Below, piece after piece: positions 1 to 64,000 of a stretch of DNA of 64,000 nucleotides (position 1 is the first letter of the stretch; each line of letters opens with the position of its first letter). The position numbers and the translations under genes were made by a program. The stretch comes from Pseudobutyrivibrio xylanivorans (GTDB lineage Bacteria; Bacillota; Clostridia; Lachnospirales; Lachnospiraceae). The notes beneath the pieces are model-generated. The model was not told where the DNA came from and did no database searches. It saw only the letters and a list, made by a program, of their open reading frames with translations. The stretch is from assembly GCF_008935055.1 (NCBI RefSeq), contig NZ_CP043028.1, positions 633,501 to 697,500 on the forward strand. The letters run 5' to 3'.

Positions 1-6
1 TGCCAT
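1..6 (-). CDS. Start of a minus-strand gene cut by the window edge (probably pfkA)
   Basis: Only the ATG and one further codon (GCA, Ala) are inside the window. An AGGAGG ribosome-binding site lies just upstream at about 16-21, and a well-formed promoter lies further up at 52-80, so this is a real gene start. The identity is inferred: in many clostridia dnaE is followed by pfkA (6-phosphofructokinase), whose product often begins Met-Ala, and the cre-like box in the promoter would suit a glycolytic gene. Nothing of the protein itself can be checked here. Confidence 0.6.
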
Positions 7-51
7 TTAAAAATTCCTCCTAGATAATCCCTCTTCAAACAATCCGCATAT

Positions 52-80
52 ATTTTAGCTTCTTTTGCAAACGTTTTCAA
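52..80 (-). promoter_or_regulatory. Sigma-A promoter with overlapping cre-like operator
   Basis: On the minus strand TTGAAA (75-80) and TAAAAT (52-57) are separated by exactly 17 bp. A 14-bp box at 66-79, TGAAAACGTTTGCA on the minus strand, fits the CcpA cre consensus TGWAANCGNTNWCA with one mismatch and overlaps the -35 and spacer. It would drive the gene starting at 6. Confidence 0.6.
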
Positions 81-133
81 TAAAAATAATAGAAAATACA
101 TGGTTTATTTATATTTCTGGAGATAATCCCTTT

Positions 134-3100
134 CTACCATCTCTTGCTCTTTGCAAATTCAACCTTGCCCGCTACTGTTCGAACATTGTCATCTCCGAAT
201 ACTTCCTTTAGAACTGCAAGATTCTCGGATGTCGCAGCGAGGCACCAGTTAGCTGGCATAACCTTGATTTCCTTTTCCTGCTTGAAATAGATAACAAGAA
301 CGTCTTTTCCATCCATTTCCTTGATAATGCCTGCCAGCTTCTTTTCTGTTTCCTCATAGCCAGCCTTGCTTTCAAGCTGAATCCACACACGCTGCGGGCA
401 ATCATCAAAACTCTTTATATCCTGACAGATAAGCTTTGCATCCTTATCTTCCTCAACCTGTACGCGGCCCTTAACAAAGACCTTATTGCCATCATTTATA
501 AGGATACGTGCCTGCTCATAGGAATTCGGAAATACGATAACCTCTACCGAACCGGTGACATCCTCCAGTGTGATGAATGCCATTGCCTTGCCCTGCTTGG
601 TGAACTTTGTGGTAACGCCCATAATCATTCCACCAATGACTACTTCGGTGTCATCCTGAACAGTAGGCTTTCCTGTTTCCTCATCCACGGCAAATTCACT
701 GGCGTGGTTTGTGACATTTTTATTCATGACCTCCATGTATTCGCCTAGCGGATGACCGCTTACATAGACACCCATGAGTTCCTTTTCAAAGCCCAGCTTC
801 ATTTCCTCGTCAAATTCTTCCACGACGGGCATTGAAATCTTCAAGTCCTCCTTCTGTTCATCACTTGCAAAGTCAAAGAGTGACATTTGACCTTCGATTT
901 CGTTTTTCTTCCTATTATTAACTGAATCAAGAATCATCGGAAATACCATGCACTTCTGACGACGGTTCCCCTCTATAGTATCAAGTGCTCCAGCCTTAAT
1001 CAGGTTCTCGATTGTGCGCTTGTTGGCGTCGTATTTAACGATTCGATTTATGAAATCCTCTAGGTCACGGTATAAGCCATTTAATTTTCTATCCTGGATA
1101 ATACCAGCAATAGTGTTACTTCCAACAGACTTGATTGCTGACAGGCCATATCTAATCTTGCCATTATCAACGGCAAAATCTGCCTCTCCATAATTTACGT
1201 CAGGTGGCAGCAACTCGATTCCAGCTTCTCTGCAGGATGCTATATATTCCGCAATCTTCGTGCTGCTGTTAAGCACTGATGTCATAAGAGCAGCCATAAA
1301 TTCCAACGGATAATATTTTTTTAAATATGCTGTCTGTACGGCAACGTAAGAATAGGCTGCCGCATGGCTCTTATTAAATCCATACTCAGCGAAAGGCATC
1401 AATTGATCAAACAGCCAGTTTGCATCTTCCTCTGAAATGCCATTCTTATCAAAGCATCCCTGAACGAAGGTTGGTCGCTCAGCAGCCAGCTTGTCTCTTT
1501 TTTTCTTACTCATCATTCGTCTTACATTGTCAGCTCGCCCCATGGTATAACCGGCACAGGTAGTCATAATCTGCATAACCTGCTCCTGATAAACAGGGAA
1601 ACCATAAGTATCCTGTAAGACATCTCTAAGCAATGGGAATCGTTCGATGAATGGAGATTCCTTTCCTGTATTCTTACAATCAATAATATTAGGAATGAAA
1701 TCCATTGGACCTGGACGATAAACAGCATTTGCCAATATCAAATCTCCAATTTGAGTTGGATTAAGCTGCTTCAAAAGATTTTTCATTCCCGCAGACTCAA
1801 ACTGGAAGACGCCGTCAGTTTTTCCAGCCGCGAAGAGCTCCATTGCGCCCTTGTCATTGTAATCTATCTTGTGTAAATCTATTTTGATGCCGTGGTTTTT
1901 CTCCACCTGCTTAATGGTATCATTAATAACAGTAAGATTTCGAAGACCAAGGAAGTCCATCTTCAAAAGACCGATCTCTTCGATAACTTCCTTTTCGTAC
2001 TGGGTTATGATTACGTCACCTTTTCCCAGTGCAAGTGGCATATACTCATCTGTTGGCTTTCCAGAAATAACAACGCCAGCTGCATGAACACCCGTGTTAC
2101 GTGGCAATCCTTCAAGACTTTTACATATATCCAGAAGTTTTCTGATTTCGTCATCAGATTCATACATTGCCTTGAGTTCAGAACTATATTTAATTGCATT
2201 TGCTATGGTGACCTTCTCATCATTCGGAAGGACATCAGGAATCAACTTCTTTATGCTATTTGTATAAGGAATAGGAAGTCCCATTACACGTCCCACATCC
2301 TGAACAACGCTCTTTGGCTTCAACGTACCAAAGGTGACAATCTGTGTAACACACTCATCACCATATTTACGACGAACATAGTCAATAACCTCCTCGCGTC
2401 CCTCAGGGTCGAAGTCGGTATCTATATCAGGCATGGATACACGCTCTGGATTAAGGAATCTCTCAAAGACCAGATTGTATTTCATCGGATCTATGTCTGT
2501 GATTCCAGTAGTGTAACTGATAAGTGAACCAGCGGCAGAGCCACGGCCTGGTCCAACAGGAATATCATGTGTACGTGCATAATTTATGAAATCCCAAACA
2601 ATAAGGAAGTATTCAATATATCCCATCTCCTTGATGGTATTTAGCTCGTAGGTGAGGCGTTCTTCATAAAGATGTGCATCATCTCCATAGCGCTCCTTCA
2701 AGCCATCAAAACACAGCTTGTTAAGATATGTCCATGCATTATATCCCTCTGGCACAGCAAAGGGTGGAAGACCTGCGATGTGGTATTCAATCTCTACATT
2801 ACATCTGTCAGCAATTTCCTGAGTACGATATACTGCTTCCTTTGCATAAGGAAAAAGATCAAGCATTTCCTGCTCAGTCTTTACATAGAACTCCTCTGTC
2901 TCAAAGCGCATTCGGTCCGCATCGTCCATTTTAGCACCAGTCTGAATGCAAAGAAGAACGTCGTGACTGTAGGCATCCTCTTTATTTGTGTAGTGGCAGT
3001 CATTTGTGGCAACAAGTGGAATACCGGTCTCACTTGAAAGACGCATAAGCCCCTGATTAACATTCTTCTGTTCGACAATGCCATGGTCCTGCATCTCAAG

Positions 3101-3616
3101 AAAGTAATTATCTGTTCCAAACAAGTCTCTATATTTAACAGCTATTGCCTTTGCCTCATCGTACTGATTTCTCATCAATGCACGAGCAACCTCACCTGCA
3201 AGACAGGCAGAAAGGCAGATTATTCCCTCATGATATTTCTCTAAAATCTCAAAATCTACACGAGGCTTGTAATAGAATCCGTCAACAAATCCAGCTGAAA
3301 CAATCTTTATAAGATTGTGATAGCCAACATTGTTTTCGGCAAGCAAAATAAGGTGATAATATCTATCGTCACCTTTTACCATTTCTCTATCAAAACGAGA
3401 GCCTGGTGCAACATATACCTCACAGCCTATGACTGGCTTCACCCCTTGGGCCATGCACTCGTCATAAAACTTTGTGACACCGTACATATTTCCATGATCA
3501 GTGATAGCGGCTGCCGTCATACCCTCAGCCTTGCACTTTGCAACATAACTCTTTATTTTATTGGAACCATCCAAGAGTGAATACTCCGTATGGGTGTGTA
3601 GATGTACAAAACTCAT
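134..3616 (-). CDS. dnaE: DNA polymerase III alpha subunit DnaE
   Basis: Replicative C-family DNA polymerase of about 1160 residues, the usual DnaE1 length. The N-terminus (MSFVHLHTHTEYSLLDG) is the PHP domain. The palm carries the acidic signature PDIDTDFDPEGRE, and a later GPGRGSAAGSL stretch is typical of the family. A helix-hairpin-helix region and a C-terminal OB fold follow (GMIMGVTTKFTKQGKAMAFITLEDVTG). An in-frame GTG at 3649 would add 11 residues, but the ATG at 3616 has a GAAAGAGAG ribosome-binding site and begins exactly at the conserved PHP start, so it was chosen. The gene lies upstream of the probable pfkA gene at the window edge. Confidence 0.97.
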   Translation of the reverse strand: MSFVHLHTHTEYSLLDGSNKIKSYVAKCKAEGMTAAAITDHGNMYGVTKFYDECMAQGVKPVIGCEVYVAPGSRFDREMVKGDDRYYHLILLAENNVGYHNLIKIVSAGFVDGFYYKPRVDFEILEKYHEGIICLSACLAGEVARALMRNQYDEAKAIAVKYRDLFGTDNYFLEMQDHGIVEQKNVNQGLMRLSSETGIPLVATNDCHYTNKEDAYSHDVLLCIQTGAKMDDADRMRFETEEFYVKTEQEMLDLFPYAKEAVYRTQEIADRCNVEIEYHIAGLPPFAVPEGYNAWTYLNKLCFDGLKERYGDDAHLYEERLTYELNTIKEMGYIEYFLIVWDFINYARTHDIPVGPGRGSAAGSLISYTTGITDIDPMKYNLVFERFLNPERVSMPDIDTDFDPEGREEVIDYVRRKYGDECVTQIVTFGTLKPKSVVQDVGRVMGLPIPYTNSIKKLIPDVLPNDEKVTIANAIKYSSELKAMYESDDEIRKLLDICKSLEGLPRNTGVHAAGVVISGKPTDEYMPLALGKGDVIITQYEKEVIEEIGLLKMDFLGLRNLTVINDTIKQVEKNHGIKIDLHKIDYNDKGAMELFAAGKTDGVFQFESAGMKNLLKQLNPTQIGDLILANAVYRPGPMDFIPNIIDCKNTGKESPFIERFPLLRDVLQDTYGFPVYQEQVMQIMTTCAGYTMGRADNVRRMMSKKKRDKLAAERPTFVQGCFDKNGISEEDANWLFDQLMPFAEYGFNKSHAAAYSYVAVQTAYLKKYYPLEFMAALMTSVLNSSTKIAEYIASCREAGIELLPPDVNYGEADFAVDNGKIRYGLSAIKSVGSNTIAGIIQDRKLNGLYRDLEDFINRIVKYDANKRTIENLIKAGALDTIEGNRRQKCMVFPMILDSVNNRKKNEIEGQMSLFDFASDEQKEDLKISMPVVEEFDEEMKLGFEKELMGVYVSGHPLGEYMEVMNKNVTNHASEFAVDEETGKPTVQDDTEVVIGGMIMGVTTKFTKQGKAMAFITLEDVTGSVEVIVFPNSYEQARILINDGNKVFVKGRVQVEEDKDAKLICQDIKSFDDCPQRVWIQLESKAGYEETEKKLAGIIKEMDGKDVLVIYFKQEKEIKVMPANWCLAATSENLAVLKEVFGDDNVRTVAGKVEFAKSKRW

Positions 3617-3631
3617 AACATACTCTCTTTC

Positions 3632-3665
3632 AAAAAAAATCACTACCACTATTGTATAGTGGTAG
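3632..3665 (-). terminator. Rho-independent terminator of the Na/Pi symporter gene
   Basis: Inverted repeat CTACCACTA (3643-3651) / TAGTGGTAG (3657-3665), followed on the minus strand by a run of eight T (3632-3639). It sits between the symporter stop at 3684 and the dnaE start at 3616. Confidence 0.8.
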
Positions 3666-3683
3666 CGACTAAATCACAATGTA

Positions 3684-5303
3684 TTATTTTGCATCCTTCA
3701 ATGCGTACGCAATATTGATAGCGTGGTCAGCGCATCGCTCAAGGTCTGTAACCATATCTGAGAAGATAACGCCTGCGATAGGCTCGCATTTATTTTCCAT
3801 AAGACGCTCAACGTGATGATTGATGAGCTGTTTCTCCTGCTTATCTACCTTTGACTCAAGCTTTTCAATCTTTGGAAGATTGTCGTAGTTCTCTGAAGTG
3901 AAAATATCGATAGCAAGTTCAACCTCTTCCATAGAATTATCTGCCATTTCCTTCAATTCCTTGGCAGCCTTCTTAGAAAGCTTTGTCTTTTTATTCTTCA
4001 TGCGGGTAGCATACTCGATGATATTCTCTGCGTGGTCAGAAATACGCTCCATATCAGTAACTGCAATTGTGATTGCAGAGATACGTCGAAGATTTGCTGG
4101 TGATAAATTCAATGCCTGAAGCTTCACCATTGCATCCTGAATTGCATGATTTAGGATGTTAACAGTTTCTTCTCTCTCCTCAACATCCTCAACCTTCTCT
4201 GGCGAGTAGTCAAAGAAGCAATCTATAGCCTTTTCAAAATTCTCTGCTGCAATAGCGCCCATTCTGGCTGCCTCAAGCTGTGCCTGATGAATAGCCATGT
4301 TTGCTGGGACATTGCTAACCTGTGACATAAATACAAGCTTTCGATCCTCTGCTGCACGAGTCTCCTCTGGAAGCTCAGGTATAAACATATATGTGAGCTT
4401 AATAATCCAATCTGTGAATGGGAAGATGATGCAAACAGCTATGATAGCAAATACTGTATGTGTGTTAGCTATCTGACGTCCTGGATCAGCTGATGTAGAC
4501 TGAATCCAACTCAAAAGTGGTGTCACATGGATAATGATAACAATGATTGCTGCTCTAATTACATTGAATAAAAGATTCAAAATAGCTGAACGCTTACCAT
4601 TTCTGTTGGCTGTAAGTGACGCAAGAAGGTTTGGTGTAACAGAACCAATGGCTGCACCAATTACAAGATATACCGCAATGTCGTAATCCAAAATTCCCTG
4701 CACAACAAACGCCTGGAAAATAACTGTCGCAGATGATGAGCTCTGCAATAAAGCTGTAAATGCAATACCAAATAGCAAAGCAAGGAATGGATTGCGTAAA
4801 GTACTAAGGAAGTTAACAAACATTTCCGACTGTGAAAGTGGCGCTATCGCCGCCTTCATAATAGTAATACCCTGGAAGAGCATACCAAAGCCCATGATAA
4901 CTGTACCGATATGCTTTACCAAATCCTTCTTAATGAAAAGGTACATTACCGCACCTGCAAAAAGAAATAGCGGTGTGAATGTAGCAATATTAAAGGCTGT
5001 AATCTGTGCTGTGACTGTGGTACCGATATTGGCACCAAGGATAACTCCAATAGCCTGTGCCAGGGTCATCATTCCAGAGTTAACGAAACCGATAACCATA
5101 ACATCAGTAGCTGAAGAGCTCTGAACAAGGACTGTCATAAGAAGTCCAACAAGAACAGCTACTAATTTGTTTGTAGTAGCCTTCTCTAAGATAATTTGAA
5201 GATTATCACCGCAACTATTCTTAAGTCCAGTGGACATGATGGACATTCCAAAAAGGAACAAGCCCACTCCACCTAATAGTGATAATATTTCTGCAATTGT
5301 CAT
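3684..5303 (-). CDS. Na+/phosphate symporter with C-terminal PhoU-like domain
   Basis: NptA/YjbB-type Na/Pi cotransporter family protein, 539 residues. The N-terminal ~310 residues form a multi-pass membrane domain with the two inverted QSSSA-type repeats expected of the family (VQSSSATDVMVIGFVNSGMM near residue 60 and LLQSSSSATVIFQAFVVQG near 185). The C-terminal ~200 residues are charged helices of PhoU type (ITVAVTDMERISDHAENI and FSDMVTDLERCADHAINIA, each with the metal-binding D/E-rich helix). The likely role is sodium-coupled phosphate uptake or export at the cytoplasmic membrane with a built-in PhoU-like regulatory domain. ATG with GAAGGAG upstream. It has its own promoter and terminator, so it is probably monocistronic. 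Confidence 0.9.
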   Translation of the reverse strand: MTIAEILSLLGGVGLFLFGMSIMSTGLKNSCGDNLQIILEKATTNKLVAVLVGLLMTVLVQSSSATDVMVIGFVNSGMMTLAQAIGVILGANIGTTVTAQITAFNIATFTPLFLFAGAVMYLFIKKDLVKHIGTVIMGFGMLFQGITIMKAAIAPLSQSEMFVNFLSTLRNPFLALLFGIAFTALLQSSSSATVIFQAFVVQGILDYDIAVYLVIGAAIGSVTPNLLASLTANRNGKRSAILNLLFNVIRAAIIVIIIHVTPLLSWIQSTSADPGRQIANTHTVFAIIAVCIIFPFTDWIIKLTYMFIPELPEETRAAEDRKLVFMSQVSNVPANMAIHQAQLEAARMGAIAAENFEKAIDCFFDYSPEKVEDVEEREETVNILNHAIQDAMVKLQALNLSPANLRRISAITIAVTDMERISDHAENIIEYATRMKNKKTKLSKKAAKELKEMADNSMEEVELAIDIFTSENYDNLPKIEKLESKVDKQEKQLINHHVERLMENKCEPIAGVIFSDMVTDLERCADHAINIAYALKDAK

Positions 5304-5402
5304 TTCATTCTCCTTCTACTCAGGGTCCCTCGAACAAATAATAAACCCTGTACTTTTCCTTCGTGAAAAGTAATTCTTTACTCTTTTTCTTTGTCCTTAT
5401 GT

Positions 5403-5431
5403 ATCATAACAGACTTCATAGGGAATGTCTA
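5403..5431 (-). promoter_or_regulatory. Promoter of the Na/Pi symporter gene
   Basis: Minus-strand TAGACA (5426-5431), 17-bp spacer, TATGAT (5403-5408). It lies about 100 bp upstream of the ATG at 5303, leaving a leader with a small hairpin (ACTTTTC/GAAAAGT near 5351-5371) of no recognised class. Confidence 0.55.
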
Positions 5432-5478
5432 AGAAAATAATTGAGTCGTAAGCTTATTATTAGCATTTTCATCACATT

Positions 5479-6711
5479 CTATATATAAGCCTTAATAAAT
5501 ATACCATCTTCTCGGTATTCTTCTGAAATCAGCTCGCCATTTTCACGAATTTTCGCAATGCTTCCTGCCTCTGAGTATGGCACCAATTTCTCCACATACT
5601 GCTTACCGTCTCTGAGAAGTTCCGCTAAAATCTCTTTAACCCTGTCCAAACCTTTGCCAGTTTTTATAGATGTATGAACTGTGTAATCTGCCCTCAGGTC
5701 ATGATAATCATGCTCGTCAGCCACCTTGTCCACCTTATTGAAGATAGTGACAACCGGTTTATCACACACTCCAAGCTTATCAAGTGTCTCGTATACTATT
5801 TCCATCTGACGGTCCATCTGAGGGTTGCTCACATCCACCACATGTATTATATAATCTGCATACTTTGCTTCCTCAAGTGTACTCTTGAAAGCATCTACAA
5901 GGTGATGTGGAAGCTTGCGAATAAAGCCAACTGTGTCTGTAAGAAGAATCTTCTGGTCGTTATCCAAAAGAAGCTCTCTCGTTGTAGGATCGAGTGTTGC
6001 AAATAATGCATCCCATTCTAAAATATCAGCATCTGTCATCTTATTTAAAAATGATGATTTGCCGGCATTAGTGTAGCCTACAATTGCTGCTACTGGCACG
6101 CCATTTCTCTGTCGCTTCGCTCTTGTAATTTCACGATGAGATACCACATCCGCAAGTTCTTTTTTAAGCTGAGTGATTCGTCCGGCAATAAGACGCTTAT
6201 CCATCTCAAGCTTCTTCTCACCTGGGCCACGGGTACCAATGGCTCCACCGCCACCTGCTGCCGTACCACCCACACGAGACATATTTTTGCCAAAGCCTGT
6301 AAGACGTGTCATCTCGTAACGAAGCTGCGCCAGCTCTACCTGAATCTTTCCTTCGGCTGTACCAGCACGAGCTGCAAATATATCAAGGATAATCAGTGTC
6401 CTGTCCATTACCTTTGTATCAAGAGCATCTGCCAGATTTCGCATCTGAGCTGGTGTCAACTCGTCATCACAGACAATGCCTGTCGCGCCTGTCTCCCAGA
6501 TTAAATCAGCTATCTCATCAACCTTTCCAGTGCCTACGTAGGTGCCAGGATTGCGACGCTCAAGGTTTTGCATAATTTCTCCAACAACCTCTGCTCCAGC
6601 AGTCTTGCAAAGATCCTTCAATTCATCAAGTGAATCTCTGGCCTCTACCTCGTCACCTTCATTCACTGCAACAAGTATTACTTTTTCTACTATCTTTTCT
6701 GTATTTACCAT
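5479..6711 (-). CDS. hflX: Ribosome-associated GTPase HflX
   Basis: About 410 residues in the HflX architecture: an N-terminal HflX domain (RRNPGTYVGTGKVDEI is the family signature), a linker rich in Gly (GGTAAGGGGAIGTRGPGE), then a G domain with G1 GYTNAGKSS, G3 DTVGF, G4 NKVD and a short C-terminal region. HflX binds the 50S subunit and splits stalled 70S ribosomes. The ATG at 6711 has AGGAAAT just upstream; an in-frame TTG at 6729 would place that ribosome-binding site inside the gene and is unlikely. Confidence 0.96.
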   Translation of the reverse strand: MVNTEKIVEKVILVAVNEGDEVEARDSLDELKDLCKTAGAEVVGEIMQNLERRNPGTYVGTGKVDEIADLIWETGATGIVCDDELTPAQMRNLADALDTKVMDRTLIILDIFAARAGTAEGKIQVELAQLRYEMTRLTGFGKNMSRVGGTAAGGGGAIGTRGPGEKKLEMDKRLIAGRITQLKKELADVVSHREITRAKRQRNGVPVAAIVGYTNAGKSSFLNKMTDADILEWDALFATLDPTTRELLLDNDQKILLTDTVGFIRKLPHHLVDAFKSTLEEAKYADYIIHVVDVSNPQMDRQMEIVYETLDKLGVCDKPVVTIFNKVDKVADEHDYHDLRADYTVHTSIKTGKGLDRVKEILAELLRDGKQYVEKLVPYSEAGSIAKIRENGELISEEYREDGIFIKAYI

Positions 6712-6784
6712 TTTATTTCCTATCTTCAAAACTATTCCATATTGATTGTAACATATCTAATCTCTGCAAAATAGTAATTTTCTA

Positions 6785-6813
6785 TTGACTCGTTCTAATT
6801 GTTGTGGTACCTT
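6785..6813 (+). promoter_or_regulatory. Promoter of the TPP-riboswitch/thiT transcript
   Basis: TTGACT (6785-6790), 17-bp spacer, TACCTT (6808-6813). The predicted start near 6820 lies just ahead of the TPP riboswitch. Confidence 0.6.
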
Positions 6814-6835
6814 TTTTTTGAAATTTAATAAACTG

Positions 6836-6915
6836 ATTCGCTAGGGGCGCATTTTGCTGAGAGGTTTATACCGACCCTTATCACTTGAACTGGATAATAC
6901 CAGCGTAAGGAAGCT
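6836..6915 (+). promoter_or_regulatory. TPP (thiamine pyrophosphate) riboswitch
   Basis: The conserved THI-box blocks are present in order: GGGGCGC, GCTGAGAGG, ACCCTTATCAC, TTGAACTGGATAATACCAG, CGTAAGGAAGC. It precedes thiT, the thiamine-specific ECF substrate-binding subunit, which is the expected target. Downstream, ATCTCC (6926-6931) can pair with GGAGAT (6949-6954) and would bury the ribosome-binding site of thiT, pointing to translational rather than transcriptional control. Confidence 0.95.
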
Positions 6916-6962
6916 ATTTTAGATGATCTCCTAGCATATTGTATGAAGGGAGATTTTTTATT

Positions 6963-7532
6963 ATGATCAATCACGTTTCTTCAAACGAAAAGTCAAAGGT
7001 TAGCTTTACAGCAAAGCAGCTTGCATTCTGTGCTGTTGCCATGGCTCTTGCCTTTGTTCTTTCTAACATCAAGGTTTTCAAGTTTCCTACAGGCGGTTCA
7101 ATCACTGCATTTTCTATGCTGGTTGCATGCCTGCCAGGATTCTTTTTCGGTCCTCTTGTGGGCATCGTAACCGGCGTTGCCTACGGCCTATTAAATCTCA
7201 TTGTAGATCCATATATATTATTTCCTGCGCAGGTAATCGTTGATTACATCCTTGCTTTCGGAGCTCTTGGCCTCTCAGGATTTTTTGCAAATAAGAAATT
7301 TGGCCTTATCAAAGGCTACATCGCCGCAGTTCTTGGCCGTTACGTATTTGCAGTAATCTCTGGCTGGATTTTCTTCGGAGAATGGGCTTGGGAAGGTTGG
7401 AGCCCACTTACTTATTCACTTGCGTACAATGCAATATACATCTTCGCCGAAGCTGCTGTTACACTTGTAGTTCTCTTCCTCCCACCTGTCCGTGATTTGA
7501 TGGGAAGACTTAAGGATATGGCGACGAACTAA
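6963..7532 (+). CDS. thiT: Thiamine ECF transporter substrate-binding subunit ThiT
   Basis: Integral membrane S-component of an energy-coupling-factor transporter for thiamine, about 189 residues with six predicted membrane segments. Family-like features include the Gly-rich loop GGSITAFSMLVACLPGFFFG and the aromatic C-terminal segment (GWSPLTYSLAYN) that lines the thiamine site in known ThiT proteins. The upstream TPP riboswitch independently supports thiamine as the substrate. An in-frame TTG at 6939 was rejected because AAGGGAG lies between it and the ATG at 6963. The ECF ATPases and T-component are not in the window and are presumably shared. Confidence 0.95.
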   Translation: MINHVSSNEKSKVSFTAKQLAFCAVAMALAFVLSNIKVFKFPTGGSITAFSMLVACLPGFFFGPLVGIVTGVAYGLLNLIVDPYILFPAQVIVDYILAFGALGLSGFFANKKFGLIKGYIAAVLGRYVFAVISGWIFFGEWAWEGWSPLTYSLAYNAIYIFAEAAVTLVVLFLPPVRDLMGRLKDMATN

Positions 7533-7543
7533 TTCTAATAATC

Positions 7544-7588
7544 AAAAATGACTCTCTCCAAGGATTTCGTTTGAAGAGAGTCATTTTT
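7544..7588. terminator. Bidirectional terminator between thiT and the acyl-ligase gene
   Basis: AAAAATGACTCTCT (7544-7557) pairs with AGAGAGTCATTTTT (7575-7588). T-runs on both strands allow it to serve thiT (plus) and the convergent acyl-ligase operon (minus). Confidence 0.85.
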
Positions 7589-7596
7589 CATTTTTA

Positions 7597-9000
7597 TTAT
7601 CTTTTGATTTTCCCGCTGCCCGTCTTCTCCAAGGGTTCACTTTGAATATCTTTCTTGTAAATCCTCTTAAAAATTGGCAATCTTTTATTCAAATCAGCAA
7701 TATATGCAGCCACCAAGTCTTTCTTATCTTCATCTGCATAAATTCTTGTACAAATTCTATCCCCCTCTGCATAAACCTTACATTCATGGATAAATTCGCA
7801 TTTATAAAGCTCGTTTTCAAGCTCCTCAGGACTAACATTTTCTCCACCGGAAAGGATAATCAAATTCTTCTTACGCCCTGTAATGTAGATATATCCATCC
7901 TCATCAATGTAGCCTAAGTCCCCCGTATGCAGCGCTCCGTCAATAACAGTCTTACTGGTTTCTACATCATTGTTGTGATAATATTTCATAATTGTAGGGC
8001 TTTTTATGCAAAGTTCGCCATCAATAAAGAAAACTTCTGTATTAGGTACTGTCCGTCCCACTGATTTCAAGTGATTCTTACAATCATAGTTGCAAGTGAT
8101 GTTTCCACATGTTTCCGTCATACCGTAGAACTGTCCATACATTACTCCTTTATTTAATAAAGCTTCTATTGAATTAATATCCGGAGCTGCCCCTGCAGTA
8201 AGAATCAATTTTGCATGCCCCAATCGTTCCATGTGTCCTCTGGCTATTGCTTTCTTCCAGAGATTTAGCGTTGCAGGCGTTACAGCTGCACAGTCTATAT
8301 TCTCATTTTCCAAATCAAAAAGGACATTACGTGGATTGCGACTAATATACATTGTACCGCCCATTTCCATTAGGGCAGCCCACGCTGTTATTCCAGCTAT
8401 GTGATAAAATGGGAAATTAACATATGCATCTATATGCGAACTCACATCAATAGGTGCATATTCGTCTACAATTGTCTTTTGGAAACCAAACATATTCCCA
8501 ACTGAAAGAACCACTCCTTTTGATTTCCCGGTTGTCCCAGATGTATAGATGATAAATAAATCTGAGTCTTTTTCCTCCGCTGAAAAATCACATAACTCCT
8601 TTATCCCACCTCTTTCACCAATCACTTCAGATAATGTTATCAAGGGAACTGACAAATCTTCATTATATATTTTGCCATTGTCAGTAATTACAAAGTCTGC
8701 CCCCGAATTACTAATTTCATAAAGAATATTGTCCTGACTTTCATAATAATTAACAGGAACCAGCACTGCTCTGCTGAATATAAGTGCCCCCATCAATACC
8801 ATGTATTCATAGGATGAATCGCAATATGCAGCAATACGTTTGCCACTAATATCTCCTACTAATTGTTCTATATTGTAAGCACAAATTCCAACCTGAGCAT
8901 AGTATTGTTCATAAGAGATATTGTAAGACTTATCGCCATCCAAAATACGATACGCAATCTTTGAGCCACACTTTTTTATATCTTCTAAAAAATGCACCAT
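7597..9000 (-). CDS. AMP-dependent acyl-CoA/acyl-carrier-protein ligase family protein
   Basis: ANL-superfamily adenylating enzyme, 467 residues, a little short for the family. Motifs in order: A3 phosphate loop IYTSGTTGKSKGV (~150), A5 YGMTETCGN (~295), A7 HTGDLGYIDEDGY, A8 hinge GRKKNLIILSGGENVSPEELE, and the C-terminal catalytic lysine context EKTGSGKIKR at the very end. It should activate a carboxylic acid as the acyl-AMP and pass it to a thiol. The neighbouring acyl carrier protein gene (17 bp upstream) is the likely acceptor, and a membrane acyltransferase is encoded just before that. The acid substrate cannot be read from the sequence. ATG at 9000 with GAGGTG upstream. Confidence 0.85.
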   Translation of the reverse strand: MVHFLEDIKKCGSKIAYRILDGDKSYNISYEQYYAQVGICAYNIEQLVGDISGKRIAAYCDSSYEYMVLMGALIFSRAVLVPVNYYESQDNILYEISNSGADFVITDNGKIYNEDLSVPLITLSEVIGERGGIKELCDFSAEEKDSDLFIIYTSGTTGKSKGVVLSVGNMFGFQKTIVDEYAPIDVSSHIDAYVNFPFYHIAGITAWAALMEMGGTMYISRNPRNVLFDLENENIDCAAVTPATLNLWKKAIARGHMERLGHAKLILTAGAAPDINSIEALLNKGVMYGQFYGMTETCGNITCNYDCKNHLKSVGRTVPNTEVFFIDGELCIKSPTIMKYYHNNDVETSKTVIDGALHTGDLGYIDEDGYIYITGRKKNLIILSGGENVSPEELENELYKCEFIHECKVYAEGDRICTRIYADEDKKDLVAAYIADLNKRLPIFKRIYKKDIQSEPLEKTGSGKIKR

Positions 9001-9017
9001 AATCTGAGCACCTCAAG

Positions 9018-9251
9018 TCATCGCTTACTTTCTATCACTTCAAGCATATCCTCTACTGTTCCAATCTCCAGCAATTCATCTTCATTAATTTTGACAGACA
9101 ATTCCTTTTCAAGCTTGGAAACTATTGAAAGTACCTCAAGAGATGACAAATCCAAATCGTCAATAAAAGAACTATCTTTTTTTATTTCATCCTTTGGAAT
9201 ATCAGCAACATCCTCAATTATTTTTGCTAATATTTCAAATGTATTTTCCAT
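9018..9251 (-). CDS. Acyl carrier protein (stand-alone, cassette-specific)
   Basis: A 77-residue acidic four-helix acyl carrier protein. The phosphopantetheine attachment motif is DLSSLEVL, with the modified serine near residue 36, in place of the DSL of fatty-acid ACPs. The ribosome-binding site GGAGGTG is strong. It sits between an acyl-adenylating enzyme and a membrane acyltransferase and not near fatty-acid genes, so it is probably a dedicated carrier that hands an activated acyl group to the acyltransferase. Confidence 0.88.
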   Translation of the reverse strand: MENTFEILAKIIEDVADIPKDEIKKDSSFIDDLDLSSLEVLSIVSKLEKELSVKINEDELLEIGTVEDMLEVIESKR

Positions 9252-9268
9252 CTATTTCACCTCCACAA

Positions 9269-10369
9269 TTATCTGGAACTATTCCCAAATCTTACTTTAC
9301 TAAAGATATTGCTTTTCGCCCAAACAAAAATATACGTAAGTCCAAATACAACTATAAATCTGACACCTATCACTATCAGATTTCTAAGCCAAACAGGTCC
9401 CTGCCAGTTATTAACAAAATCATACTGAAGGTAGACGCCTACTGCTGTTAATTCAATATTATGTATCAGCAAAACATATAGTGAATTTCTTCCAATACTT
9501 CGCAGACTGGTTGTAATTAAGCCTTTAGCTCTATTCAATCGCAAGAACCAATATATATTAGCAACAGCTACCAACGCCATTAAAAATATATACACAGGAC
9601 CATAAGGATAATAACTAAGGGCCATATTAAATTCTGCTCCTAATGCTAATGTAGCAAGAAAAACCAACGCACAAATGAGGGTAACTGAAATACTTATCTT
9701 TTTGCTTATATCTGCTATGAAGTACTTTTTCTTTTTTGCAAAGTACCCTATACACATATATAAGGTTGCCACAAGACCTTGAGATATACACCACGGAGTT
9801 GTCGGTCCCTTACTAATAATCCAACCGATTATTGAAGCGATAACACAAGCCGCAAAAAGCTTTTCCCCCTCAAAGTAATTAAGAAACTGATTAAATACAA
9901 CACTCCCTACAAACAATGCAACTAAAAACCACGCTACTCGGTTAGCTGGTATTTCATATCCAAATATTGCCAACGAATCTGACAATCCAAGTAATGACCC
10001 CAAGGCCAGTTTTATCGTCTCTTTGATTGTAGATTTAACTCCACCACCATATAACTCAAAATATGCTATTAGATGAACAATACACGTTAGTACAACAGTA
10101 ATGCAATATGGTATCATTATGGACTTAAACTGATGTCTAACGCACTTCTTAAAAGTAGTCTTTCTAAAGCCATATCCGCTCATAATAAATAATGCCGGCA
10201 AGCATGCAGTGCCTACTAGTGAAAAGATAACCACTGCTATCGTCATAAATACATCTCTATTATCAAAAATGCCATAACAATGTGAAAGTAGTATCGAAAC
10301 CATTATGACACCTTTATATAAATCAAACATTCCTAATGTATTTTTTATTTTAATATCTTTATTAAACAT
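9269..10369 (-). CDS. Membrane acyltransferase, acyltransferase-3 family
   Basis: About 366 residues with roughly ten hydrophobic segments, in the style of the acyltransferase-3 family that acylates surface sugars or lipids (an N-terminal FDLYKGVIMVSILLSHCYG segment followed by repeated TM helices). The ORF is open to an ATG at 10432, but the promoter -10 box is at 10417-10422, so that codon is upstream of or at the transcript start. The ATG at 10369 has AAGGAA at good spacing and was chosen. First gene of a three-gene operon with the ACP and the ligase. Target unknown; O-acylation of an extracellular glycan or teichoic acid is a reasonable guess. Confidence 0.75.
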   Translation of the reverse strand: MFNKDIKIKNTLGMFDLYKGVIMVSILLSHCYGIFDNRDVFMTIAVVIFSLVGTACLPALFIMSGYGFRKTTFKKCVRHQFKSIMIPYCITVVLTCIVHLIAYFELYGGGVKSTIKETIKLALGSLLGLSDSLAIFGYEIPANRVAWFLVALFVGSVVFNQFLNYFEGEKLFAACVIASIIGWIISKGPTTPWCISQGLVATLYMCIGYFAKKKKYFIADISKKISISVTLICALVFLATLALGAEFNMALSYYPYGPVYIFLMALVAVANIYWFLRLNRAKGLITTSLRSIGRNSLYVLLIHNIELTAVGVYLQYDFVNNWQGPVWLRNLIVIGVRFIVVFGLTYIFVWAKSNIFSKVRFGNSSR

Positions 10370-10416
10370 GCAGAATTCCTTATATTTTTTTGCCTTATTT
10401 TCGCTCAATTGATGTA

Positions 10417-10445
10417 ATATTAGCATTTCCATATACTATTGGCAA
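10417..10445 (-). promoter_or_regulatory. Promoter of the acyltransferase-ACP-ligase operon
   Basis: Minus-strand TTGCCA (10440-10445), 17-bp spacer, TAATAT (10417-10422). Its position decides the start of the downstream gene. Confidence 0.6.
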
Positions 10446-10462
10446 TTAGCATATTAAACATA

Positions 10463-10489
10463 AAATACCAGTCTATACGACTGGTATTT
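10463..10489 (-). terminator. Hairpin terminator after the HD-GYP gene
   Basis: AAATACCAGT (10463-10472) pairs with ACTGGTATTT (10480-10489); a TTTTATGTTT tract follows on the minus strand. It lies 35 bp after the HD-GYP stop. Confidence 0.6.
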
Positions 10490-10523
10490 ATCATCAAATT
10501 TTTTTCTCTTTAATTATGTCGAC

Positions 10524-11621
10524 TTATATACATGCCCTGATATACAAATCATTTCTTTTCCGCAAATCAACAAAGCCACCATCGTCCAACTTAACAAGCG
10601 GACTGGACAAGGCATTGTTGTTTATCATTGTGATGATGCCACGTGTTCCGTCTGACAGGAGGACTCCAGTTCTAAGATACGAATGTGCAATATTCTCCAA
10701 GAATACCTGAAGGACATTCTGGTCATATTTAGCCTTATCTTCACGTTGGAACTGAGCAATAACTTCAAATGGGCAGATTCCTGCTCTATAACATCTATCT
10801 GCAGTCATAGCATCATAAACATCAGTAATCGCTATAATTTTCGAATACTGATTTATGAAATCCTTTGTCAAGCCATAAGGATATCCGCTTCCATCATTTC
10901 TTTCATGATGTTGTAGTGCGGCAAGCTTAATACGTCTGTCAATCTCAAGATCCATTAGCAAATTGTAACCGAGAAGTGGGTGTTCCGCCATACGACCAAA
11001 TTCATCAGACGTAAGAGGGCCCTGCTTTGTAAGAATACTGTGAGGAACCAGTGATTTTCCAATATCATGGTAAAGTCCACACATTGTTAGAACATCCAGC
11101 TCTGTCTCATCTGTAATTCCAAGCCATGAGCCGCATACTCTGGAGATAATAGCAACATCTACGCAATGTTTAAAGGTAGATGTATCAATCTCCTGAACAT
11201 TTAGCATCATCGCCATAATTCCAAGGCCTGTTGAATGCTTTTCGAAAACTGTGTGGATATCATTTATCAACTCTGTGTCATCTATAGGAACTTTCTTATC
11301 CACAAAGTCGTTCACAATCTTTTCTAATCTATCCGCGCATTTAATGTAGGCGCGTTTAAATTCTGCAAATTCTGCACTATTTGTAATTCTCCAGGACTGA
11401 GTTTCACCTATAAATTCGTCAGGGGCATCAAAATCGTATTTTTCAACAGCATCCTCTTCATCCTGGACTGCAAGCTCCTGAATATTGTAGTAACTGAAGT
11501 GAAGCAGCTGTTGCGCTGTAACAGGAGTTCCTGCCTCAGCTAACAGCTGGCCGCGGGGGCTAACAATTCGCTCCGCTAATATCATTCCTGGTTTGATTTC
11601 GTTGACGAATATTTTCTTCAA
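10524..11621 (-). CDS. HD-GYP domain protein (probable c-di-GMP phosphodiesterase)
   Basis: 365 residues. The N-terminal ~100 residues (VNEIKPGMILAERIVSPRG) are the short domain often found ahead of HD-GYP modules. The catalytic domain carries HD in GLYHDIGKSLVP (~200) and the extended HHERNDGSGYPYG signature (~240), so the metal site and the GYP motif look intact. Such proteins hydrolyse cyclic di-GMP and tune surface attachment or motility; no sensor or receiver domain is visible. The start is TTG, with GAGGA eight bases upstream. The next Met is residue 13 and would cut the conserved N-terminus. A structured intergenic element that also terminates the upstream operon ends about 30 bp before this start. 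Confidence 0.85.
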   Translation of the reverse strand: MKKIFVNEIKPGMILAERIVSPRGQLLAEAGTPVTAQQLLHFSYYNIQELAVQDEEDAVEKYDFDAPDEFIGETQSWRITNSAEFAEFKRAYIKCADRLEKIVNDFVDKKVPIDDTELINDIHTVFEKHSTGLGIMAMMLNVQEIDTSTFKHCVDVAIISRVCGSWLGITDETELDVLTMCGLYHDIGKSLVPHSILTKQGPLTSDEFGRMAEHPLLGYNLLMDLEIDRRIKLAALQHHERNDGSGYPYGLTKDFINQYSKIIAITDVYDAMTADRCYRAGICPFEVIAQFQREDKAKYDQNVLQVFLENIAHSYLRTGVLLSDGTRGIITMINNNALSSPLVKLDDGGFVDLRKRNDLYIRACI

Positions 11622-11651
11622 TACGATATCCTCTTGATAAATATGAAAAAA

Positions 11652-11739
11652 AGCTTGTAACTGTCAAGCTCTTATATTTCTCAAGCGATGCTTTCTATGC
11701 AGAGCGGAGAAATCATAAAGCTTGACAGTGTAACAAGCT
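11652..11739 (-). terminator. Long capped hairpin, terminator of the nucleoside ABC operon (structured-element family A, copy 1)
   Basis: Stems: AGCTTGTAAC-TGTCAAGCT (11652-11670) pairs with 11719-11739 apart from a 2-nt bulge, and ATTTCTC (11676-11682) pairs with GAGAAAT (11707-11713). On the minus strand the structure is followed by a T-run, so it can terminate the permease transcript. The apex (CTCCGCTC, UGC, 7-nt loop, GCA, UCGCUUGAG on the minus strand) recurs at 21281-21311 with a compensated stem; see findings. Confidence 0.75.
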
Positions 11740-11749
11740 GTAGTTACGT

Positions 11750-12694
11750 CTATCTAGCACCCTTATCGTATGGAATACCCTCTGCTTTTGGAGCACGAGA
11801 ATTCTGTGATGTAAATGCAAGAACGATAAGTGAAACGATGTATGGGAACATGTTGTATACAGTTCCTGAGATAGGAAGTGCATGAAGGAATCCGATTCCC
11901 ATATATACGTTTGAAAGTGAGCGGAATAAAGCAAAAAGCACTGCTGACCAAGCAATACGCTCTGGCTTCCACTGACCGAAAATCATAACTGCAAGAGCTA
12001 GGAAACCTGCACCTGCAACACCATAATCAAAGTGCCATGTAGAGTTTGCTGCGCAGATGTAAATGATTCCACCAAGTCCTCCGAGGAATCCTGACATCAA
12101 TACGCCGATGTATCTCATAGCATAAACATTGATACCAACTGAATCAGCTGCCTGTGGATGCTCACCACATGCGCGGATACGAAGCGCAAGCTTTGTCTTG
12201 TAGAAAAATACGATAGCAACTACAAGGAGAACAGCTGCAACTACGATAAACCAGCTAAGCTGAAGCTTTCCGATGCTAAACATGAAAGCGTTGTGTCCAC
12301 GAACATAATCAAGCTTTGCAGAGAAATCTGTGCCGCCTGAACGAGCTGTGTTGAAGCCCTTAATAATAACTGTTGCTGATGCTGTAGCAAGCATGTTAAG
12401 TGCTGTTCCGATAAGTGTCTGATCAGCCTTGAAGTTGATACAAGCAACCGCAATCAAAAGTGATGAAAGCATACCAGCAACTGCTGATGCTAAAAGTGTA
12501 AGGCAAATGATTGTGCCTCTTGATGCATCCTCTGGAAGGAGAACCATTACCATAGCTCCTGCCATAGCACCGAATACCATAATACCCTCGAGACCCAGGT
12601 TGATGATACCGCTTCGCTCTGAGAACATACCTCCCAAAGCAACAAGGATAAGAACTGCTGAGAAAATCAGGGTGTACTGAATTAATAATAGCAT
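11750..12694 (-). CDS. Nucleoside ABC transporter permease (second permease)
   Basis: 314-residue membrane permease of the BPD_transp_2 (branched-chain/ribose-type) family, corresponding to the NupQ/YufQ position in BMP-type nucleoside importers. About eight to nine hydrophobic segments, with the family-like motif GLEGIMVFGAMAGAM near residue 37 and RACGEHPQAADSVGINV near 185. It starts 3 bp after the stop of the other permease. With the ATPase and lipoprotein it should form a guanosine/purine nucleoside-type uptake system. The cytidine deaminase and deoC nearby fit nucleoside catabolism. Confidence 0.9.
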   Translation of the reverse strand: MLLLIQYTLIFSAVLILVALGGMFSERSGIINLGLEGIMVFGAMAGAMVMVLLPEDASRGTIICLTLLASAVAGMLSSLLIAVACINFKADQTLIGTALNMLATASATVIIKGFNTARSGGTDFSAKLDYVRGHNAFMFSIGKLQLSWFIVVAAVLLVVAIVFFYKTKLALRIRACGEHPQAADSVGINVYAMRYIGVLMSGFLGGLGGIIYICAANSTWHFDYGVAGAGFLALAVMIFGQWKPERIAWSAVLFALFRSLSNVYMGIGFLHALPISGTVYNMFPYIVSLIVLAFTSQNSRAPKAEGIPYDKGAR

Positions 12695-12697
12695 TGA

Positions 12698-13846
12698 CTA
12701 CACCTCCTTTTCTTCAGCTTTTTTAGCTGTATCGTCTGGCTCCGCATTGGCGTTAACCTTTACCTTGCCAGGTCTGTTAAGTATAGTTCTAAAGAATAAT
12801 ACGAATCCGCAGAGATAAATAATTATTGAAATCATAAGATCTGCAACCTGTGGATTGTAATAGTTTGTGTTGAGGTACTGACCACCAAGTGTAATGTACT
12901 CAACGAAAAGTCCTGCAATGATAGCTCCGATTGGATGAAGACCACCAAGGAATGCAACAGCGATTCCATTAAAGCCCATGCTTGGAACAGAAGATGCAAT
13001 CTTGAAATGCTCGATACCAGTCAAATAATAGAGACCAGCAGCCATTCCTGCGATAGCACCAGAAATAACAAGTGTAAGAATAATATTACGCTTTGCATTC
13101 ATACCAGAATACTTAGCAGCTTCCTTGTTGTGACCCGTGGCCTTAAGCTCATAACCGAATGTTGTCTTGTTGAGAACTACAAGAATAACGATTGCAATGA
13201 TAATTGTGATTGGAATAGCAATTGTCATGTACTCATTGCCTCCAAAGAAATCCTGCATAAAGCCTGGAAGAAGTCCTGCAGGATTTAACTCCTTAATCTC
13301 GTATGTCTCAGACTTTGACTGATTCATACACTTCTCCCCACCAAGGATGATATTACAGATGTATAAGCCAATCCAGTTGAGCATGATACCTGCGATAACC
13401 TCGTTTACATTGAATAGTGCCTTGAAGCATCCAGCTAGGAAGCCCCAAACTGCACCTGCAACGATTGCTGCAATAAGGCAAAGTGCCCAATTCCAACCAA
13501 GTGCAAGTGATGTATAAAGGCTGGCAATAATACCAACTGTATACTGACCTGCTGCACCAATGTTGAAAAGTCCAGCCTTGTATGCAAAGAGAATAGCCTC
13601 TGCGCAAAGGATAACTGGAACTGATTTAACTAAGAATGAACCCATGTACTTCATAAGAGTAGCTGTACTGGCAATTCTGTACTTGAAGAAGTTTGTAAGA
13701 ATTGCTGACATACCCTCACCTGCATGCTCTGCATTCATGAAGCAAAGGATAATATAACCTAAAATAATACCTAAGATAGCACATAAAACAGAAGCAAGTA
13801 ATGTCTGTACTGCCGGTCTTTTCAAAAAGCTTGTTTTCTCTGCCAT
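12698..13846 (-). CDS. Nucleoside ABC transporter permease (first permease)
   Basis: 382 residues, NupP/YufP-like permease with a longer N-terminus than its partner. The motif LKATGHNKEAAKYSGMNAKR is the cytoplasmic coupling segment typical of this family, and SVPSMGFNGIAVAFLGGLHP is another conserved loop. The ATG overlaps the stop of the ATPase gene (TAATG), showing translational coupling. The hydrophilic C-terminal tail (KVKVNANAEPDDTAKKAEEKE) is probably cytoplasmic. Confidence 0.9.
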   Translation of the reverse strand: MAEKTSFLKRPAVQTLLASVLCAILGIILGYIILCFMNAEHAGEGMSAILTNFFKYRIASTATLMKYMGSFLVKSVPVILCAEAILFAYKAGLFNIGAAGQYTVGIIASLYTSLALGWNWALCLIAAIVAGAVWGFLAGCFKALFNVNEVIAGIMLNWIGLYICNIILGGEKCMNQSKSETYEIKELNPAGLLPGFMQDFFGGNEYMTIAIPITIIIAIVILVVLNKTTFGYELKATGHNKEAAKYSGMNAKRNIILTLVISGAIAGMAAGLYYLTGIEHFKIASSVPSMGFNGIAVAFLGGLHPIGAIIAGLFVEYITLGGQYLNTNYYNPQVADLMISIIIYLCGFVLFFRTILNRPGKVKVNANAEPDDTAKKAEEKEV

Positions 13847-15384
13847 TACTTAGCCTCCTTTCTGTCGTCACGTTTTGCACCTGACATGTATAATCCCAAT
13901 TCCTGAAGTGTAGTAGTCTTTGGATCAACCTCACCAACTATCTCACCTTCATACATAACAAGAATTCTATCAGAAAGGTTCATAACCTCATCCAACTCAA
14001 GTGAAACGAGAAGAATTGCCTTTCCAGCATCACGTTCCTTAACGATTTCCTTGTGGATGTATTCGATAGCACCAACGTCAAGACCACGGGTAGGCTGTAC
14101 AGCGATAAGAAGCTCATGCTGTCTGTCCATTTCACGTGCTACAATTGCCTTCTGCTGGTTACCACCTGACATAGAGCGAACAATTGTCTTAGCGCCCTGT
14201 CCAGAACGAACATCGAAGGCCTGTGCTAATCTGTCAGAGTACTTTCTCATGTCAGCCTTCTTGATGATACCCTTGTTGTTGAAAGCAGGCTCAAAGTATC
14301 TCTGGAGAATCATATTCTCCTCGAGAGTGTAGTCAAGAACGAGACCATGCTTATGTCTATCCTCAGGAATGTGACTCATTCCGTGAGTATTCTTATAACG
14401 TATAGACTTCTTAGTGATGTCCTCACCACAGAGAGTAATCTTACCGCTTTCAATATTGTCAAGACCTGTAAGAGCTCCTACAAACTCTGTCTGACCGTTT
14501 CCATCAATACCTGCGATACAAACGATTTCGCCTGCACGAACATTGAATGAAACATTGTGAACTGAATCATTTGAATGAAGCTTGCTCTTTACACAGACAT
14601 TCTCTACCTTGAGAACCTCATCACCTGGCTTAGCCTCTTCCTTGTCAACAGCAAACTTAACGTCACGACCTACCATCATTGATGAAAGCTCTTCCTTTGT
14701 GGTGTTTGCGACATCAACAGTACCGATATATTTACCCTTACGAAGGATAGAGCATCTATCAGCAACTTCCATGATTTCGTTAAGCTTGTGTGTAATGAAA
14801 AGAATTGACTTGCCCTCGGCTGCCAAGTCCTTCATGATTTTCATAAGCTCGTCAATTTCCTGTGGAGTAAGAACTGCTGTAGGCTCATCAAAGATAAGGA
14901 TATCGTTGTCCCTATAAAGCATCTTGAGGATTTCTACACGCTGCTGCATACCAACAGTGATGTCCTCAATCAAAGCGTCTGGATCAACCTTGAGGTTGTA
15001 CTTGTTAGACAGGTCTAAAACCTTTTTACGCGCCTCTGCCTTTGTCAAAAAGCCAAACTTACTAGGCTCTGAACCTAAGATAATATTGTCCAGAACTGTG
15101 AAAATATCAACCAGCATGAAATGCTGATGTACCATACCAATACCAAGATCTGTAGCGTCGTTAGGATTATTAATCTTAACTTCCTTACCGTCCTTTTTAA
15201 TAACTCCCTTTTCCGGTGTATAGAGTCCGAAAAGAACACTCATGAGTGTGGACTTGCCGGCGCCGTTCTCCCCGAGAAGTGCATGAATCTCACCACGCTT
15301 CAATTGCAAAGTAATATCATCATTTGCAATAATGCCAGGAAATTCTTTTGTAATATGCAACATCTCAATTACATAATCTTCCAT
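13846..15384 (-). CDS. Nucleoside ABC transporter ATP-binding protein (double ATPase)
   Basis: 512 residues with two fused nucleotide-binding domains, as in NupO/YufO, MglA and RbsA. The first domain has Walker [12 protein letters not shown] (~36) and Walker [12 protein letters not shown]. The second has a degenerate P-loop ([10 protein letters not shown], lacking the GK[ST] ending) and the signature [14 protein letters not shown], with a [13 protein letters not shown]-loop. This asymmetry is normal for the family. It powers uptake through the two downstream permeases. A terminator at 15451-15483 separates it from the binding-protein gene, so read-through probably sets its lower expression. 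Confidence 0.93.
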
Positions 15385-15450
15385 CGCAGTACCCTTTCTT
15401 AGTTATACTCATATACAATAATTATACTGAATTCAATGATTTTTCACAAT

Positions 15451-15483
15451 AAAAAAATAGGGCTTTCCGATACCGGAAAGCCC
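15451..15483 (-). terminator. Terminator between the binding-protein gene and the ABC ATPase gene
   Basis: GGGCTTTCCG (15460-15469) pairs with CGGAAAGCCC (15474-15483), followed on the minus strand by T7 (15451-15457). Partial termination here would give more binding protein than transporter. Confidence 0.85.
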
Positions 15484-15521
15484 ATAATTTACACCTCATT
15501 CTACACTAACGTGACCAGAAA

Positions 15522-16700
15522 TTAGTGAATGTTATCAAATTCCTTTACAGAGATTTCTGTCTTAGGCATAGCATCTGTTGAGTTATCAACTGTGATTGTT
15601 CCATCATTTAATGAAGCAACAAGTGCCTTGTAATCATCTACTGTGAAGTTTGTCATTGTCCATGTGTCAGTTGGAAGCTGAACATAGTTAAGTGAAGGAT
15701 CTGTACCTGATACGATACCAAGGTTCTCGATCTTTCCTGAGTAGTTAGACCAGTTACCTGCGAAGAGATCTGTAAGTGTAGCATCAACTGTTGCTGCAAG
15801 ACCCTTCATAGCTGAAGTAACGCAAAGGCCTTCTACGCCGTACTGGCTCTCGATTGTACCAGACTGATCAACGTCAACACCGATAACCTTACCATCTACC
15901 TTTGTAGCAGCCTCGCAAGCTGATGTGTAGATACCACCACCACAAGCGAATACTACTTCTGTACCGTTTGAATACCATGTATCCATCTGAGCTGTGATAG
16001 CGTCATCACCATAGAACTGGCCACCATATACATAGTTAACCTGAACATCTGATGTGTTGCCAAGCTCAACTGCTGCATCGTTAGCACCCTGAACGAAGCC
16101 AAAGCCGTAACGGATAACAGCTGGAACAGCCATACCGCCAAGGAAACCAAGCTTCTTGTAGCCTTCCTTAACAGCTGCATAACCTGCCATGTAACCAGCA
16201 AGCTCTTCCTGATATGTGAATGAGCAAACGTTTGCTGGAAGTGTATAATCACCAAAATCACCAGGACCACAGTCAAGAGCGATGATTGTTACGTTTGGAT
16301 AATCCTCAGCAACTGACATGATCATGTTTGCAAATAAGTAACCTGGAACAACGATTACGTTGTAGCCATCTGTAACAGCGTTCTCAAATGAAGCGATACG
16401 AGCATCATCTGAATCCTCAGTTGGCTTGTAGTACTGGAACTTTACATTGTTCTTCTCTGCGAATGCCTTAGCAGCCTCGTATGTTGTCTGGTTGAATGAC
16501 ATATCTGTGATATCACCAGAGTCTGTAATCATTGCGATTGTGTAATCGCTAGCTGCTGCCTCATCTGCAGCCCCCTCTTCTGTTGTTGCTGCTGCATCAT
16601 CTGATGAAGCTGTCTCGCTTGATGAAGATGATCCGCATCCAACAAACATAGTAGCTACCATTGAAGCTACAAGAAGTACGCTTAATAACTTCTTTTTCAT
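15522..16700 (-). CDS. BMP-family nucleoside-binding lipoprotein
   Basis: About 392 residues. A signal peptide MKKKLLSVLLVASMVATMFV is followed by a lipobox cysteine at residue 22 and a Ser/Glu/Ala-rich linker. The mature domain is the Bmp/PnrA-type periplasmic-binding fold that binds purine nucleosides (YTIAMITDSGDITDMSFNQ is the conserved start; GYKKLGFLGGMAVPAV and VIGVDVDQSGTIES are other family blocks). The ORF is open to a GTG at 16748, but the ATG at 16700 has AGGAGG and begins the signal peptide, and the promoter lies just upstream. It feeds the ABC genes downstream. Confidence 0.93.
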   Translation of the reverse strand: MKKKLLSVLLVASMVATMFVGCGSSSSSETASSDDAAATTEEGAADEAAASDYTIAMITDSGDITDMSFNQTTYEAAKAFAEKNNVKFQYYKPTEDSDDARIASFENAVTDGYNVIVVPGYLFANMIMSVAEDYPNVTIIALDCGPGDFGDYTLPANVCSFTYQEELAGYMAGYAAVKEGYKKLGFLGGMAVPAVIRYGFGFVQGANDAAVELGNTSDVQVNYVYGGQFYGDDAITAQMDTWYSNGTEVVFACGGGIYTSACEAATKVDGKVIGVDVDQSGTIESQYGVEGLCVTSAMKGLAATVDATLTDLFAGNWSNYSGKIENLGIVSGTDPSLNYVQLPTDTWTMTNFTVDDYKALVASLNDGTITVDNSTDAMPKTEISVKEFDNIH

Positions 16701-16757
16701 TCTTTCATTCCTCCTATGAATCCGTCTTCTATTAGTTTTAGAAAACACCTAAGGCTA

Positions 16758-16785
16758 ATTATAAAGAATTCGCCGTATTTTGCAA
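16758..16785 (-). promoter_or_regulatory. Promoter of the nucleoside-uptake operon
   Basis: Minus-strand TTGCAA (16780-16785), 16-bp spacer, perfect TATAAT (16758-16763). It lies between cdd and the lipoprotein gene. Confidence 0.65.
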
Positions 16786-16794
16786 GGTTTTTGA

Positions 16795-17259
16795 TTAATC
16801 TAGCTTTAAGTTTTCTGGTCCAAAGCCTAAAGGCAGCATTTCTGCCAATGTAACAACCTTGATGTGCACCTGTGACTCGTCCAGTTTCCCTAAATCTGTT
16901 ACGTTATCAACCTCAGCAAGAAGGATTTCGAAAGCTTTTGGATCTGTAAACTCTCTAAGCACCTGCCTACATACCCCACAAGGAGCACAATATGGCAGTG
17001 CTGTAAGATTATCCATACCACCAACGATAGCTATTCTCTTAAAGTTCTTCACGCCTTCACTAACAGCCTTAAATACCGCTGTGCGTTCAGCACAATTTGT
17101 TGGTGTATATCCTGCATTTTCAATATTACACCCCTTAAAAACCCTGCCATCAGCAGACTCAATCGCCGCACCAACCTTATGATGAGAATATGGTGCATAA
17201 GCCATTTCTCTAGCCTCAAGGGCCAGCTTAATCAATTCAAAATCTGTCAAATTACTCAC
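16795..17259 (-). CDS. cdd: Cytidine deaminase
   Basis: 154-residue zinc-dependent cytidine/deoxycytidine deaminase that forms uridine in pyrimidine salvage. The active-site motif NCAERTA (zinc Cys and catalytic Glu, ~55) and the second zinc motif PCGVCRQVL (~90) are intact, with the substrate motif GCNIENAGY just before them. The start is GTG at 17259, with AGGTGAT upstream, 4 bp after the stop of the TPR gene, so it is co-transcribed with that gene. It lies directly upstream of the nucleoside uptake operon. Confidence 0.95.
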   Translation of the reverse strand: MSNLTDFELIKLALEAREMAYAPYSHHKVGAAIESADGRVFKGCNIENAGYTPTNCAERTAVFKAVSEGVKNFKRIAIVGGMDNLTALPYCAPCGVCRQVLREFTDPKAFEILLAEVDNVTDLGKLDESQVHIKVVTLAEMLPLGFGPENLKLD

Positions 17260-17263
17260 CTAC

Positions 17264-18661
17264 TTAATCACCTATTTCTGTAGCAGAAAGCTCTGTATCG
17301 TCAGCAGCAATATATACCTTTGCCTGACGTCCCCATTTATTATTAGGATGGCTCTCCACAACTTTATTGAAGCATTCCAATGCCTGTTCAGTCTGTCCCG
17401 TCAACCTGTAACAGTCCCCAAGAAGGAACAGCGCTGCGCCGTCATTGTAACCTTCGTCAATATCAACCACATTCTTGAAGTTGATAATTGCGCTCTCATA
17501 ATTTTCCTCTGTGTAGAAGGAATTGCCGTCATCATAATAGCCCTGAATAATAGCCGGAGCAATTTGGCTATAAAGGGTATCATAAAACTTTTGTCCCTGT
17601 TCTCCAAGCACCTCTTTCGTAACAAGCTGAATATACTCACTTGCTGCAGCACTGTCACCAGCCGCATAGGAATTTTGAGCTGCAAGAAGATTGTCATATG
17701 ATGTCGCCACATCCTGCTTATCCTCGTATGCAGCAAGACTTTTCTTAAGACTGTCAATCTCATCCTGAAGGGCCTGATTATCACTTCGTGATTGAGAGAG
17801 TGTTTCATTCAATGATAATACCGTTTCTGTATTTCCATCAGTCATATTGTCGCGAACTGTTGGGACTATCAGGAAGAAGCAAATCAAAAGACCAACAACC
17901 ATACCAAGCACAATATTTATCAAGCTTGTGCGGGTGTTATCCAACATACTCCTGAAGGAGCTTTCTGACATTATTACAGTGTCATTCCCGTCTGCGAAAG
18001 TAACAACATCATTCTTCTTTTTACGCTTTCCGGTATTCTGTTCCTTGAGGCGTTCCTTCACCTCATGGATATAGCGGATAGTGGTTGTGTTGTTGCTATC
18101 GATTTTCGCCGCAGCTGAGAGGACTTTTCTTGCATCGGCAAACTTATTCTCCTGGATATACAAAAGTCCAAGAAGTTGATGTGCTTTTACAAGATTTGGA
18201 TTCTGACTGATAACCTTTTTCAACTGAATCATAGCTAAATCGCGGCTACCAGACTTACAGTATTCAATTGCCTGATTATATTTCTTGATTGTGGAATTTA
18301 GCTTGTTTAAAAGCCCTGGATCACTTTCAATTTCCGCAAGATATCTGTCAGCAAAAGGATTATCCTCCTCCTGAAGATTCTTGGAAAGAACCCACTCATT
18401 GATTGCACGAACTGTCTCACCAACCTGGTAATAGCACAAACCTAGAAGATTTCTAGCATTGGTGTTGTACTTGTAGTATTGAAGTGAGGTTTTAAGTGCT
18501 TCAATTGCACCGGACAAATCGTGAACCTTCGCCTTTTCCAAGCCCTGATTATAGAACAAATAAGATGTATAAATAATCTGTTTGTATAACAAAATATCGG
18601 CGCCGCAATTGTAACAGACTTTGTCGTTACCAACCTCGGCACCACACATAAAGCATTGCAT
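17264..18661 (-). CDS. Zinc-ribbon, TPR and single-pass membrane protein of unknown function
   Basis: 465 residues. An N-terminal zinc ribbon (Cys3, Cys6, Cys16, Cys19 in MQCFMCGAEVGN...CYNCG) is followed by TPR repeats (GAIEALKTSLQYYKYNTNAR, MIQLKKVISQNPNLVKAHQL), a basic linker (KRKKKND), one membrane helix (~245-268: LINIVLGMVVGLLICFFLIV), a coiled coil (~285-315) and C-terminal TPRs (ESAIINFKNVVDIDEGYN, ALECFNKVVESHPNNKWG). By topology the zinc ribbon should face the cytoplasm and the C-terminal TPRs the outside. No enzymatic motif is visible, so a scaffold role is likely. Second-last gene of the FapA/small-protein/TPR/cdd group. Confidence 0.75.
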   Translation of the reverse strand: MQCFMCGAEVGNDKVCYNCGADILLYKQIIYTSYLFYNQGLEKAKVHDLSGAIEALKTSLQYYKYNTNARNLLGLCYYQVGETVRAINEWVLSKNLQEEDNPFADRYLAEIESDPGLLNKLNSTIKKYNQAIEYCKSGSRDLAMIQLKKVISQNPNLVKAHQLLGLLYIQENKFADARKVLSAAAKIDSNNTTTIRYIHEVKERLKEQNTGKRKKKNDVVTFADGNDTVIMSESSFRSMLDNTRTSLINIVLGMVVGLLICFFLIVPTVRDNMTDGNTETVLSLNETLSQSRSDNQALQDEIDSLKKSLAAYEDKQDVATSYDNLLAAQNSYAAGDSAAASEYIQLVTKEVLGEQGQKFYDTLYSQIAPAIIQGYYDDGNSFYTEENYESAIINFKNVVDIDEGYNDGAALFLLGDCYRLTGQTEQALECFNKVVESHPNNKWGRQAKVYIAADDTELSATEIGD

Positions 18662-18709
18662 TTATTATTCTCCGTAAAGCGTTTCTTAATTGCTATTTTT
18701 GTTATGTTA

Positions 18710-18850
18710 CTAATTCTGAGCCTTCTGAGCAGAAATGTTGACAAGTAAATCAGTCAAATCTGTGAGGTCTCTGGCCTTAATGTCTTCCTCTGCCTGTTCA
18801 ACCTCGATTGCTGGCTCATACTTTTTTAATTCTTCTTCAAAATCAATCAT
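18710..18850 (-). CDS. Small acidic protein of 46 residues, unknown function
   Basis: ATG at 18850 with AAAGGA eight bases upstream, ending in TAG at 18710-18712. The product begins MIDFEEELKKYEPAIEVEQA, is strongly acidic in its first half and looks helical throughout, ending LLVNISAQKAQN. It lies 21 bp after the FapA-like gene and 48 bp before the TPR gene on the same strand, so it fits the operon. The ribosome-binding site and position support a real gene; no family was recognised. Confidence 0.65.
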   Translation of the reverse strand: MIDFEEELKKYEPAIEVEQAEEDIKARDLTDLTDLLVNISAQKAQN

Positions 18851-18871
18851 TATTCAATCCTTTGACTGTGC

Positions 18872-20272
18872 TTAAATCTTTATTTTCCTTAGCTTGACAC
18901 CCTCTGGGCTTTTAAAAATCTCAACTCTGTCATGGGTATCTGTGATAGTGACATGATGGTCATCTACAGAAATATTAGCCCCTGCGTAGAGTCTTCTGAG
19001 AACTCTTATTGATGCATCCTTTCCAGCAACAATAATCTCCTTCATCTTCTGAAGGCGCTTTGTCTCCTCAAGAACAATGGCCTCGTCACGGATTCTTACT
19101 CGAAGTAGCTGCATACGGCGTGGGTCCTCTTTATAATTAATTCCACGTTCCGCTCCAATCTTATCAAAATCTTCGATGCCTTTTTTAATCTTCAATACAT
19201 TTGAATTTATTGCCTCGATTTTCTTGGCAAGCATCTCAAATGCTGCTGTTCTTTCCAAGTCAATACCAACAGAGATATTAGTGATAGTTCCGAAAGAATT
19301 TCCAATATCATTTGCCTCGATGCCCTGAACAGCAGAAACATACCCACCGATAATAGACGCATTATTCCCATTAAGCTCGATTCTGCCATCGCAGTTAATC
19401 TTGCTCTTAAAGAAATAGTCAGCAGTAATATTCCCAGAGCAGGAAATTACAGCAAATTCAACAAACTGAGCTGTAAGACTACCTCCACAGTTTATGACAG
19501 TTTTCTCATTTCCCTTTACACCTGAAAGTAGAAACAAATCCTTGCCTGAACGAATCTCACAATCCTCAATAAGGCCATCAATAATAACATTTCCAGCCGC
19601 ATCGATAACAGCGCCGTCTCTCACGCCACCATGGATAATAACATCTCCATTGAACTTGATGTTTCCAGTGTCGATTCCAACATCCCCATTCACCTCATGA
19701 ACAGGAGAAATATTAATCTTGCCCTGGTTGAGCTCAATCTTTCCCGAAATCTTAGCAGTGTAGGTGAGTTTGTCAGCAGAGCGATCAAAACCACGTCCAA
19801 TTAGTGGCGGCAAATCTCTAACTGGTTTTGGTTCTAGAATACGTCCACGAACGGACATTCCACGAGACCCCTGAACAGCAGGGTGATAAATTGCTACAAC
19901 ATCACCAGCTTCAACCGTCTCGATAGTTTTGATACTCATATAATCAGCTGTTCCATCCGGACGGATGGTTGGCTTTCTATTGAACTTTGTCTCGAATGTG
20001 TATTCAAAATACCCTGGGGTCCCCTGAACCTGTGGACTGCCCTCTGCGACCTTCACCGCACGACCATAAATCGGACTGTCTGAAAGCCTTGAAAGCATAT
20101 CCTGATCAATTCCAAAAGTTACACCGGCATGATTCAAGATTCCAAGCAGCTGCGCAGCAGTAAAACTTGGAACCTCATTTTTTCCATCAGGAATCTTGAA
20201 GGTCATAGTTGCCTCCAAGCCATTAGATGAAACCTGTACTTTTGGTGCAAAAGGTGGAAGTGCCCCTGCCAT
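18872..20272 (-). CDS. FapA (DUF342) family protein
   Basis: About 466 residues of the flagellar-assembly-protein-A/DUF342 family. An N-terminal domain precedes a central right-handed beta-helix with short Gly/Ile/Asn-rich rungs (GDVIIHGGVRDGAVIDAAGN, VIIDGLIEDCEIRSGKDLFL, GNITADYFFKSKINCDGRIE), followed by a C-terminal helical segment. The molecular role of the family is poorly defined; links to motility and cell-surface biology have been proposed. An in-frame TTG at 20290 is possible, but the ATG at 20272 (MAGALPPFAPKVQVSS) was preferred; its GGGGGA ribosome-binding site is rather close, so the start is uncertain. First gene of the group ending with cdd. Confidence 0.82.
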   Translation of the reverse strand: MAGALPPFAPKVQVSSNGLEATMTFKIPDGKNEVPSFTAAQLLGILNHAGVTFGIDQDMLSRLSDSPIYGRAVKVAEGSPQVQGTPGYFEYTFETKFNRKPTIRPDGTADYMSIKTIETVEAGDVVAIYHPAVQGSRGMSVRGRILEPKPVRDLPPLIGRGFDRSADKLTYTAKISGKIELNQGKINISPVHEVNGDVGIDTGNIKFNGDVIIHGGVRDGAVIDAAGNVIIDGLIEDCEIRSGKDLFLLSGVKGNEKTVINCGGSLTAQFVEFAVISCSGNITADYFFKSKINCDGRIELNGNNASIIGGYVSAVQGIEANDIGNSFGTITNISVGIDLERTAAFEMLAKKIEAINSNVLKIKKGIEDFDKIGAERGINYKEDPRRMQLLRVRIRDEAIVLEETKRLQKMKEIIVAGKDASIRVLRRLYAGANISVDDHHVTITDTHDRVEIFKSPEGVKLRKIKI

Positions 20273-20304
20273 AAGTCCCCCGTGAAACAATAGTCCGTTA
20301 GATA

Positions 20305-20362
20305 AATTATACTATTCAACGTGTATGGGCGCACAAATGCCCATACTTTGAATAGTATAATT
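20305..20362. repeat. Large two-part inverted repeat between the fapA-like gene and deoC
   Basis: A 15-bp outer stem (20305-20319 with 20348-20362, perfect) and an 8-bp inner stem GTATGGGC/GCCCATAC (20323-20330 with 20339-20346) are separated by a small internal loop, with an 8-nt apical loop. There is no T-run on the minus side. It could cap the deoC transcript or protect a 3' end. The AT-rich arms include TATAAT on both strands. Confidence 0.7.
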
Positions 20363-20450
20363 ATATTTCTTTATTTTGTATTTGTCACAAAATTCACTAA
20401 ATTTTGAATATTTTTCATTAAATTTTCACGTTTGAGGCTTAATGGAAATC

Positions 20451-21128
20451 TTAGTACTTTCCGTCGTTTGGAAGTCCCTTTACAGCCTTAACAACACGGC
20501 TTGTTCCAAGTCTTGAAGCTCCAAGGTCGATAAACTTCTGAGCATCCTCAAGATCAGCGATACCACCTGCTGCCTTGATAAGCTTTCCGTTTGTCATGTG
20601 GTCAGCCATAAGCTTGATGTCGTCGAATGTAGCTCCGCCTGTAGAGAAGCCTGTTGATGTCTTGATGTAATCTGCATCAGACTTTGAAACAACTTCGCAC
20701 ATCTTAATCTTTTCTTCATCTGTAAGAAGACAGCACTCGATGATTACCTTAAGGAGCTTGCCCTTGCAAGCAGCCTTGATTGCATTAATCTCTGCAAGGA
20801 CATCATCGTAACGTCCTTCCTTAACCCAACCTACATTGATAACCATATCTACTTCTGAAGCACCGTTATCTACAGCATCTGATGCCATGAAGCACTTAGA
20901 AGCTGTTGTAGCATAGCCATTTGGAAAACCGATTACTGTACAGATTGGAAGGTGTCCTCCCTGCTCCTTAACGTACTCAGCAGCCTGCTTTACGAAGCTA
21001 GCAGGAATACAAACTGAAGCAGTTTCGTATTTCATTCCGTCATCTACAATCCCCTTAATGTCATTCCATGTTGCATCAACACCAAGTAAAGTGTGGTCGC
21101 ATTTGCTTAAAATATTCTTAATATCCAT
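20451..21128 (-). CDS. deoC: Deoxyribose-phosphate aldolase
   Basis: 225-residue class I aldolase that splits 2-deoxyribose-5-phosphate into glyceraldehyde-3-phosphate and acetaldehyde in deoxynucleoside catabolism. The core motifs are present: [21 protein letters not shown] with the family acidic residue, [16 protein letters not shown], and the Schiff-base lysine context [15 protein letters not shown], then KAAGGI. The ribosome-binding site GGAGG is strong. It is close to cdd and the nucleoside importer but outside that operon. A structured element (family B, copy 1) occupies its upstream region. Confidence 0.97.
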
Positions 21129-21164
21129 TTCCTATCCTCCTGTATTGGCTCGCTTGTTACGTTC

Positions 21165-21228
21165 ACAATCCTGAGATATTGCAACGCTTCGCATAGAAAG
21201 CTCCGCTTTTGCAACACTCAGAGATTGT
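21165..21228 (-). other. Structured intergenic element, family B copy 1 (upstream of deoC)
   Basis: Nested stems read on the plus strand: ACAATC/GATTGT (21165-21170 with 21223-21228), CTGAG/CTCAG, TTGCAA/TTGCAA, then a GC-closed apical hairpin. On the minus strand the internal loops are UG opposite UAU and AA opposite G, identical to those of the copy at 31801-31866, while the intervening stems differ but stay paired. It ends about 37 bp before the deoC ATG. Confidence 0.65.
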
Positions 21229-21254
21229 TTAACTACAAGCTATTTATACACTAA

Positions 21255-21339
21255 GCGTGTAGGCATCAAGCTATTATATTACTCAAGCGAAACATTTCAC
21301 GTTGAGCGGAGTAATATAATGCTTGTAGTCGTAACACGC
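21255..21339 (-). other. Structured intergenic element, family A copy 2 (after valS)
   Basis: The stem CAAGC-t-ATTATATTACTC (21267-21284) pairs with GAGTAATATAAT-GCTTG (21309-21325), with an outer GCGTGT/ACACGC (21255-21260 with 21334-21339). The apex repeats the arrangement of 11682-11707: fixed flanks CTCCGCTC and TCGCTTGAG (minus strand) around a 3-bp stem that differs (AAC/GUU here) and a 7-nt loop. The T-run expected of a terminator is absent. Confidence 0.65.
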
Positions 21340-21347
21340 GTAGAATC

Positions 21348-23996
21348 TTAACGCATTGAGGCTAGACGCGCCTCAACCTGGGCCATCATCTGCTCATATT
21401 TTGCAAGTTTTTCTCGCTCCTCGGCAACCTTTGCCTCTGGTGCTTTGCTCATGAATTTCTCATTTGAAAGCATTCCACGCGAACGAGCAAGCTCCTTCTC
21501 AAGCTTTTCTTTTTCCTTTGTGAGACGCTCCTTCTCCTTCTCGAAGTCTACAAGATCCTCAAGTGGAACAAAGAGTGTTGCATCAGGGATAACAGCTGAA
21601 ACTGCATCACTTCCAATGCCAAGCTTGTCAGCCTGAACGATTACATCTGTAGCACCTGCAAGAGTTGCAAAGATAGGTGTAATCTCCTCAAAGATACCGC
21701 GAACTGCTGCATCCTCAGCTACGATGTGGATAGCTGCCTTCTTTGAAGGTGGAACATCCATATCAGTACGAAGCTGTCTCATACCACGAACAACGTCCTT
21801 TGCACGCTCAACCTTTGCTTCCTCTACTGGGAAGTTCTTTGCCTCATCATACTCAGGCCAAGCTGAGAGCATGATTGTCTCCTCTTCGCTCTGAAGTGTG
21901 CAGAAGATTTCCTCTGTGATGAATGGCATGAATGGGTGAAGCATCTTAAGGGCATTTGTAAGTGCGAACTTAGCTGTCCAAAGTGCTGCATTCTTGCTAG
22001 CTGTATACTCCTGAGAGTACATACGAGGCTTTACAATCTCGATATACCAGTCGCAGAACTGATCCCAAATAAAATCATATACCTTCTGAACTGCGATACC
22101 AAGCTCATATTTATCCATATTTTCAGTAACATCTTTGGCTAAAGTGTTAACTGCAGAAATAATCCACTTATCCTCTGTTGCAAGGTCTGCCTCAGCTGGC
22201 TCTGTAACTGCATTGTCTGCAAGGTTCATCATGATGAAACGTGAAGCATTCCATACCTTGTTAGCGAAGTTACGGCTGTTCTCAACACGCTCGTTGTAGA
22301 AACGCATGTCGTTACCAGGTGCATTACCTGTGATAAGTGTAAGACGAAGTGCATCTGCGCCGTAGTTATCAATAATCTCAAGTGGATCGATACCATTTCC
22401 AAGTGACTTAGACATCTTGCGGCCCTGTGAATCACGAACGAGACCGTGAATAAGTACTGTGTGAAATGGAGACTTTCCTGTGTGCGCATATCCTGAGAAT
22501 ACCATTCTGATTACCCAGAAGAAGATGATATCGTATCCAGTAACAAGTACGTCTGTTGGATAGAAATAATCAAGTTCCTCTGTGTTATTTGGCCAACCAA
22601 GTGTTGAGAATGGCCAAAGTGCTGATGAGAACCATGTATCAAGTGTATCCTCATCCTGCTTCATGTGAGTGTGTCCGCACTTAGGGCAAACTGTTGGAGC
22701 ATCAGCTGAGCGTGCTACAACTGTCTCACCACACTTCTCGCAGTAGTATGCTGGGATTCTGTGTCCCCACCATAACTGACGTGAAATACACCAGTCACGG
22801 ATGTTCTCAAGCCAGTGTAAATATGTCTTGTCGTAGTTCTTAGGAACGAACTGAAGCTCGCCTGTCTTGATAGCTTCGATAGCAGGCTTTGCAAGCTCTT
22901 CCATTGCAACGAACCACTGTGGCTTAACCATAGGCTCTACAGTAGTCTTACATCTGTCATGTGTTCCTACATTATGTGTATGCTCTTCAATCTTAACAAG
23001 AAGACCCATCTCATCCATCTTCTGAACAATGAGCTTACGAGCCTCGTATCTATCCATACCCTCGAACTCGCCACCGTTTGAATTGATAGTAGCATCATCG
23101 TTAAGGATATTGATTACAGGAAGGTTATGTCTCTTACCTACCTCGAAATCGTTAGGGTCGTGTGCTGGTGTAATCTTAACAACACCAGTACCAAATTCCA
23201 TATCAACATACTCATCAGCAACAACTGGAATCTCACGATTAACAAATGGAAGCATTACAGTCTTTCCGATGATATCCTGGTATCTCTCGTCCTTAGGGTT
23301 TACAGCAACAGCTGTATCACCAAGCATTGTCTCTGGACGTGTAGTAGCGAATGTAACGAAACGTCCTGGCTCACCAACGATTTCGTACTTCATGTGCCAG
23401 AAATGACCTGCCTGCTCCTCATGCTCAACCTCAGCATCAGAAATAGAAGTCTGGCAAACTGGACACCAGTTGATGATACGGTTTCCCTTGTAAATGTAGC
23501 CTTCGTTGAAAAGCTTAACAAAAACTTCCTCAACAGCCTTTGAGCAACCTTCATCCATTGTGAATCTCTCACGCTCCCAGTCAGCTGAAGAACCCATCTT
23601 CTTAAGCTGGTTGATGATACGTGTTCCGTACTCATCCTTCCAGTCCCAGCACTTCTCAAGGAATCCCTCACGACCAAGGCTGTCTTTCTCGATGCCCTGC
23701 TTCTTAAGGTGCTCGATAACCTTTACCTCTGTAGCAATAGCTGCATGGTCTGTACCTGGCTGCCAAAGAGCTGAGTAACCCTGCATTCTTTTATATCTAA
23801 TAAGAATATCCTGCATTGTGTTATCAAGGGCATGTCCCATGTGGAGCTGTCCTGTGATATTTGGAGGTGGCATTACAATTGTAAATGGCTTCTTGCTGCG
23901 GTCTACCTCAGCATGGAAATAGCCATTTTCCTCCCACTTCTTATACAAACGATCTTCGAGACCCTTTGGGTCATATGTCTTTGCAAGTTCTTTCAT
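21348..23996 (-). CDS. valS: Valyl-tRNA synthetase
   Basis: Class I aminoacyl-tRNA synthetase, 882 residues, the usual length. It has the HIGH-type motif PPPNITGQLHMGHAL (~45), the CP1 editing domain (TTRPETMLGDTAVAV), zinc-binding Cys pairs (WCPVC near residue 173; CEKCGE, CPKCGH near 415-435), the KMSKS motif GRKMSKSLGNG (~525), an anticodon-binding domain and the C-terminal valine-arm coiled coil (EKEKERLTKEKEKLEKELAR). Expression is controlled by a valine T-box leader. ATG at 23996 with GGAAGGAG upstream. Confidence 0.98.
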   Translation of the reverse strand: MKELAKTYDPKGLEDRLYKKWEENGYFHAEVDRSKKPFTIVMPPPNITGQLHMGHALDNTMQDILIRYKRMQGYSALWQPGTDHAAIATEVKVIEHLKKQGIEKDSLGREGFLEKCWDWKDEYGTRIINQLKKMGSSADWERERFTMDEGCSKAVEEVFVKLFNEGYIYKGNRIINWCPVCQTSISDAEVEHEEQAGHFWHMKYEIVGEPGRFVTFATTRPETMLGDTAVAVNPKDERYQDIIGKTVMLPFVNREIPVVADEYVDMEFGTGVVKITPAHDPNDFEVGKRHNLPVINILNDDATINSNGGEFEGMDRYEARKLIVQKMDEMGLLVKIEEHTHNVGTHDRCKTTVEPMVKPQWFVAMEELAKPAIEAIKTGELQFVPKNYDKTYLHWLENIRDWCISRQLWWGHRIPAYYCEKCGETVVARSADAPTVCPKCGHTHMKQDEDTLDTWFSSALWPFSTLGWPNNTEELDYFYPTDVLVTGYDIIFFWVIRMVFSGYAHTGKSPFHTVLIHGLVRDSQGRKMSKSLGNGIDPLEIIDNYGADALRLTLITGNAPGNDMRFYNERVENSRNFANKVWNASRFIMMNLADNAVTEPAEADLATEDKWIISAVNTLAKDVTENMDKYELGIAVQKVYDFIWDQFCDWYIEIVKPRMYSQEYTASKNAALWTAKFALTNALKMLHPFMPFITEEIFCTLQSEEETIMLSAWPEYDEAKNFPVEEAKVERAKDVVRGMRQLRTDMDVPPSKKAAIHIVAEDAAVRGIFEEITPIFATLAGATDVIVQADKLGIGSDAVSAVIPDATLFVPLEDLVDFEKEKERLTKEKEKLEKELARSRGMLSNEKFMSKAPEAKVAEEREKLAKYEQMMAQVEARLASMR

Positions 23997-24022
23997 TTTT
24001 TTACTCCTTCCAAATTTTAGCT

Positions 24023-24167
24023 GATTTTATTCAGCCTCCATTCGGAAAACCGCAGTTACACTGCTTTCCTTTTCCTCATGTAGGTATCTCACCAAATAAA
24101 TCTTTACCTGAAGTTTGCCACAAGTGGCAACTATCAGCTCAAGATTTACTTGGCTCTGAATAAAATC
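24023..24167 (-). other. Candidate structured RNA or MITE-like insertion in the valS leader (three-way junction)
   Basis: The outer stem is a perfect 12-bp inverted repeat (24023-24034 with 24156-24167). Inside are two arms. Arm 1 pairs 24092-24104 with 24141-24153 (13 bp, the single mismatch on the plus strand becoming G-U on the minus strand) and contains TTGCCA/TGGCAA closed by CUUG. Arm 2 pairs GGAAAA with TTTTCC and GCAGT with ACTGC (24044-24075). It begins immediately after the T-box terminator U-run and ends about 27 bp before the valS ATG. No known riboswitch class was recognised. Confidence 0.6.
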
Positions 24168-24413
24168 AAAAAAGCCCCGTGCGTCGGTAAATTCGACACA
24201 CAGGGCGAAAATTCGCGTTACCACCTGCATTTATAACTCATCTTATTCCTTACGGGAACGACTCGGATGGCTTGTCTGCCCAAAGGCACTTTATTCACCA
24301 CCTACTCCGAAGCTACCTTCGTCAGCTCAGCTCCTAGGTCACCTTTCAGCCGGTGAGCGACCCTCTCTACAGGACGACACTGATTACTCCTCTTCATCAT
24401 CGCATTTAAAACT
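24168..24413 (-). promoter_or_regulatory. T-box leader of valS
   Basis: The T-box sequence CAGGTGGTAACGCG on the minus strand (24214-24227) is followed by a strong terminator hairpin (GCCCTGTGTGTCG with CGACGCACGGGGC, 24174-24206) and T6. The upstream ~180 nt can form a Stem I. GUA triplets in AAGGUAGC and GAGUAGG on the 3' side of Stem I are candidate valine specifiers, but the loop was not resolved. Uncharged tRNA-Val should stabilise the antiterminator and allow valS expression. Confidence 0.93.
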
Positions 24414-24419
24414 TAACTA

Positions 24420-24448
24420 ATGATATGAAAAATATAGCTTTATGTCAA
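24420..24448 (-). promoter_or_regulatory. Promoter of the valS T-box transcript
   Basis: Minus-strand perfect TTGACA (24443-24448), 17-bp spacer, TATCAT (24420-24425). It is divergent from the promoter at 24490-24518. Confidence 0.75.
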
Positions 24449-24489
24449 GTGATAGAACAACACCGATTACGCTTTTTAAAAATTTCTAC

Positions 24490-24518
24490 TTGCACATTTT
24501 ATTTTTCTGTGTTAAATT
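24490..24518 (+). promoter_or_regulatory. Promoter of the three-gene exported-protein operon
   Basis: TTGCAC (24490-24495), 17-bp spacer, TAAATT (24513-24518), about 110 bp upstream of the first ATG. Confidence 0.5.
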
Positions 24519-24628
24519 ACCCCTTGTCTTTTTTCTAAAAATTATCCGGTAGGTTCAACCAAATATTCCATAGGAATTTCTGAATCAATACCACTTTCAT
24601 ATTCCTTAGCAAATTAAGGAGATATGAA

Positions 24629-26845
24629 ATGATTAAAAATTTAAATAAAATTGCACTATTTTTATCGGTACTGGCGATTGCACTAATCGCTTTATTATTG
24701 TTGCGCTTTAAAGGTCTTTCGTTGCTAGGCAGCAAGGCTAAGGCCCACGAACTTTCAAAAGAGGAAATAGTTGCAGAAGTCTACAATTACATAGATTCAT
24801 TAGCTGGTTTTACAGATGCACAGGAAAAGGCTCTTGATACTATCATTGCAAACTATATAGATAGTAGTTCCGTCCTTAACGTAGAGGATTTAGCTGTAGT
24901 CTACAAACTCATAGATGAGAAGTATCAGGCTAATCACTCCCAGATGACTGACATCCGCAACCAGCTTCAAGTGCAGATAAATACTGCTTCCACAAAAGAT
25001 ACTGACAACTATGAAGAGCTTCAAAAGTTAATAAAAGAACTAGATAAATGGCTCAAGCAGAGCATTTCAGCTGAGGATGAACATAGAGTCAGCATTAATA
25101 AAGCTATTGCTGAACTTCGTATTTACTCCGATGAACAAGACGATTGTCTTAAAGAGCAGTTAGCTGAGTTTTCCAAAACTACTCAGGAAGAATTTGCCTC
25201 CATGAAATTAGATTTTTTCCATGCGCTCAAGGAACTAAGAAATCATTCTGATAGCGAAGATGAAAAACTTAGCAATCGTATCAAGAATTTAGCTTCAGAA
25301 ACAATCAAAAGCGAGCTTAACTTAAGAGAAGTCATTGATAAGATGGCTGAATACTTCACTGATGAAGATACTAAGATTAGAAGCCTTATAGCTGAGAAAG
25401 ATGCTGAGGTTAACAATCTTATTTCACAGAAAGACTCAGAAATCAATCAGCTTATTCAAGATAGAACTGATGAGTTTAACCAAAAACATCAAGAAACAAA
25501 TGCGTTAATCGATAAAAATCATAATGATACTAACAAGCTTATTGAAGATAAGACTAATGAATTCAATGAGAAGCATAAGCAGACTACTGACCAGATTAAT
25601 AAGAATCAGGAAAATACCTCTAAACTCATCGACGAAAGAACAGCTGAATCTAAGCAGAGAGATGCTGAGTTAAACAAACTTATTCAGGATAGAACTGATG
25701 AGTTTAACCAAAAACATCAAGAAACAAATGCGTTAATCGATAAAAATCATAATGATACTAACAAGCTTATTGAAGATAAGACTAATGAATTCAATGAGAA
25801 GCATAAGCAGACTACTGACCAGATTAATAAGAATCAGGAAAATACCTCTAAACTCATCGACGAAAGAACAGCTGAATCTAAGCAGAGAGATGATGAGTTA
25901 AACAAACTTATCCAAGATAGAACTGATGAGTTTAATCAAAAGCACAATGAAACGAATGAATTAATAAATAAGAACCAGAAAGATACTAACAAGCTCATTG
26001 AAAATAAAACCAATGAATTCAACAAGACACATAAGAATCTCTTGGCTTACCTTAATGAAAAGTTTAAGGAATTTGCAGATGAGCATGAGTCAATTAGAAA
26101 TCTCATAAGTAAGGAGTCTTCTGCTCTTACAAAGAAAAATGATGACACAAATAGTCTAATCAAGCAGAAAGAATCTGAATCAAATAAAAAACATTCTGAC
26201 ACTAACAAGCTTATTAATGACAAAACAACTGAGTTCAATCAGAAGCACCAAAATCTTCTTGATCTTCTCAATGCAAAAGTAAAGGAATTCACTGAGAAGC
26301 ATGAAACTCTTGGCAATACTATTAATTCTATAGTCTCTGAATTTAATAAAATACATGACGAAACCATAAAACTTATTAACACTACAAAGGACTCCTTAAA
26401 CAAAAAGGATGCTGAGCTTAATACTCTAATTAAAAACAATAAAGATACAATCGACAAAAACGCAAAAACCTCAGATAGCAAGGATAAGGAACTAAACACC
26501 CTCATTGGAGATAAAGCCAATGAACTTAACAGCTCAATTAATAGCAAGACTAAGGTGCTTAATGATTCAATAAATGGTAAGGCCAAAGAAATTAATGATT
26601 CAATTGATAGTAAAACAAAGGAAATGCACGATTCACTTGAAAAAACTACAAATGATTTGAATCAGTCTTTAGATGCAAAATCAAAAGAGTTTGACGAGAA
26701 GAATTCCAAGATTTGGGAAGCTATCAACAAGTTAAACAAACGCACCACTGATGGCGAAGGCGAAAATATCCAGGAATTTAATTTTGGCTATGAAAATGGA
26801 TGCTATGGCTACTATATAGAGGGCCAGGGCTTCAAGCCATTTTAG
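24629..26845 (+). CDS. Membrane-anchored coiled-coil repeat protein, unknown function
   Basis: 738 residues. A single N-terminal hydrophobic helix (about residues 6-30, LNKIALFLSVLAIALIALLL) is followed by one very long, highly charged helical region with almost no Pro or aromatic residues. Internal repeats of 76 residues (228 bp) start near residues 278, 354 and 430; the first two are nearly identical in DNA and the third has diverged. Shorter degenerate repeats of the form DKTNEFNxKH and SKTKxxNDSI continue to residue ~700. The tail changes character to a short aromatic tip (FNFGYENGCYGYYIEGQGF). The layout suggests a fibre anchored in the membrane with a distinct end piece. First gene of an operon with two secreted proteins. 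No family recognised. ATG with AAGGAG. Confidence 0.8.
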   Translation: MIKNLNKIALFLSVLAIALIALLLLRFKGLSLLGSKAKAHELSKEEIVAEVYNYIDSLAGFTDAQEKALDTIIANYIDSSSVLNVEDLAVVYKLIDEKYQANHSQMTDIRNQLQVQINTASTKDTDNYEELQKLIKELDKWLKQSISAEDEHRVSINKAIAELRIYSDEQDDCLKEQLAEFSKTTQEEFASMKLDFFHALKELRNHSDSEDEKLSNRIKNLASETIKSELNLREVIDKMAEYFTDEDTKIRSLIAEKDAEVNNLISQKDSEINQLIQDRTDEFNQKHQETNALIDKNHNDTNKLIEDKTNEFNEKHKQTTDQINKNQENTSKLIDERTAESKQRDAELNKLIQDRTDEFNQKHQETNALIDKNHNDTNKLIEDKTNEFNEKHKQTTDQINKNQENTSKLIDERTAESKQRDDELNKLIQDRTDEFNQKHNETNELINKNQKDTNKLIENKTNEFNKTHKNLLAYLNEKFKEFADEHESIRNLISKESSALTKKNDDTNSLIKQKESESNKKHSDTNKLINDKTTEFNQKHQNLLDLLNAKVKEFTEKHETLGNTINSIVSEFNKIHDETIKLINTTKDSLNKKDAELNTLIKNNKDTIDKNAKTSDSKDKELNTLIGDKANELNSSINSKTKVLNDSINGKAKEINDSIDSKTKEMHDSLEKTTNDLNQSLDAKSKEFDEKNSKIWEAINKLNKRTTDGEGENIQEFNFGYENGCYGYYIEGQGFKPF
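25463..26150 (+). repeat. 228-bp tandem repeats inside the coiled-coil gene
   Basis: The same word (agaactgatgagttta) recurs at 25463, 25691 and 25919, exactly 228 bp apart. Copies 1 and 2 differ at only a few positions; copy 3 is recognisable but diverged. The unit is a whole number of codons (76) and keeps the coiled-coil pattern, so copy-number changes would alter fibre length without a frameshift. Confidence 0.85.
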
Positions 26846-26857
26846 TGAGGTGCTAAG

Positions 26858-29362
26858 ATGAAAATTTTAAAATATATAAAACGAGGTATTTTGCCTCTCA
26901 CTGTTGCATTCAGCCTTGCGCTCCCTACCACCAGCCATATCGTATATGCGGAATCAACAAATACTTTTGTCCCATTTAGAAATTATATTCCAGCTTACTT
27001 AGCAAAAAATTCTGATACAACAAGCGAGTTGGTAACAAAGCTGTGGGCTAAGCTATTCTACGAAGAAAGCACCTGGAGTCCAAACTCAAACCAAGGAAAA
27101 ATTTCCTGGGTAGATAAATACGATGACACCTTTTTCGGATTAGGTGGAACCGAAAAAAGAGTCAGTGATGTAGTCAAAAATAATAATGGCAATATCGCGT
27201 TATCAACCGGCGATTTCGAAGCATTCTTTGCCAATACACTTCTCGCAAATCCAAAGTTTTTCGGACAGCTGTTGGGACTTAATCGTTACAAAGCGATTTC
27301 TGATAACACAAGTGGTACAGCTTACCTCAGAGAGATAATGTGCAGCTATCTAGCTCAGCCCGACAAATATAAATATGTTTCTGAAGCAATTTTAAAATTA
27401 ACAGCAGATCATCCAGAGTATTTAGTAGGTAAGCCGCTTGCACAAGTTTCCGCAACAGTAAATGGCGTAAATAAAACTGCTGATTATTGGCTTCTTACTA
27501 CTCTTGCATCCTTTTACAAAGTTAAAACCGCTGATGGCAGTGGCTATGTTCTATCAACAAAACAAACCTCATGGGTGGAGAGTTATCAACTAGCTTTGTA
27601 CAAAGAGTATATAAATGCAGGAGGATACCAGGGTAACAATTCACTTGCCGGAAAATATCCATCCATCTACGAGCTCATAGCCCGTTCAAAATATGCTGCA
27701 AACAATTACGGTGGTGACGGAGTAAAAGGTAATGGTGGAAACGCCGCTCAAAACTTTTTCAACTATATTGTAAGCACAGGAAAAGGTGGTGGTGCCTGGT
27801 TAAATTTAAACGACAATATCAGCATAACAGGTCTTGATACTATCGATAATATTGAAGAACTGATTGGAATGGCAGAAGGTTATTGTGGTGGGCTGGAAAA
27901 TTACCTTCTTTGCGATAGTAGCGTTAACTGCCGAAAAAACGCTGTACCAATCGAGCTATATATGTATAAGCTCTATAAGAATAATACTGCAGTGAATTTT
28001 ATAAATGGAAACTCCACCTTGAATCCATTGCTCAACGGAACAGGTGGTTATATTGAGCGGTTCAAAGCAAAGCATCTTGGCAGGAATGCTAATGGTACTC
28101 TTTCCCAGTATATCTATGCCGGACCTAACGCTATTGAAAAAAAAGAAAATAGCTGGTCCTGCGCCTGCTGGGATAATCTAGGCTATCATGATGGTGGTCG
28201 TCCAAAGACCTGTAGTGCCAGTGTATCTGCCACATTATCAGTAGGAAGTGCTGCATTCCTTCCAACCGCTAAATATATTATCATTAGCGCTACTGATGGA
28301 ACAAGTCTTGCCGTCACAAGCGGAAATCAAGGTAACGGCAAGTGGACCAACAGGCCTGATCTTTCAAACTGGTCACTTATATCAAATGGTGTAAACATTA
28401 AATCAGCAATTCCCGAACCGACCTACATTGGTGAGGGTACTGGAAGTTCTCCAAGACGCCTTCGATTTGACATTTCCAGTCTAAGCGCTACTCAGAGAGC
28501 TAACGCTACTCTTTATGTTCAGTTCGAATCTTATGACAGTTACTCACCAAACTGTCCAAACGGAAGTGGTAGTCATGGAACCGTAACCGCTAAGGTCGGT
28601 GTTTCAGGCACAGTGGAAGTTATTACCACATATGCAGATTGCGACGTAAAAGGTCATACTTGGAATTGTGATGCAACCCTAAACTCAGACATGAAGACTG
28701 CTACCATAACCTACACCTGTGGGAAAAATGCTACTCATACCCACACTATTACAAATGCTCCAGTAAAAGTGACAACAACTGATTCAGAAATTGTATATTC
28801 AGTTTTTGCTGCTAAGCTCAATGACTACAAAGTAGTTAAGCGTGTTGCAAGAACAACAGGCTCATCTGATCAGACTATTCTATTGAATAGTTCTAATACA
28901 TCTGGTTCTTTGTTAGTTTCTGCTTCTAGTTCGAAAGTAAATGAGCCAGCTGGTTCAAAATCCAGCCGTATTTATACTGAAGCAAATGTAAATATGTATT
29001 GCTCAGTTCATGCCGGTGTAATTAAAGCTGGAGCAAAATCTGTTACGTTGAACTTTAACAAGATTAACACAAAAGACGTCTTCAAAAATCTTTCCATAAC
29101 TCTTTATAGCAGCACCGGAAAGATTATGGGAACAAATAAACAAACTGTTGTTGGAACCCAGGATATGGATATCCACAACAGCCAATATACTAACGATTAT
29201 ACCGTAAGATTGGTTCCCGCTCAGTGGACTGATTCTGATTATGAAAATTGCTATCTGGTTATTTCAGCAAGCGCCTGTGCTCAAAACTGGACGTCACCTG
29301 GTAACACTCCATCACCTGCCACAGCAAAGATTCAACTTGATAGCCTCACTATAAATTATTAA
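26858..29362 (+). CDS. Large secreted protein, unknown function
   Basis: 834 residues with a clear signal peptide (MKILKYIKRGILPLTVAFSL, cleavage near VYA-ES, ~31). The first ~330 residues are mixed alpha/beta with many Asn, Tyr and Gly. A Cys-containing middle follows (CGGLENYLLCDSSVNC; WSCACWDNLGYHDGGRPKTC). The second half is beta-rich and Ser/Thr-rich, with a WNCDATLNSDMKTATITYTC segment of the cysteine-pair type seen in many Lachnospiraceae surface proteins. No sortase motif or membrane anchor is visible. It starts 12 bp after the coiled-coil gene, GAGGTG before the ATG, so the two are surely co-expressed. No family recognised. Confidence 0.75.
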   Translation: MKILKYIKRGILPLTVAFSLALPTTSHIVYAESTNTFVPFRNYIPAYLAKNSDTTSELVTKLWAKLFYEESTWSPNSNQGKISWVDKYDDTFFGLGGTEKRVSDVVKNNNGNIALSTGDFEAFFANTLLANPKFFGQLLGLNRYKAISDNTSGTAYLREIMCSYLAQPDKYKYVSEAILKLTADHPEYLVGKPLAQVSATVNGVNKTADYWLLTTLASFYKVKTADGSGYVLSTKQTSWVESYQLALYKEYINAGGYQGNNSLAGKYPSIYELIARSKYAANNYGGDGVKGNGGNAAQNFFNYIVSTGKGGGAWLNLNDNISITGLDTIDNIEELIGMAEGYCGGLENYLLCDSSVNCRKNAVPIELYMYKLYKNNTAVNFINGNSTLNPLLNGTGGYIERFKAKHLGRNANGTLSQYIYAGPNAIEKKENSWSCACWDNLGYHDGGRPKTCSASVSATLSVGSAAFLPTAKYIIISATDGTSLAVTSGNQGNGKWTNRPDLSNWSLISNGVNIKSAIPEPTYIGEGTGSSPRRLRFDISSLSATQRANATLYVQFESYDSYSPNCPNGSGSHGTVTAKVGVSGTVEVITTYADCDVKGHTWNCDATLNSDMKTATITYTCGKNATHTHTITNAPVKVTTTDSEIVYSVFAAKLNDYKVVKRVARTTGSSDQTILLNSSNTSGSLLVSASSSKVNEPAGSKSSRIYTEANVNMYCSVHAGVIKAGAKSVTLNFNKINTKDVFKNLSITLYSSTGKIMGTNKQTVVGTQDMDIHNSQYTNDYTVRLVPAQWTDSDYENCYLVISASACAQNWTSPGNTPSPATAKIQLDSLTINY

Positions 29363-29386
29363 TACGTATATACGAAAGGAAAATAT

Positions 29387-30079
29387 ATGACACTTAGAAA
29401 AATAATTACATTATTGCTCGCTAGTTCTTTTTTAAGTCTTGGCATAGGAAAATCCTATGTCATGGCTGCTGAGATTGATGAGACTGTTGATATTGAAGCT
29501 TCGGATAATAACCTAGCTAATGCTGATTCTTCCAACGACGAGGGGGTAACTGATGTGGAAGGTTCTTTAGATTCTATATTACTTGAGCCATCTGATGATA
29601 CTGAAGATACTAGTGTAACTACAGAAATTCTGGAAACTTACGAAATAGGAGAATCATATGATGTCGAGATATCATATGATTCTACTTCAATAGATTCTGA
29701 AGAAATTTCTGAAGAGAGAAAAAACGATGAGGAAGAAAAAGATGATGAGGGCGATGAAGATGAACAAGAGGATGAAGAAAACAAGATTATCTCTTCCGTC
29801 ACTCTCCGTTGCCATGAGCTCCAAACCACTCTTGGCAGTGACGGACTTCCACAGACTAAATATGAGATCACGAGCATCTCCGAAAACAAATACGAAGAGC
29901 AGGTGACCCTCGAAACTGCTTTAGAGGAAATCATCTGCCCTTTGGATTCACTTTATTCAACTGAAAAAAATGCACTTGAAAATCTCAATATCTCAGAGGC
30001 TGACTGCCCAAGCAAAATTGTTATCGATTATTACCTGAATGAAGCAGGTGATAAAATCACAAAAATGATTATGAAATAA
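29387..30079 (+). CDS. Acidic secreted protein, unknown function
   Basis: 230 residues with a signal peptide (MTLRKIITLLLASSFLSLGI, cleavage near VMA-AE, ~28), then ~110 residues of Asp/Glu/Ser-rich low complexity ending in a run of EEEKDDEGDEDEQEDEEN, and a small C-terminal domain (VTLRCHELQTTLGSDGLPQ to the end) that looks globular. The acidic stretch could bind calcium or act as an extended linker. Third gene of the exported operon, 24 bp after the second, AAAGGA before the ATG. Its stop region overlaps by 11 bp the 3' end of the convergent HAD gene. Confidence 0.72.
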   Translation: MTLRKIITLLLASSFLSLGIGKSYVMAAEIDETVDIEASDNNLANADSSNDEGVTDVEGSLDSILLEPSDDTEDTSVTTEILETYEIGESYDVEISYDSTSIDSEEISEERKNDEEEKDDEGDEDEQEDEENKIISSVTLRCHELQTTLGSDGLPQTKYEITSISENKYEEQVTLETALEEIICPLDSLYSTEKNALENLNISEADCPSKIVIDYYLNEAGDKITKMIMK

Positions 30080-30866
30080 GGCCAAAATGCTTTAGAGCAT
30101 TATATATACCGTCCTCGTCAAAGGCTGTGGTAACATAATCAGCTGCGGCCTTTGCACGGTCGGTACCATTGCCCATAGCAATTCCTACGTGTGCTGCTGT
30201 GAGCATATCCAAATCATTTTCACTATCGCCAATAGCAAAGGTATTCTCAGGATTGATTCCAACAAGTTCACATGCCTTCAACATTCCTGTTGCCTTGTTG
30301 TGACCAGCTGGAACTATTTCGCAAACATCATCACTGTGAACAATTATAGCGTAATCATCAGACAATCTATCAAAGCACTCCATTCGTTTTTCTTCGTCAA
30401 CATCGGTAGCACATGACATCTTATTGATTTCCCATTTGCCATAGTTCTCACCGTTGACTCCTACCAGATTGTCTCCAACATCACGTCTTAAGATATTTCC
30501 AAATATATCATCATTGCCAAATTCCTCATCGTCCATATAAATTTTCTTAGGACCTTCGAGAATAGGTCTGATGCCATAGCTCCTAATCAATTCAATTGTC
30601 TTCTTTGCGAAGTCCTTATCAATAATCTTCTGATAGATAATCTTTCCATCTATCTCGATGTGACATCCACAGGAACAAACAATTCCATCAAAACCGAGTG
30701 CCAACAAATCTGGGTCATTTATAAATGCTCTTGCTCTGCCACTGCAGATAAAAGCAAGATGACCGTTTTCTCTAAGTTTCTTTATAGCAAGCTTTGTGCT
30801 TTCTGGAATATACTTATCGTAATTCCAAAGTGTACCATCGATATCAAAAAATACTGCTGATTTCAT
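30069..30866 (-). CDS. HAD-superfamily (Cof-type) phosphatase
   Basis: About 265 residues. HAD motif I FFDIDGTLW (residues 5-13), motif II SGRAR, the motif III lysine and motif IV GDSENDLDML are present, with a C2-type cap in the middle, which places it in the Cof/YbjI-like group that dephosphorylates sugar phosphates or related metabolites. The substrate is not predictable. The ATG at 30866 with AAAGGA replaces an upstream in-frame start at 30926. It lies 1 bp after the stop of the membrane protein gene at 30868, so the two are translationally linked, and it overlaps the convergent acidic-protein gene at its 3' end. Confidence 0.85.
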   Translation of the reverse strand: MKSAVFFDIDGTLWNYDKYIPESTKLAIKKLRENGHLAFICSGRARAFINDPDLLALGFDGIVCSCGCHIEIDGKIIYQKIIDKDFAKKTIELIRSYGIRPILEGPKKIYMDDEEFGNDDIFGNILRRDVGDNLVGVNGENYGKWEINKMSCATDVDEEKRMECFDRLSDDYAIIVHSDDVCEIVPAGHNKATGMLKACELVGINPENTFAIGDSENDLDMLTAAHVGIAMGNGTDRAKAAADYVTTAFDEDGIYNALKHFGLIS

Positions 30867-30867
30867 T

Positions 30868-31749
30868 CTAATCCTTTTGCCAATCTTTTTCTTTTCTTGT
30901 AAACATTCTAAACAGCTTCGTCTCAAGACGCTCTGCCCTTGTTACAAAGGATACTTGCGTATCGCGAACAGTTATTACAAAATGTCCACTGATTTCCTCA
31001 ATTCCCTGCTCAACATAATTCATTGTGCTTTCCTGCAAACTGCGGTGAGCAATAATATTATGCTTAAGCAAAAGATCGATTACATGTGTTTCTACCCCTG
31101 CATCCGCCACCTCGATAAAGGCCTCATCAATCTTCTTGTCAGCAATAAACTCCTCAAGCTTGTCAAGACCGATCAATGAATCGAAATGATCAATATAATC
31201 TGTAACACCCTCATTGTTCATAGCAACGCCAACAATCTCATAATCATTTTCAAAGGAACCTTTCAGAACACGCTTGATAACTTCCTGAGAATGATTAGAG
31301 TCACAGACAATAATAAGCTTTGGACAAAGTGCTGAATGAAAGCGACTAAAGCGAATAAAACATTTCAGAGCGCTTCTCTCCACAAGAAGGAACAAGTAGC
31401 AGAAAACAAATGCTGCTGCATATACACTTCGAGAGAAGTTCTGAGCTGATTTTACTAAGTATAGCGCGGCTGTAAAAAAAGCCCAGCTCACAAATACCTG
31501 CACAAGCAGGGCTTCACACTCCTTAAAGAAGCTTCGTTTGATAACCCCTGACAGATTCTTACTCAAAATTAAAATCAGAAGATATACGCCTGTCAATACA
31601 ACACCATAGTCAAAGAAAAGTTCACCATGGTGGACAGGTCTAAGCGCATATCTCAGCTGAACAACTAGAAAGTAACCTACAATCAGTGCCAACAAATCAC
31701 ATATAATAAAGTCTGCATGTTTCTTTAAATACAACAAAGTCTTTTTCAT
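30868..31749 (-). CDS. Truncated sugar-transferase paralogue (membrane plus nucleotide-binding domains only)
   Basis: 293 residues that correspond to the N-terminal part of polyprenyl-phosphate sugar transferases: about four membrane helices (LLALIVGYFLVVQLRY; YGVVLTGVYLLILILS; LVQVFVSWAFFTAALYLV; VYAAAFVFCYLFLLVE) and a cytoplasmic Rossmann-like domain (LIIVCDSNHSQEVIKRVL to ITVRDTQVS). It stops at the point where the full-length homologue at 33807-35228 enters its catalytic domain, ending instead in a short basic tail (RKEKDWQKD). With no catalytic domain it probably regulates or partners another transferase. ATG; it overlaps nothing upstream, and a family B structured element precedes it. 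Confidence 0.75.
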   Translation of the reverse strand: MKKTLLYLKKHADFIICDLLALIVGYFLVVQLRYALRPVHHGELFFDYGVVLTGVYLLILILSKNLSGVIKRSFFKECEALLVQVFVSWAFFTAALYLVKSAQNFSRSVYAAAFVFCYLFLLVERSALKCFIRFSRFHSALCPKLIIVCDSNHSQEVIKRVLKGSFENDYEIVGVAMNNEGVTDYIDHFDSLIGLDKLEEFIADKKIDEAFIEVADAGVETHVIDLLLKHNIIAHRSLQESTMNYVEQGIEEISGHFVITVRDTQVSFVTRAERLETKLFRMFTRKEKDWQKD

Positions 31750-31800
31750 ACTATTCTCCAGATTCTTAGTCTACAAACCTTATAGTCCGCATAAGTTACA

Positions 31801-31866
31801 CCTACAATCCTCAGATACTCTTCACCGGACTACATGTCCTTGTGAAGAGCACTGAGAGATTGTAGG
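31801..31866 (-). other. Structured intergenic element, family B copy 2
   Basis: Stems on the plus strand: CCTACAATC/GATTGTAGG (31801-31809 with 31858-31866), CTCAG/CTGAG, CTCTTCAC/GTGAAGAG, GGAC/GTCC with a short loop; an outer ATAAGT/ACTTAT extends it (31790-31795 with 31869-31874). Internal loops match copy 1 at 21165-21228. It sits upstream of the truncated paralogue gene (ATG at 31749). Confidence 0.65.
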
Positions 31867-31887
31867 CTACTTATACTCACTTAAATA

Positions 31888-32853
31888 TTAAACCCACAAT
31901 CTAAACCATAGGTTGTGACGGGCGCGCGAGAAGTTATTCTTCGCATAAAAACTCATGCGCTTTATTTTACCCTTCTCTCCAATTTTTGCAAATCTCATAA
32001 GCACATTTTTCTTGTCCTTAGGGAGCCAATCGGCTACGAGAAGTTCTGAAGCAAAGAGCCGGGATTCATTGACGAAAGCTCTCTTCTTCTCGAAAAAACT
32101 ACCACCTTTTATGTCCTCAAGATTGCGATTTGCTTTGTCACCATCAGATTCAGTGACTGCCCCCATTGTGTTGTGGCCAGTCTGTCTATAGTATACAAGA
32201 GGCGCATCGATTGGTACAACTTTTCCCATAATCGCCGCAATCTCAAGAATAAGCGCATCGTGCATCGGGATATTGTCCGAGTCAATCATCGGTGTGAGTG
32301 ATATAACCAAATCTCTCAGTCTTCGATTGAAGCACATTGTGCAGCCTGCTGCGGGATTATCAATGATAATCTGAGTGTATGCAATATTAGCTGGATTTCT
32401 TCCAATGTATCTGATGAATGAATCCGAAATCACATTAAGCTTATCATCCGTCACCATCATATCCGTAAATACACAAACAGGCAACACCTCTATACTTTCA
32501 AGCTTTGCGAGCTCATCCTCAGCTTCAACCATAGTTTCCATCGAGCGTTCTAGCTTTTCGGGAAACCATACATCATCCTGATCGCACATTAAATAATAAT
32601 CTGCCTCCACTCTATCAAGCATCCAAAGAAAATTCTCCTTGGCACCTCCGCAGGAGCCTCCGTAGAAAACCTCAATCCGCTCAGGATATTCCTCAAGATA
32701 TTCTTTTATTATTTCCGCAGTACCATCTGTTGACCCATCATCGTGGATAACTAGCCTAAAATCCTGTCTCGTTTGTTTAAAAAGGCTGTCTAGCTGCTGC
32801 CTTAAATATTCCCGTCCGTTATAGGTTGCAAGAAGTATCGCTATGTCTTTCAT
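31888..32853 (-). CDS. GT2 glycosyltransferase (rhamnosyltransferase-like)
   Basis: 321-residue inverting GT-A glycosyltransferase of family 2. The N-terminus (DIAILLATYNGREYLRQQLD) and the DDGSTDGT loop (~40) bind the nucleotide, and MCDQDDVWFPEKL (~95) holds the metal-binding DxD-like motif. This QDDVW form is typical of enzymes that add rhamnose or related sugars to cell-surface polysaccharides. Its ATG overlaps the stop of the upstream GT2 gene by one base (TAATG). No membrane helices. Confidence 0.88.
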   Translation of the reverse strand: MKDIAILLATYNGREYLRQQLDSLFKQTRQDFRLVIHDDGSTDGTAEIIKEYLEEYPERIEVFYGGSCGGAKENFLWMLDRVEADYYLMCDQDDVWFPEKLERSMETMVEAEDELAKLESIEVLPVCVFTDMMVTDDKLNVISDSFIRYIGRNPANIAYTQIIIDNPAAGCTMCFNRRLRDLVISLTPMIDSDNIPMHDALILEIAAIMGKVVPIDAPLVYYRQTGHNTMGAVTESDGDKANRNLEDIKGGSFFEKKRAFVNESRLFASELLVADWLPKDKKNVLMRFAKIGEKGKIKRMSFYAKNNFSRARHNLWFRLWV

Positions 32854-33737
32854 TATCGATTAAACCCGTATCTAGTCCCCGTTTTTTTCTTGAATTTGAT
32901 ATTGTCTATGAATAACCCAAGATTTGCAAGGGAGCAAGTGATTTTTCCAAAAGTACCACTTGCTCTAAACTGATTCTTGTATGTAATCATTTCATGAAGA
33001 GTGAAAATATCTTCCTGCTTGAAATAATCACATTCATTTAGCAAATCTATAAAATCATATACTGACTCGTCAGTAACTGTAGTATCTGCTGAAAGATTAG
33101 TTGCAGTATATCTATGGGTGTACAATACCTCGTCATGATAGTGGAACTTTAGTCCCTTTGCCAGCATCAACAGCCAAAGGAAGTAATCGTCAGCACCATT
33201 TTTTGACATGATATTTGATTCCCAAAATTCTGGAATTGCATCCTTCTTAATTAGACACTGCCCCGGCGATATAATCTGAATTCCAATTCGTAAATACGTA
33301 TTTAAATCTCCAATCAGAGTCTTGTGATATGAGTTTCTGTACCACAAAAGCTTACTGCCATCTGCCTGCTCCAATGATGCATTAGCCACCTCTACTTCTG
33401 CACCACTTTTTGTAATTAAACGAAGCAGCTTCACAAGCGCATCATCTGCAATGCTATCATCCTGATCCAAGAACATTACATAATCTCCAGTTGCTTCTGC
33501 AAGGCCTGCCACTCTGCTGTAATGAATCCCCTTATTCTCCGGATTTGTAATGACGCGAATGAAATTATCCTCTGATGCAGGTGCCTCAAGTGTCTTCCAT
33601 GGGCTGTCATTTACAAGGATTAGTTCCAAGTCGTGTCCAACTTTTTTCAGTGAAGCCTCATTTTCCAGCATGCAATCTATCAAGTTGTCCATGTATTTAT
33701 CCCCTTCGAAGAAGGGCGTTATTACTGTAATTTTCAT
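32853..33737 (-). CDS. GT2 glycosyltransferase
   Basis: 294 residues of family GT2. It begins MKITVITPFFEGDKYMDNLI, with VNDSPW in place of the usual DDGS loop near residue 43 and MFLDQDDSIADDA (~90) as the metal-binding motif. The GIHYSRVAGLAEATGDYV segment is characteristic of the fold. A later YFLWLLMLAKG segment is hydrophobic, but no true membrane helix is predicted. It is the first gene after the terminator at 33761-33797, coupled to the next GT2 by an overlapping stop/start. Confidence 0.85.
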   Translation of the reverse strand: MKITVITPFFEGDKYMDNLIDCMLENEASLKKVGHDLELILVNDSPWKTLEAPASEDNFIRVITNPENKGIHYSRVAGLAEATGDYVMFLDQDDSIADDALVKLLRLITKSGAEVEVANASLEQADGSKLLWYRNSYHKTLIGDLNTYLRIGIQIISPGQCLIKKDAIPEFWESNIMSKNGADDYFLWLLMLAKGLKFHYHDEVLYTHRYTATNLSADTTVTDESVYDFIDLLNECDYFKQEDIFTLHEMITYKNQFRASGTFGKITCSLANLGLFIDNIKFKKKTGTRYGFNR

Positions 33738-33760
33738 TTATTATTCTCCAGAATATTCAT

Positions 33761-33797
33761 AAAAAAACCTCGTAACGAATATTATATCGTTACGAGG
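33761..33797 (-). terminator. Terminator after the sugar transferase gene
   Basis: CCTCGTAACGA (33768-33778) pairs perfectly with TCGTTACGAGG (33787-33797), and T7 follows on the minus strand (33761-33767). It separates the priming transferase from the downstream GT2 pair. Confidence 0.88.
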
Positions 33798-33806
33798 GTG
33801 TTTTGT

Positions 33807-35228
33807 CTATTTTGAGCCAGAGCCTTTTAGAACTACTGCAACAGTTTTAAATAGAATCTGTATATCAAGTGGAATAGACCAATTTTTAATATATTCTGTA
33901 TCGAGGGCAACAACATCTTCAAAGTCTGTGATGTTGCTTCGGCCACTAACCTGCCATAATCCTGTAAGACCTGGGCGGCTACCAAGTCGAGCCTTATGAT
34001 GAAGCTCGTACTGCTCGAACTCATTCTCTGTAGGTGGACGTGTGCCAACCAATGACATATCTCCAATCAATACATTCCAAAACTGAGGAAGCTCATCGAT
34101 TGAATACTTACGGATGAAGTGTCCAGCTGGGAAAATTCTAGGATCATTTTCCATCTTGAACATGAGACCATTCATCTCGTTCTGATCCATCAGTTCCTTC
34201 TTTCGCTCCTCAGCATCGGTGTACATGCTTCGGAACTTGTAGAACTTGAAACGACGACCATTCTTTCCGATACGAGTCTGTGAGAAGAACACAGGGCCCG
34301 GTGCCTGAATCTTGATAATTGGTGCCAGGAAAATAAAAGCGATTCCACAAAAAACCAACCCTACCAAGCTACCAAGAATATCGATTGTTCGCTTGCAGAA
34401 TGCTTCGCGATTTGTAGCCATGTGCATACTGGTAGTCATTGTGATGTAATCGCCGTAGTATTCGATAGTACGGTTCTTCATCAAATGCTCAGTATGGATA
34501 AGTGAAATGTGTACTGTACATCCCAAATCAGTAAGGCGCTCAGCTAAAAGCTCCTCACTATATCTATTCTTTCCGTCGATGAAAACCTCATCAACAACAT
34601 TTGTACGAATAAATTCAAAAACTGAATCACAGGTACCAACGACAGGAACACCCTGGATTTTCTTTCCAACCCATTCCTTGTCGATGATTGCACAACCAAT
34701 TACCTTGTACTCTACATAATCTGATGCTGCCAACTGGCTGAGACAGTGATTGATTGTACCTGAGTCTGCAATGACAAGCATTGTAGACTTTGTGCTATCG
34801 TCGTGCTTGCGCATACGAATAATTCTTTTAAAAATAATTCTAAAGGCAAACATGAAGAGGACCATCAATCCAAACCATGCAAATATGACTGTTCTCGAAA
34901 TGCTGTTTGTGTACTTGAAGGCAACCAGAAAAATCAGTATACCAGCAAGGTTAACAAACGAATGCACAACGACAGCCATTAATTCCTGCCATTTTCTTCT
35001 ATGTACGATTCCCGTGTAGGGATCTCGCAACGCGCAATTCAAAATATTTACAAAGACAATCATTATCAGGACGTTCTCATACAGATACTCATGAGGAATA
35101 ACATCCGTCATAACAAGTTTATCAAATCTGAAAAACAATGCGATTATCAATGCTAGAAGCGAAGCTAAAGTGTCTAATGTTATGAAATCCCAATGTTTTG
35201 CCCAAAACTTTTTCTTTCTCTTATACAT
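33807..35228 (-). CDS. Polyprenyl-phosphate sugar-1-phosphate transferase (priming enzyme)
   Basis: 473 residues of the polyisoprenyl-phosphate hexose-1-phosphate transferase family (WbaP/CpsE type), which puts the first sugar phosphate on undecaprenyl phosphate. About four N-terminal membrane helices and a Rossmann-like cytoplasmic domain (TMLVIADSGTINHCLSQL) are followed by a re-entrant helix (IDILGSLVGLVFCGIAFIFL) and the catalytic domain with GPVFFSQTRIGKNGRRFKFY, KFRSMYTDAEERK, SIDELPQFWNVLIGDMSLVG, TRPPTENE and RPGLTGLWQVSGRSN. All signature blocks look intact. It is 12 bp after the pyrophosphorylase gene. Confidence 0.93.
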   Translation of the reverse strand: MYKRKKKFWAKHWDFITLDTLASLLALIIALFFRFDKLVMTDVIPHEYLYENVLIMIVFVNILNCALRDPYTGIVHRRKWQELMAVVVHSFVNLAGILIFLVAFKYTNSISRTVIFAWFGLMVLFMFAFRIIFKRIIRMRKHDDSTKSTMLVIADSGTINHCLSQLAASDYVEYKVIGCAIIDKEWVGKKIQGVPVVGTCDSVFEFIRTNVVDEVFIDGKNRYSEELLAERLTDLGCTVHISLIHTEHLMKNRTIEYYGDYITMTTSMHMATNREAFCKRTIDILGSLVGLVFCGIAFIFLAPIIKIQAPGPVFFSQTRIGKNGRRFKFYKFRSMYTDAEERKKELMDQNEMNGLMFKMENDPRIFPAGHFIRKYSIDELPQFWNVLIGDMSLVGTRPPTENEFEQYELHHKARLGSRPGLTGLWQVSGRSNITDFEDVVALDTEYIKNWSIPLDIQILFKTVAVVLKGSGSK

Positions 35229-35240
35229 TAGACCAACCCT

Positions 35241-36464
35241 TTACAATACAACGCCATTCTTCTCAAGTAACTCTCTTGCACTATCAACCGAATCAACCCC
35301 ATGAAGATTCTTGATAGGTGCGAATTCATGAACTCTGTCAACCTCAAACGCAAGGTTGTTATCCATCATATGAATCATATCAAGTACGAGGAGCTCAAAC
35401 TTGTAACCATTTGGCTCTGTAGGCGATACCTTCTCTCCTGCCTCATTAACAAATGGAATCTTCTTCTCAACTACGTGAACAACCATATTGTTGTCAACGA
35501 TTTCGTCAAGCTTCTCAACTGAGAAGAGGTAGTTTAGAATTACGCCGAATTTGTAAAGAAGGCTTCCATCCTCAGCCTTTGCCTCAGACATCTCCTTTGA
35601 CATCTCGTAGTACTCAACAATGCTTGGCTTGCCATCCTCTAAGCAAAGAAGTCCCATCTTCTCTGCTGGCTCAACCTTGCGAACTACCTTTGAACCTGAA
35701 ACATAGTTGCCAAGGATTGTTGCACCGATGAACAATGGATCAGCAATTCTCTGAAGAACATTGTCTACCGCAAAAACATTAATCCACTTGATGCCCTTTG
35801 ACTGGATATCGCTCTTAAGACCTGCCTTGAGCATTGATGCATACCAACCACCGTTTCCGTTTGGTGATGTAGCAAGACGGCCCTCTTCCTCGAGAAGAAG
35901 TTTGCCATCGTAATCAACTGCACAAGCCATATCCTGAATAAAGAACTTTACAAACTCAGGATTGTATCCGAAATAATCGTGCTCCTTGAAGAAGCTCTGT
36001 GTAGCAGCATCATTCTTCTCTGATGTCATGATGTAAAGAGGAACGAATGCGCCTGCCTTGTTAACAACATCCATAAGGTTATTGATAAGGCACTCAAAAA
36101 TGTAAAGATCATGTGTCTGGCCAACGTTGTAGCATCCCTTTGGCAAATCGAAACCAAGACGTGTGCCCATTCCGCCAGCAAGAAGAACAGCCCCTACCTC
36201 GCCCTTCTTGATAGCCTCAAGACCTGCTGCCTCGAACTCAGCTTTTCTACTCTCGATCTCTGGAAGCTCGATTGCTGGTGGAACAGTGAACTCGCCACGT
36301 GCATCATTTGAATCATTACCGATAAGTTCAAAATCTGACCAATTGATATTTTCAATCTGTGCAAGGAAAGCCGCTTTCTTTTCCTCTGAAAGGCCATCGA
36401 AGCCTCTCATTACATGGCCCTGCCCCCTGCTCTCTAACAGTTCAATTGCTTTTTCTTTAGTCAT
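35241..36464 (-). CDS. UDPGP-family nucleotidyltransferase (probable UDP-N-acetylhexosamine/UDP-sugar pyrophosphorylase)
   Basis: 407 residues of the UDPGP type 1 family, not the bacterial GalU family. LLAGGMGTRLGFDLPKGCYN (~95) is the nucleotide-binding loop; MTSEKNDAATQSFFKEHDYF and RLATSPNGNGGWYASML follow the pattern of eukaryote-type UDP-GlcNAc/GalNAc pyrophosphorylases. The reaction would be UTP plus sugar-1-phosphate giving a UDP-sugar for the glycan pathway. The exact sugar cannot be fixed from motifs. Promoter and an inverted repeat lie just upstream (36494-36556). It is co-transcribed with the priming transferase. Confidence 0.85.
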   Translation of the reverse strand: MTKEKAIELLESRGQGHVMRGFDGLSEEKKAAFLAQIENINWSDFELIGNDSNDARGEFTVPPAIELPEIESRKAEFEAAGLEAIKKGEVGAVLLAGGMGTRLGFDLPKGCYNVGQTHDLYIFECLINNLMDVVNKAGAFVPLYIMTSEKNDAATQSFFKEHDYFGYNPEFVKFFIQDMACAVDYDGKLLLEEEGRLATSPNGNGGWYASMLKAGLKSDIQSKGIKWINVFAVDNVLQRIADPLFIGATILGNYVSGSKVVRKVEPAEKMGLLCLEDGKPSIVEYYEMSKEMSEAKAEDGSLLYKFGVILNYLFSVEKLDEIVDNNMVVHVVEKKIPFVNEAGEKVSPTEPNGYKFELLVLDMIHMMDNNLAFEVDRVHEFAPIKNLHGVDSVDSARELLEKNGVVL

Positions 36465-36493
36465 ATATCTCTATCTCCCTACTAAAAAATCTG

Positions 36494-36516
36494 TTGTGAA
36501 CACACTTTGTTCACAA
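36494..36516. promoter_or_regulatory. Operator-like inverted repeat ahead of the pyrophosphorylase gene
   Basis: TTGTGAAC (36494-36501), 7-nt centre, GTTCACAA (36509-36516). It lies about 6 to 28 bp downstream of the predicted transcription start and could be a repressor site; on the minus strand it is also followed by T6, so an attenuator is possible. Confidence 0.45.
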
Positions 36517-36528
36517 ACTCCACACAAG

Positions 36529-36556
36529 TGTATATATGATACTATCTTTCAGTCAA
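36529..36556 (-). promoter_or_regulatory. Promoter of the pyrophosphorylase-priming transferase unit
   Basis: Minus-strand TTGACT (36551-36556), 16-bp spacer, TATACA (36529-36534). Confidence 0.55.
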
Positions 36557-36650
36557 AAAATGTGCATAAAAAACCATATATTTTATGTTGCATAATGGTT
36601 ATTTGACACACCTATTAAAGTTGTTGAGTATTAAGCTACAATCCTCATTT

Positions 36651-37301
36651 TTAGAAGATTCTGTACCCTTCTTCTTTTTTCATAGAGCGTGCTGGATTTC
36701 CAATAGCTATTGAATTTCCTGAAACATCTTTAAACACAACAGCACCTATTGCTACAACCGCAGTATCTTCAATTTTTATCCTGTCACGCAAAACTGCGCA
36801 TGGCCCAATATACACCTGCTCTCCTAACTGACAATGACCTGCTACAAATGCCCGAGCCCCAATTACTCCATGTGGTCCAATAGTAATGTCATGACCTATC
36901 AAAGCCCCCTCAGACACGAAAACATTATCTCCTAAAATAACATCGCTTCCGACTGAGCAATTAAAAATAATGACACCTTCACCAATTTTAACGTCCTTAG
37001 TCACATAAGCATCTGGTGAAATTGCTTGCCCTAACGAATAACCAGCCTCTTTTATTCTTTCAAATACTAACTCTCTATCACAAGGCTCTCCAAGGCTAAT
37101 GACCATCTCAATATCCTGTGGTTTTATTTTTTCTCGCACTTCACTAAATGTGTACACTTCAAGCCCATATTTTTCTTCGACTCCAACGACATCATCAACA
37201 AATATTATTTTGTCCCATTTGGATTCTGCTTCATTTTCATATAATGCCAAATCTGCAACTAATTTTCCATTTCCTCCCGCTCCATATATACCAAGTATCA
37301 T
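36651..37301 (-). CDS. PglD/NeuD-family sugar O/N-acetyltransferase
   Basis: 216 residues. An N-terminal Rossmann-like fold (MILGIYGAGGNGKLVADLAL) is followed by a left-handed beta-helix of hexapeptide repeats (VKIGEGVIIFNCSVGSDVIL, DNVFVSEGALIGHDITIGPH, GARAFVAGHCQLGEQVYIGP). The His in IGHDITIG is the expected catalytic base. These enzymes acetylate 4-amino sugars on nucleotide carriers using acetyl-CoA. It follows the DegT aminotransferase by 1 bp, which fits sequential transamination and N-acetylation of a 4-keto-6-deoxy sugar nucleotide. Confidence 0.9.
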   Translation of the reverse strand: MILGIYGAGGNGKLVADLALYENEAESKWDKIIFVDDVVGVEEKYGLEVYTFSEVREKIKPQDIEMVISLGEPCDRELVFERIKEAGYSLGQAISPDAYVTKDVKIGEGVIIFNCSVGSDVILGDNVFVSEGALIGHDITIGPHGVIGARAFVAGHCQLGEQVYIGPCAVLRDRIKIEDTAVVAIGAVVFKDVSGNSIAIGNPARSMKKEEGYRIF

Positions 37302-37302
37302 G

Positions 37303-38409
37303 CTATATCTCCTTAATAATGTCTGTAATTCTAACTACATCCTCTTCACTCAAATCAGAATAAAGTGGCAGAGTAAGAACCTGCTCCGATAATTTCTTTG
37401 CTATCGGTGTATTTCCACTAAATCCACACTCCTTATAACAAGCGAATTCATTTGTTATTGGATAGAAATATTTTCTTGCAAAAATCCCTCTGTCTTTCAA
37501 CACTTGGTAAAGCTCATTCCGAGTTTTTCCATATTTGTTTTCATCTACAAAAATAGGGCAATAAGTGTAATTATACTCAACACTTTCGTCATCATACGAA
37601 AGCAACCTTATTCCTTCCACATCTTTTAAGGACTCAATATACAATCCAAACAACCTTTTGCGCTTTTGCCTATTTTCCTCAAAATGCTTAAGATTGCACA
37701 AGCCCATAATTGCTTGAAACTCATTCATTTTTGCATTAGCGCCTACAAACTCAACGCTCTCTTCACCCATAATACCGAAATTATGAAGCTGATAAATACG
37801 TGTAAGAGTTTCTATATCTCGCACAACCGAACAGCCGCCTTCAATGGTATTAAAAGCCTTTGTGGCATGGAAGCTGAACATGCTGGCATCACCAAATGAG
37901 GATATACTTTTTCCGTTTACCGTTTCACCAAATGCATGGGCTGCATCGTAGATTACTTTCAAATTATGCTTCTTTGCAATTGCCTCAATCCGCTCTATAT
38001 CACAGGGAATTCCATAAACATGTACGGGCACAATTGCTGAGGTTTTCTCGGTAATCAATGCTTCAATTTTGTCTACATCAATTGTGCAGTCCGATTCTCT
38101 AACGTCACAAAACACTGGATTTAGCCCGTTTCTAACAATGGCGTGTGTAGTTGACGCAAATGTGTAAGGTGTGGTAATCACTTCGCCAGACAACTCCATA
38201 GCCTGAAGTGTCATCTCCAGTGCCATGTGACCATTGCACATTGGAATCAAATAATCCTCTGAAAAAAAATCCATCAATTCAAGCATAAGCTGCTTGGTAT
38301 ATGTCCCAAAATTTGTAAGGTCATGTGTCTCCCAAACATTTTCAAGATACTCAACGAACTCTTCTATGGGAGGAAGCACTGGTTTTGTCACATATATTTT
38401 TTTATCCAT
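37303..38409 (-). CDS. DegT/DnrJ/EryC1-family sugar aminotransferase
   Basis: 368-residue PLP-dependent aminotransferase acting on keto-sugar nucleotides. YDAAHAFGETVNGKSISSFG (~160) holds the PLP-binding Asp and the family GD motif, and SFHATKAFNTIEGG (~183) holds the Schiff-base lysine. The likely substrate is a 4-keto-6-deoxyhexose nucleotide such as the RmlB product, with the PglD-like enzyme acetylating the amine; this would give a 4-acetamido-4,6-dideoxyhexose donor. Substrate specificity is inferred from neighbours only. ATG with GGAGTGAG. Confidence 0.92.
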   Translation of the reverse strand: MDKKIYVTKPVLPPIEEFVEYLENVWETHDLTNFGTYTKQLMLELMDFFSEDYLIPMCNGHMALEMTLQAMELSGEVITTPYTFASTTHAIVRNGLNPVFCDVRESDCTIDVDKIEALITEKTSAIVPVHVYGIPCDIERIEAIAKKHNLKVIYDAAHAFGETVNGKSISSFGDASMFSFHATKAFNTIEGGCSVVRDIETLTRIYQLHNFGIMGEESVEFVGANAKMNEFQAIMGLCNLKHFEENRQKRKRLFGLYIESLKDVEGIRLLSYDDESVEYNYTYCPIFVDENKYGKTRNELYQVLKDRGIFARKYFYPITNEFACYKECGFSGNTPIAKKLSEQVLTLPLYSDLSEEDVVRITDIIKEI

Positions 38410-38418
38410 AACTCACTC

Positions 38419-40191
38419 CTAAAATTCATTCATAAGCTGCTGAATCTCAGCTTCATTTATCACATTAACATGACTATCGCTTATACGATATACCCTGTCG
38501 CAGGCGGATAATACGCTCGGGCGATGGGTAGTCAAAATGCAGGTGCGTTTGCTGTCCTTTTTCATGATATTGCTAAGGACTCTTCGCTCTGTTGCGACAT
38601 CAAGTGCCGAGGTAGCCTCATCCATAAGAAGAATTGGGGTCTTGCGAAGAATTGCTCGTGCTATGGCAAGACGCTGATTCTGTCCCTCTGAAAATCCAAC
38701 TCCGCTCTCGCCAACATTATGATAAATTCCATCCGGAAGCTTCTGAACGAAATCATAAGCACATGATTGCTTAAGGGCATCAATGATTTCCTCATCTGTT
38801 GCCTCAGGTGCAATTAAGCGCATATTTTCCTCGATAGTACCAGAAAGCATCGTATTTCCCTGTGGAACGTATGCGATGAGAGAACGTGTCTCTGGAGAAA
38901 GTTCTCTTCGGATTGAATCATCTCCTTCAACTGTTACATATACCTGCCCATCCTGAACCTTTAATATTCCAAGAAGAATTCTAAGCATAGTTGTCTTACC
39001 TTCGCCAGATGGACCAACAAGAGCAATAATTTCTCCTGGATATGCCTCCATAGAAACCTTATCAAAAATCTGTCTGCCATCACTATCTTTGTAGGCAAAA
39101 GACATGTCATTTACCTTTACAGTTACACCAGAATCCCCCGCTTTTTCAACAAGCTTTGCATACTCTGGCGATGTTACTTCCTCTTCATCTGGTATTGCAA
39201 GGATTTCACGGACACGCTCAGTTGAAACTGTAAGTTCCAGAGATATTGGTATCAAATTCAAGAGGCTCTTTCCAGACATAGCAATTCTATAGGCCATCAT
39301 AATTACAACAGTGAGGTCACCGAAAGTCATAGCCCCAGTATTCACTCTGTAGAATGCCCATGATATACAGATAATTGCTGATAAAATTCCACTTATATAT
39401 GTAACGCCCCATGACAAAAGTGAGAAGAAATTAGACTTCATATCAGCAGTATATCTTTCCTGCTCAAGCACTTGAATTCGCTTATAGAACTCGTCTGCAA
39501 GTCCAAATGCTTTAACTGCCTGAATATTGTGGAATGACTCCTTGTGATAAGAGTTCTCCTTACTCTCAATGGCTTTTATATTAGACTGACACTCATAAAT
39601 CTTGTTCATAAAAATTCTTGAAGAAAACATTATTATCGGTGCCACAATAATTACAACCAAAATCATGCTGGCGTCATTGATGAGGATAACTACCAACGAT
39701 GCTAATATCATCAATGTGCAAGAGATAATGGTAGTAAGAAAACCATTGGCATTTCCCGAAATTGTTTTAGCATCATTAGTAAGACGGGTAATTAAATCTC
39801 CAGAATGGAATCTGGTTAGCTCCTCCCAATCAGCGCGCATAACCTTCCTGTATAATTTCTTGACAAGGTATGACTGCATAGAATTATAGTTCCATGCACC
39901 AAATCTGTTGGCTCCAATACTAATTGCAGCATTTAAGATAAACAGTCCAACATACAATACACCCATGATAATAGTCTTAGACACATTCTGGTTTAAAGCA
40001 TCATCCACAATTGAGCCTATTTTATAGGTAATGATAAATCCCACAACCATGTGGATTAATTCAATACATATATAGGTAATAATCCTACCCACAAAATCAT
40101 GAAAAAAGCCGTATATCCATTTGAGATTGAAATACAGTCTTTTAATTATTCCCTCTTTGTAATTTAAAACCTTGTTCTTATATTTTCCCAA
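38419..40191 (-). CDS. ABC exporter, fused membrane and ATPase domains (possible glycolipid flippase)
   Basis: 590 residues: a six-helix type IV exporter domain (~1-330) and a nucleotide-binding domain with Walker A LVGPSGEGKTT (~395), Walker B ILLMDEATSALD (~510) and the H-loop TTHRPSVL. The ABC signature is degenerate (GVGFSEGQNQRLAIARAIL rather than LSGGQ). Placed among glycosyltransferases and sugar-modifying genes, it could flip a lipid-linked oligosaccharide as PglK does; a Wzx-type flippase is not seen in the window. A drug or peptide exporter cannot be excluded. It starts at TTG (GAGGA eight bases upstream); no in-frame ATG fits better. Confidence 0.82.
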   Translation of the reverse strand: MGKYKNKVLNYKEGIIKRLYFNLKWIYGFFHDFVGRIITYICIELIHMVVGFIITYKIGSIVDDALNQNVSKTIIMGVLYVGLFILNAAISIGANRFGAWNYNSMQSYLVKKLYRKVMRADWEELTRFHSGDLITRLTNDAKTISGNANGFLTTIISCTLMILASLVVILINDASMILVVIIVAPIIMFSSRIFMNKIYECQSNIKAIESKENSYHKESFHNIQAVKAFGLADEFYKRIQVLEQERYTADMKSNFFSLLSWGVTYISGILSAIICISWAFYRVNTGAMTFGDLTVVIMMAYRIAMSGKSLLNLIPISLELTVSTERVREILAIPDEEEVTSPEYAKLVEKAGDSGVTVKVNDMSFAYKDSDGRQIFDKVSMEAYPGEIIALVGPSGEGKTTMLRILLGILKVQDGQVYVTVEGDDSIRRELSPETRSLIAYVPQGNTMLSGTIEENMRLIAPEATDEEIIDALKQSCAYDFVQKLPDGIYHNVGESGVGFSEGQNQRLAIARAILRKTPILLMDEATSALDVATERRVLSNIMKKDSKRTCILTTHRPSVLSACDRVYRISDSHVNVINEAEIQQLMNEF

Positions 40192-40209
40192 AGCAACATC
40201 CTCATAACT

Positions 40210-41175
40210 TTATTTTGCGGCGTGATAAGCTTTTTTTCTCTCCACCATAAACTTAATAAACTCGCCCTTATTGTTGCAGGTAATGAAATCTATCACTCTT
40301 AGGATTATTACCTGTAGAAAATTTAATTCTCCCTTTTTATCTGCAATTACTGCAAATTCGTATCTTCGCCTATCGTCATAGTTCAGCTTCATGCCAACAA
40401 ATCTCGCTATTTTCTCAAGCTCATGAAGGCTAATCAAAAATTTTGCTTCATTCCTGAAATTGAAGAAATCATTTTTTGAAGACCATGAATTACTGCTTGG
40501 ATCCAAAATATATCTGTAAGCGCTATAGTATGTATCAAACTTGTTGATACGTCCTGCTGCAAGTATAGAAAGCACAAGCAATCTGTCTGTCAAAGTACAA
40601 AAAACTCTGAGCCTTCCAGTCTTAATAGCCCTCACCACCTCGTACACCTTCATGAAGCCGTCTTTACGATAAAATGAGCTAGCAGTTTGGCCTGGAAGAA
40701 GATAATTATCAAAGTCATCAATAGTATATTCACCCGCTTCTGCAAATTTAATATACTGCTCCATTTCTACCTGACGCTCATTGTTTTCATCAACAATAAT
40801 GCTCTTTCCAAAGGTGGCTACATAATCTGGATTGGCTTCCATGAAATCAAACTGTTCTTGCAGCTTATTTTCGTCAATCCAGTAATCATCTCCCTCAATT
40901 AATGCAATATACTTACCTTGCGCGCGTGTAAGCAAGTCTTCAAAATTTTTGAAAGCACCAAGATTCTTTGGACGAACAATTGCTTTGATAATATCAGAAT
41001 ATTCATTACCGTATTTACGTACTATCTCACCTGTGGAATCTGGCGAGCAGTCGTCCCCCACAATTACCTCAATTGAACCAGAAAACTTCTGAGCCAGTAT
41101 ACTGTCCAAGGTCATCCCTATATATTTTTCTTGCTTGTAGGTCGCTACTACCACGCTTATATCTATGTTACTCAC
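40210..41175 (-). CDS. GT2 glycosyltransferase
   Basis: 321 residues of family GT2. VVVATYKQEKYIGMTLDSIL at the N-terminus, DDCSPDSTGEI loop (~42) and IEGDDYWIDENKL (~93) as the metal-binding motif; this GDDYW form is common in capsule and O-antigen enzymes. The start is GTG at 41175, overlapping the last codons of the upstream triple-domain gene, with GGAG eight bases before it. This implies tight translational coupling. Confidence 0.85.
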   Translation of the reverse strand: MSNIDISVVVATYKQEKYIGMTLDSILAQKFSGSIEVIVGDDCSPDSTGEIVRKYGNEYSDIIKAIVRPKNLGAFKNFEDLLTRAQGKYIALIEGDDYWIDENKLQEQFDFMEANPDYVATFGKSIIVDENNERQVEMEQYIKFAEAGEYTIDDFDNYLLPGQTASSFYRKDGFMKVYEVVRAIKTGRLRVFCTLTDRLLVLSILAAGRINKFDTYYSAYRYILDPSSNSWSSKNDFFNFRNEAKFLISLHELEKIARFVGMKLNYDDRRRYEFAVIADKKGELNFLQVIILRVIDFITCNNKGEFIKFMVERKKAYHAAK

Positions 41176-44044
41176 TTTTGGTCTCCATTATTCCGTTCGC
41201 TCTTTTCACATATCCCCTTGGACTAATTATTGCCATCAGATATTCCCTTTTCTGATGTTTATCCAATTGACGATAGTGCCTAATACATTCCCTAAGCAAA
41301 AGCTTTCTGAATCGATTATCCAAATGATATTTCTTGTATGCCTCGTCGCTATATCTGAACATCAGCTGAATCAGTTCCTCAAACATTGAATATACTATTA
41401 AACGGTAAAACTCACCATAAAACTGATTCTTACAGCATTCCACTCTATCCTGGTGAGCTTCAAATACATCAAAATGTCTTATGTCATCTGTGTGCTTGCT
41501 GCCTGTGATACCATCAGTGCGAATTCTATAGTGATATAGGGGCTCTGGCACTGTGCAGATGAGCTTTGACTCATCTATGATTCTATGAATTGCAAACTCA
41601 TCCTCGTGAATCTTTCCAACTGCAAATCGTACCTTATCAAACACCTGCTTTTTATATAGCTTGTTCCAAGCCACAATCATAGCAAGATAATCCTCGGTGA
41701 ATATATTTCCAAGTATTCTCATCGCAGAAGTTCTTGAAAAGCCATTAGATTTATCAAGTGAAATCTGTCTGCAGCTTCCCCCTTCTTCTACATATCCACA
41801 AATAATAATATCAGCATCTGTCTTCAAAGCATCCTGAACCATGTGACTCACATAATCCGGTTCAATCCAATCATCAGAATCTACAAAAGCAATATATTCT
41901 CCATTTGCATTTTCAATTCCAGTATTGCGAGCTCCCGACAAGCCCTTGTTTTCCTGATGAATATATGTGAAGCGTGAATCTATTCTGGCGTACTGCTTAG
42001 CGATAGTCGCGGTCCTGTCCGTCGAGCCATCATCAATCAAAAGAATCTGAAGTTTGGTATATGACTGTCCCATAATAGAATCAAGACATTTGCCAAGATA
42101 CTCTGCCACATTGTACATAGGTACGATAATTGAAACCAATGGTTGTGAATTGTTTGCCTCATGAGAAAGGCCTTGCGAGCCACCGTTTATGGAAGCTACT
42201 AATCCCCGCACCAACCTAGGTTCATTCACATAAGATATCTTCCTCGCAAACAAGGTCTTTGAATCTATCAAATCTTCTAAATCCGTATATACGAACTCAT
42301 ATGGATTCCCCCTGTTCCAATCGATATATCTCAAACAATTGCCAGGAACCTTGTCTTTGAACCTTGAATTAATAGCTAGTGTCTGAAGGAAAATCTCGTC
42401 AGGTGCATTGGTAAACCAATACATTCTGTATATCTTTAACTCATTTTCTAACGTATATCTAGCCAAATCATCTGTGATTGAAAACCAGTTATCTCCCTTT
42501 ACAAAGTCCAATTCCGGATACTTCTTTGTCCTATCCACACCTCTGGCTGCCTGCCTGTCAACATATGCCCAACTTCTTTTAGTTAGCCATCGAAGCAAAG
42601 CCTTTTTCTTGCCTGGGCCATCATGATAGCCTCTGCCAACCCAACGAGCATAAGGATAATAGTACTTTATCTTGTACATGAAATCATCTCCATACTCGCC
42701 ATCATGGTGGTAGGAAACGAATTCCTGATTCTTTTCTGCTAAGTAACTGTGAATCTCATCCTGTGATTTAAGTGGAAAGTCAATTCCAGAAATTAGATGA
42801 TAATACTTATAATGGCCATGTTTCGTAGCTGTTTTCAACAGAACCATCTCTGCCAAAACAAATGAAATATCACCCCATCTCACATCCACTCTAAGCGCAA
42901 AAAAGAGACCAGCATTTTTCACCCACGAACGTATTTCTTTAAAGTCCGCGAATCTGGTCTTTCTATCAATATGTAAATAAATATCATTTCTAATATCATC
43001 CAATGCCTGCAGCAAATATTTGAGAGACTCAAACTCACCATGAGCCATGATAAGAAATGCATGTTTTAAATTGGTCTGAATAAACAGACCGTTTTGGTAA
43101 TAGCAATTTACCTTGTCCGCTTCAAGAAATTCCTTAAAGGCTTCCTTATGTGACAATGCAACTTCAAGCAAGTTGAAAAAATAATCATCGTTTACAGCTG
43201 CTGCAACCCTTGCATACTCCTCGATTGTATAGCCAAAGCTGGCATGAATCATCAGCTTACAAAACAACTGATAAAACTTTTCTCTAATCTTGCCTGTAAA
43301 AACAGCTTCAAACTGTGGCTGAATTCCTTTAACAAGCTGTAGGTGCTCTTCGAAATTCCTCCGTAGACTATGGAGACTGCCCATTGCAGAATCAGTACGT
43401 ACTCTATAAAAATATGGTCTAGGCTTGATACAATTAATGCTATTGGCATAATATCCATAACAAATATTAAAAGCCAAATCCTCACCCATGTGACAATCCT
43501 GATTGAAGCAGATTCCATTCTCACTGATAATGGATGCCTTGTAGATTTTGTTCCAAACCTCGTAACCGATTAAATAATCAATCAGCTCCCCTTTTATCAG
43601 ATTGAATTTTTCTTCCTGAGTCTGTGTACTATGAAGCCCCTCGATAAAATCATAGGCCTCAAGCTGCTGGCCTTTATCATCCACTCTGTTATATTGGCAG
43701 TTAACCCAGTCAGCATCAGTCTGTTCCAGTGCTGCAACCATAGTCTCTACAGCATCTTTGGCAATATAGTCATCCCCATCAACAAACATGATATAGGTAC
43801 CAAAGGCCTTTGAAATGCCAAAATTTCTAGCAGCAGACACACCCAAATTGCTCTGATAGAAGCCTCGAACTCTCTTATCCCGCCTCATTGCAGCATCAAT
43901 ATGTGCTCTGGTTGAGTCAGTGGAACCGTCATCAACCACAATCACTTCAATGTTAGAATAGGTCTGAACAAGAATCGAGCCTAAACAATCGTCTATGAAA
44001 TTTTCAACATTGTAGGCTGGAACAATTATTGAGACCTGCTTCAT
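41168..44044 (-). CDS. Triple-domain glycosyltransferase fusion GT2-GT14-GT2
   Basis: About 958 residues with three glycosyltransferase modules. Residues ~1-260: GT2 (VSIIVPAYNVENFI; DDGSTDSTRA; FVDGDDYIAKDA). Residues ~328-600: core-2/I-branching beta-1,6-GlcNAc transferase type domain, family GT14 (HAFLIMAHGEFESLKYLLQA; NDIYLHIDRKTRFADF; YYHLISGIDFPLKSQDEI; FVKGDNWFSIT; APDEIFLQT). Residues ~630-955: a second GT2 (VSIIVPMYNVAEYLGKCLDS; DDGSTDRTATI; AFVDSDDWIEPDY). All three keep their motifs, so one chain may add several sugars. Earlier in-frame TTG and ATG codons exist at 44062 and 44056; the ATG at 44044 begins the conserved GT2 start. Confidence 0.9.
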   Translation of the reverse strand: MKQVSIIVPAYNVENFIDDCLGSILVQTYSNIEVIVVDDGSTDSTRAHIDAAMRRDKRVRGFYQSNLGVSAARNFGISKAFGTYIMFVDGDDYIAKDAVETMVAALEQTDADWVNCQYNRVDDKGQQLEAYDFIEGLHSTQTQEEKFNLIKGELIDYLIGYEVWNKIYKASIISENGICFNQDCHMGEDLAFNICYGYYANSINCIKPRPYFYRVRTDSAMGSLHSLRRNFEEHLQLVKGIQPQFEAVFTGKIREKFYQLFCKLMIHASFGYTIEEYARVAAAVNDDYFFNLLEVALSHKEAFKEFLEADKVNCYYQNGLFIQTNLKHAFLIMAHGEFESLKYLLQALDDIRNDIYLHIDRKTRFADFKEIRSWVKNAGLFFALRVDVRWGDISFVLAEMVLLKTATKHGHYKYYHLISGIDFPLKSQDEIHSYLAEKNQEFVSYHHDGEYGDDFMYKIKYYYPYARWVGRGYHDGPGKKKALLRWLTKRSWAYVDRQAARGVDRTKKYPELDFVKGDNWFSITDDLARYTLENELKIYRMYWFTNAPDEIFLQTLAINSRFKDKVPGNCLRYIDWNRGNPYEFVYTDLEDLIDSKTLFARKISYVNEPRLVRGLVASINGGSQGLSHEANNSQPLVSIIVPMYNVAEYLGKCLDSIMGQSYTKLQILLIDDGSTDRTATIAKQYARIDSRFTYIHQENKGLSGARNTGIENANGEYIAFVDSDDWIEPDYVSHMVQDALKTDADIIICGYVEEGGSCRQISLDKSNGFSRTSAMRILGNIFTEDYLAMIVAWNKLYKKQVFDKVRFAVGKIHEDEFAIHRIIDESKLICTVPEPLYHYRIRTDGITGSKHTDDIRHFDVFEAHQDRVECCKNQFYGEFYRLIVYSMFEELIQLMFRYSDEAYKKYHLDNRFRKLLLRECIRHYRQLDKHQKREYLMAIISPRGYVKRANGIMETKSE

Positions 44045-44064
44045 AACATTACCCATTCCCAAAA

Positions 44065-45012
44065 CTAAATCCTAAAAAACTTGCAAAAAATAGCAGGTGA
44101 CTTTTTAAAAGTCATGTATTTCAAATACTTCTTTTCTTCAAACAAATCCTCTGCATAAGTATCAAACAGTCTAATGTACATCGACATTGACTTCTTCTTC
44201 ATTGGCTCACTTCCGTCTTTGTAAAACTTAGCTAATTTCAAAAGTGCCCACTTGAAAGTAATCTCAGCAAAGTCTTCATCTCCATTTTCAAGAGCTAGCT
44301 TGACGCGCTTCTCATAAGCATCAATTGCATGAAGATGATTCAGATGTCCTGCGTTTTCCTTTCCTGTTATACTCTCATCATTATTGCGGTATACATAACT
44401 CTTCACTGGCAAGTAAACAGCCTTTGTAGTATTAAATACCAATCTATTTACAAGGAACTCATCCTCGTGAAATTTTCCAAATTCAAAACGATAATCCTTA
44501 AAAAAATCTCTCTTGTACAGCTTGTTGCAGGAGCTTACCATCAAGACATATTCCCTTGAAATGGGATTGGTAAGCCATGCCTTGCATTTCTCCGATGTCA
44601 TAAGCAGCGCACTAGTAATTTTCTCTGATGACTCTGCCAATTTCGACGATGCGAAATCACAAAATGCAAAATCTGAACCAGTCTTTTCTATGGCTGCAAC
44701 TAAAAGATGTATGTGCTCCTTTGTCACGAAGTCATCCGAATCAACGAAACATATATATTCGCCCTTCGCCATATCTAGACCTGTATTTCTCGCTGCAGAA
44801 AGGCCCTGGTTACGCTGATGAGCCACCTTGATACGTGCGTCCTTCTCATACCACTGATCACACATCTCACCACTAGAATCCGTAGAGCCATCATCTATCA
44901 AAATAATCTCTATATTGCTGTAGGTCTGCTCCAGTAAAGATGTAACACAATGCTCCAAAAAACTTTCCACATTGTATACTGGCACAATAACAGAAACTAA
45001 TTTATTTTCCAA
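44065..45012 (-). CDS. GT2 glycosyltransferase
   Basis: 315 residues of family GT2, closely similar in motifs to the second GT2 module of the downstream fusion protein: VSVIVPVYNVESFLEHCVTS, LIDDGSTDSSGEM (~37), ARNTGLDMAKGEYICF, FVDSDDFVTKEH (~90), and a FHEDEFLVNRLVF segment. The start codon is TTG at 45012 with GGGA upstream; an ATG seven bases earlier is out of frame. Part of the long minus-strand glycan operon beginning at 45765. Confidence 0.87.
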   Translation of the reverse strand: MENKLVSVIVPVYNVESFLEHCVTSLLEQTYSNIEIILIDDGSTDSSGEMCDQWYEKDARIKVAHQRNQGLSAARNTGLDMAKGEYICFVDSDDFVTKEHIHLLVAAIEKTGSDFAFCDFASSKLAESSEKITSALLMTSEKCKAWLTNPISREYVLMVSSCNKLYKRDFFKDYRFEFGKFHEDEFLVNRLVFNTTKAVYLPVKSYVYRNNDESITGKENAGHLNHLHAIDAYEKRVKLALENGDEDFAEITFKWALLKLAKFYKDGSEPMKKKSMSMYIRLFDTYAEDLFEEKKYLKYMTFKKSPAIFCKFFRI

Positions 45013-45018
45013 AATGCA

Positions 45019-45765
45019 TCATTCCCTTTTTATCAAAAATTTTAATTTATCTTTTAAAACGATGGTAGCATCAAAAATGTTTGCCCCTCGTTTTTCACCA
45101 AAAATCCTATTCAGTATCCTTCTCAAGCACAAATACTTTTTCGCACCTTTTTCATGCCAACTAGCCTCAAAATGATGGATTGAATAGGTTGCCTCAGTGC
45201 ATCTAATTGCTCCTGTAGCCCAATTCTTCGGGCAAAAAGCTTCGATTGGATAAATCTCCATTCCAGCCACCTGCTGACGTGTGCCATCCAACTTCAGACC
45301 ATGCTCCACAAGGACTTTTGTCCTGAGTTTGGGACTTTCAATATATTCTTCCAAATCGTCATAGCAATGACGCATCTCTTCGAAAATTGGAAAATGTGGA
45401 ACTCCTCCAAACCCCAAGCCATCTGCGACCAAGTCCTCTCTTTCAAATCCCATAAATGCTTTATGCTCACAAAGTGGTGACAAATCTTTTAACACTTCAA
45501 CATCTGTATCCAGATAGATGCCACCATACTGCGCCAATACATCCAAACGGGCGTAGTCAGTAACAAATGCCCATTTTCCGTCCTTGTATGCCCTTTCCAT
45601 AAAAGGATGCTTGTGTATGTCGTAGTTGCTTTCGTTCCATTCGATAATCTCAAAATCTGGACACTTTGCTTTCCACGTCTCAATATAGCGCTCAATACGA
45701 GCTGATTTTGGTTTCCCTCCGAACCAGAAATAATGTATTTTCTTTGGAATTGATGTATAACTCAT
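45019..45765 (-). CDS. GT32-family glycosyltransferase (capsular polysaccharide type)
   Basis: About 248 residues. IPKKIHYFWFGGKPKS at the start and GGIYLDTDVEVLKDL (~85), which holds the DxD motif, identify the GT32 family of retaining transferases (OCH1 and capsule synthesis proteins). YDIHKHPFMERAYKDGKWAF and ARLDVLAQYGGIY are also typical. The chosen ATG at 45765 has GGGGAG upstream; the longer frame to 45798 would cross the divergent promoter. First gene of the minus-strand operon running to 36651 and divergent from the plus-strand GT2 gene. Confidence 0.88.
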   Translation of the reverse strand: MSYTSIPKKIHYFWFGGKPKSARIERYIETWKAKCPDFEIIEWNESNYDIHKHPFMERAYKDGKWAFVTDYARLDVLAQYGGIYLDTDVEVLKDLSPLCEHKAFMGFEREDLVADGLGFGGVPHFPIFEEMRHCYDDLEEYIESPKLRTKVLVEHGLKLDGTRQQVAGMEIYPIEAFCPKNWATGAIRCTEATYSIHHFEASWHEKGAKKYLCLRRILNRIFGEKRGANIFDATIVLKDKLKFLIKRE

Positions 45766-45778
45766 GATTCTCCCCGTG

Positions 45779-45807
45779 TTGCTATGACGTATAAACACCT
45801 GTATAAT
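45779..45807 (+). promoter_or_regulatory. Promoter placing the transcript start at the GT2 start codon
   Basis: TTGCTA (45779-45784), 17-bp spacer, perfect TATAAT (45802-45807). The next ATG (45814) is only 6 bp past the -10 box, so the mRNA should begin at or next to the AUG. Confidence 0.6.
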
Positions 45808-45813
45808 CTAAGT

Positions 45814-46752
45814 ATGAATAAACCAATTACTACAATTATCCCATTTTTTAATAGCGATGGAACCATTGCCACAATGCTTGAAAGCATATTAAGTGGTTTC
45901 GTAATTCCTGATGAAATCCTGCTAATTGATGATGGTTCTGATGATTCATCTCCATCAATCGCGAGGGATTATTCTGCTCGCTATCCATTTATTAAATACA
46001 TCAGACAAAATCATGCTGGCGTATCTGCTGCAAGAAATCTTGGAATCAGATATGCCACATCTTCCTGGATTAGCTTCCTAGATGCTGATGATTATATCGA
46101 AAAAACTATGTATGAGCAAATGCAAGCCGCATTGACTGGAGATGTGAGCGGGTGCATCTGCGGCTATTTCACCGAAAAGGATGGGATTTCAACCGAATAT
46201 ACGCCAGATGTCGACGATTTCCTTAGCTCCGATGAATTACTAAAGGCAATGTTCACTGATGATAACATCCGTGGTTTTCTTTTCACTAGGCTCTTCAAAG
46301 CAGAACTTATTAAAGATAACGCCTTTCGCTCAGATATCTCACTATGTGAGGACCTACTATTTCAAACGGATTTGCTAACCCAAAATCCAAATTTAAAATT
46401 TGTCTGTGTACAAGCGCCACTTTATCATTATGTGCAAAATGATTATTCTGTCACAAACAGCCTGAATGTTTTTAATAATGGTGTATTTAAATACAAACCT
46501 GCATTTGATGAAATCAAAAAGCTTGCACCATTTGATTACGTGGATGAGAGCTATACTTCTATTCTCCACTATAATATGTACTGTCTGCTGAAAAACTATA
46601 GAACTGGCAATAAAAAAAATAAAGCTATATTATCGCATATACGAAATTTACAACGGGAGTTAAAATCTTTCCCGCGAAATGCTAGTAGCTCTTGTAAACA
46701 ATCTCTAGCTTTCAAATATGCTCCAATTCTTTATAGCTATTTTATGAAGTAA
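45814..46752 (+). CDS. GT2 glycosyltransferase, probably translated from a leaderless mRNA
   Basis: About 312 residues of family GT2: ITTIIPFFNSDGTIATML, LLIDDGSDDSSPSI (~36), NHAGVSAARNLGIRYA and FLDADDYIEKTM (~88). It is the only plus-strand gene in the glycosyltransferase block. The frame opens at 45784, but that codon overlaps the -35 box, while the ATG at 45814 coincides with the predicted transcription start and with the conserved family start. Neither start has a ribosome-binding site. A terminator follows directly. Having its own promoter suggests separate control, for example a side-chain modification. Confidence 0.85.
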   Translation: MNKPITTIIPFFNSDGTIATMLESILSGFVIPDEILLIDDGSDDSSPSIARDYSARYPFIKYIRQNHAGVSAARNLGIRYATSSWISFLDADDYIEKTMYEQMQAALTGDVSGCICGYFTEKDGISTEYTPDVDDFLSSDELLKAMFTDDNIRGFLFTRLFKAELIKDNAFRSDISLCEDLLFQTDLLTQNPNLKFVCVQAPLYHYVQNDYSVTNSLNVFNNGVFKYKPAFDEIKKLAPFDYVDESYTSILHYNMYCLLKNYRTGNKKNKAILSHIRNLQRELKSFPRNASSSCKQSLAFKYAPILYSYFMK

Positions 46753-46764
46753 CCCTGAAATAAT

Positions 46765-46790
46765 GGCTAGCCTTGAAAGCTAGCCTTTTT
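46765..46790 (+). terminator. Terminator of the plus-strand GT2 gene
   Basis: GGCTAGC (46765-46771) pairs with GCTAGCC (46779-46785), followed by T5. It borders the stop of the convergent minus-strand gene at 46793. Confidence 0.82.
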
Positions 46791-46792
46791 CA

Positions 46793-47842
46793 TTATCCCT
46801 TCATTATCTGATAAATTCCTCTAAAGAAATAGAAAACTTCAAAGTTACCCGTTCTAAGGCACAGATACCTAAATCGACTTATCTTCTGCCCCTTTCGAAT
46901 TTCCTTTAGCAATGTCTGGAATTCTCTGCTTCTAAGTTCAGTTTGTAACTTCCTTCGGACAAGCTTCGAAGCTGATCTACCTCCATATTCCTCGTAATAG
47001 GCTGTTAGACGACTAACCCAGTCATTGACAAATATTCCTTTTAATACAAGAATATTATCATCGTTAACTCCATCCTGCTTTGACTCCCAATCAATAAATC
47101 GCCTATAGATAACTTTAGTATCCTCCAAATCACTTATGTGATAAGAGATTGAAAGGCTGTCATCCCTTCGTTTTACATAATGATATAAAGCAAGATTAAT
47201 CATCCCTATGTATCCTGGTGAATGATCAAGATAGTCCAAATTAAACTTCAAATCTTCACCAATATTAATGCTTTCATCGAATCGAATATTATTCTCTCTA
47301 ATCAATTTCAAGTCATAGCATTTGTTGGTAACGAAGTTGAATAATTTCAACCAAGATAAAACTGCCGCTGAGCTTCGAGACATTAAATAATTCTCACCCT
47401 CAACATAACCATGGGCAATCTCAAGAATATTTTTTTTATCCTTAACATTCTTATTCAGCTTGTTGTCAAAAAACATACCGCAAACAATGAAGCTGTACTT
47501 TTTCTTCCCCCAGCGTTCAATGGCATTAACATAATTATCTGCTAAATCCTCTTCCGGGTAATCGTCAGCATCACAGAAAAAAATATATTCTCCAGTAGCA
47601 GCCTCGATTCCGTCATTTCGTGTTGCTGACACGCCCTTGTTCGGGTGTGTCAGAATCTTTATTCTGGAATCATTCATTGCAAACTTCTTACAGATTGCCA
47701 AAGAATTGTCCTTGGAACCATCGTCCACCAAAATAATTTCCAGATTCCTATAGGTCTGGTTACATACTGCCGTGAGACATTCTTCCAAATATTCACTTGC
47801 ATTGTAAACCGGTATAACTACCGACAGTAAAACATCGTTCAT
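46793..47842 (-). CDS. GT2 glycosyltransferase
   Basis: 349 residues of family GT2: LSVVIPVYNASEYLEECLTA, LVDDGSKDNSLAI (~37), GVSATRNDGIEAATGEYIFF and FCDADDYPEEDL (~90). The C-terminal ~100 residues are basic and may touch the membrane. It is the last gene of the minus-strand operon that begins with the Wzz-like gene; its ATG is 3 bp past the stop of the GT4-GT2 fusion, with no clear ribosome-binding site, so translation may depend on coupling. Confidence 0.86.
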   Translation of the reverse strand: MNDVLLSVVIPVYNASEYLEECLTAVCNQTYRNLEIILVDDGSKDNSLAICKKFAMNDSRIKILTHPNKGVSATRNDGIEAATGEYIFFCDADDYPEEDLADNYVNAIERWGKKKYSFIVCGMFFDNKLNKNVKDKKNILEIAHGYVEGENYLMSRSSAAVLSWLKLFNFVTNKCYDLKLIRENNIRFDESINIGEDLKFNLDYLDHSPGYIGMINLALYHYVKRRDDSLSISYHISDLEDTKVIYRRFIDWESKQDGVNDDNILVLKGIFVNDWVSRLTAYYEEYGGRSASKLVRRKLQTELRSREFQTLLKEIRKGQKISRFRYLCLRTGNFEVFYFFRGIYQIMKG

Positions 47843-47845
47843 AAT

Positions 47846-49960
47846 CTAGTACTTAAAATAGTTCCAAAGTAACAGAGCTATTTTTTTCTTCGCACCAGCA
47901 ATCCCTGGTGCTCCATATTCCCCTATGATATTTCTATATTTGGCTTCCATGGAAACTTTAGTAGCTTCATCATCGGAGGCCTCCGCATTTCTATAAATGT
48001 ATTTAATATATTCCAGCAACGAAATAACGCTGTGTTCAACCAACTGCCTGTCGCCCTGCTCTTTAAAAAAAGAAATGCGCTCTTCTATGGCACTAAGAAA
48101 GTCAGCACATCTTCCTTTGAGTCCTGCATTCATAACACTGTTTTCGCGCTGATAGTATTTGTACAGACTATTTGGCATGTACCGAACAAGCTTTGCTTTA
48201 TAAAGTACCTTGTATATCGTAGCCTCATCTTCGTGAACATGTCCCTCTGGGAATCTTATATTGTCCCAAAGATTTGACTTGTATAACTTGCTCCAGGCCA
48301 CTGTACAAACATTATTGTTACGCATCATTTGAATGACACTTTCTCTTCCACTGAAAAATCCTGGCTCAGTACTGGTAAAAAGTATCTCTGGTTTATCATC
48401 AAATACGTGCGAGAATCCGCACGCAACCACATCTGAATTACTTTGAGTTGCCTGCTCAAGCATTTCAGAGATAGCACTCGATTCAATGTAATCATCGCTA
48501 TCCACAAAGAAAATATAATCCCCTGTCACCCTATCAAGAGCTGCATTTCTAGCGGCCGAAAGCCCTTTGTTCTCCTGATGAACTACCGTGATTCTGGAAT
48601 CCATTGCAGCATAGTTGTCGCAAAGCTGTCCTGTGTAATCTGTAGAGCCATCATCCACAATAATAATCTCCAAATTGCTATGTGTCTGATTTATTAACGA
48701 CTCAATGCATCTTTTCAAATATTTTTCCACATTAAAAGCTGGAACTATCACCGATACCTTTGATACACAGATATACTTATTTGATGATATAATCCGTACT
48801 AATCTATCATAATAGCTATTGATGTTAAACTCTATATCATTTCTTGCCTTATTATAGCCTTTTTTGCCAGTTTCTATACGATAGTTAATATTTGTGGAAA
48901 ATTCGCATATCGCTTTAGACAAATTGTGGATTATATCGCTATTCTTATCTACAATAAGAGCCCCATCTCCTACCACTTCTGGTATTGCTCCAGAATTGGT
49001 TGTAATAAGTGGAATCCCCTTTGCTATAGTCTCCAATGCAACAAGTCCAAATGGTTCTTCTGCTATTGTAGGCATAATTACTGCATCATACTCGTTATAG
49101 CGTAAAGCCATCTCACTAGTTGATAGCCTCTTTTGGCAAGAAATTCGAGATGGATTCTTCTTTATTTCTTCTAAGACTTTTTTCTCGTAAGGAATCAGCT
49201 TTTCAGAGAATCCAATGATATCCAAGGTAGCTCTATCAGCGACTTCCGAAGGTGACTGCTCTAAGAATAGATTAAACGCCTTTACAAGTTCCAGGACCCC
49301 CTTGTCAGGAATTATCCTTCCCGCATAGAGAAACTTTACATTTTCATCAGCTGTTCGAGTAGTCTGTTTGTAAGCATCAAAATCGATGCCATTGTAAAGC
49401 ACTTCAACAACTGCATTATTATCGTATTTGCGAATCTGTTTTTTAATATAATTGCTTACAGCAATAAATTGAACTCCCGCAGCTGTAAGCATCCTGATGT
49501 AATCTGGCGAACGGTATACATCCACATCATTGTGCATGTGAAAATAAATAGGAAAATCCCTTACACCAGCAGTTGCTTTCAAAAGCTCTGCCGTAGTTGA
49601 CATTTGATTTTCAACTATAACGGCATAATAAGAATCTTCCGGTTCCCAATGTTCCATAAATGCCTTAATAATAGACTTATCATACAAACGTTTCGCGCTT
49701 ATACCTTCACTAAAAGTGCGATAAAACTTATCGCTAACCCTATCAATCTTCGCTGTAAAACTGTTTAACTCTATTGGAATAATATTTGTAAAAGAATAGT
49801 TATTTGAACAAGAAAAGTCCGCAATTGTATATAAATCAATTGCAAAGCTTTGGGATATTTCATTTTGATCGATGATGCACGTAATAAGCTCCTCCACAGC
49901 CCCGCCTTTAGAGGCGGGCACTGGAAGTATGCATGGTGCTATAATTGCTAGTTTTCTCAT
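47846..49960 (-). CDS. Two-domain glycosyltransferase fusion GT4-GT2
   Basis: About 704 residues. Residues ~1-390 are a GT-B retaining transferase of family 4 (KLAIIAPCILPVPASKGGAV at the start; FLYAGRIIPDKGVLELVKAF; AVIMPTIAEEPFGLVALETI with the ExxxxxxxE nucleotide-binding motif). Residues ~400-700 are a GT2 module (VSVIVPAFNVEKYLKRCIES; DDGSTDYTGQL; FFVDSDDYIESSA; GHVHEDEATIYKVL). Both domains keep their motifs, so the enzyme may add two successive sugars. A GTG two codons upstream overlaps the stop of the previous gene (TAGTG); the ATG at 49960 was chosen. Confidence 0.88.
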   Translation of the reverse strand: MRKLAIIAPCILPVPASKGGAVEELITCIIDQNEISQSFAIDLYTIADFSCSNNYSFTNIIPIELNSFTAKIDRVSDKFYRTFSEGISAKRLYDKSIIKAFMEHWEPEDSYYAVIVENQMSTTAELLKATAGVRDFPIYFHMHNDVDVYRSPDYIRMLTAAGVQFIAVSNYIKKQIRKYDNNAVVEVLYNGIDFDAYKQTTRTADENVKFLYAGRIIPDKGVLELVKAFNLFLEQSPSEVADRATLDIIGFSEKLIPYEKKVLEEIKKNPSRISCQKRLSTSEMALRYNEYDAVIMPTIAEEPFGLVALETIAKGIPLITTNSGAIPEVVGDGALIVDKNSDIIHNLSKAICEFSTNINYRIETGKKGYNKARNDIEFNINSYYDRLVRIISSNKYICVSKVSVIVPAFNVEKYLKRCIESLINQTHSNLEIIIVDDGSTDYTGQLCDNYAAMDSRITVVHQENKGLSAARNAALDRVTGDYIFFVDSDDYIESSAISEMLEQATQSNSDVVACGFSHVFDDKPEILFTSTEPGFFSGRESVIQMMRNNNVCTVAWSKLYKSNLWDNIRFPEGHVHEDEATIYKVLYKAKLVRYMPNSLYKYYQRENSVMNAGLKGRCADFLSAIEERISFFKEQGDRQLVEHSVISLLEYIKYIYRNAEASDDEATKVSMEAKYRNIIGEYGAPGIAGAKKKIALLLWNYFKY

Positions 49961-49965
49961 AACCA

Positions 49966-51096
49966 CTAAAAGGCTTTAAGTCCACATTTATACAAATTGA
50001 TTGTACGTGAAACCACGTCATCCCAATTGTATTTGCTGAGGACATATTCCGCAGCCTGTTCTTTGTAGGAACGGACCTCCTTCTGATCATCAAGAAGTTC
50101 GATAAGCTTCTGCTTAAGGTCCTCCACATCCCCTTTCTTAAATGTAATTCCCTTATCAGCAACAACTCCAGCTGTCTCATTAATATCACTAACAAGACAA
50201 CAGTTTCCATAGCTCATTGCTTCGAGAAGAGAAATCGGCATTCCCTCCACATCACTAGGAAGTACATAGAGATAAGCATTTGAGTAAAGCTCCTCAAGAA
50301 CCTTACCCTGCTGAAAACCAAGAAGCATAATGCGCTCATCCTCTCGGGCAGCACGTTTAATTTTTGAAACATAATCATTACTGTGGCTTGTGCCACCAAC
50401 AATAACAAGCTTTTTATCAGTGTGAATCTGCTTGTAGGCCTTTATCAAATAATGAAGCCCCTTCTCTGGAACTATACGTGCAAGGAAAAGAATGTATTCA
50501 TCCTTCTTAAGACCAAACTGTTGAGTGATTTCTTCTGCCTCAAGAATCTCAGGCTTTCCAATCCCATTTGGAATCAGTGTAGCCTCACGACCATAAGTAT
50601 CCTTGAAAAATTTCTTATTACCCTCTGATAAAACAATAAGCTCATCAGCATACTTCGCAGCACATTTTTCGCCAAACTCAAGATACTTGGTAGCGAAACC
50701 ACCCCATTTAGCTCTCTGGCTATCAATACCATGAATGGTAGCAACTGTTCGAATACCAAGAAGATGTGGTAACCAAATCATTGCGCATGGGCCGGAAGCA
50801 TGAAAATGTATAACATCATAATGATGAAAAACTGCATGAAGCGTAGCCAAAATCGAATAGATAGTAGCGTTAAGACTCTTTTTTTCCGAAGTAGGTACTG
50901 TGATGATATGTATTCCCTTATACATCTTTCCAACCTGAACATCATTTTCTGCTCCAGAAACATGATGTCCGGCCCTATTGTAAACATAGACATCGTGTCC
51001 CTCTTCTACCATTTTTGTTGCCAACTCTTCAACAACAATTTCAATTCCACCCTCACGCGATGGTATTCGCTTATGGCCAATCATTGCGATTTTCAT
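49966..51096 (-). CDS. GT4 glycosyltransferase (DUF1972/rhamnosyl type N-terminus)
   Basis: About 376 residues of family GT4. MKIAMIGHKRIPSREGGIEI is the typical N-terminus of rhamnosyl- or galactosyltransferases in EPS loci, where the second sugar of the unit is often added. The C-terminal Rossmann domain has ILFLARIVPEKGLHYLIKAY and YVLPSDVEGMPISLLEAMSY with the donor-binding glutamates. The chosen ATG has GGGAG upstream; the longer frame to 51153 would overlap the gene before it. Its stop abuts the GT4-GT2 gene. Confidence 0.92.
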   Translation of the reverse strand: MKIAMIGHKRIPSREGGIEIVVEELATKMVEEGHDVYVYNRAGHHVSGAENDVQVGKMYKGIHIITVPTSEKKSLNATIYSILATLHAVFHHYDVIHFHASGPCAMIWLPHLLGIRTVATIHGIDSQRAKWGGFATKYLEFGEKCAAKYADELIVLSEGNKKFFKDTYGREATLIPNGIGKPEILEAEEITQQFGLKKDEYILFLARIVPEKGLHYLIKAYKQIHTDKKLVIVGGTSHSNDYVSKIKRAAREDERIMLLGFQQGKVLEELYSNAYLYVLPSDVEGMPISLLEAMSYGNCCLVSDINETAGVVADKGITFKKGDVEDLKQKLIELLDDQKEVRSYKEQAAEYVLSKYNWDDVVSRTINLYKCGLKAF

Positions 51097-51127
51097 TGTA
51101 TTTCTCCCTAAAACCAAATAACAAAAA

Positions 51128-52072
51128 CTATCTCTTCTTAATATACAAAGCAATTACAACAACTGCAATAATTCCCACTACTCCAGCGATGCCCAAGCCA
51201 ACCCATCTAAGAATTAGACTTAATGAATCATCAACTGCTTCTACATTGTTGTCCTTGCTAACTGTAACACTAAAAGTACCTAAGTCGGTTAAAACTGTCT
51301 CTCCATCTGTGTCTGTGTATGTAAGCGAAACATTAACCTCCTGATCACCAGGCTCTGTGAAGATTACATAATAATCCTGTGTATAGCTTTTGCCAGCATA
51401 AACTGTATCAAGCTTGATTCGCTTGCTGTTTGATGAGACATTTCCATCGATAACAAGCTCTGCATCAGTAATATTTGATGAGCTCTGGTTTACATAGTTA
51501 AAGCTGAGTAGCGACTTACCATTTACAATAGCATGTGTAGTAACATCGATTGACTTAACACCGATTGTACTTCCACCAGAAGTAGGTATTACAATTGTAG
51601 CTGTGTTAGTCATTCTAGCATCTGCTGTCTCATATTCAAAATTGCAGCTGAGATCAACTGCATTACCAGTGAAGTTTGAACCAATTGTAAGAGGAACTGA
51701 AACCTCTTTTGTCTTTCCTGCGCCAATATTTCCAACGTAAACCTGGTTGTCATTTCCATATACTGGATATATCGCACCAGTAGAATTTGACATAGTCATC
51801 AATACGCTACGAGCAGCCATATCAGTAGCTGTATTGTGCAACTTGAAGTTTACAGTAATTTCCTTACCAGCCTCAATCATTCCACCATCAATTGTATAAC
51901 CTTCAATTTCGATGATAGCAATCTGCGATCCCTCTACAGAGGATACCGCTTCCTGCGAGGTCTCAGGCTGTGGTGCCTCCACCTCAGTAGCATTTGCCAC
52001 AATACCGAAATTTACACCCAAGCAAACAACTGCAAAGAGGCAAACTGTAATTTTTCTAATAAATGATTTCAT
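51128..52072 (-). CDS. Secreted, C-terminally membrane-anchored protein with CARDB-like domains
   Basis: 314 residues. A signal peptide (to about residue 29, NATEVEAP) is followed by two beta-sandwich-like repeats (ITVNFKLHNTATDMAARSVL; LLSFNYVNQSSSNITDAELV) of the sort seen in CARDB/NPCBM-associated NEW3 domains, then a hydrophobic helix (WVGLGIAGVVGIIAVVVIAL) and a basic tail (YIKKR), so the body is outside the cell. No sortase motif. Between the CpsD-like kinase and the first glycosyltransferase of the operon, it may scaffold or guide the growing polysaccharide; this role is a guess. Confidence 0.75.
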   Translation of the reverse strand: MKSFIRKITVCLFAVVCLGVNFGIVANATEVEAPQPETSQEAVSSVEGSQIAIIEIEGYTIDGGMIEAGKEITVNFKLHNTATDMAARSVLMTMSNSTGAIYPVYGNDNQVYVGNIGAGKTKEVSVPLTIGSNFTGNAVDLSCNFEYETADARMTNTATIVIPTSGGSTIGVKSIDVTTHAIVNGKSLLSFNYVNQSSSNITDAELVIDGNVSSNSKRIKLDTVYAGKSYTQDYYVIFTEPGDQEVNVSLTYTDTDGETVLTDLGTFSVTVSKDNNVEAVDDSLSLILRWVGLGIAGVVGIIAVVVIALYIKKR

Positions 52073-52090
52073 AACTTTCTTCTCTGCCTC

Positions 52091-52801
52091 CTACTTGTTC
52101 TTCTTGCTTAATTTCTTTGCATAACGCTCGTTCTGGAAGTAATCATAATCTGCATTTGACGCAACGTACTCATCCATTTCAAGCTTGTTAACAATTGTTC
52201 CAATAAGATTTGCCTTAACTTCAGTAAGAGCATTAGCCGCATCAACAAGGCCACGCTTTGTAGTGTCGCCGATTGCTGAAACAAGAATAGTTGCATCAAC
52301 ATTTACAGCGATAACCTTTGCATCCATTGCTGCGTTGATAGCAGGCATATCATAAATGATAAAATCGTATGTATCAGCTAGCTCGTTTCTAGCAACATTC
52401 ATCTTGTTAGAGCAAAGTAGGCGAACAGGATTATCGATAAGCTCACCACATGGGATATATGAAAGATTCTCTGTAGTTGTCTCACAAATAACCTGATCAA
52501 GAGAAACTCTATCCATAAGGTAATCAGAAAGGCCCTCAGAAACATTCTCATTCAATCTCTTATATCGATTCTTCTTTCTCATATCACCGTCAATAAGAAC
52601 CGTCTTCCAACCAGAGCTTGCAAGTGCTGCAGCAAGGTTGATTGCAACAGTAGTTGTACCATTACCAGCTTCACAGCCACAGATGAGAAAGCTCTTGTAA
52701 CCATTCTGCTTTTTCAAAATATGAAGATTCATAACCGCCTGGTCGAAGGCATCATTTAATACATAATTGTCGTTTCTGTAAATCTCTAACCTTTTCATCA
52801 T
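52091..52801 (-). CDS. CpsD/CapB-type bacterial tyrosine kinase with altered Walker A
   Basis: 236 residues of the BY-kinase family that controls polysaccharide chain length with a Wzz-like partner. The Walker A' block (TVLIDGDMRKKNRYKRL, ~75) and Walker B (FIIYDMPAINAAMD) are present, and a C-terminal tyrosine cluster (ADYDYFQNERYAKKL) matches the autophosphorylation region. The P-loop reads CEAGNGTTTVAINLA where the family has GxGK[ST]: the lysine is replaced by threonine (codon ACA). Nucleotide binding may be weakened or altered. It starts 8 bp after the Wzz-like gene, GGAGGTG before the ATG. Confidence 0.88.
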   Translation of the reverse strand: MMKRLEIYRNDNYVLNDAFDQAVMNLHILKKQNGYKSFLICGCEAGNGTTTVAINLAAALASSGWKTVLIDGDMRKKNRYKRLNENVSEGLSDYLMDRVSLDQVICETTTENLSYIPCGELIDNPVRLLCSNKMNVARNELADTYDFIIYDMPAINAAMDAKVIAVNVDATILVSAIGDTTKRGLVDAANALTEVKANLIGTIVNKLEMDEYVASNADYDYFQNERYAKKLSKKNK

Positions 52802-52809
52802 TGCACCTC

Positions 52810-53523
52810 CTACTCCTTATAATCTGGAATAATTCCGATTACAGGAAGTTCCTCTCTGATTGAAGCTTCGCGAACTGTACGAACCTTTCTGTCGAAAATC
52901 TCACAAAGTACAACAACGAGGCATGCTAAAACGAAACCTCCTGCAAGGAACTCTACTCTCTTCTTCCAAGCCTGAATCTTAGCATTCTTTGCCAATCTGT
53001 ATGAATATGCTGTATCAAGAGTCTTAACAGCGTCTGTTTTCAAAATATCAGCCATCTCAATCGCATATGACTGAGCCATAGCATCAGCCATCTCCATTGA
53101 AAGAGCTGGATCTGCTGTGTATGTAGTAAATGAAATAATTGTAGCAGAGCTATTCATGAAGTTTGAAATAGTGCTCGAAGATGATTTATTAGCTGAAGAG
53201 CTAACGCTAACTGAGCCCTGAACGTCTGCAGCTGTAACATCACTACGACCAATGATGAGTGCAGCTCTCTGGCAAACCTTGTATGAATTTGCAACATTAA
53301 GGTAAGCATTCATAGCTGTGACTGCTGCTGTCGTATCATTAATAGAGCCGTCTGCTGCTGCATAAACTGTAGCCGTGGCAGAATACATATCCTCTCCAAC
53401 GTTAAGTGTAAGACCTACACCCACAATAAACATCAGAACTGTGATGATTCCGATGAACTTTTTCTTTTTAAGTAATGCTGATAAGCACCTTCCCACATCA
53501 ATCTCTAATTCATTTTTATACAT
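52810..53523 (-). CDS. Wzz/CapA-type chain-length determinant
   Basis: 237 residues with two membrane helices (about 20-40, FIGIITVLMFIVGVGLTL, and 190-212, GGFVLACLVVVLCEIF) and an extracytoplasmic helical domain between them, as in the Gram-positive modulators that activate CpsD-type kinases. The C-terminal cytoplasmic tail (DRKVRTVREASIREELPVIG) is the part that normally contacts the kinase, encoded next. First gene of the minus-strand export/assembly operon. Confidence 0.92.
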   Translation of the reverse strand: MYKNELEIDVGRCLSALLKKKKFIGIITVLMFIVGVGLTLNVGEDMYSATATVYAAADGSINDTTAAVTAMNAYLNVANSYKVCQRAALIIGRSDVTAADVQGSVSVSSSANKSSSSTISNFMNSSATIISFTTYTADPALSMEMADAMAQSYAIEMADILKTDAVKTLDTAYSYRLAKNAKIQAWKKRVEFLAGGFVLACLVVVLCEIFDRKVRTVREASIREELPVIGIIPDYKE

Positions 53524-53579
53524 TTCAAAATACCCTTTCTTGCTATATAGTTTTAAATATATCTACCGCAATGTTAAAA

Positions 53580-53588
53580 ATTATAACA
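53580..53588 (-). promoter_or_regulatory. Extended -10 promoter of the Wzz-like gene
   Basis: Minus-strand TGTTATAAT, an extended -10 element, 57 bp upstream of the ATG. No good -35 box lies at the right distance. Confidence 0.5.
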
Positions 53589-53678
53589 TTTCAGTCAACT
53601 AAAGTATATTGATAAAAGAAAGAATTATCTCAAGAAACAAATTTCTATTTTTGTTTATTTTCACAAATAATACACAAA

Positions 53679-53706
53679 TATAGCCGCAGAAAACTCTGCG
53701 GCTATA
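53679..53706 (-). terminator. Terminator of rmlB
   Basis: A perfect 12-bp stem (53679-53690 with 53695-53706, GC-rich core GCCGCAGA/TCTGCGGC) with a 4-nt loop. A moderately T-rich tract follows on the minus strand. Confidence 0.75.
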
Positions 53707-53740
53707 AATTTGCGTATTAAATTTGATTCTATTTCTATAA

Positions 53741-54826
53741 TTACTTGTTTGAATACATATCTGAATAGTACTTCTGGTAATCTCCAGAAGTAACATTCTT
53801 CATCCAATCCTCATGCTCGAAGAACCAAGCGATTGTCTTCTTGATGCCTTCCTCGAAGCATGTCTCTGGATACCAGCCAATCTCAGCCTTGATCTTGTCT
53901 GGAGCGATAGCGTAACGTCTGTCGTGACCCTTACGGTCTGTTACGTACTTGATAAGTTTCTCTGAAACGAGCTCCTTGCGTGGGTCTCCATCTGGTAGCA
54001 TCTCCTGAAGTGTATCAAGGATGATGTGGATAATCTGGATGTTCTGCTTCTCATTGTGACCACCAATATTGTATGTCTCGAAAAGCTTACCCTGCTCCTG
54101 GACCATATCGATTCCCTTTGCGTGATCCTCTACGAAGAGCCAGTCACGTACGTTCTTTCCATCACCGTATACTGGAAGATCCTTGCCCTGAAGCGCATTG
54201 TTGATGATAAGTGGAATGAGCTTCTCTGGGAACTGGTAAGGGCCATAGTTGTTAGAGCAGTTTGTAATGTTTGCAGGGAACTTATATGTATCCATGTAAG
54301 CCTTTACAAGCATGTCTGAGCTAGCCTTTGATGCTGAGTATGGTGAATGTGGATCATATGGTGTTGTCTCGTAGAAGAATGCATTGTCATCATCTGGAAG
54401 TGATCCATAAACCTCATCAGTAGAAACATGGAGGAACTTCTTTCCTTCCTTGAATGAGCCATCTTCGAGCTCCCAAGCTTCCTTAGCACAGTTGAGCATT
54501 ACAGCTGTACCAAGTACATTTGTCTGAACGAAAACCTCTGGGTTTACGATAGAGCGGTCAACGTGTGACTCTGCTGCAAAGTGAACAACACGGTCAATAT
54601 CGTTCTCCTGGAAAATCTTTCTGATAGCTTCCTTGTCGCAAATATCTGCCTTTACGAATGTATAGTTGTCACGATCCTCGATATCCTTAAGGTTCTCAAG
54701 GTTACCTGCGTATGTAAGCTTGTCAACGTTGATGATACGAATCTCGTTGTCATACTTCTTAAACATGTAGTGAATGTAGTTTGAGCCAATGAACCCAGCT
54801 CCACCTGTAACTAAATATGTTCTCAT
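53741..54826 (-). CDS. rmlB: dTDP-glucose 4,6-dehydratase
   Basis: About 361 residues of the extended short-chain dehydrogenase family. The NAD-binding motif VTGGAGFIGSNYI (~7-19), the catalytic DEVYGSL (~130) and YSASKASSDMLV (Tyr/Lys pair, ~160), and NNYGPYQFPEKLIP are all diagnostic for RmlB, which makes dTDP-4-keto-6-deoxyglucose. No rmlA, rmlC or rmlD is in the window. The product could go to rhamnose or, with the DegT aminotransferase and PglD-like enzyme of this locus, to an acetamido dideoxyhexose. The ATG at 54826 fits the conserved start; the frame is open to 54862. Confidence 0.95.
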   Translation of the reverse strand: MRTYLVTGGAGFIGSNYIHYMFKKYDNEIRIINVDKLTYAGNLENLKDIEDRDNYTFVKADICDKEAIRKIFQENDIDRVVHFAAESHVDRSIVNPEVFVQTNVLGTAVMLNCAKEAWELEDGSFKEGKKFLHVSTDEVYGSLPDDDNAFFYETTPYDPHSPYSASKASSDMLVKAYMDTYKFPANITNCSNNYGPYQFPEKLIPLIINNALQGKDLPVYGDGKNVRDWLFVEDHAKGIDMVQEQGKLFETYNIGGHNEKQNIQIIHIILDTLQEMLPDGDPRKELVSEKLIKYVTDRKGHDRRYAIAPDKIKAEIGWYPETCFEEGIKKTIAWFFEHEDWMKNVTSGDYQKYYSDMYSNK

Positions 54827-55135
54827 ATTGTTTTCTTTTCTCCTCCAAAGATTTATAATCACAAAAATCTTCGTATATTATATACGTCTTTTATTATTAT
54901 TTCCACTTTTTTTTACTAATAGCAGAATACACCACTCCGTTACACAAATCCTGCTACCACCCATCTATAACAATGGCAGAGTATAATTCCCCATTCCATT
55001 ACAGAAAGTGGTTATCTAACAATTTTGTTATATCATTTTCACTTTCTTTTGTCTGTTGCAACACATTATATTCATAAACTTTTTCTACACTCCAACTATG
55101 GTGACAAATTTCCCCGAAAGGAGCTGTTGTGATAT
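54827..55135. other. Intergenic region between rmlB and a divergent secreted-protein gene
   Basis: 309 bp without a gene. It contains the rmlB promoter (54877-54905) and an imperfect direct repeat of about 35 bp (near 54915-54946 and 54963-55002), with CAGA-TA and CC-TTACA-AAA words conserved. An AT-rich stretch near 55056-55070 (TTGCAA, TTATATTC) probably holds the plus-strand promoter, but no pair of boxes at standard spacing is convincing. Confidence 0.5.
54877..54905 (-). promoter_or_regulatory. Promoter of rmlB
   Basis: Minus-strand TGGAAA (54900-54905), 17-bp spacer, perfect TATAAT (54877-54882). The -10 box lies inside the palindrome CGTATATTATATACG (54872-54886). Confidence 0.6.
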
Positions 55136-57715
55136 ATGAAGAAATTTATTTCCATACTTTTGGTTGCCACGTTGTCATTAGTTCCAATCTACGCGCGTGC
55201 GACTGAACAGCCGTCAACGGACGAAGCACCTGCTCAAATTGAGGCTCCGGCTGAAGTAGTACCGGCCGAACCTGAACCAACACTTCAATCTGCACCGTCT
55301 GTCAATGCAGATAATGAAGCAACCCCAGCACCAAGTGACGGTCAAGAAAATGAACAACAGAATACTGACAATATCACGGACGATATATCTCAGGAACTCT
55401 CTCCATCTAGCACGGATGCATCAAATCCCAATAATGAAATAACTGAAGATGATGACAATAAAGATGTTTCTGATGATACAGATTCCACTGATATTGATAA
55501 AAAAGGCGAGAATACCACAGGCGATAAATCAGAGACAGATTTCGATGATGAAAATGAAAAAGATGAAGATGGCAAAGATGAAGACGACGAAGATGATAAA
55601 GAAGATGAAGATGAAACTGATGAAGAAGATGAGGACGAAGAAGAGCTTGAACATGAGCACGAACTTGTCTATATCAGCAATGAAGATGGCACTCACACCG
55701 TAAAGTGCGTTGCTAAAATCCGCAGAAAAGTTTCATCAGAATCAGACGAATCAAGTGATGAAGATACTGAAGCAATATACGAAGAAATCGATTGCGATTA
55801 TGAAGAAGTTCAGGAATGTACCTTAGACGAAGACGGTAAATGTACTCTTTGCGGTTATGTTGAGCACAAAGAGTTCGAGCCATCAATTTCCGTCTCAATC
55901 ACAAATCAAACCTGTGTTATAGGTGACGAGAATCCAATAATATGCCTAAGTATTTATCAGAAGGATTATGACATTGCTTATGCTCAGATTTGTTTTGCAA
56001 ACTACAGTGAAAACAACTATATCAACGTAGGTCTGGCTCAAGGCAAATATTTTGACTCTCGCATCGAAGAATTTGTCAATATGTCGGATGGAAACTGGTA
56101 CGCAAGCCCAGATGTTTCTGAAGATTTTGCATCAGGTAATTATGGAATCCGCTCGATATATATAAGAAGCACCACCGATGAATCCGTTCATTATTCTATC
56201 GAATCAGATACATTGGCAGAGGGTCTTCAGGATATTTCTATCGAGTTACGCGATCCTTCAATGAATATCATTGAGGTTGTTAAGGAGGCATTCTTCCCAG
56301 TACAAGAAGAGCTTACTCTAGAAGCAGAAGTTCCTGTGATTGAAGAACCTATCGAGGATGAACCAATAATTGATAGACCTGTAGTCGAAGAACCTATGGA
56401 AGTAGTTCCGGTATTTGATGAAGCCGAACAATTTGAAGAGGAACTTGTTGAAATCGTAGACAACCCGACCATTACAGATTTAGAAGACGAAAATAACAAT
56501 ACTCAAAACGACGAGAAGTCAACAACTCCAGAGGTTACCCCTACATCTACACCTACACCTACTCCGGCTCCGAGTCCTACACCTACTCCAACTCCGAGTC
56601 CTACACCTACTCCGACTCCGAAGCCTACACCTACTCCGACTCCGAAGCCTACACCTACTCCGACTCCGAAGCCTACACCTACTCCGACTCCGAAGCCTAC
56701 ACCTACTCCGACTCCGAAGCCTACACCTACTCCGACTCCGAAGCCTACACCTACTCCGACTCCGAAGCCTACACCTACTCCGACTCCGAAGCCTACACCT
56801 ACTCCGACTCCGAAGCCTACACCTACTCCGACTCCGAAGCCTACACCTACTCCGACTCCGAAGCCTACACCTACTCCGACTCCGAAGCCTACACCTACTC
56901 CGACTCCGAAGCCTACACCTACTCCGACTCCGAAGCCTACACCTACTCCGACTCCGAAGCCTACACCTACTCCGACTCCGAAGCCTACACCTACTCCGAC
57001 TCCGAAGCCTACACCTACTCCGACTCCGAAGCCTACACCTACTCCGACTCCGAAGCCTACACCTACTCCGACTCCGAAGCCTACACCTACTCCGACTCCG
57101 AAGCCTACACCTACTCCGACTCCGAAGCCTACACCTACTCCGACTCCGAAACCTACACCTACTCCGACTCCGAAGCCTACACCTACTCCGACTCCGAAAC
57201 CTACACCTACTCCGACTCCGAAACCTACACCTACTCCGACTCCGAAACCTACACCTACTCCGACTCCGAAACCTACACCTACTCCGACTCCGAAACCTAC
57301 ACCTACTCCGACTCCGAAGCCTACACCTACTCCGACTCCGAAGCCTACACCTACTCCAACTCCGAAGCCTACACCTACTACTGCTCAGGCGACAGAACCA
57401 GTAGTTGAAACTAAGCAAGATGAGCATACTGAGATTCAAAATCAATCTGGAACAGAGGAACCAGTTGTTGGATCCGTTGCAGCAGAAGCACCTGTTCCTA
57501 CTCCATCCCCTACACCTACCCCAGAGCCGACTTTGGTGAAGCCTTCACCAACGCCGCATCTTGCTGCTACACCTACTCCTACTCCAAAACTTACCCAAGA
57601 ACCTACGCCTAGCCCAACACCAACATTTGCTCCTGAAAAGAAATCTACTGAGCAGCAAAGTGTATTAAAGCAGATAGTAACTTTTATCAAGAAACTATTT
57701 AGATTTTGGCTGTAA
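55136..57715 (+). CDS. Secreted acidic and Pro/Thr-repeat protein
   Basis: 859 residues. A signal peptide (cleavage near ARA-TE, ~22) is followed by an acidic, disordered region (~25-180, runs of Asp/Glu/Lys), a small domain with a Cys-pair segment ([20 protein letters not shown], ~240) and a beta-rich part ([20 protein letters not shown]), then an Ile/Glu/Pro stretch and a long repeat of PTPTPTPK units (~475-745). The tail ends in a short basic hydrophobic segment ([13 protein letters not shown]) that may touch the membrane. The repeat would be a stiff wall-spanning stalk; Thr could be glycosylated. AAGGAG lies 12 bp before the ATG. No enzymatic motif. Confidence 0.8.
56621..57367 (+). repeat. 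24-bp tandem repeat, 32 lysine-marked units
   Basis: The unit AAGCCTACACCTACTCCG plus ACTCCG encodes KPTPTPTP. Lys codons at 56621 and 57365 are exactly 31 unit lengths apart, giving 32 units, almost identical in DNA. Most Lys codons are AAG; a block of units near 57148-57300 uses AAA, which indicates recent duplication of sub-blocks. All-in-frame units mean that slippage changes length without frameshift. Confidence 0.95.
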
Positions 57716-57818
57716 TTATGTTACAATGTGTTACGATATTATGTCGAGCCCTTGATCACACCCGTAATATTTTCTTAACAATATTCGAATCATAAAATAC
57801 AAATAAGGAGGTATTTAA

Positions 57819-59561
57819 ATGGACTCAAAATCATTTTTTACTAGAATAAAAATACTCTCAGCTATATTTGTTTGTGGACTTATTTGCTTTTGCTGGCTTA
57901 TTGCCAGCAGAAGCACTCACCAAATATTTGACCCAATGACTCCTCTATCATCTCACAAAATAGAGGCTATGTTTTATGTAGAAAATCCTGAATCTGGTAG
58001 TATAACTTGTGTTGGTGATGGATTAATTAATACCTCCAATGAAATCACAAATAATATAGAATTAGTCAAAAATTTTATTCTATCATTTCCAGACTATACT
58101 AACTACTTACCTAATGGTTTTACAGTTGTATGGAATTCAATTGAAGAAAACAATGGACAATTTTCTGTTTTAGGTTATATAACATCTAATACCGATTCTA
58201 GTCCCAACAACATTGCCTCTTTCACAAATATAGCAGCAATGAAAAGAGCAGCTCTTCAAGAAGGCCAATTTGCAAAGACATATTATTATCAATCTGAGGG
58301 AGATTTCGGTGGTGCACTCTATCAAATATCTATCATACCACTATATAATCACCCTAATCTTTCTATAAAACTTAATAATGGTCTATATGCTAATATTCAA
58401 ATTGCAAATGGTATAATCAATGTTGCATCTATGGGTATTTTCCCTAATCAGGATATGGCTCCACAGTTTTACAAATTAGAGAAAGCATTAAACTCAAATG
58501 TAACTGAATATAGATTTAATAATGGTACCTACTATCTTTCTAGCCCTATAAAATTAGGCGGATTTACTTACACAGGTTCATCTTCAACCACTTGGGCTGT
58601 AGATCCTAATTTTACACAAAAAACATACCGAATTGTCAGATTAGATTCCAAAGATTGGAATAATGTTCCACAAAATCTTACTATTAAAAATATCAACTTT
58701 TTATATGAAATCAATAAAAATTCTGTACTAACACAAGGTGAAGCAATTCTTCTAGCTGTAGCAGGCTGTGAAAATTGCAATATTTACAATTGTACTTTTA
58801 CCGCCAGACCCGCTCAAAAGGACGGATGTTTTGCAAAAGCTGATTTACTTTGGTTTAGAGATGGCTTAACAAATAATATTCGCATAGAGAATTCACGATT
58901 TGATAATTACAGTTGTACAGAAAACACTACAACTCACCGAATTGGCGGTTGTTTTTGGTACATGGGAGACAATGAACAGATTGTTGATTCTGTAATTGTT
59001 AATAATTCAAGCTTCACAAATACAAATTCTGACGAAGCAGTGGGTCTTTGGACGACAGGTGGAACGGGTGTCTTCAAACATGTTGAATTTAATAATTGCA
59101 GTTTTAAGAGTGCTGTACACCAATCTGATGGTATAGTAGGAATAAATAGTGCACAGTTTGAAAAGGTATTATTTAATGAATGTTCATTCCAATCAAATAT
59201 AGGCACGAAAAAATTATTATATTTCTATAAAGTCAAACCTACTGAACTTACCGATATTAATGTAAAGAACTGTTCTTTTATCAATAACAATCTGGACCCA
59301 AATTCGATGGTTCCTGGAGACGGAGATATAAATTGTTATATCTATGTTATTAATAACCAACAAGAAGCATGGACATTAAACGTTGAAAAATGTTCATTTA
59401 AATCACTTACAAACGATTACGTAATTAGGAACATCGTTAATCTGACTAATTCACGAGCTGTAGTTTGCAATTTCGATGAAACCAATACCGTAGATGTGAA
59501 TACATCAGCTCAACATCTAAGTCGTAAAGCCTATAGTGGTTACTTCTATCCAGCTGAATAG
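57819..59561 (+). CDS. Exported probable parallel beta-helix protein
   Basis: 580 residues. An N-terminal hydrophobic helix (~12-30, LSAIFVCGLICFCWLIA) acts as signal or anchor. From about residue 280 there are repeated short rungs with an N-C-x-F pattern (CNIYNCTFTARP, NIRIENSRFDNYSC, SVIVNNSSFTNTNS, HVEFNNCSFKSAVH, KVLFNECSFQSNIG, DINVKNCSFINNN, LNVEKCSFKSL), which is the right-handed beta-helix of pectate-lyase-like folds. Such proteins often bind or cut polysaccharides, but no catalytic residues can be assigned. The gene is more AT-rich than its neighbours. GGAGG precedes the ATG. Confidence 0.78.
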   Translation: MDSKSFFTRIKILSAIFVCGLICFCWLIASRSTHQIFDPMTPLSSHKIEAMFYVENPESGSITCVGDGLINTSNEITNNIELVKNFILSFPDYTNYLPNGFTVVWNSIEENNGQFSVLGYITSNTDSSPNNIASFTNIAAMKRAALQEGQFAKTYYYQSEGDFGGALYQISIIPLYNHPNLSIKLNNGLYANIQIANGIINVASMGIFPNQDMAPQFYKLEKALNSNVTEYRFNNGTYYLSSPIKLGGFTYTGSSSTTWAVDPNFTQKTYRIVRLDSKDWNNVPQNLTIKNINFLYEINKNSVLTQGEAILLAVAGCENCNIYNCTFTARPAQKDGCFAKADLLWFRDGLTNNIRIENSRFDNYSCTENTTTHRIGGCFWYMGDNEQIVDSVIVNNSSFTNTNSDEAVGLWTTGGTGVFKHVEFNNCSFKSAVHQSDGIVGINSAQFEKVLFNECSFQSNIGTKKLLYFYKVKPTELTDINVKNCSFINNNLDPNSMVPGDGDINCYIYVINNQQEAWTLNVEKCSFKSLTNDYVIRNIVNLTNSRAVVCNFDETNTVDVNTSAQHLSRKAYSGYFYPAE

Positions 59562-59586
59562 TCTCGACATATATGCTCAATCCAAT

Positions 59587-59623
59587 AAAAATGCACCAAG
59601 CAATTATTGCCTGGTGCATTTTT
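59587..59623 (+). terminator. Terminator after the beta-helix gene
   Basis: AAAAATGCACCA (59587-59598) pairs with TGGTGCATTTTT (59612-59623), with T-runs suitable for either strand. Confidence 0.85.
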
Positions 59624-59715
59624 ATATATAAACTCTTTTTGTAAACAATCAACAACAGTAAACGGTAAACCATCCGTACCTTTCTAAAATTTAGCCGCGC
59701 CCGCAGGCGCGACGA

Positions 59716-59982
59716 TTACTTAACTGGTTTTCTACATTCACTTGGTAATTCATCTGACCAAGGAAGTAGTTTATCCATAAAACTTCTATCTGTATCATCC
59801 AGATGTTCTGGGATAACAGTAAGAAGATGTTTGAAATACTCATAAGGTTTAAGGTTATTCGCCTTGGCCGTTTCGGCTATGCCGTAAGCAACGGCGCTTG
59901 CTTTGGTGCCAGAGATTGTATCAATCATAACCCAGTTCTTCTTTCCGATACAGAAGCCACGGATTGACTGCTCACTGGCTTA
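59716..59982 (-). pseudogene. IS66-family transposase C-terminal remnant
   Basis: The conserved C-terminus of IS66 TnpC-type transposases is readable: SEQSIRGFCIGKKNWVMIDT, then GTKASAVAYGIAETAKANNL and KPYEYFKHLLTVIPEHLDD. The rest of the ~500-residue transposase is missing. The frame meets a stop (TAA) exactly at the large palindrome at 59974-60005, beyond which the recombinase cluster begins, so the transposase gene was cut there. Confidence 0.85.
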
Positions 59983-60005
59983 TGCGAATATTCGGATAAG
60001 CCAGT
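59974..60005. repeat. 32-bp palindrome at the end of the recombinase element
   Basis: A palindrome of 15 paired positions and one mismatched pair, core CGAATATTCG, arms ACTGGCTTAT and ATAAGCCAGT. Its right arm (TTCGGATAA, 59991-59999) can also pair with TTATCCGAA (60006-60014). It marks the junction between the IS66 remnant and the recombinase genes and is the probable left end or recombination site of the element. Confidence 0.75.
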
Positions 60006-60141
60006 TTATCCGAAGGAATTACTTATCTGCATTTTTGCTCTGAAATGCTGATAACAATGCATCTTGCAGAAAAAAGTGTCGCATAATAATCGGGATCATG
60101 CCTATAATAAAATCACCATAATGCAAAGGGGGTGATTAATT

Positions 60142-62121
60142 ATGGCACGACCAAGGGACATACGCTTTTATGATCGAATTGATCCTAACGATCAAAAGAA
60201 CAGACCATGGCTATTGGAGTATTGTACTAACAGCAGAAAACTCTGCGAGTACATGGAACAAAAAGGTGCTGGAAGCACTGCTCGATTCTATACCATCAAT
60301 CTTCTAACAATCCTATACGAGTACTTACTAGAATCAGATATCATGTATTCTGATTCTGTTGCAGAGAAGTGGTTTTCAGAAAGACAGCCCCATATCAAGG
60401 GAGAAAAGATTACGCTGGACAGGTTGATTGACATCTATAAGTTCGGTGAAGTGCAGCCAATCCATGCATATCCATTCGTCCTGCCATATACGGATGCATT
60501 ATGTCCGATGTGGAAAGATCTTCTTACGGAATATCTGGATACAGTAGACCACGCAGAAAGAACCAAAGAACAAATAAGAAACTGCATAGCAAGATACCTG
60601 TATCGTCTGCAATCATGGGGGATAACCGTACCGGAAAAGATCACGTTCGATGTTATCGAAAGCTATTGCCAGATAGACGCACATGCCTCTGATAATTCTA
60701 AGGTGCGCTATACTTATGCAATAGGTGATATTATGAACTACATGGCAGATAAAGGATTATGTATCCATGGTCTTGCGTGGTATCCATATTTTAGGATGCA
60801 CAACCGAATTTTTGATATCAAAGATTTTGCTGATGATCAGATATCAGAGATCGAAGGGGCTCGGGAGATAATCAGTTTATTATCAGCAGAAGGATTTGCT
60901 AGGCTGATACCGGTTTTTCTGAATGATTTCACGGCGGCCGGATACAGCGATTCACCGTGTAAAACTGCAAGCTACGTTCTGCACAATCTTCTTTTGTTTA
61001 TGGAGATTAACGGCCTGAATTACAGCAAGGCAGTTGCTGATGTATGGCTAGAACATGAAACGACATACCATCACAACGGAAACTCATGGAAGCAGGCATG
61101 GAGAGTTATTTATCTCTTTGATGTCTTTGTAAAAGAAAAAAATCTTGCCATAAACACAATACAACATTGTAAATCGCTTAAGTGTGAGATGCTGCCGCCG
61201 TGGTGCAAAACGGAACTTGATTCCTATCTGAAAATAAAAAAGAAAGAAGGATGGTCAGTATCTACAATAAATATGATCCGCTCATCCGTAACACGTTTTT
61301 GCGAGTATCTCGTATGCTCCGGGCTTACATCATTTTTTGAGGTTAGTCCGGAAGTGATAAAGGATTTTAACCTTAACGACAGGCATGAAACTCCGGAAGG
61401 GAAAAATGCATATAATGTCAGGATTCGAAGGTTCATTAGATACCTTGAGCGGAAAGAAATCCTCCCATTTGGAATAAATGAAGCATTGTACTGCGCTTCA
61501 GAGAAAAGGGAACATATTGTAAAAACATTATCATCAGAAGAAAAGGATGTCATCAATAGCAAGAATTCATCTGCCAATACGCCCATGGAACTTAGAGACA
61601 CAGCAATCCTACTATTGGGCATAAAAATGGGACTACGATCAATAGATATTACATCCCTCAAGTTATCAGATATAGACTGGGACGGACAGACTGTGCGTAT
61701 CGTGCAAGAAAAAACGGATCACGAAATCATCCTGCCTATGCCGGTAAGTGTTGGCAATGCCATTTATAGATATATTACAGAAGGTCGTGCAAATGAAAGG
61801 ACTGTCAGCCCCTATCTTTTTATAAAAAACAGGGTTCCTTACGATAAGGTCGGCCGCTCCGTGTGTCGGGGAGCTTTAAAAAGAACGTTGCCAGCAAGAC
61901 CCGATGACAGATCCGGATTTCATATCACCAGAAAGACTTTTGCTACGGATAACTTGATGAAGGGAGCATCAAAACAGGTGCTTGCAGATCTTTTAGGACA
62001 CCGCACAACAAATACTCTTGCTCCATATCTTTTACTGGACGAAGATCGGATGCGTATGTGCCCGCTATCGCTTTCAGAGACCGGACTGTTAATGAAAGGA
62101 GGGCGCTATGACATCGTATAA
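60142..62121 (+). CDS. Tyrosine recombinase, first gene of a recombinase trio (Tn554 TnpB-like size)
   Basis: 659 residues, long for a tyrosine recombinase and near the size of Tn554 TnpB. The N-terminal ~450 residues hold two or more SAM-like DNA-binding regions. The catalytic domain has the first Arg in GIKMGLRSIDITSLKLSDID (~495), HITRKTFATDNLMKG (His-x-x-Arg, ~595), LLGHRTTNTLAPYLLLDED (His and Tyr, ~625). The catalytic set appears complete. The next gene starts inside its 3' end, a layout usual for recombinase-in-trio elements. AAGGGGGTGAT precedes the ATG. Confidence 0.88.
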   Translation: MARPRDIRFYDRIDPNDQKNRPWLLEYCTNSRKLCEYMEQKGAGSTARFYTINLLTILYEYLLESDIMYSDSVAEKWFSERQPHIKGEKITLDRLIDIYKFGEVQPIHAYPFVLPYTDALCPMWKDLLTEYLDTVDHAERTKEQIRNCIARYLYRLQSWGITVPEKITFDVIESYCQIDAHASDNSKVRYTYAIGDIMNYMADKGLCIHGLAWYPYFRMHNRIFDIKDFADDQISEIEGAREIISLLSAEGFARLIPVFLNDFTAAGYSDSPCKTASYVLHNLLLFMEINGLNYSKAVADVWLEHETTYHHNGNSWKQAWRVIYLFDVFVKEKNLAINTIQHCKSLKCEMLPPWCKTELDSYLKIKKKEGWSVSTINMIRSSVTRFCEYLVCSGLTSFFEVSPEVIKDFNLNDRHETPEGKNAYNVRIRRFIRYLERKEILPFGINEALYCASEKREHIVKTLSSEEKDVINSKNSSANTPMELRDTAILLLGIKMGLRSIDITSLKLSDIDWDGQTVRIVQEKTDHEIILPMPVSVGNAIYRYITEGRANERTVSPYLFIKNRVPYDKVGRSVCRGALKRTLPARPDDRSGFHITRKTFATDNLMKGASKQVLADLLGHRTTNTLAPYLLLDEDRMRMCPLSLSETGLLMKGGRYDIV

Positions 62122-63091
62122 GGATTATGAATATCAGAGCGTTCTTGCACCATACATAAGGGATTTTATTTCACAGATGCGTGCTCTCGGTTTCATCTAT
62201 AATGTAAAAGGTTATCAGCTTTATCGATTTGACAGGTATTGGGCAGACAAGGGCTTTGATGGCACAATGATTACTATTGAAAGGCTTGAAGACTGGTTAA
62301 AGGCGCTGCCTCAGGAAAGCAAGAGCAGTCATACCAGCCGCATAAGCGCAGTACGATCCTTATCCATATACCTTAACACACTTGGAATCAAAAGCTATGT
62401 TCCGGTTGAAAGCGTAGGTAAGGATTATAAGAAAGTACATATATTCAGCAAGTCGGAACTACAGGAGCTTTTCAATATCGTCGATTCTTATCTTCCGAAA
62501 TCGTTTAAACCTTCTGATTTTAGGATGGCAAACGAATATCCGGTAATGTTCCGCCTGTATTATTGTTGTGGAATGAGAAACAGCGAGGTTTGCTTGCTTA
62601 AAGGAAGTGATGTCGACATCGAAAGAGGTATCATAACCATATATGATGGAAAAAACAGGAGAGACCGTCTGATATATCTTTCAGAAGATATGCGTGTGCT
62701 TATTGAAGATTACTGGAATTATATCAGGAACACCCTAGGACATGAGCCGGTATGGTTTTTCCCCGGAAGATATGCCGATGATCATATGAAGAACACATCG
62801 GTAGACAAACGATTCCGAGAGTTTTGGCTAAAGACAGAGGCATCCTCCACTTGTGTAAAGACGCCTACCCCGCATTCACTCCGACATACTTTCGTAGTGG
62901 ATAGGATCAACCAGTGGATCCTTGAGGGGAAAGACCTCAATACGATGCTCATTTACCTGAGCAAATATCTTGGCCATAAGAATCCGGATGAAAGCTTTTA
63001 TTATTACCACCTTGTGGATGATGCATTTAAGATACTGAAAAAATATGACAAACTCACCGACGAGGTGATCCCGGAGGTGAGGCGCATATGA
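62108..63091 (+). CDS. Tyrosine recombinase, second gene of the trio
   Basis: 327 residues with an N-terminal SAM-like domain (~1-110) and catalytic domain: Arg in LYYCCGMRNSEVCLLKGSDV (~155), Lys in YDGKNRRDRLIYL, HSLRHTFVVDRI (His-x-x-Arg, ~258), YLGHKNPDESFYYYHLVDD (His and candidate Tyr, ~300). The ATG overlaps the first gene by 14 bp, with AGGAGGG upstream, and its stop overlaps the ATG of the third gene (ATGA). Confidence 0.9.
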   Translation: MTSYKDYEYQSVLAPYIRDFISQMRALGFIYNVKGYQLYRFDRYWADKGFDGTMITIERLEDWLKALPQESKSSHTSRISAVRSLSIYLNTLGIKSYVPVESVGKDYKKVHIFSKSELQELFNIVDSYLPKSFKPSDFRMANEYPVMFRLYYCCGMRNSEVCLLKGSDVDIERGIITIYDGKNRRDRLIYLSEDMRVLIEDYWNYIRNTLGHEPVWFFPGRYADDHMKNTSVDKRFREFWLKTEASSTCVKTPTPHSLRHTFVVDRINQWILEGKDLNTMLIYLSKYLGHKNPDESFYYYHLVDDAFKILKKYDKLTDEVIPEVRRI

Positions 63092-64000
63092 GAAAACAGG
63101 GCATTTTAACGGAAAAACTTTTCTTTTCGATGACATGGGACTATTTGAATGTTTACCTTCCCACACAGCACAGTGACAGTCCCAAGACAGTCAAATCTTA
63201 TGAGGATGCGCTGACGGTTTTTAGGAGATATATAACGGATGTCAAAAAAATACCGATGGAGAAGTTTCAGTTTGAAGATTTGACATATGACTTCGTACTG
63301 GATTACAGGATTTATCTTGTAGAAAAAGATTATAAACCGGCAACCGTGAATCATAGATTGACTGTCATATCAGCATATATGAAGTATGCTGCCACCAGAA
63401 GGATCGACCTGTATCAGATATACTTGAATGTATCGGACGTTCCGTATGTAACAGTTCCTTCACGGGTGGGTGAAATAATAGAGTCGCCGGTAATCATAAA
63501 AGAATATCTGGCTTCACCGGGCTCTTCGATGAAGGGTATCAGGGATCAGGTGATTCTTGTTGTTTTATATGATACCGCTATAAGGGCCGACGAACTTATC
63601 GGATTGGATATATCAGATGTTATCTTAAATACAGATGAGCCGCACTTACTGGTCAAAGGTAAAGGCGACAAAGAACGGTTTGCTGCCCTTTCAGAAAAGG
63701 CGGTTCCTCTGATAAAACGTTACATTTCGATATATCATAAAGACTTGAGAAAAAGATCCGCGCCATTCATATATACTGTCATAAAAGGAGAAATGGGGCG
63801 GATGTCTGAAAGAAACGTAGAGCGAATTGTCAAAAAATATGCTGACAAGATAAGAGAAAAATATCCGGAAATTCCGAACGTTTATCCACATATGCTTCGA
63901 AGGACACGGGCTACCGGGTGGTACCGCGATGGCGTCCCTATTGAGACTATAGCTGTAATCCTAGGACATGCTGATGCAAAAACGACGAGAAAATCATATG
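63088..64000 (+). CDS. Tyrosine recombinase, third gene of the trio (cut by window end)
   Basis: At least 304 residues, open to the end of the window. It begins MRKQGILTEKLFFSMTWDYL and has an N-terminal SAM-like domain (SPKTVKSYEDALTVFRRYI), Arg in YDTAIRADELIGLDISDV (~175), Lys in LVKGKGDKERFAALS, HMLRRTRATGWYRDG (His-x-x-Arg, ~270) and LGHADAKTTRKSY, where the final Tyr is the expected nucleophile. Only the last few codons appear to be missing. It overlaps the second gene by 4 bp (ATGA). Confidence 0.9.
   Translation, partial: MRKQGILTEKLFFSMTWDYLNVYLPTQHSDSPKTVKSYEDALTVFRRYITDVKKIPMEKFQFEDLTYDFVLDYRIYLVEKDYKPATVNHRLTVISAYMKYAATRRIDLYQIYLNVSDVPYVTVPSRVGEIIESPVIIKEYLASPGSSMKGIRDQVILVVLYDTAIRADELIGLDISDVILNTDEPHLLVKGKGDKERFAALSEKAVPLIKRYISIYHKDLRKRSAPFIYTVIKGEMGRMSERNVERIVKKYADKIREKYPEIPNVYPHMLRRTRATGWYRDGVPIETIAVILGHADAKTTRKSY

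Follow-up and report, generated by a model that had tools for sequence, protein, structure and literature searches.

Two hairpins lie on the minus strand of the window (the whole stretch of 64,000 nucleotides of Pseudobutyrivibrio xylanivorans DNA analysed here), at 21165-21228 and 31801-31866, and their sequence, coordinates and pairing are all as claimed in a preliminary description made from the sequence. An exact two-arm pattern matched the window twice, at these two hairpins, with no match expected from 100 shuffles. The first hairpin is situated 36 nt upstream of the ATG of deoC and the second 51-54 nt upstream of the ATG of a gene encoding a 293-aa protein, also in agreement with that description. 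Their extent had been drawn too narrowly, as each forms the inner part of a larger element with an outer helix (5 bp in copy 1 and 7 bp in copy 2) and two more internal loops; likewise, they are not the only copies in the window, which holds two further members on its plus strand. The elements and their neighbouring genes are the following (the place of each P and J segment in the fold is given below):

11652..11739, plus strand: copy 4, antisense, between two minus-strand genes; P1 AGCUUG/CAAGCU; 75.3 bits
20451..21128, minus strand: deoC (PF01791), downstream of copy 1
21149..21243, minus strand: copy 1, full element; J0 AUA/GAG, P1 GCUUG/CAAGC (5 bp), J1 GUAG...GUAA, core hairpin
21255..21339, plus strand: copy 3, antisense, between the valS stop and copy 1; P1 GCGUG/CACGC, J0 UAA/GUA; 77.0 bits
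21348..23996, minus strand: valS-type tRNA synthetase gene, upstream of copies 3 and 1
30868..31749, minus strand: gene for a CoA_binding_3 protein of 293 aa (PF13727 the sole Pfam match), downstream of copy 2
31786..31879, minus strand: copy 2, full element; J0 UGA/GGA, P1 GUAUAAG/CUUAUGC (7 bp), J1, core hairpin
31888..32853, minus strand: family 2 glycosyltransferase gene (PF00535), upstream of copy 2

Copies 3 and 1 are separated by 11 nt. On the minus strand, the two hairpins fold better than shuffled sequences (z -5.5 and -8.6, with 0 of 200 shuffles as good); the plus strands of the same segments also beat shuffles (z -3.4 and -9.5), so folding alone cannot choose the strand of the element. 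Rfam gave no match to the element at the gathering score, and the low-threshold matches at the copies were far below the gathering scores. The sole Rfam match in the window is a TPP riboswitch at 6833-6928 on the plus strand, just 5' of an ORF at 6939.

A covarying fold shared by the dispersed copies

The exact core has a third match in the genome, upstream of nrdR (gene identity by NCBIfam). A covariance model built from this sequence and the two window hairpins (R1) gave 80 genome matches at E values up to 10, of which 78 had E <0.01. Reading 55 copies together with their flanks revealed more conserved structure outside the originally noted hairpin, and the larger element was represented by a 35-sequence model (R2). 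According to R2, the genome holds at least 148 members, a lower bound since 150 of 1581 candidates were scored. Spaced stretches totalling 400 kb contain 15 copies in addition to the 4 in the window, a 20th, weak match in that sample being the opposite strand of the copy at 11.7 kb. For the analyses of structure and context, 124 matches were taken; six were dropped (five opposite-strand shadows and one cut-off duplicate), and the rest corresponded to 105 distinct places, of which 99 were classified for stem and T-run and 97 were used for the P1 and J0 counts. These two sets require GTA[AG]/GT[AG]A-like motifs, and loop invariance was therefore read from the 35-copy alignment instead.

The element is approximately 95-110 nt long and consists, from the outside in, of P0, J0, P1, J1 (5' UAR, 3' YGUAA), P2 with one mismatch, a bulged U, P3, and a variable apex. 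P0 is variable and AT-rich (by eye, UUUAAG/CUUGGA or UUAG/CUAA), and J1 is a nearly invariant UAR/YGUAA loop that includes the GTAG motif. Every letter of the GTA and GTAAC motifs is either invariant or 90% conserved among the 35 aligned copies, and the first and second GTAG letters each pair with GTAAC letters in 34 of 35. The first five positions of P1 form five pairs in 93 of 97 copies and four pairs in the other four, with 44 different 5-mers represented. The sixth position is A.G in 43 of these copies, paired in 48, and something else in 6, that is, unpaired in 49 of 97; the 43 A.G forms include UGA/GGA (20), AUA/GAG (4), and UAA/GUA (4). As for the two internal loops of the preliminary description, UG/UAU is mostly paired (U-A, G.U) with one bulged U, and by eye the AA/G loop is not general among the other copies.

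The dispersed copies share one covarying fold. In the 35-copy alignment, 94.9% of cells pair and both sides have changed in 18 of the 26 pairs; double-changed cells number 158, against a shuffled mean of 46.9 and 15-34 with slid partners, a statistic that on dispersed copies takes no account of kinship, same-site data being the better test of conservation. On the element strand, G.U outnumbers A.C by 61:8, falling to 11:8 after three fixed positions are left out, and this excess is therefore no proof that the element pairs as RNA. Separated by context in an alignment fitted to the model, the ratios were 106:17 for co-sense, 15:6 for antisense, and 17:5 for convergent copies.

Taxonomic range and genomic context

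R1, applied with strict filters, matched 27 of 29 Pseudobutyrivibrio genomes and none of 70 genomes of other genera. The two negative congeners (G006 and G020) are 86 and 83% complete; of the genomes with full-length matches, they are the two least identical to the window's genome in NrdR and PurN, and in DeoC they rank third lowest and lowest, respectively. A survey of 250 family genomes with R2, in which 14 candidates were scored per genome, gave matches in two, both Pseudobutyrivibrio, and in none of the 248 genomes of other genera, an outsider set that overlaps with the 70. Additionally, a 22-nt core pattern was found in 91 stretches among 84,980 species genomes, and all of the 80 listed belong to Pseudobutyrivibrio or to 'Butyrivibrio fibrisolvens 16/4'. 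Carriage by phages or plasmids was rejected, as the 22-nt pattern had no match in viral_contigs and one 131-nt copy had no blastn match in plasmids or phages. Among the titles and abstract openings searched, no description of the family was found, nor any of repetitive intergenic elements in Pseudobutyrivibrio, and the available part of PMC12306157 mentions neither Butyrivibrio, Lachnospir- nor RAYT.

The refuting conditions set in the preliminary description gave a mixed outcome, since many more copies were found and their placement is non-random, but part of them occur in either orientation, as would members of a repeat family. Of the 105 copies, mostly first found by R1 or near such copies and not a random sample, 63 lie in sense in co-directional gaps, 15 are antisense, 20 are in convergent gaps, 1 is in a divergent gap, 3 fall in a called gene (overlap >15 nt, with genes called by our own script), and 3 are undetermined. 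For comparison, a 464-kb sample (the window and 20 stretches) contains 168 spacers of at least 100 nt, 23 divergent and 8 convergent, a size class to which the element contributes by lengthening its own spacer. Where genes lie on the leading strand, as assigned from GC skew, the copies between them divide into 61 sense and 15 antisense, with a ratio of 2:0 for lagging-strand genes. Convergent copies comprise 9 leading and 11 lagging (Fisher p 0.0036 against 61:15), so the sense bias tracks transcription and not the replichore.

The form of the base also varies with context. Copies with the A.G loop are commoner in sense gaps (31/57) than in antisense and convergent ones taken together (10/35; p 0.018), and in sense gaps they lie a median of 26 nt before the next start, 87% of them within 60 nt; the corresponding figures for the long-stem copies of sense gaps (n=18) are 76.5 nt and 39%. 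At two loci (L217 and L218), the element has GCGGAGGAAAAT-ATG at its end and so supplies the ribosome site there. Long outer stems are present in 14 of 20 convergent copies, their excess outside sense gaps not being significant (Fisher p 0.079), and a run of at least three T follows the stem in 15 of the 99 classified copies.

The covariance-model search and the listing of downstream genes suggested in the preliminary description yielded many further members but no common pathway. Pfam families were assigned to 28 of 30 genes downstream of co-sense copies (30 of the 63 were tested, with deoC, the PF13727 gene, and, by NCBIfam, nrdR tested apart), and these are of many kinds, including purN, AIR carboxylase, uxuA, tatD, dnaJ, SMC_N, gpsA-type, pgk, and a LeuA-type synthase. 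No pathway is common to the 30 downstream proteins, deoC, the PF13727 gene, and nrdR, though these neighbours include two purine genes and two class II aldolases. Several of the gaps lie within gene pairs, namely purM-purN, gap-pgk, dnaK-dnaJ, and rnc-SMC_N. The copy between the RNase III gene and the SMC_N gene (L022, 1475-1595, plus strand) would be of note if RNase III cuts these hairpins.

Filled and empty sites and conservation at orthologous junctions

At orthologous junctions, the element is present in some congeners and absent from others. Read by eye, 27 valS-deoC gaps comprise 12 short ones without an element, 9 with the hairpin family (3 of which also hold a third kind of element), and 6 with another repeat. 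Among the 29 purM-purN loci, 13 contain an intact element and 9 show the stop/start overlap TAATG (L219, L221, L223, L230, L234, L235, L239, L240, L245); the remaining seven comprise a probable remnant or loss in L237 and L244, the other repeat in L238 and L241, and a short plain gap in L229, L236, and L243. Of 24 readable gap-pgk loci, 13 are filled and 11 lack the element. The cleanest filled/empty pairs (L210/L205, L189/L203, L264/L267, L249/L248) have inserts of 104-111 nt, for example 105 nt in L210 versus L205 and 107 nt in L189 versus L203 at valS-deoC, and other alignments give apparent inserts of 33-304 nt that are confounded by further differences. No consistent target-site duplication was seen in these alignments; by eye, one case (L162/L163) is compatible with a TA duplication. 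Judging from these sites, the family apparently moves between positions. Gain would be the likelier direction at sites whose empty form is a tight junction between genes, and two purN sites look like losses.

Copies also nest. At pgk, the apex of the L247 element holds a complete second copy, and L250 and L252 have the same outer part with a simple apex; nested copies are likewise present in L025, L026, and L028. A search of the genome for the type I scaffold without its core returned two matches, a fragment of a listed copy and a remnant of a 3' arm, suggesting that scaffold and core travel together; the insertion of cores into ready-made scaffold hairpins was rejected on the same grounds. 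Upstream of nrdR, the core-less L163 carries only P0-J0-P1. A miniature at the same site in L177 consists of P1-J1 closed by a short loop.

Other repeats occupy some of the same gaps in congeners. A second family, of the CCCTCATCAGTCACC...GGCGGATGAGGG type, was observed at valS-deoC (L191, L193, L197, L204, L211, L212) and at purM-purN (L238, L241). Its copy in L191 has the 5' leader AATTAAAGATAGC in common with the hairpin-family copies L189 and L210, as if one family had been replaced by the other. Three copies of the window's genome (C1:392014, 537796, and 1341768) carry the same long apical insert (TTTGTGGTCTAGTAAGC..GCTTACAT), to which a stretch within the second-family repeat of L241 is similar, suggesting an exchange of apical modules. 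A third element, of the CACAACCTAGGCAAGCGCGAGCAGG...GGGAGCACGGAG type and probably structured, is located upstream of deoC in L195, L199, and L207, with no Rfam match at the gathering score.

For a same-site comparison at the purM-purN junction, 13 rows were chosen by eye as all the intact copies, and all 13 were located by a regular expression with fixed P1/J1 letters. Across these genomes, P1+J1 shows identities of 1.00 and 0.90 and P2 of 0.92 and 0.88, whereas the values are 0.516 for the fourfold sites of purN, 0.574 for P3-apex, 0.57 and 0.47 for the flanks, and 0.43 for the 5' P0/J0. In all 13 copies, a C-G pair replaces G-C at the first GTAG letter, a change that is rare elsewhere (2 of 35, one of them the purM-purN site itself), which argues for descent and against re-insertion or homogenisation. 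The alignment has 42 double-changed cells compared with 13.6 when shuffled, and its covariation exceeds shuffles on four of five measures, with one at 6 of 500; further pair types were not above shuffles at this site (218 of 500). Four rows share a block-like apical replacement. The old insertion at purM-purN has kept its P1-J1-P2 base, which looks preserved by purifying selection, and selective retention is shown at this one site. The compensatory changes that the preliminary description took as a conserved fold are, in sum, strongly supported by dispersed copies and orthologous sites alike, with purifying selection seen at one of the latter. At gap-pgk, all 11 unnested copies pair 5/5 in P1 through four forms (GCTAG/CTAGC, GCTAG/CTGGC, GCTGG/CCAGC, GCCTG/CAGGC), a U.G intermediate included; this junction says less about rate because pgk fourfold identity is 0.82.

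A probable mobile hairpin family and its possible roles

We consider it probable that the two noted hairpins are members of a genus-specific, high-copy, non-autonomous mobile family, that is, a REP/ERIC-like intercistronic hairpin that has been retained either as a structured RNA ahead of ribosome sites or as a terminator. The family shares with ERIC/IRU, NEMIS, YPAL, and other MITEs, as described in the available part of PMC2229807, the character of an intergenic hairpin of ~100-200 bp, and with an ERIC-like MITE the occurrence of filled and empty orthologous sites. It differs from what that source describes in having no conserved terminal inverted repeat (its outer helices vary in sequence yet pair) and no consistent TA duplication, in its host genus, and in its two conserved internal loops. 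According to the same part of PMC2229807, ERIC has orientation-dependent effects, there is a link between NEMIS and RNase III, and YPAL targets lie in or beside dyad symmetry. A putative trans-acting recombinase would spread ~100 nt including P1 and its flanks, and an element inserted in an operon would be transcribed. In the leader form with the A.G loop, the hairpin would set the upstream reading frame apart from the ribosome site that follows, sometimes supplying that site, and by analogy with the ERIC and NEMIS hairpins, as far as PMC2229807 could be consulted, it might act as a processing or stability signal; the long-stem form may serve as a terminator.

A purely selfish DNA repeat, whose fold serves transposition as single-stranded DNA and which has no host function, is a possible but rather unlikely explanation. 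It would fit the high copy number, the filled and empty sites, the nesting, and the restriction to one genus, as well as the retention of the same loops in antisense and convergent copies and the failure of both folding and G.U counts to pick the strand. It does not fit the P1-J1-P2 identity of 0.88-1.00 at purM-purN against 0.47-0.57 at fourfold sites, flanks, and apex, the sense bias that tracks transcription, or the position of A.G-form copies of sense gaps, a median of 26 nt before starts.

A riboswitch or gene-specific regulatory leader, to which a covarying fold with nearly invariant internal loops just 5' of start codons might point, appears very unlikely, as the tested neighbours are of many kinds despite the two purine genes and the two class II aldolases, congeners differ in whether a site is filled, and Rfam gave no match. 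The leader specific to deoC and the sugar-transferase paralogue that the preliminary description had proposed is unsupported, since the family is dispersed genus-wide next to neighbours without an evident shared function, at sites that are filled or empty; a deoC riboswitch or gene-specific leader was rejected because the genes have no theme in common and because of these sites.

That the copies are true REPs moved by a RAYT tyrosine transposase seems highly improbable. As far as the available part of PMC3733652 describes them, REPs are 20-40 bp long, carry their GTAG unpaired at one of the ends, and have RAYT partners, and some sit inside longer palindromes; the GTAG motif, a bulged palindrome with complementary changes among members, and a high-copy, extragenic occurrence in unidirectional and convergent gaps, with some opposed pairs, are likenesses to our family. 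In contrast to the REPs of that source, the hairpin family is ~100 nt long, 3-5 times longer, its copies nest, its GTAG lies in an internal loop flanked by a covarying helix and not at an unpaired end, and no copy was found flanking the 18 Y1 genes examined. A PF01797 (Y1) match of any kind was present in 10 of 29 genus genomes. A RAYT over the NCBIfam cut-off was found in two (G009 and G028), leaving 27 without one, the window's genome among them, and a third genome had a sub-threshold match of 68.5 bits. The G009 gene (L069, 1243-1863, minus strand) scores 80.1 bits against a cut-off of 80 and has no hairpin element near it, and of three equal-scoring Y1 genes in the window's genome, the one tested is an IS200 (NF033573). 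At 18 Y1 loci, with ~1.5 kb on each side where the contig allowed, neither a strict regular expression nor the model found a hairpin element, and around two RAYT-like genes there was a single 13-nt palindrome and nothing else. With 2 of 29 genomes over the cut-off and no element at 18 Y1 loci, movement as a RAYT-mobilised REP was rejected. Equally improbable is a family of intrinsic terminators only, although some copies end in a long stem and a T-run (at least three T after the stem in 15/99; long outer stems in 14/20 convergent copies). Against it stand the 43/97 copies with an A.G mismatch right outside P1; about half of all copies combine the A.G loop with a short P1, those of sense gaps lying beside the next start, and many copies are within ~30 nt of a start. 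The long-stem excess outside sense gaps is, moreover, not significant.

Building on the mobile intercistronic family that we favour, one further-reaching proposal, which we hold to be unlikely, is that the domesticated hairpin forms a genus-wide post-transcriptional device, in which J0-P1-J1 would be the binding or cleavage site of one putative protein or RNase that sets mRNA processing or translation at >100 operon junctions, with transposition wiring new junctions and nesting stacking modules. Repeats of the REP and ERIC kinds are generally portrayed as palindromes whose ends are conserved; in this family, the stems vary freely with pairing kept, the copies nest and have a leader-like or terminator-like base, and one old insertion shows purifying selection. 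The family also carries a warning that covarying hairpin pairs 5' of genes can be repeat families and not riboswitches, and it offers a testable case of mobile hairpins turning into RNA parts of operons.
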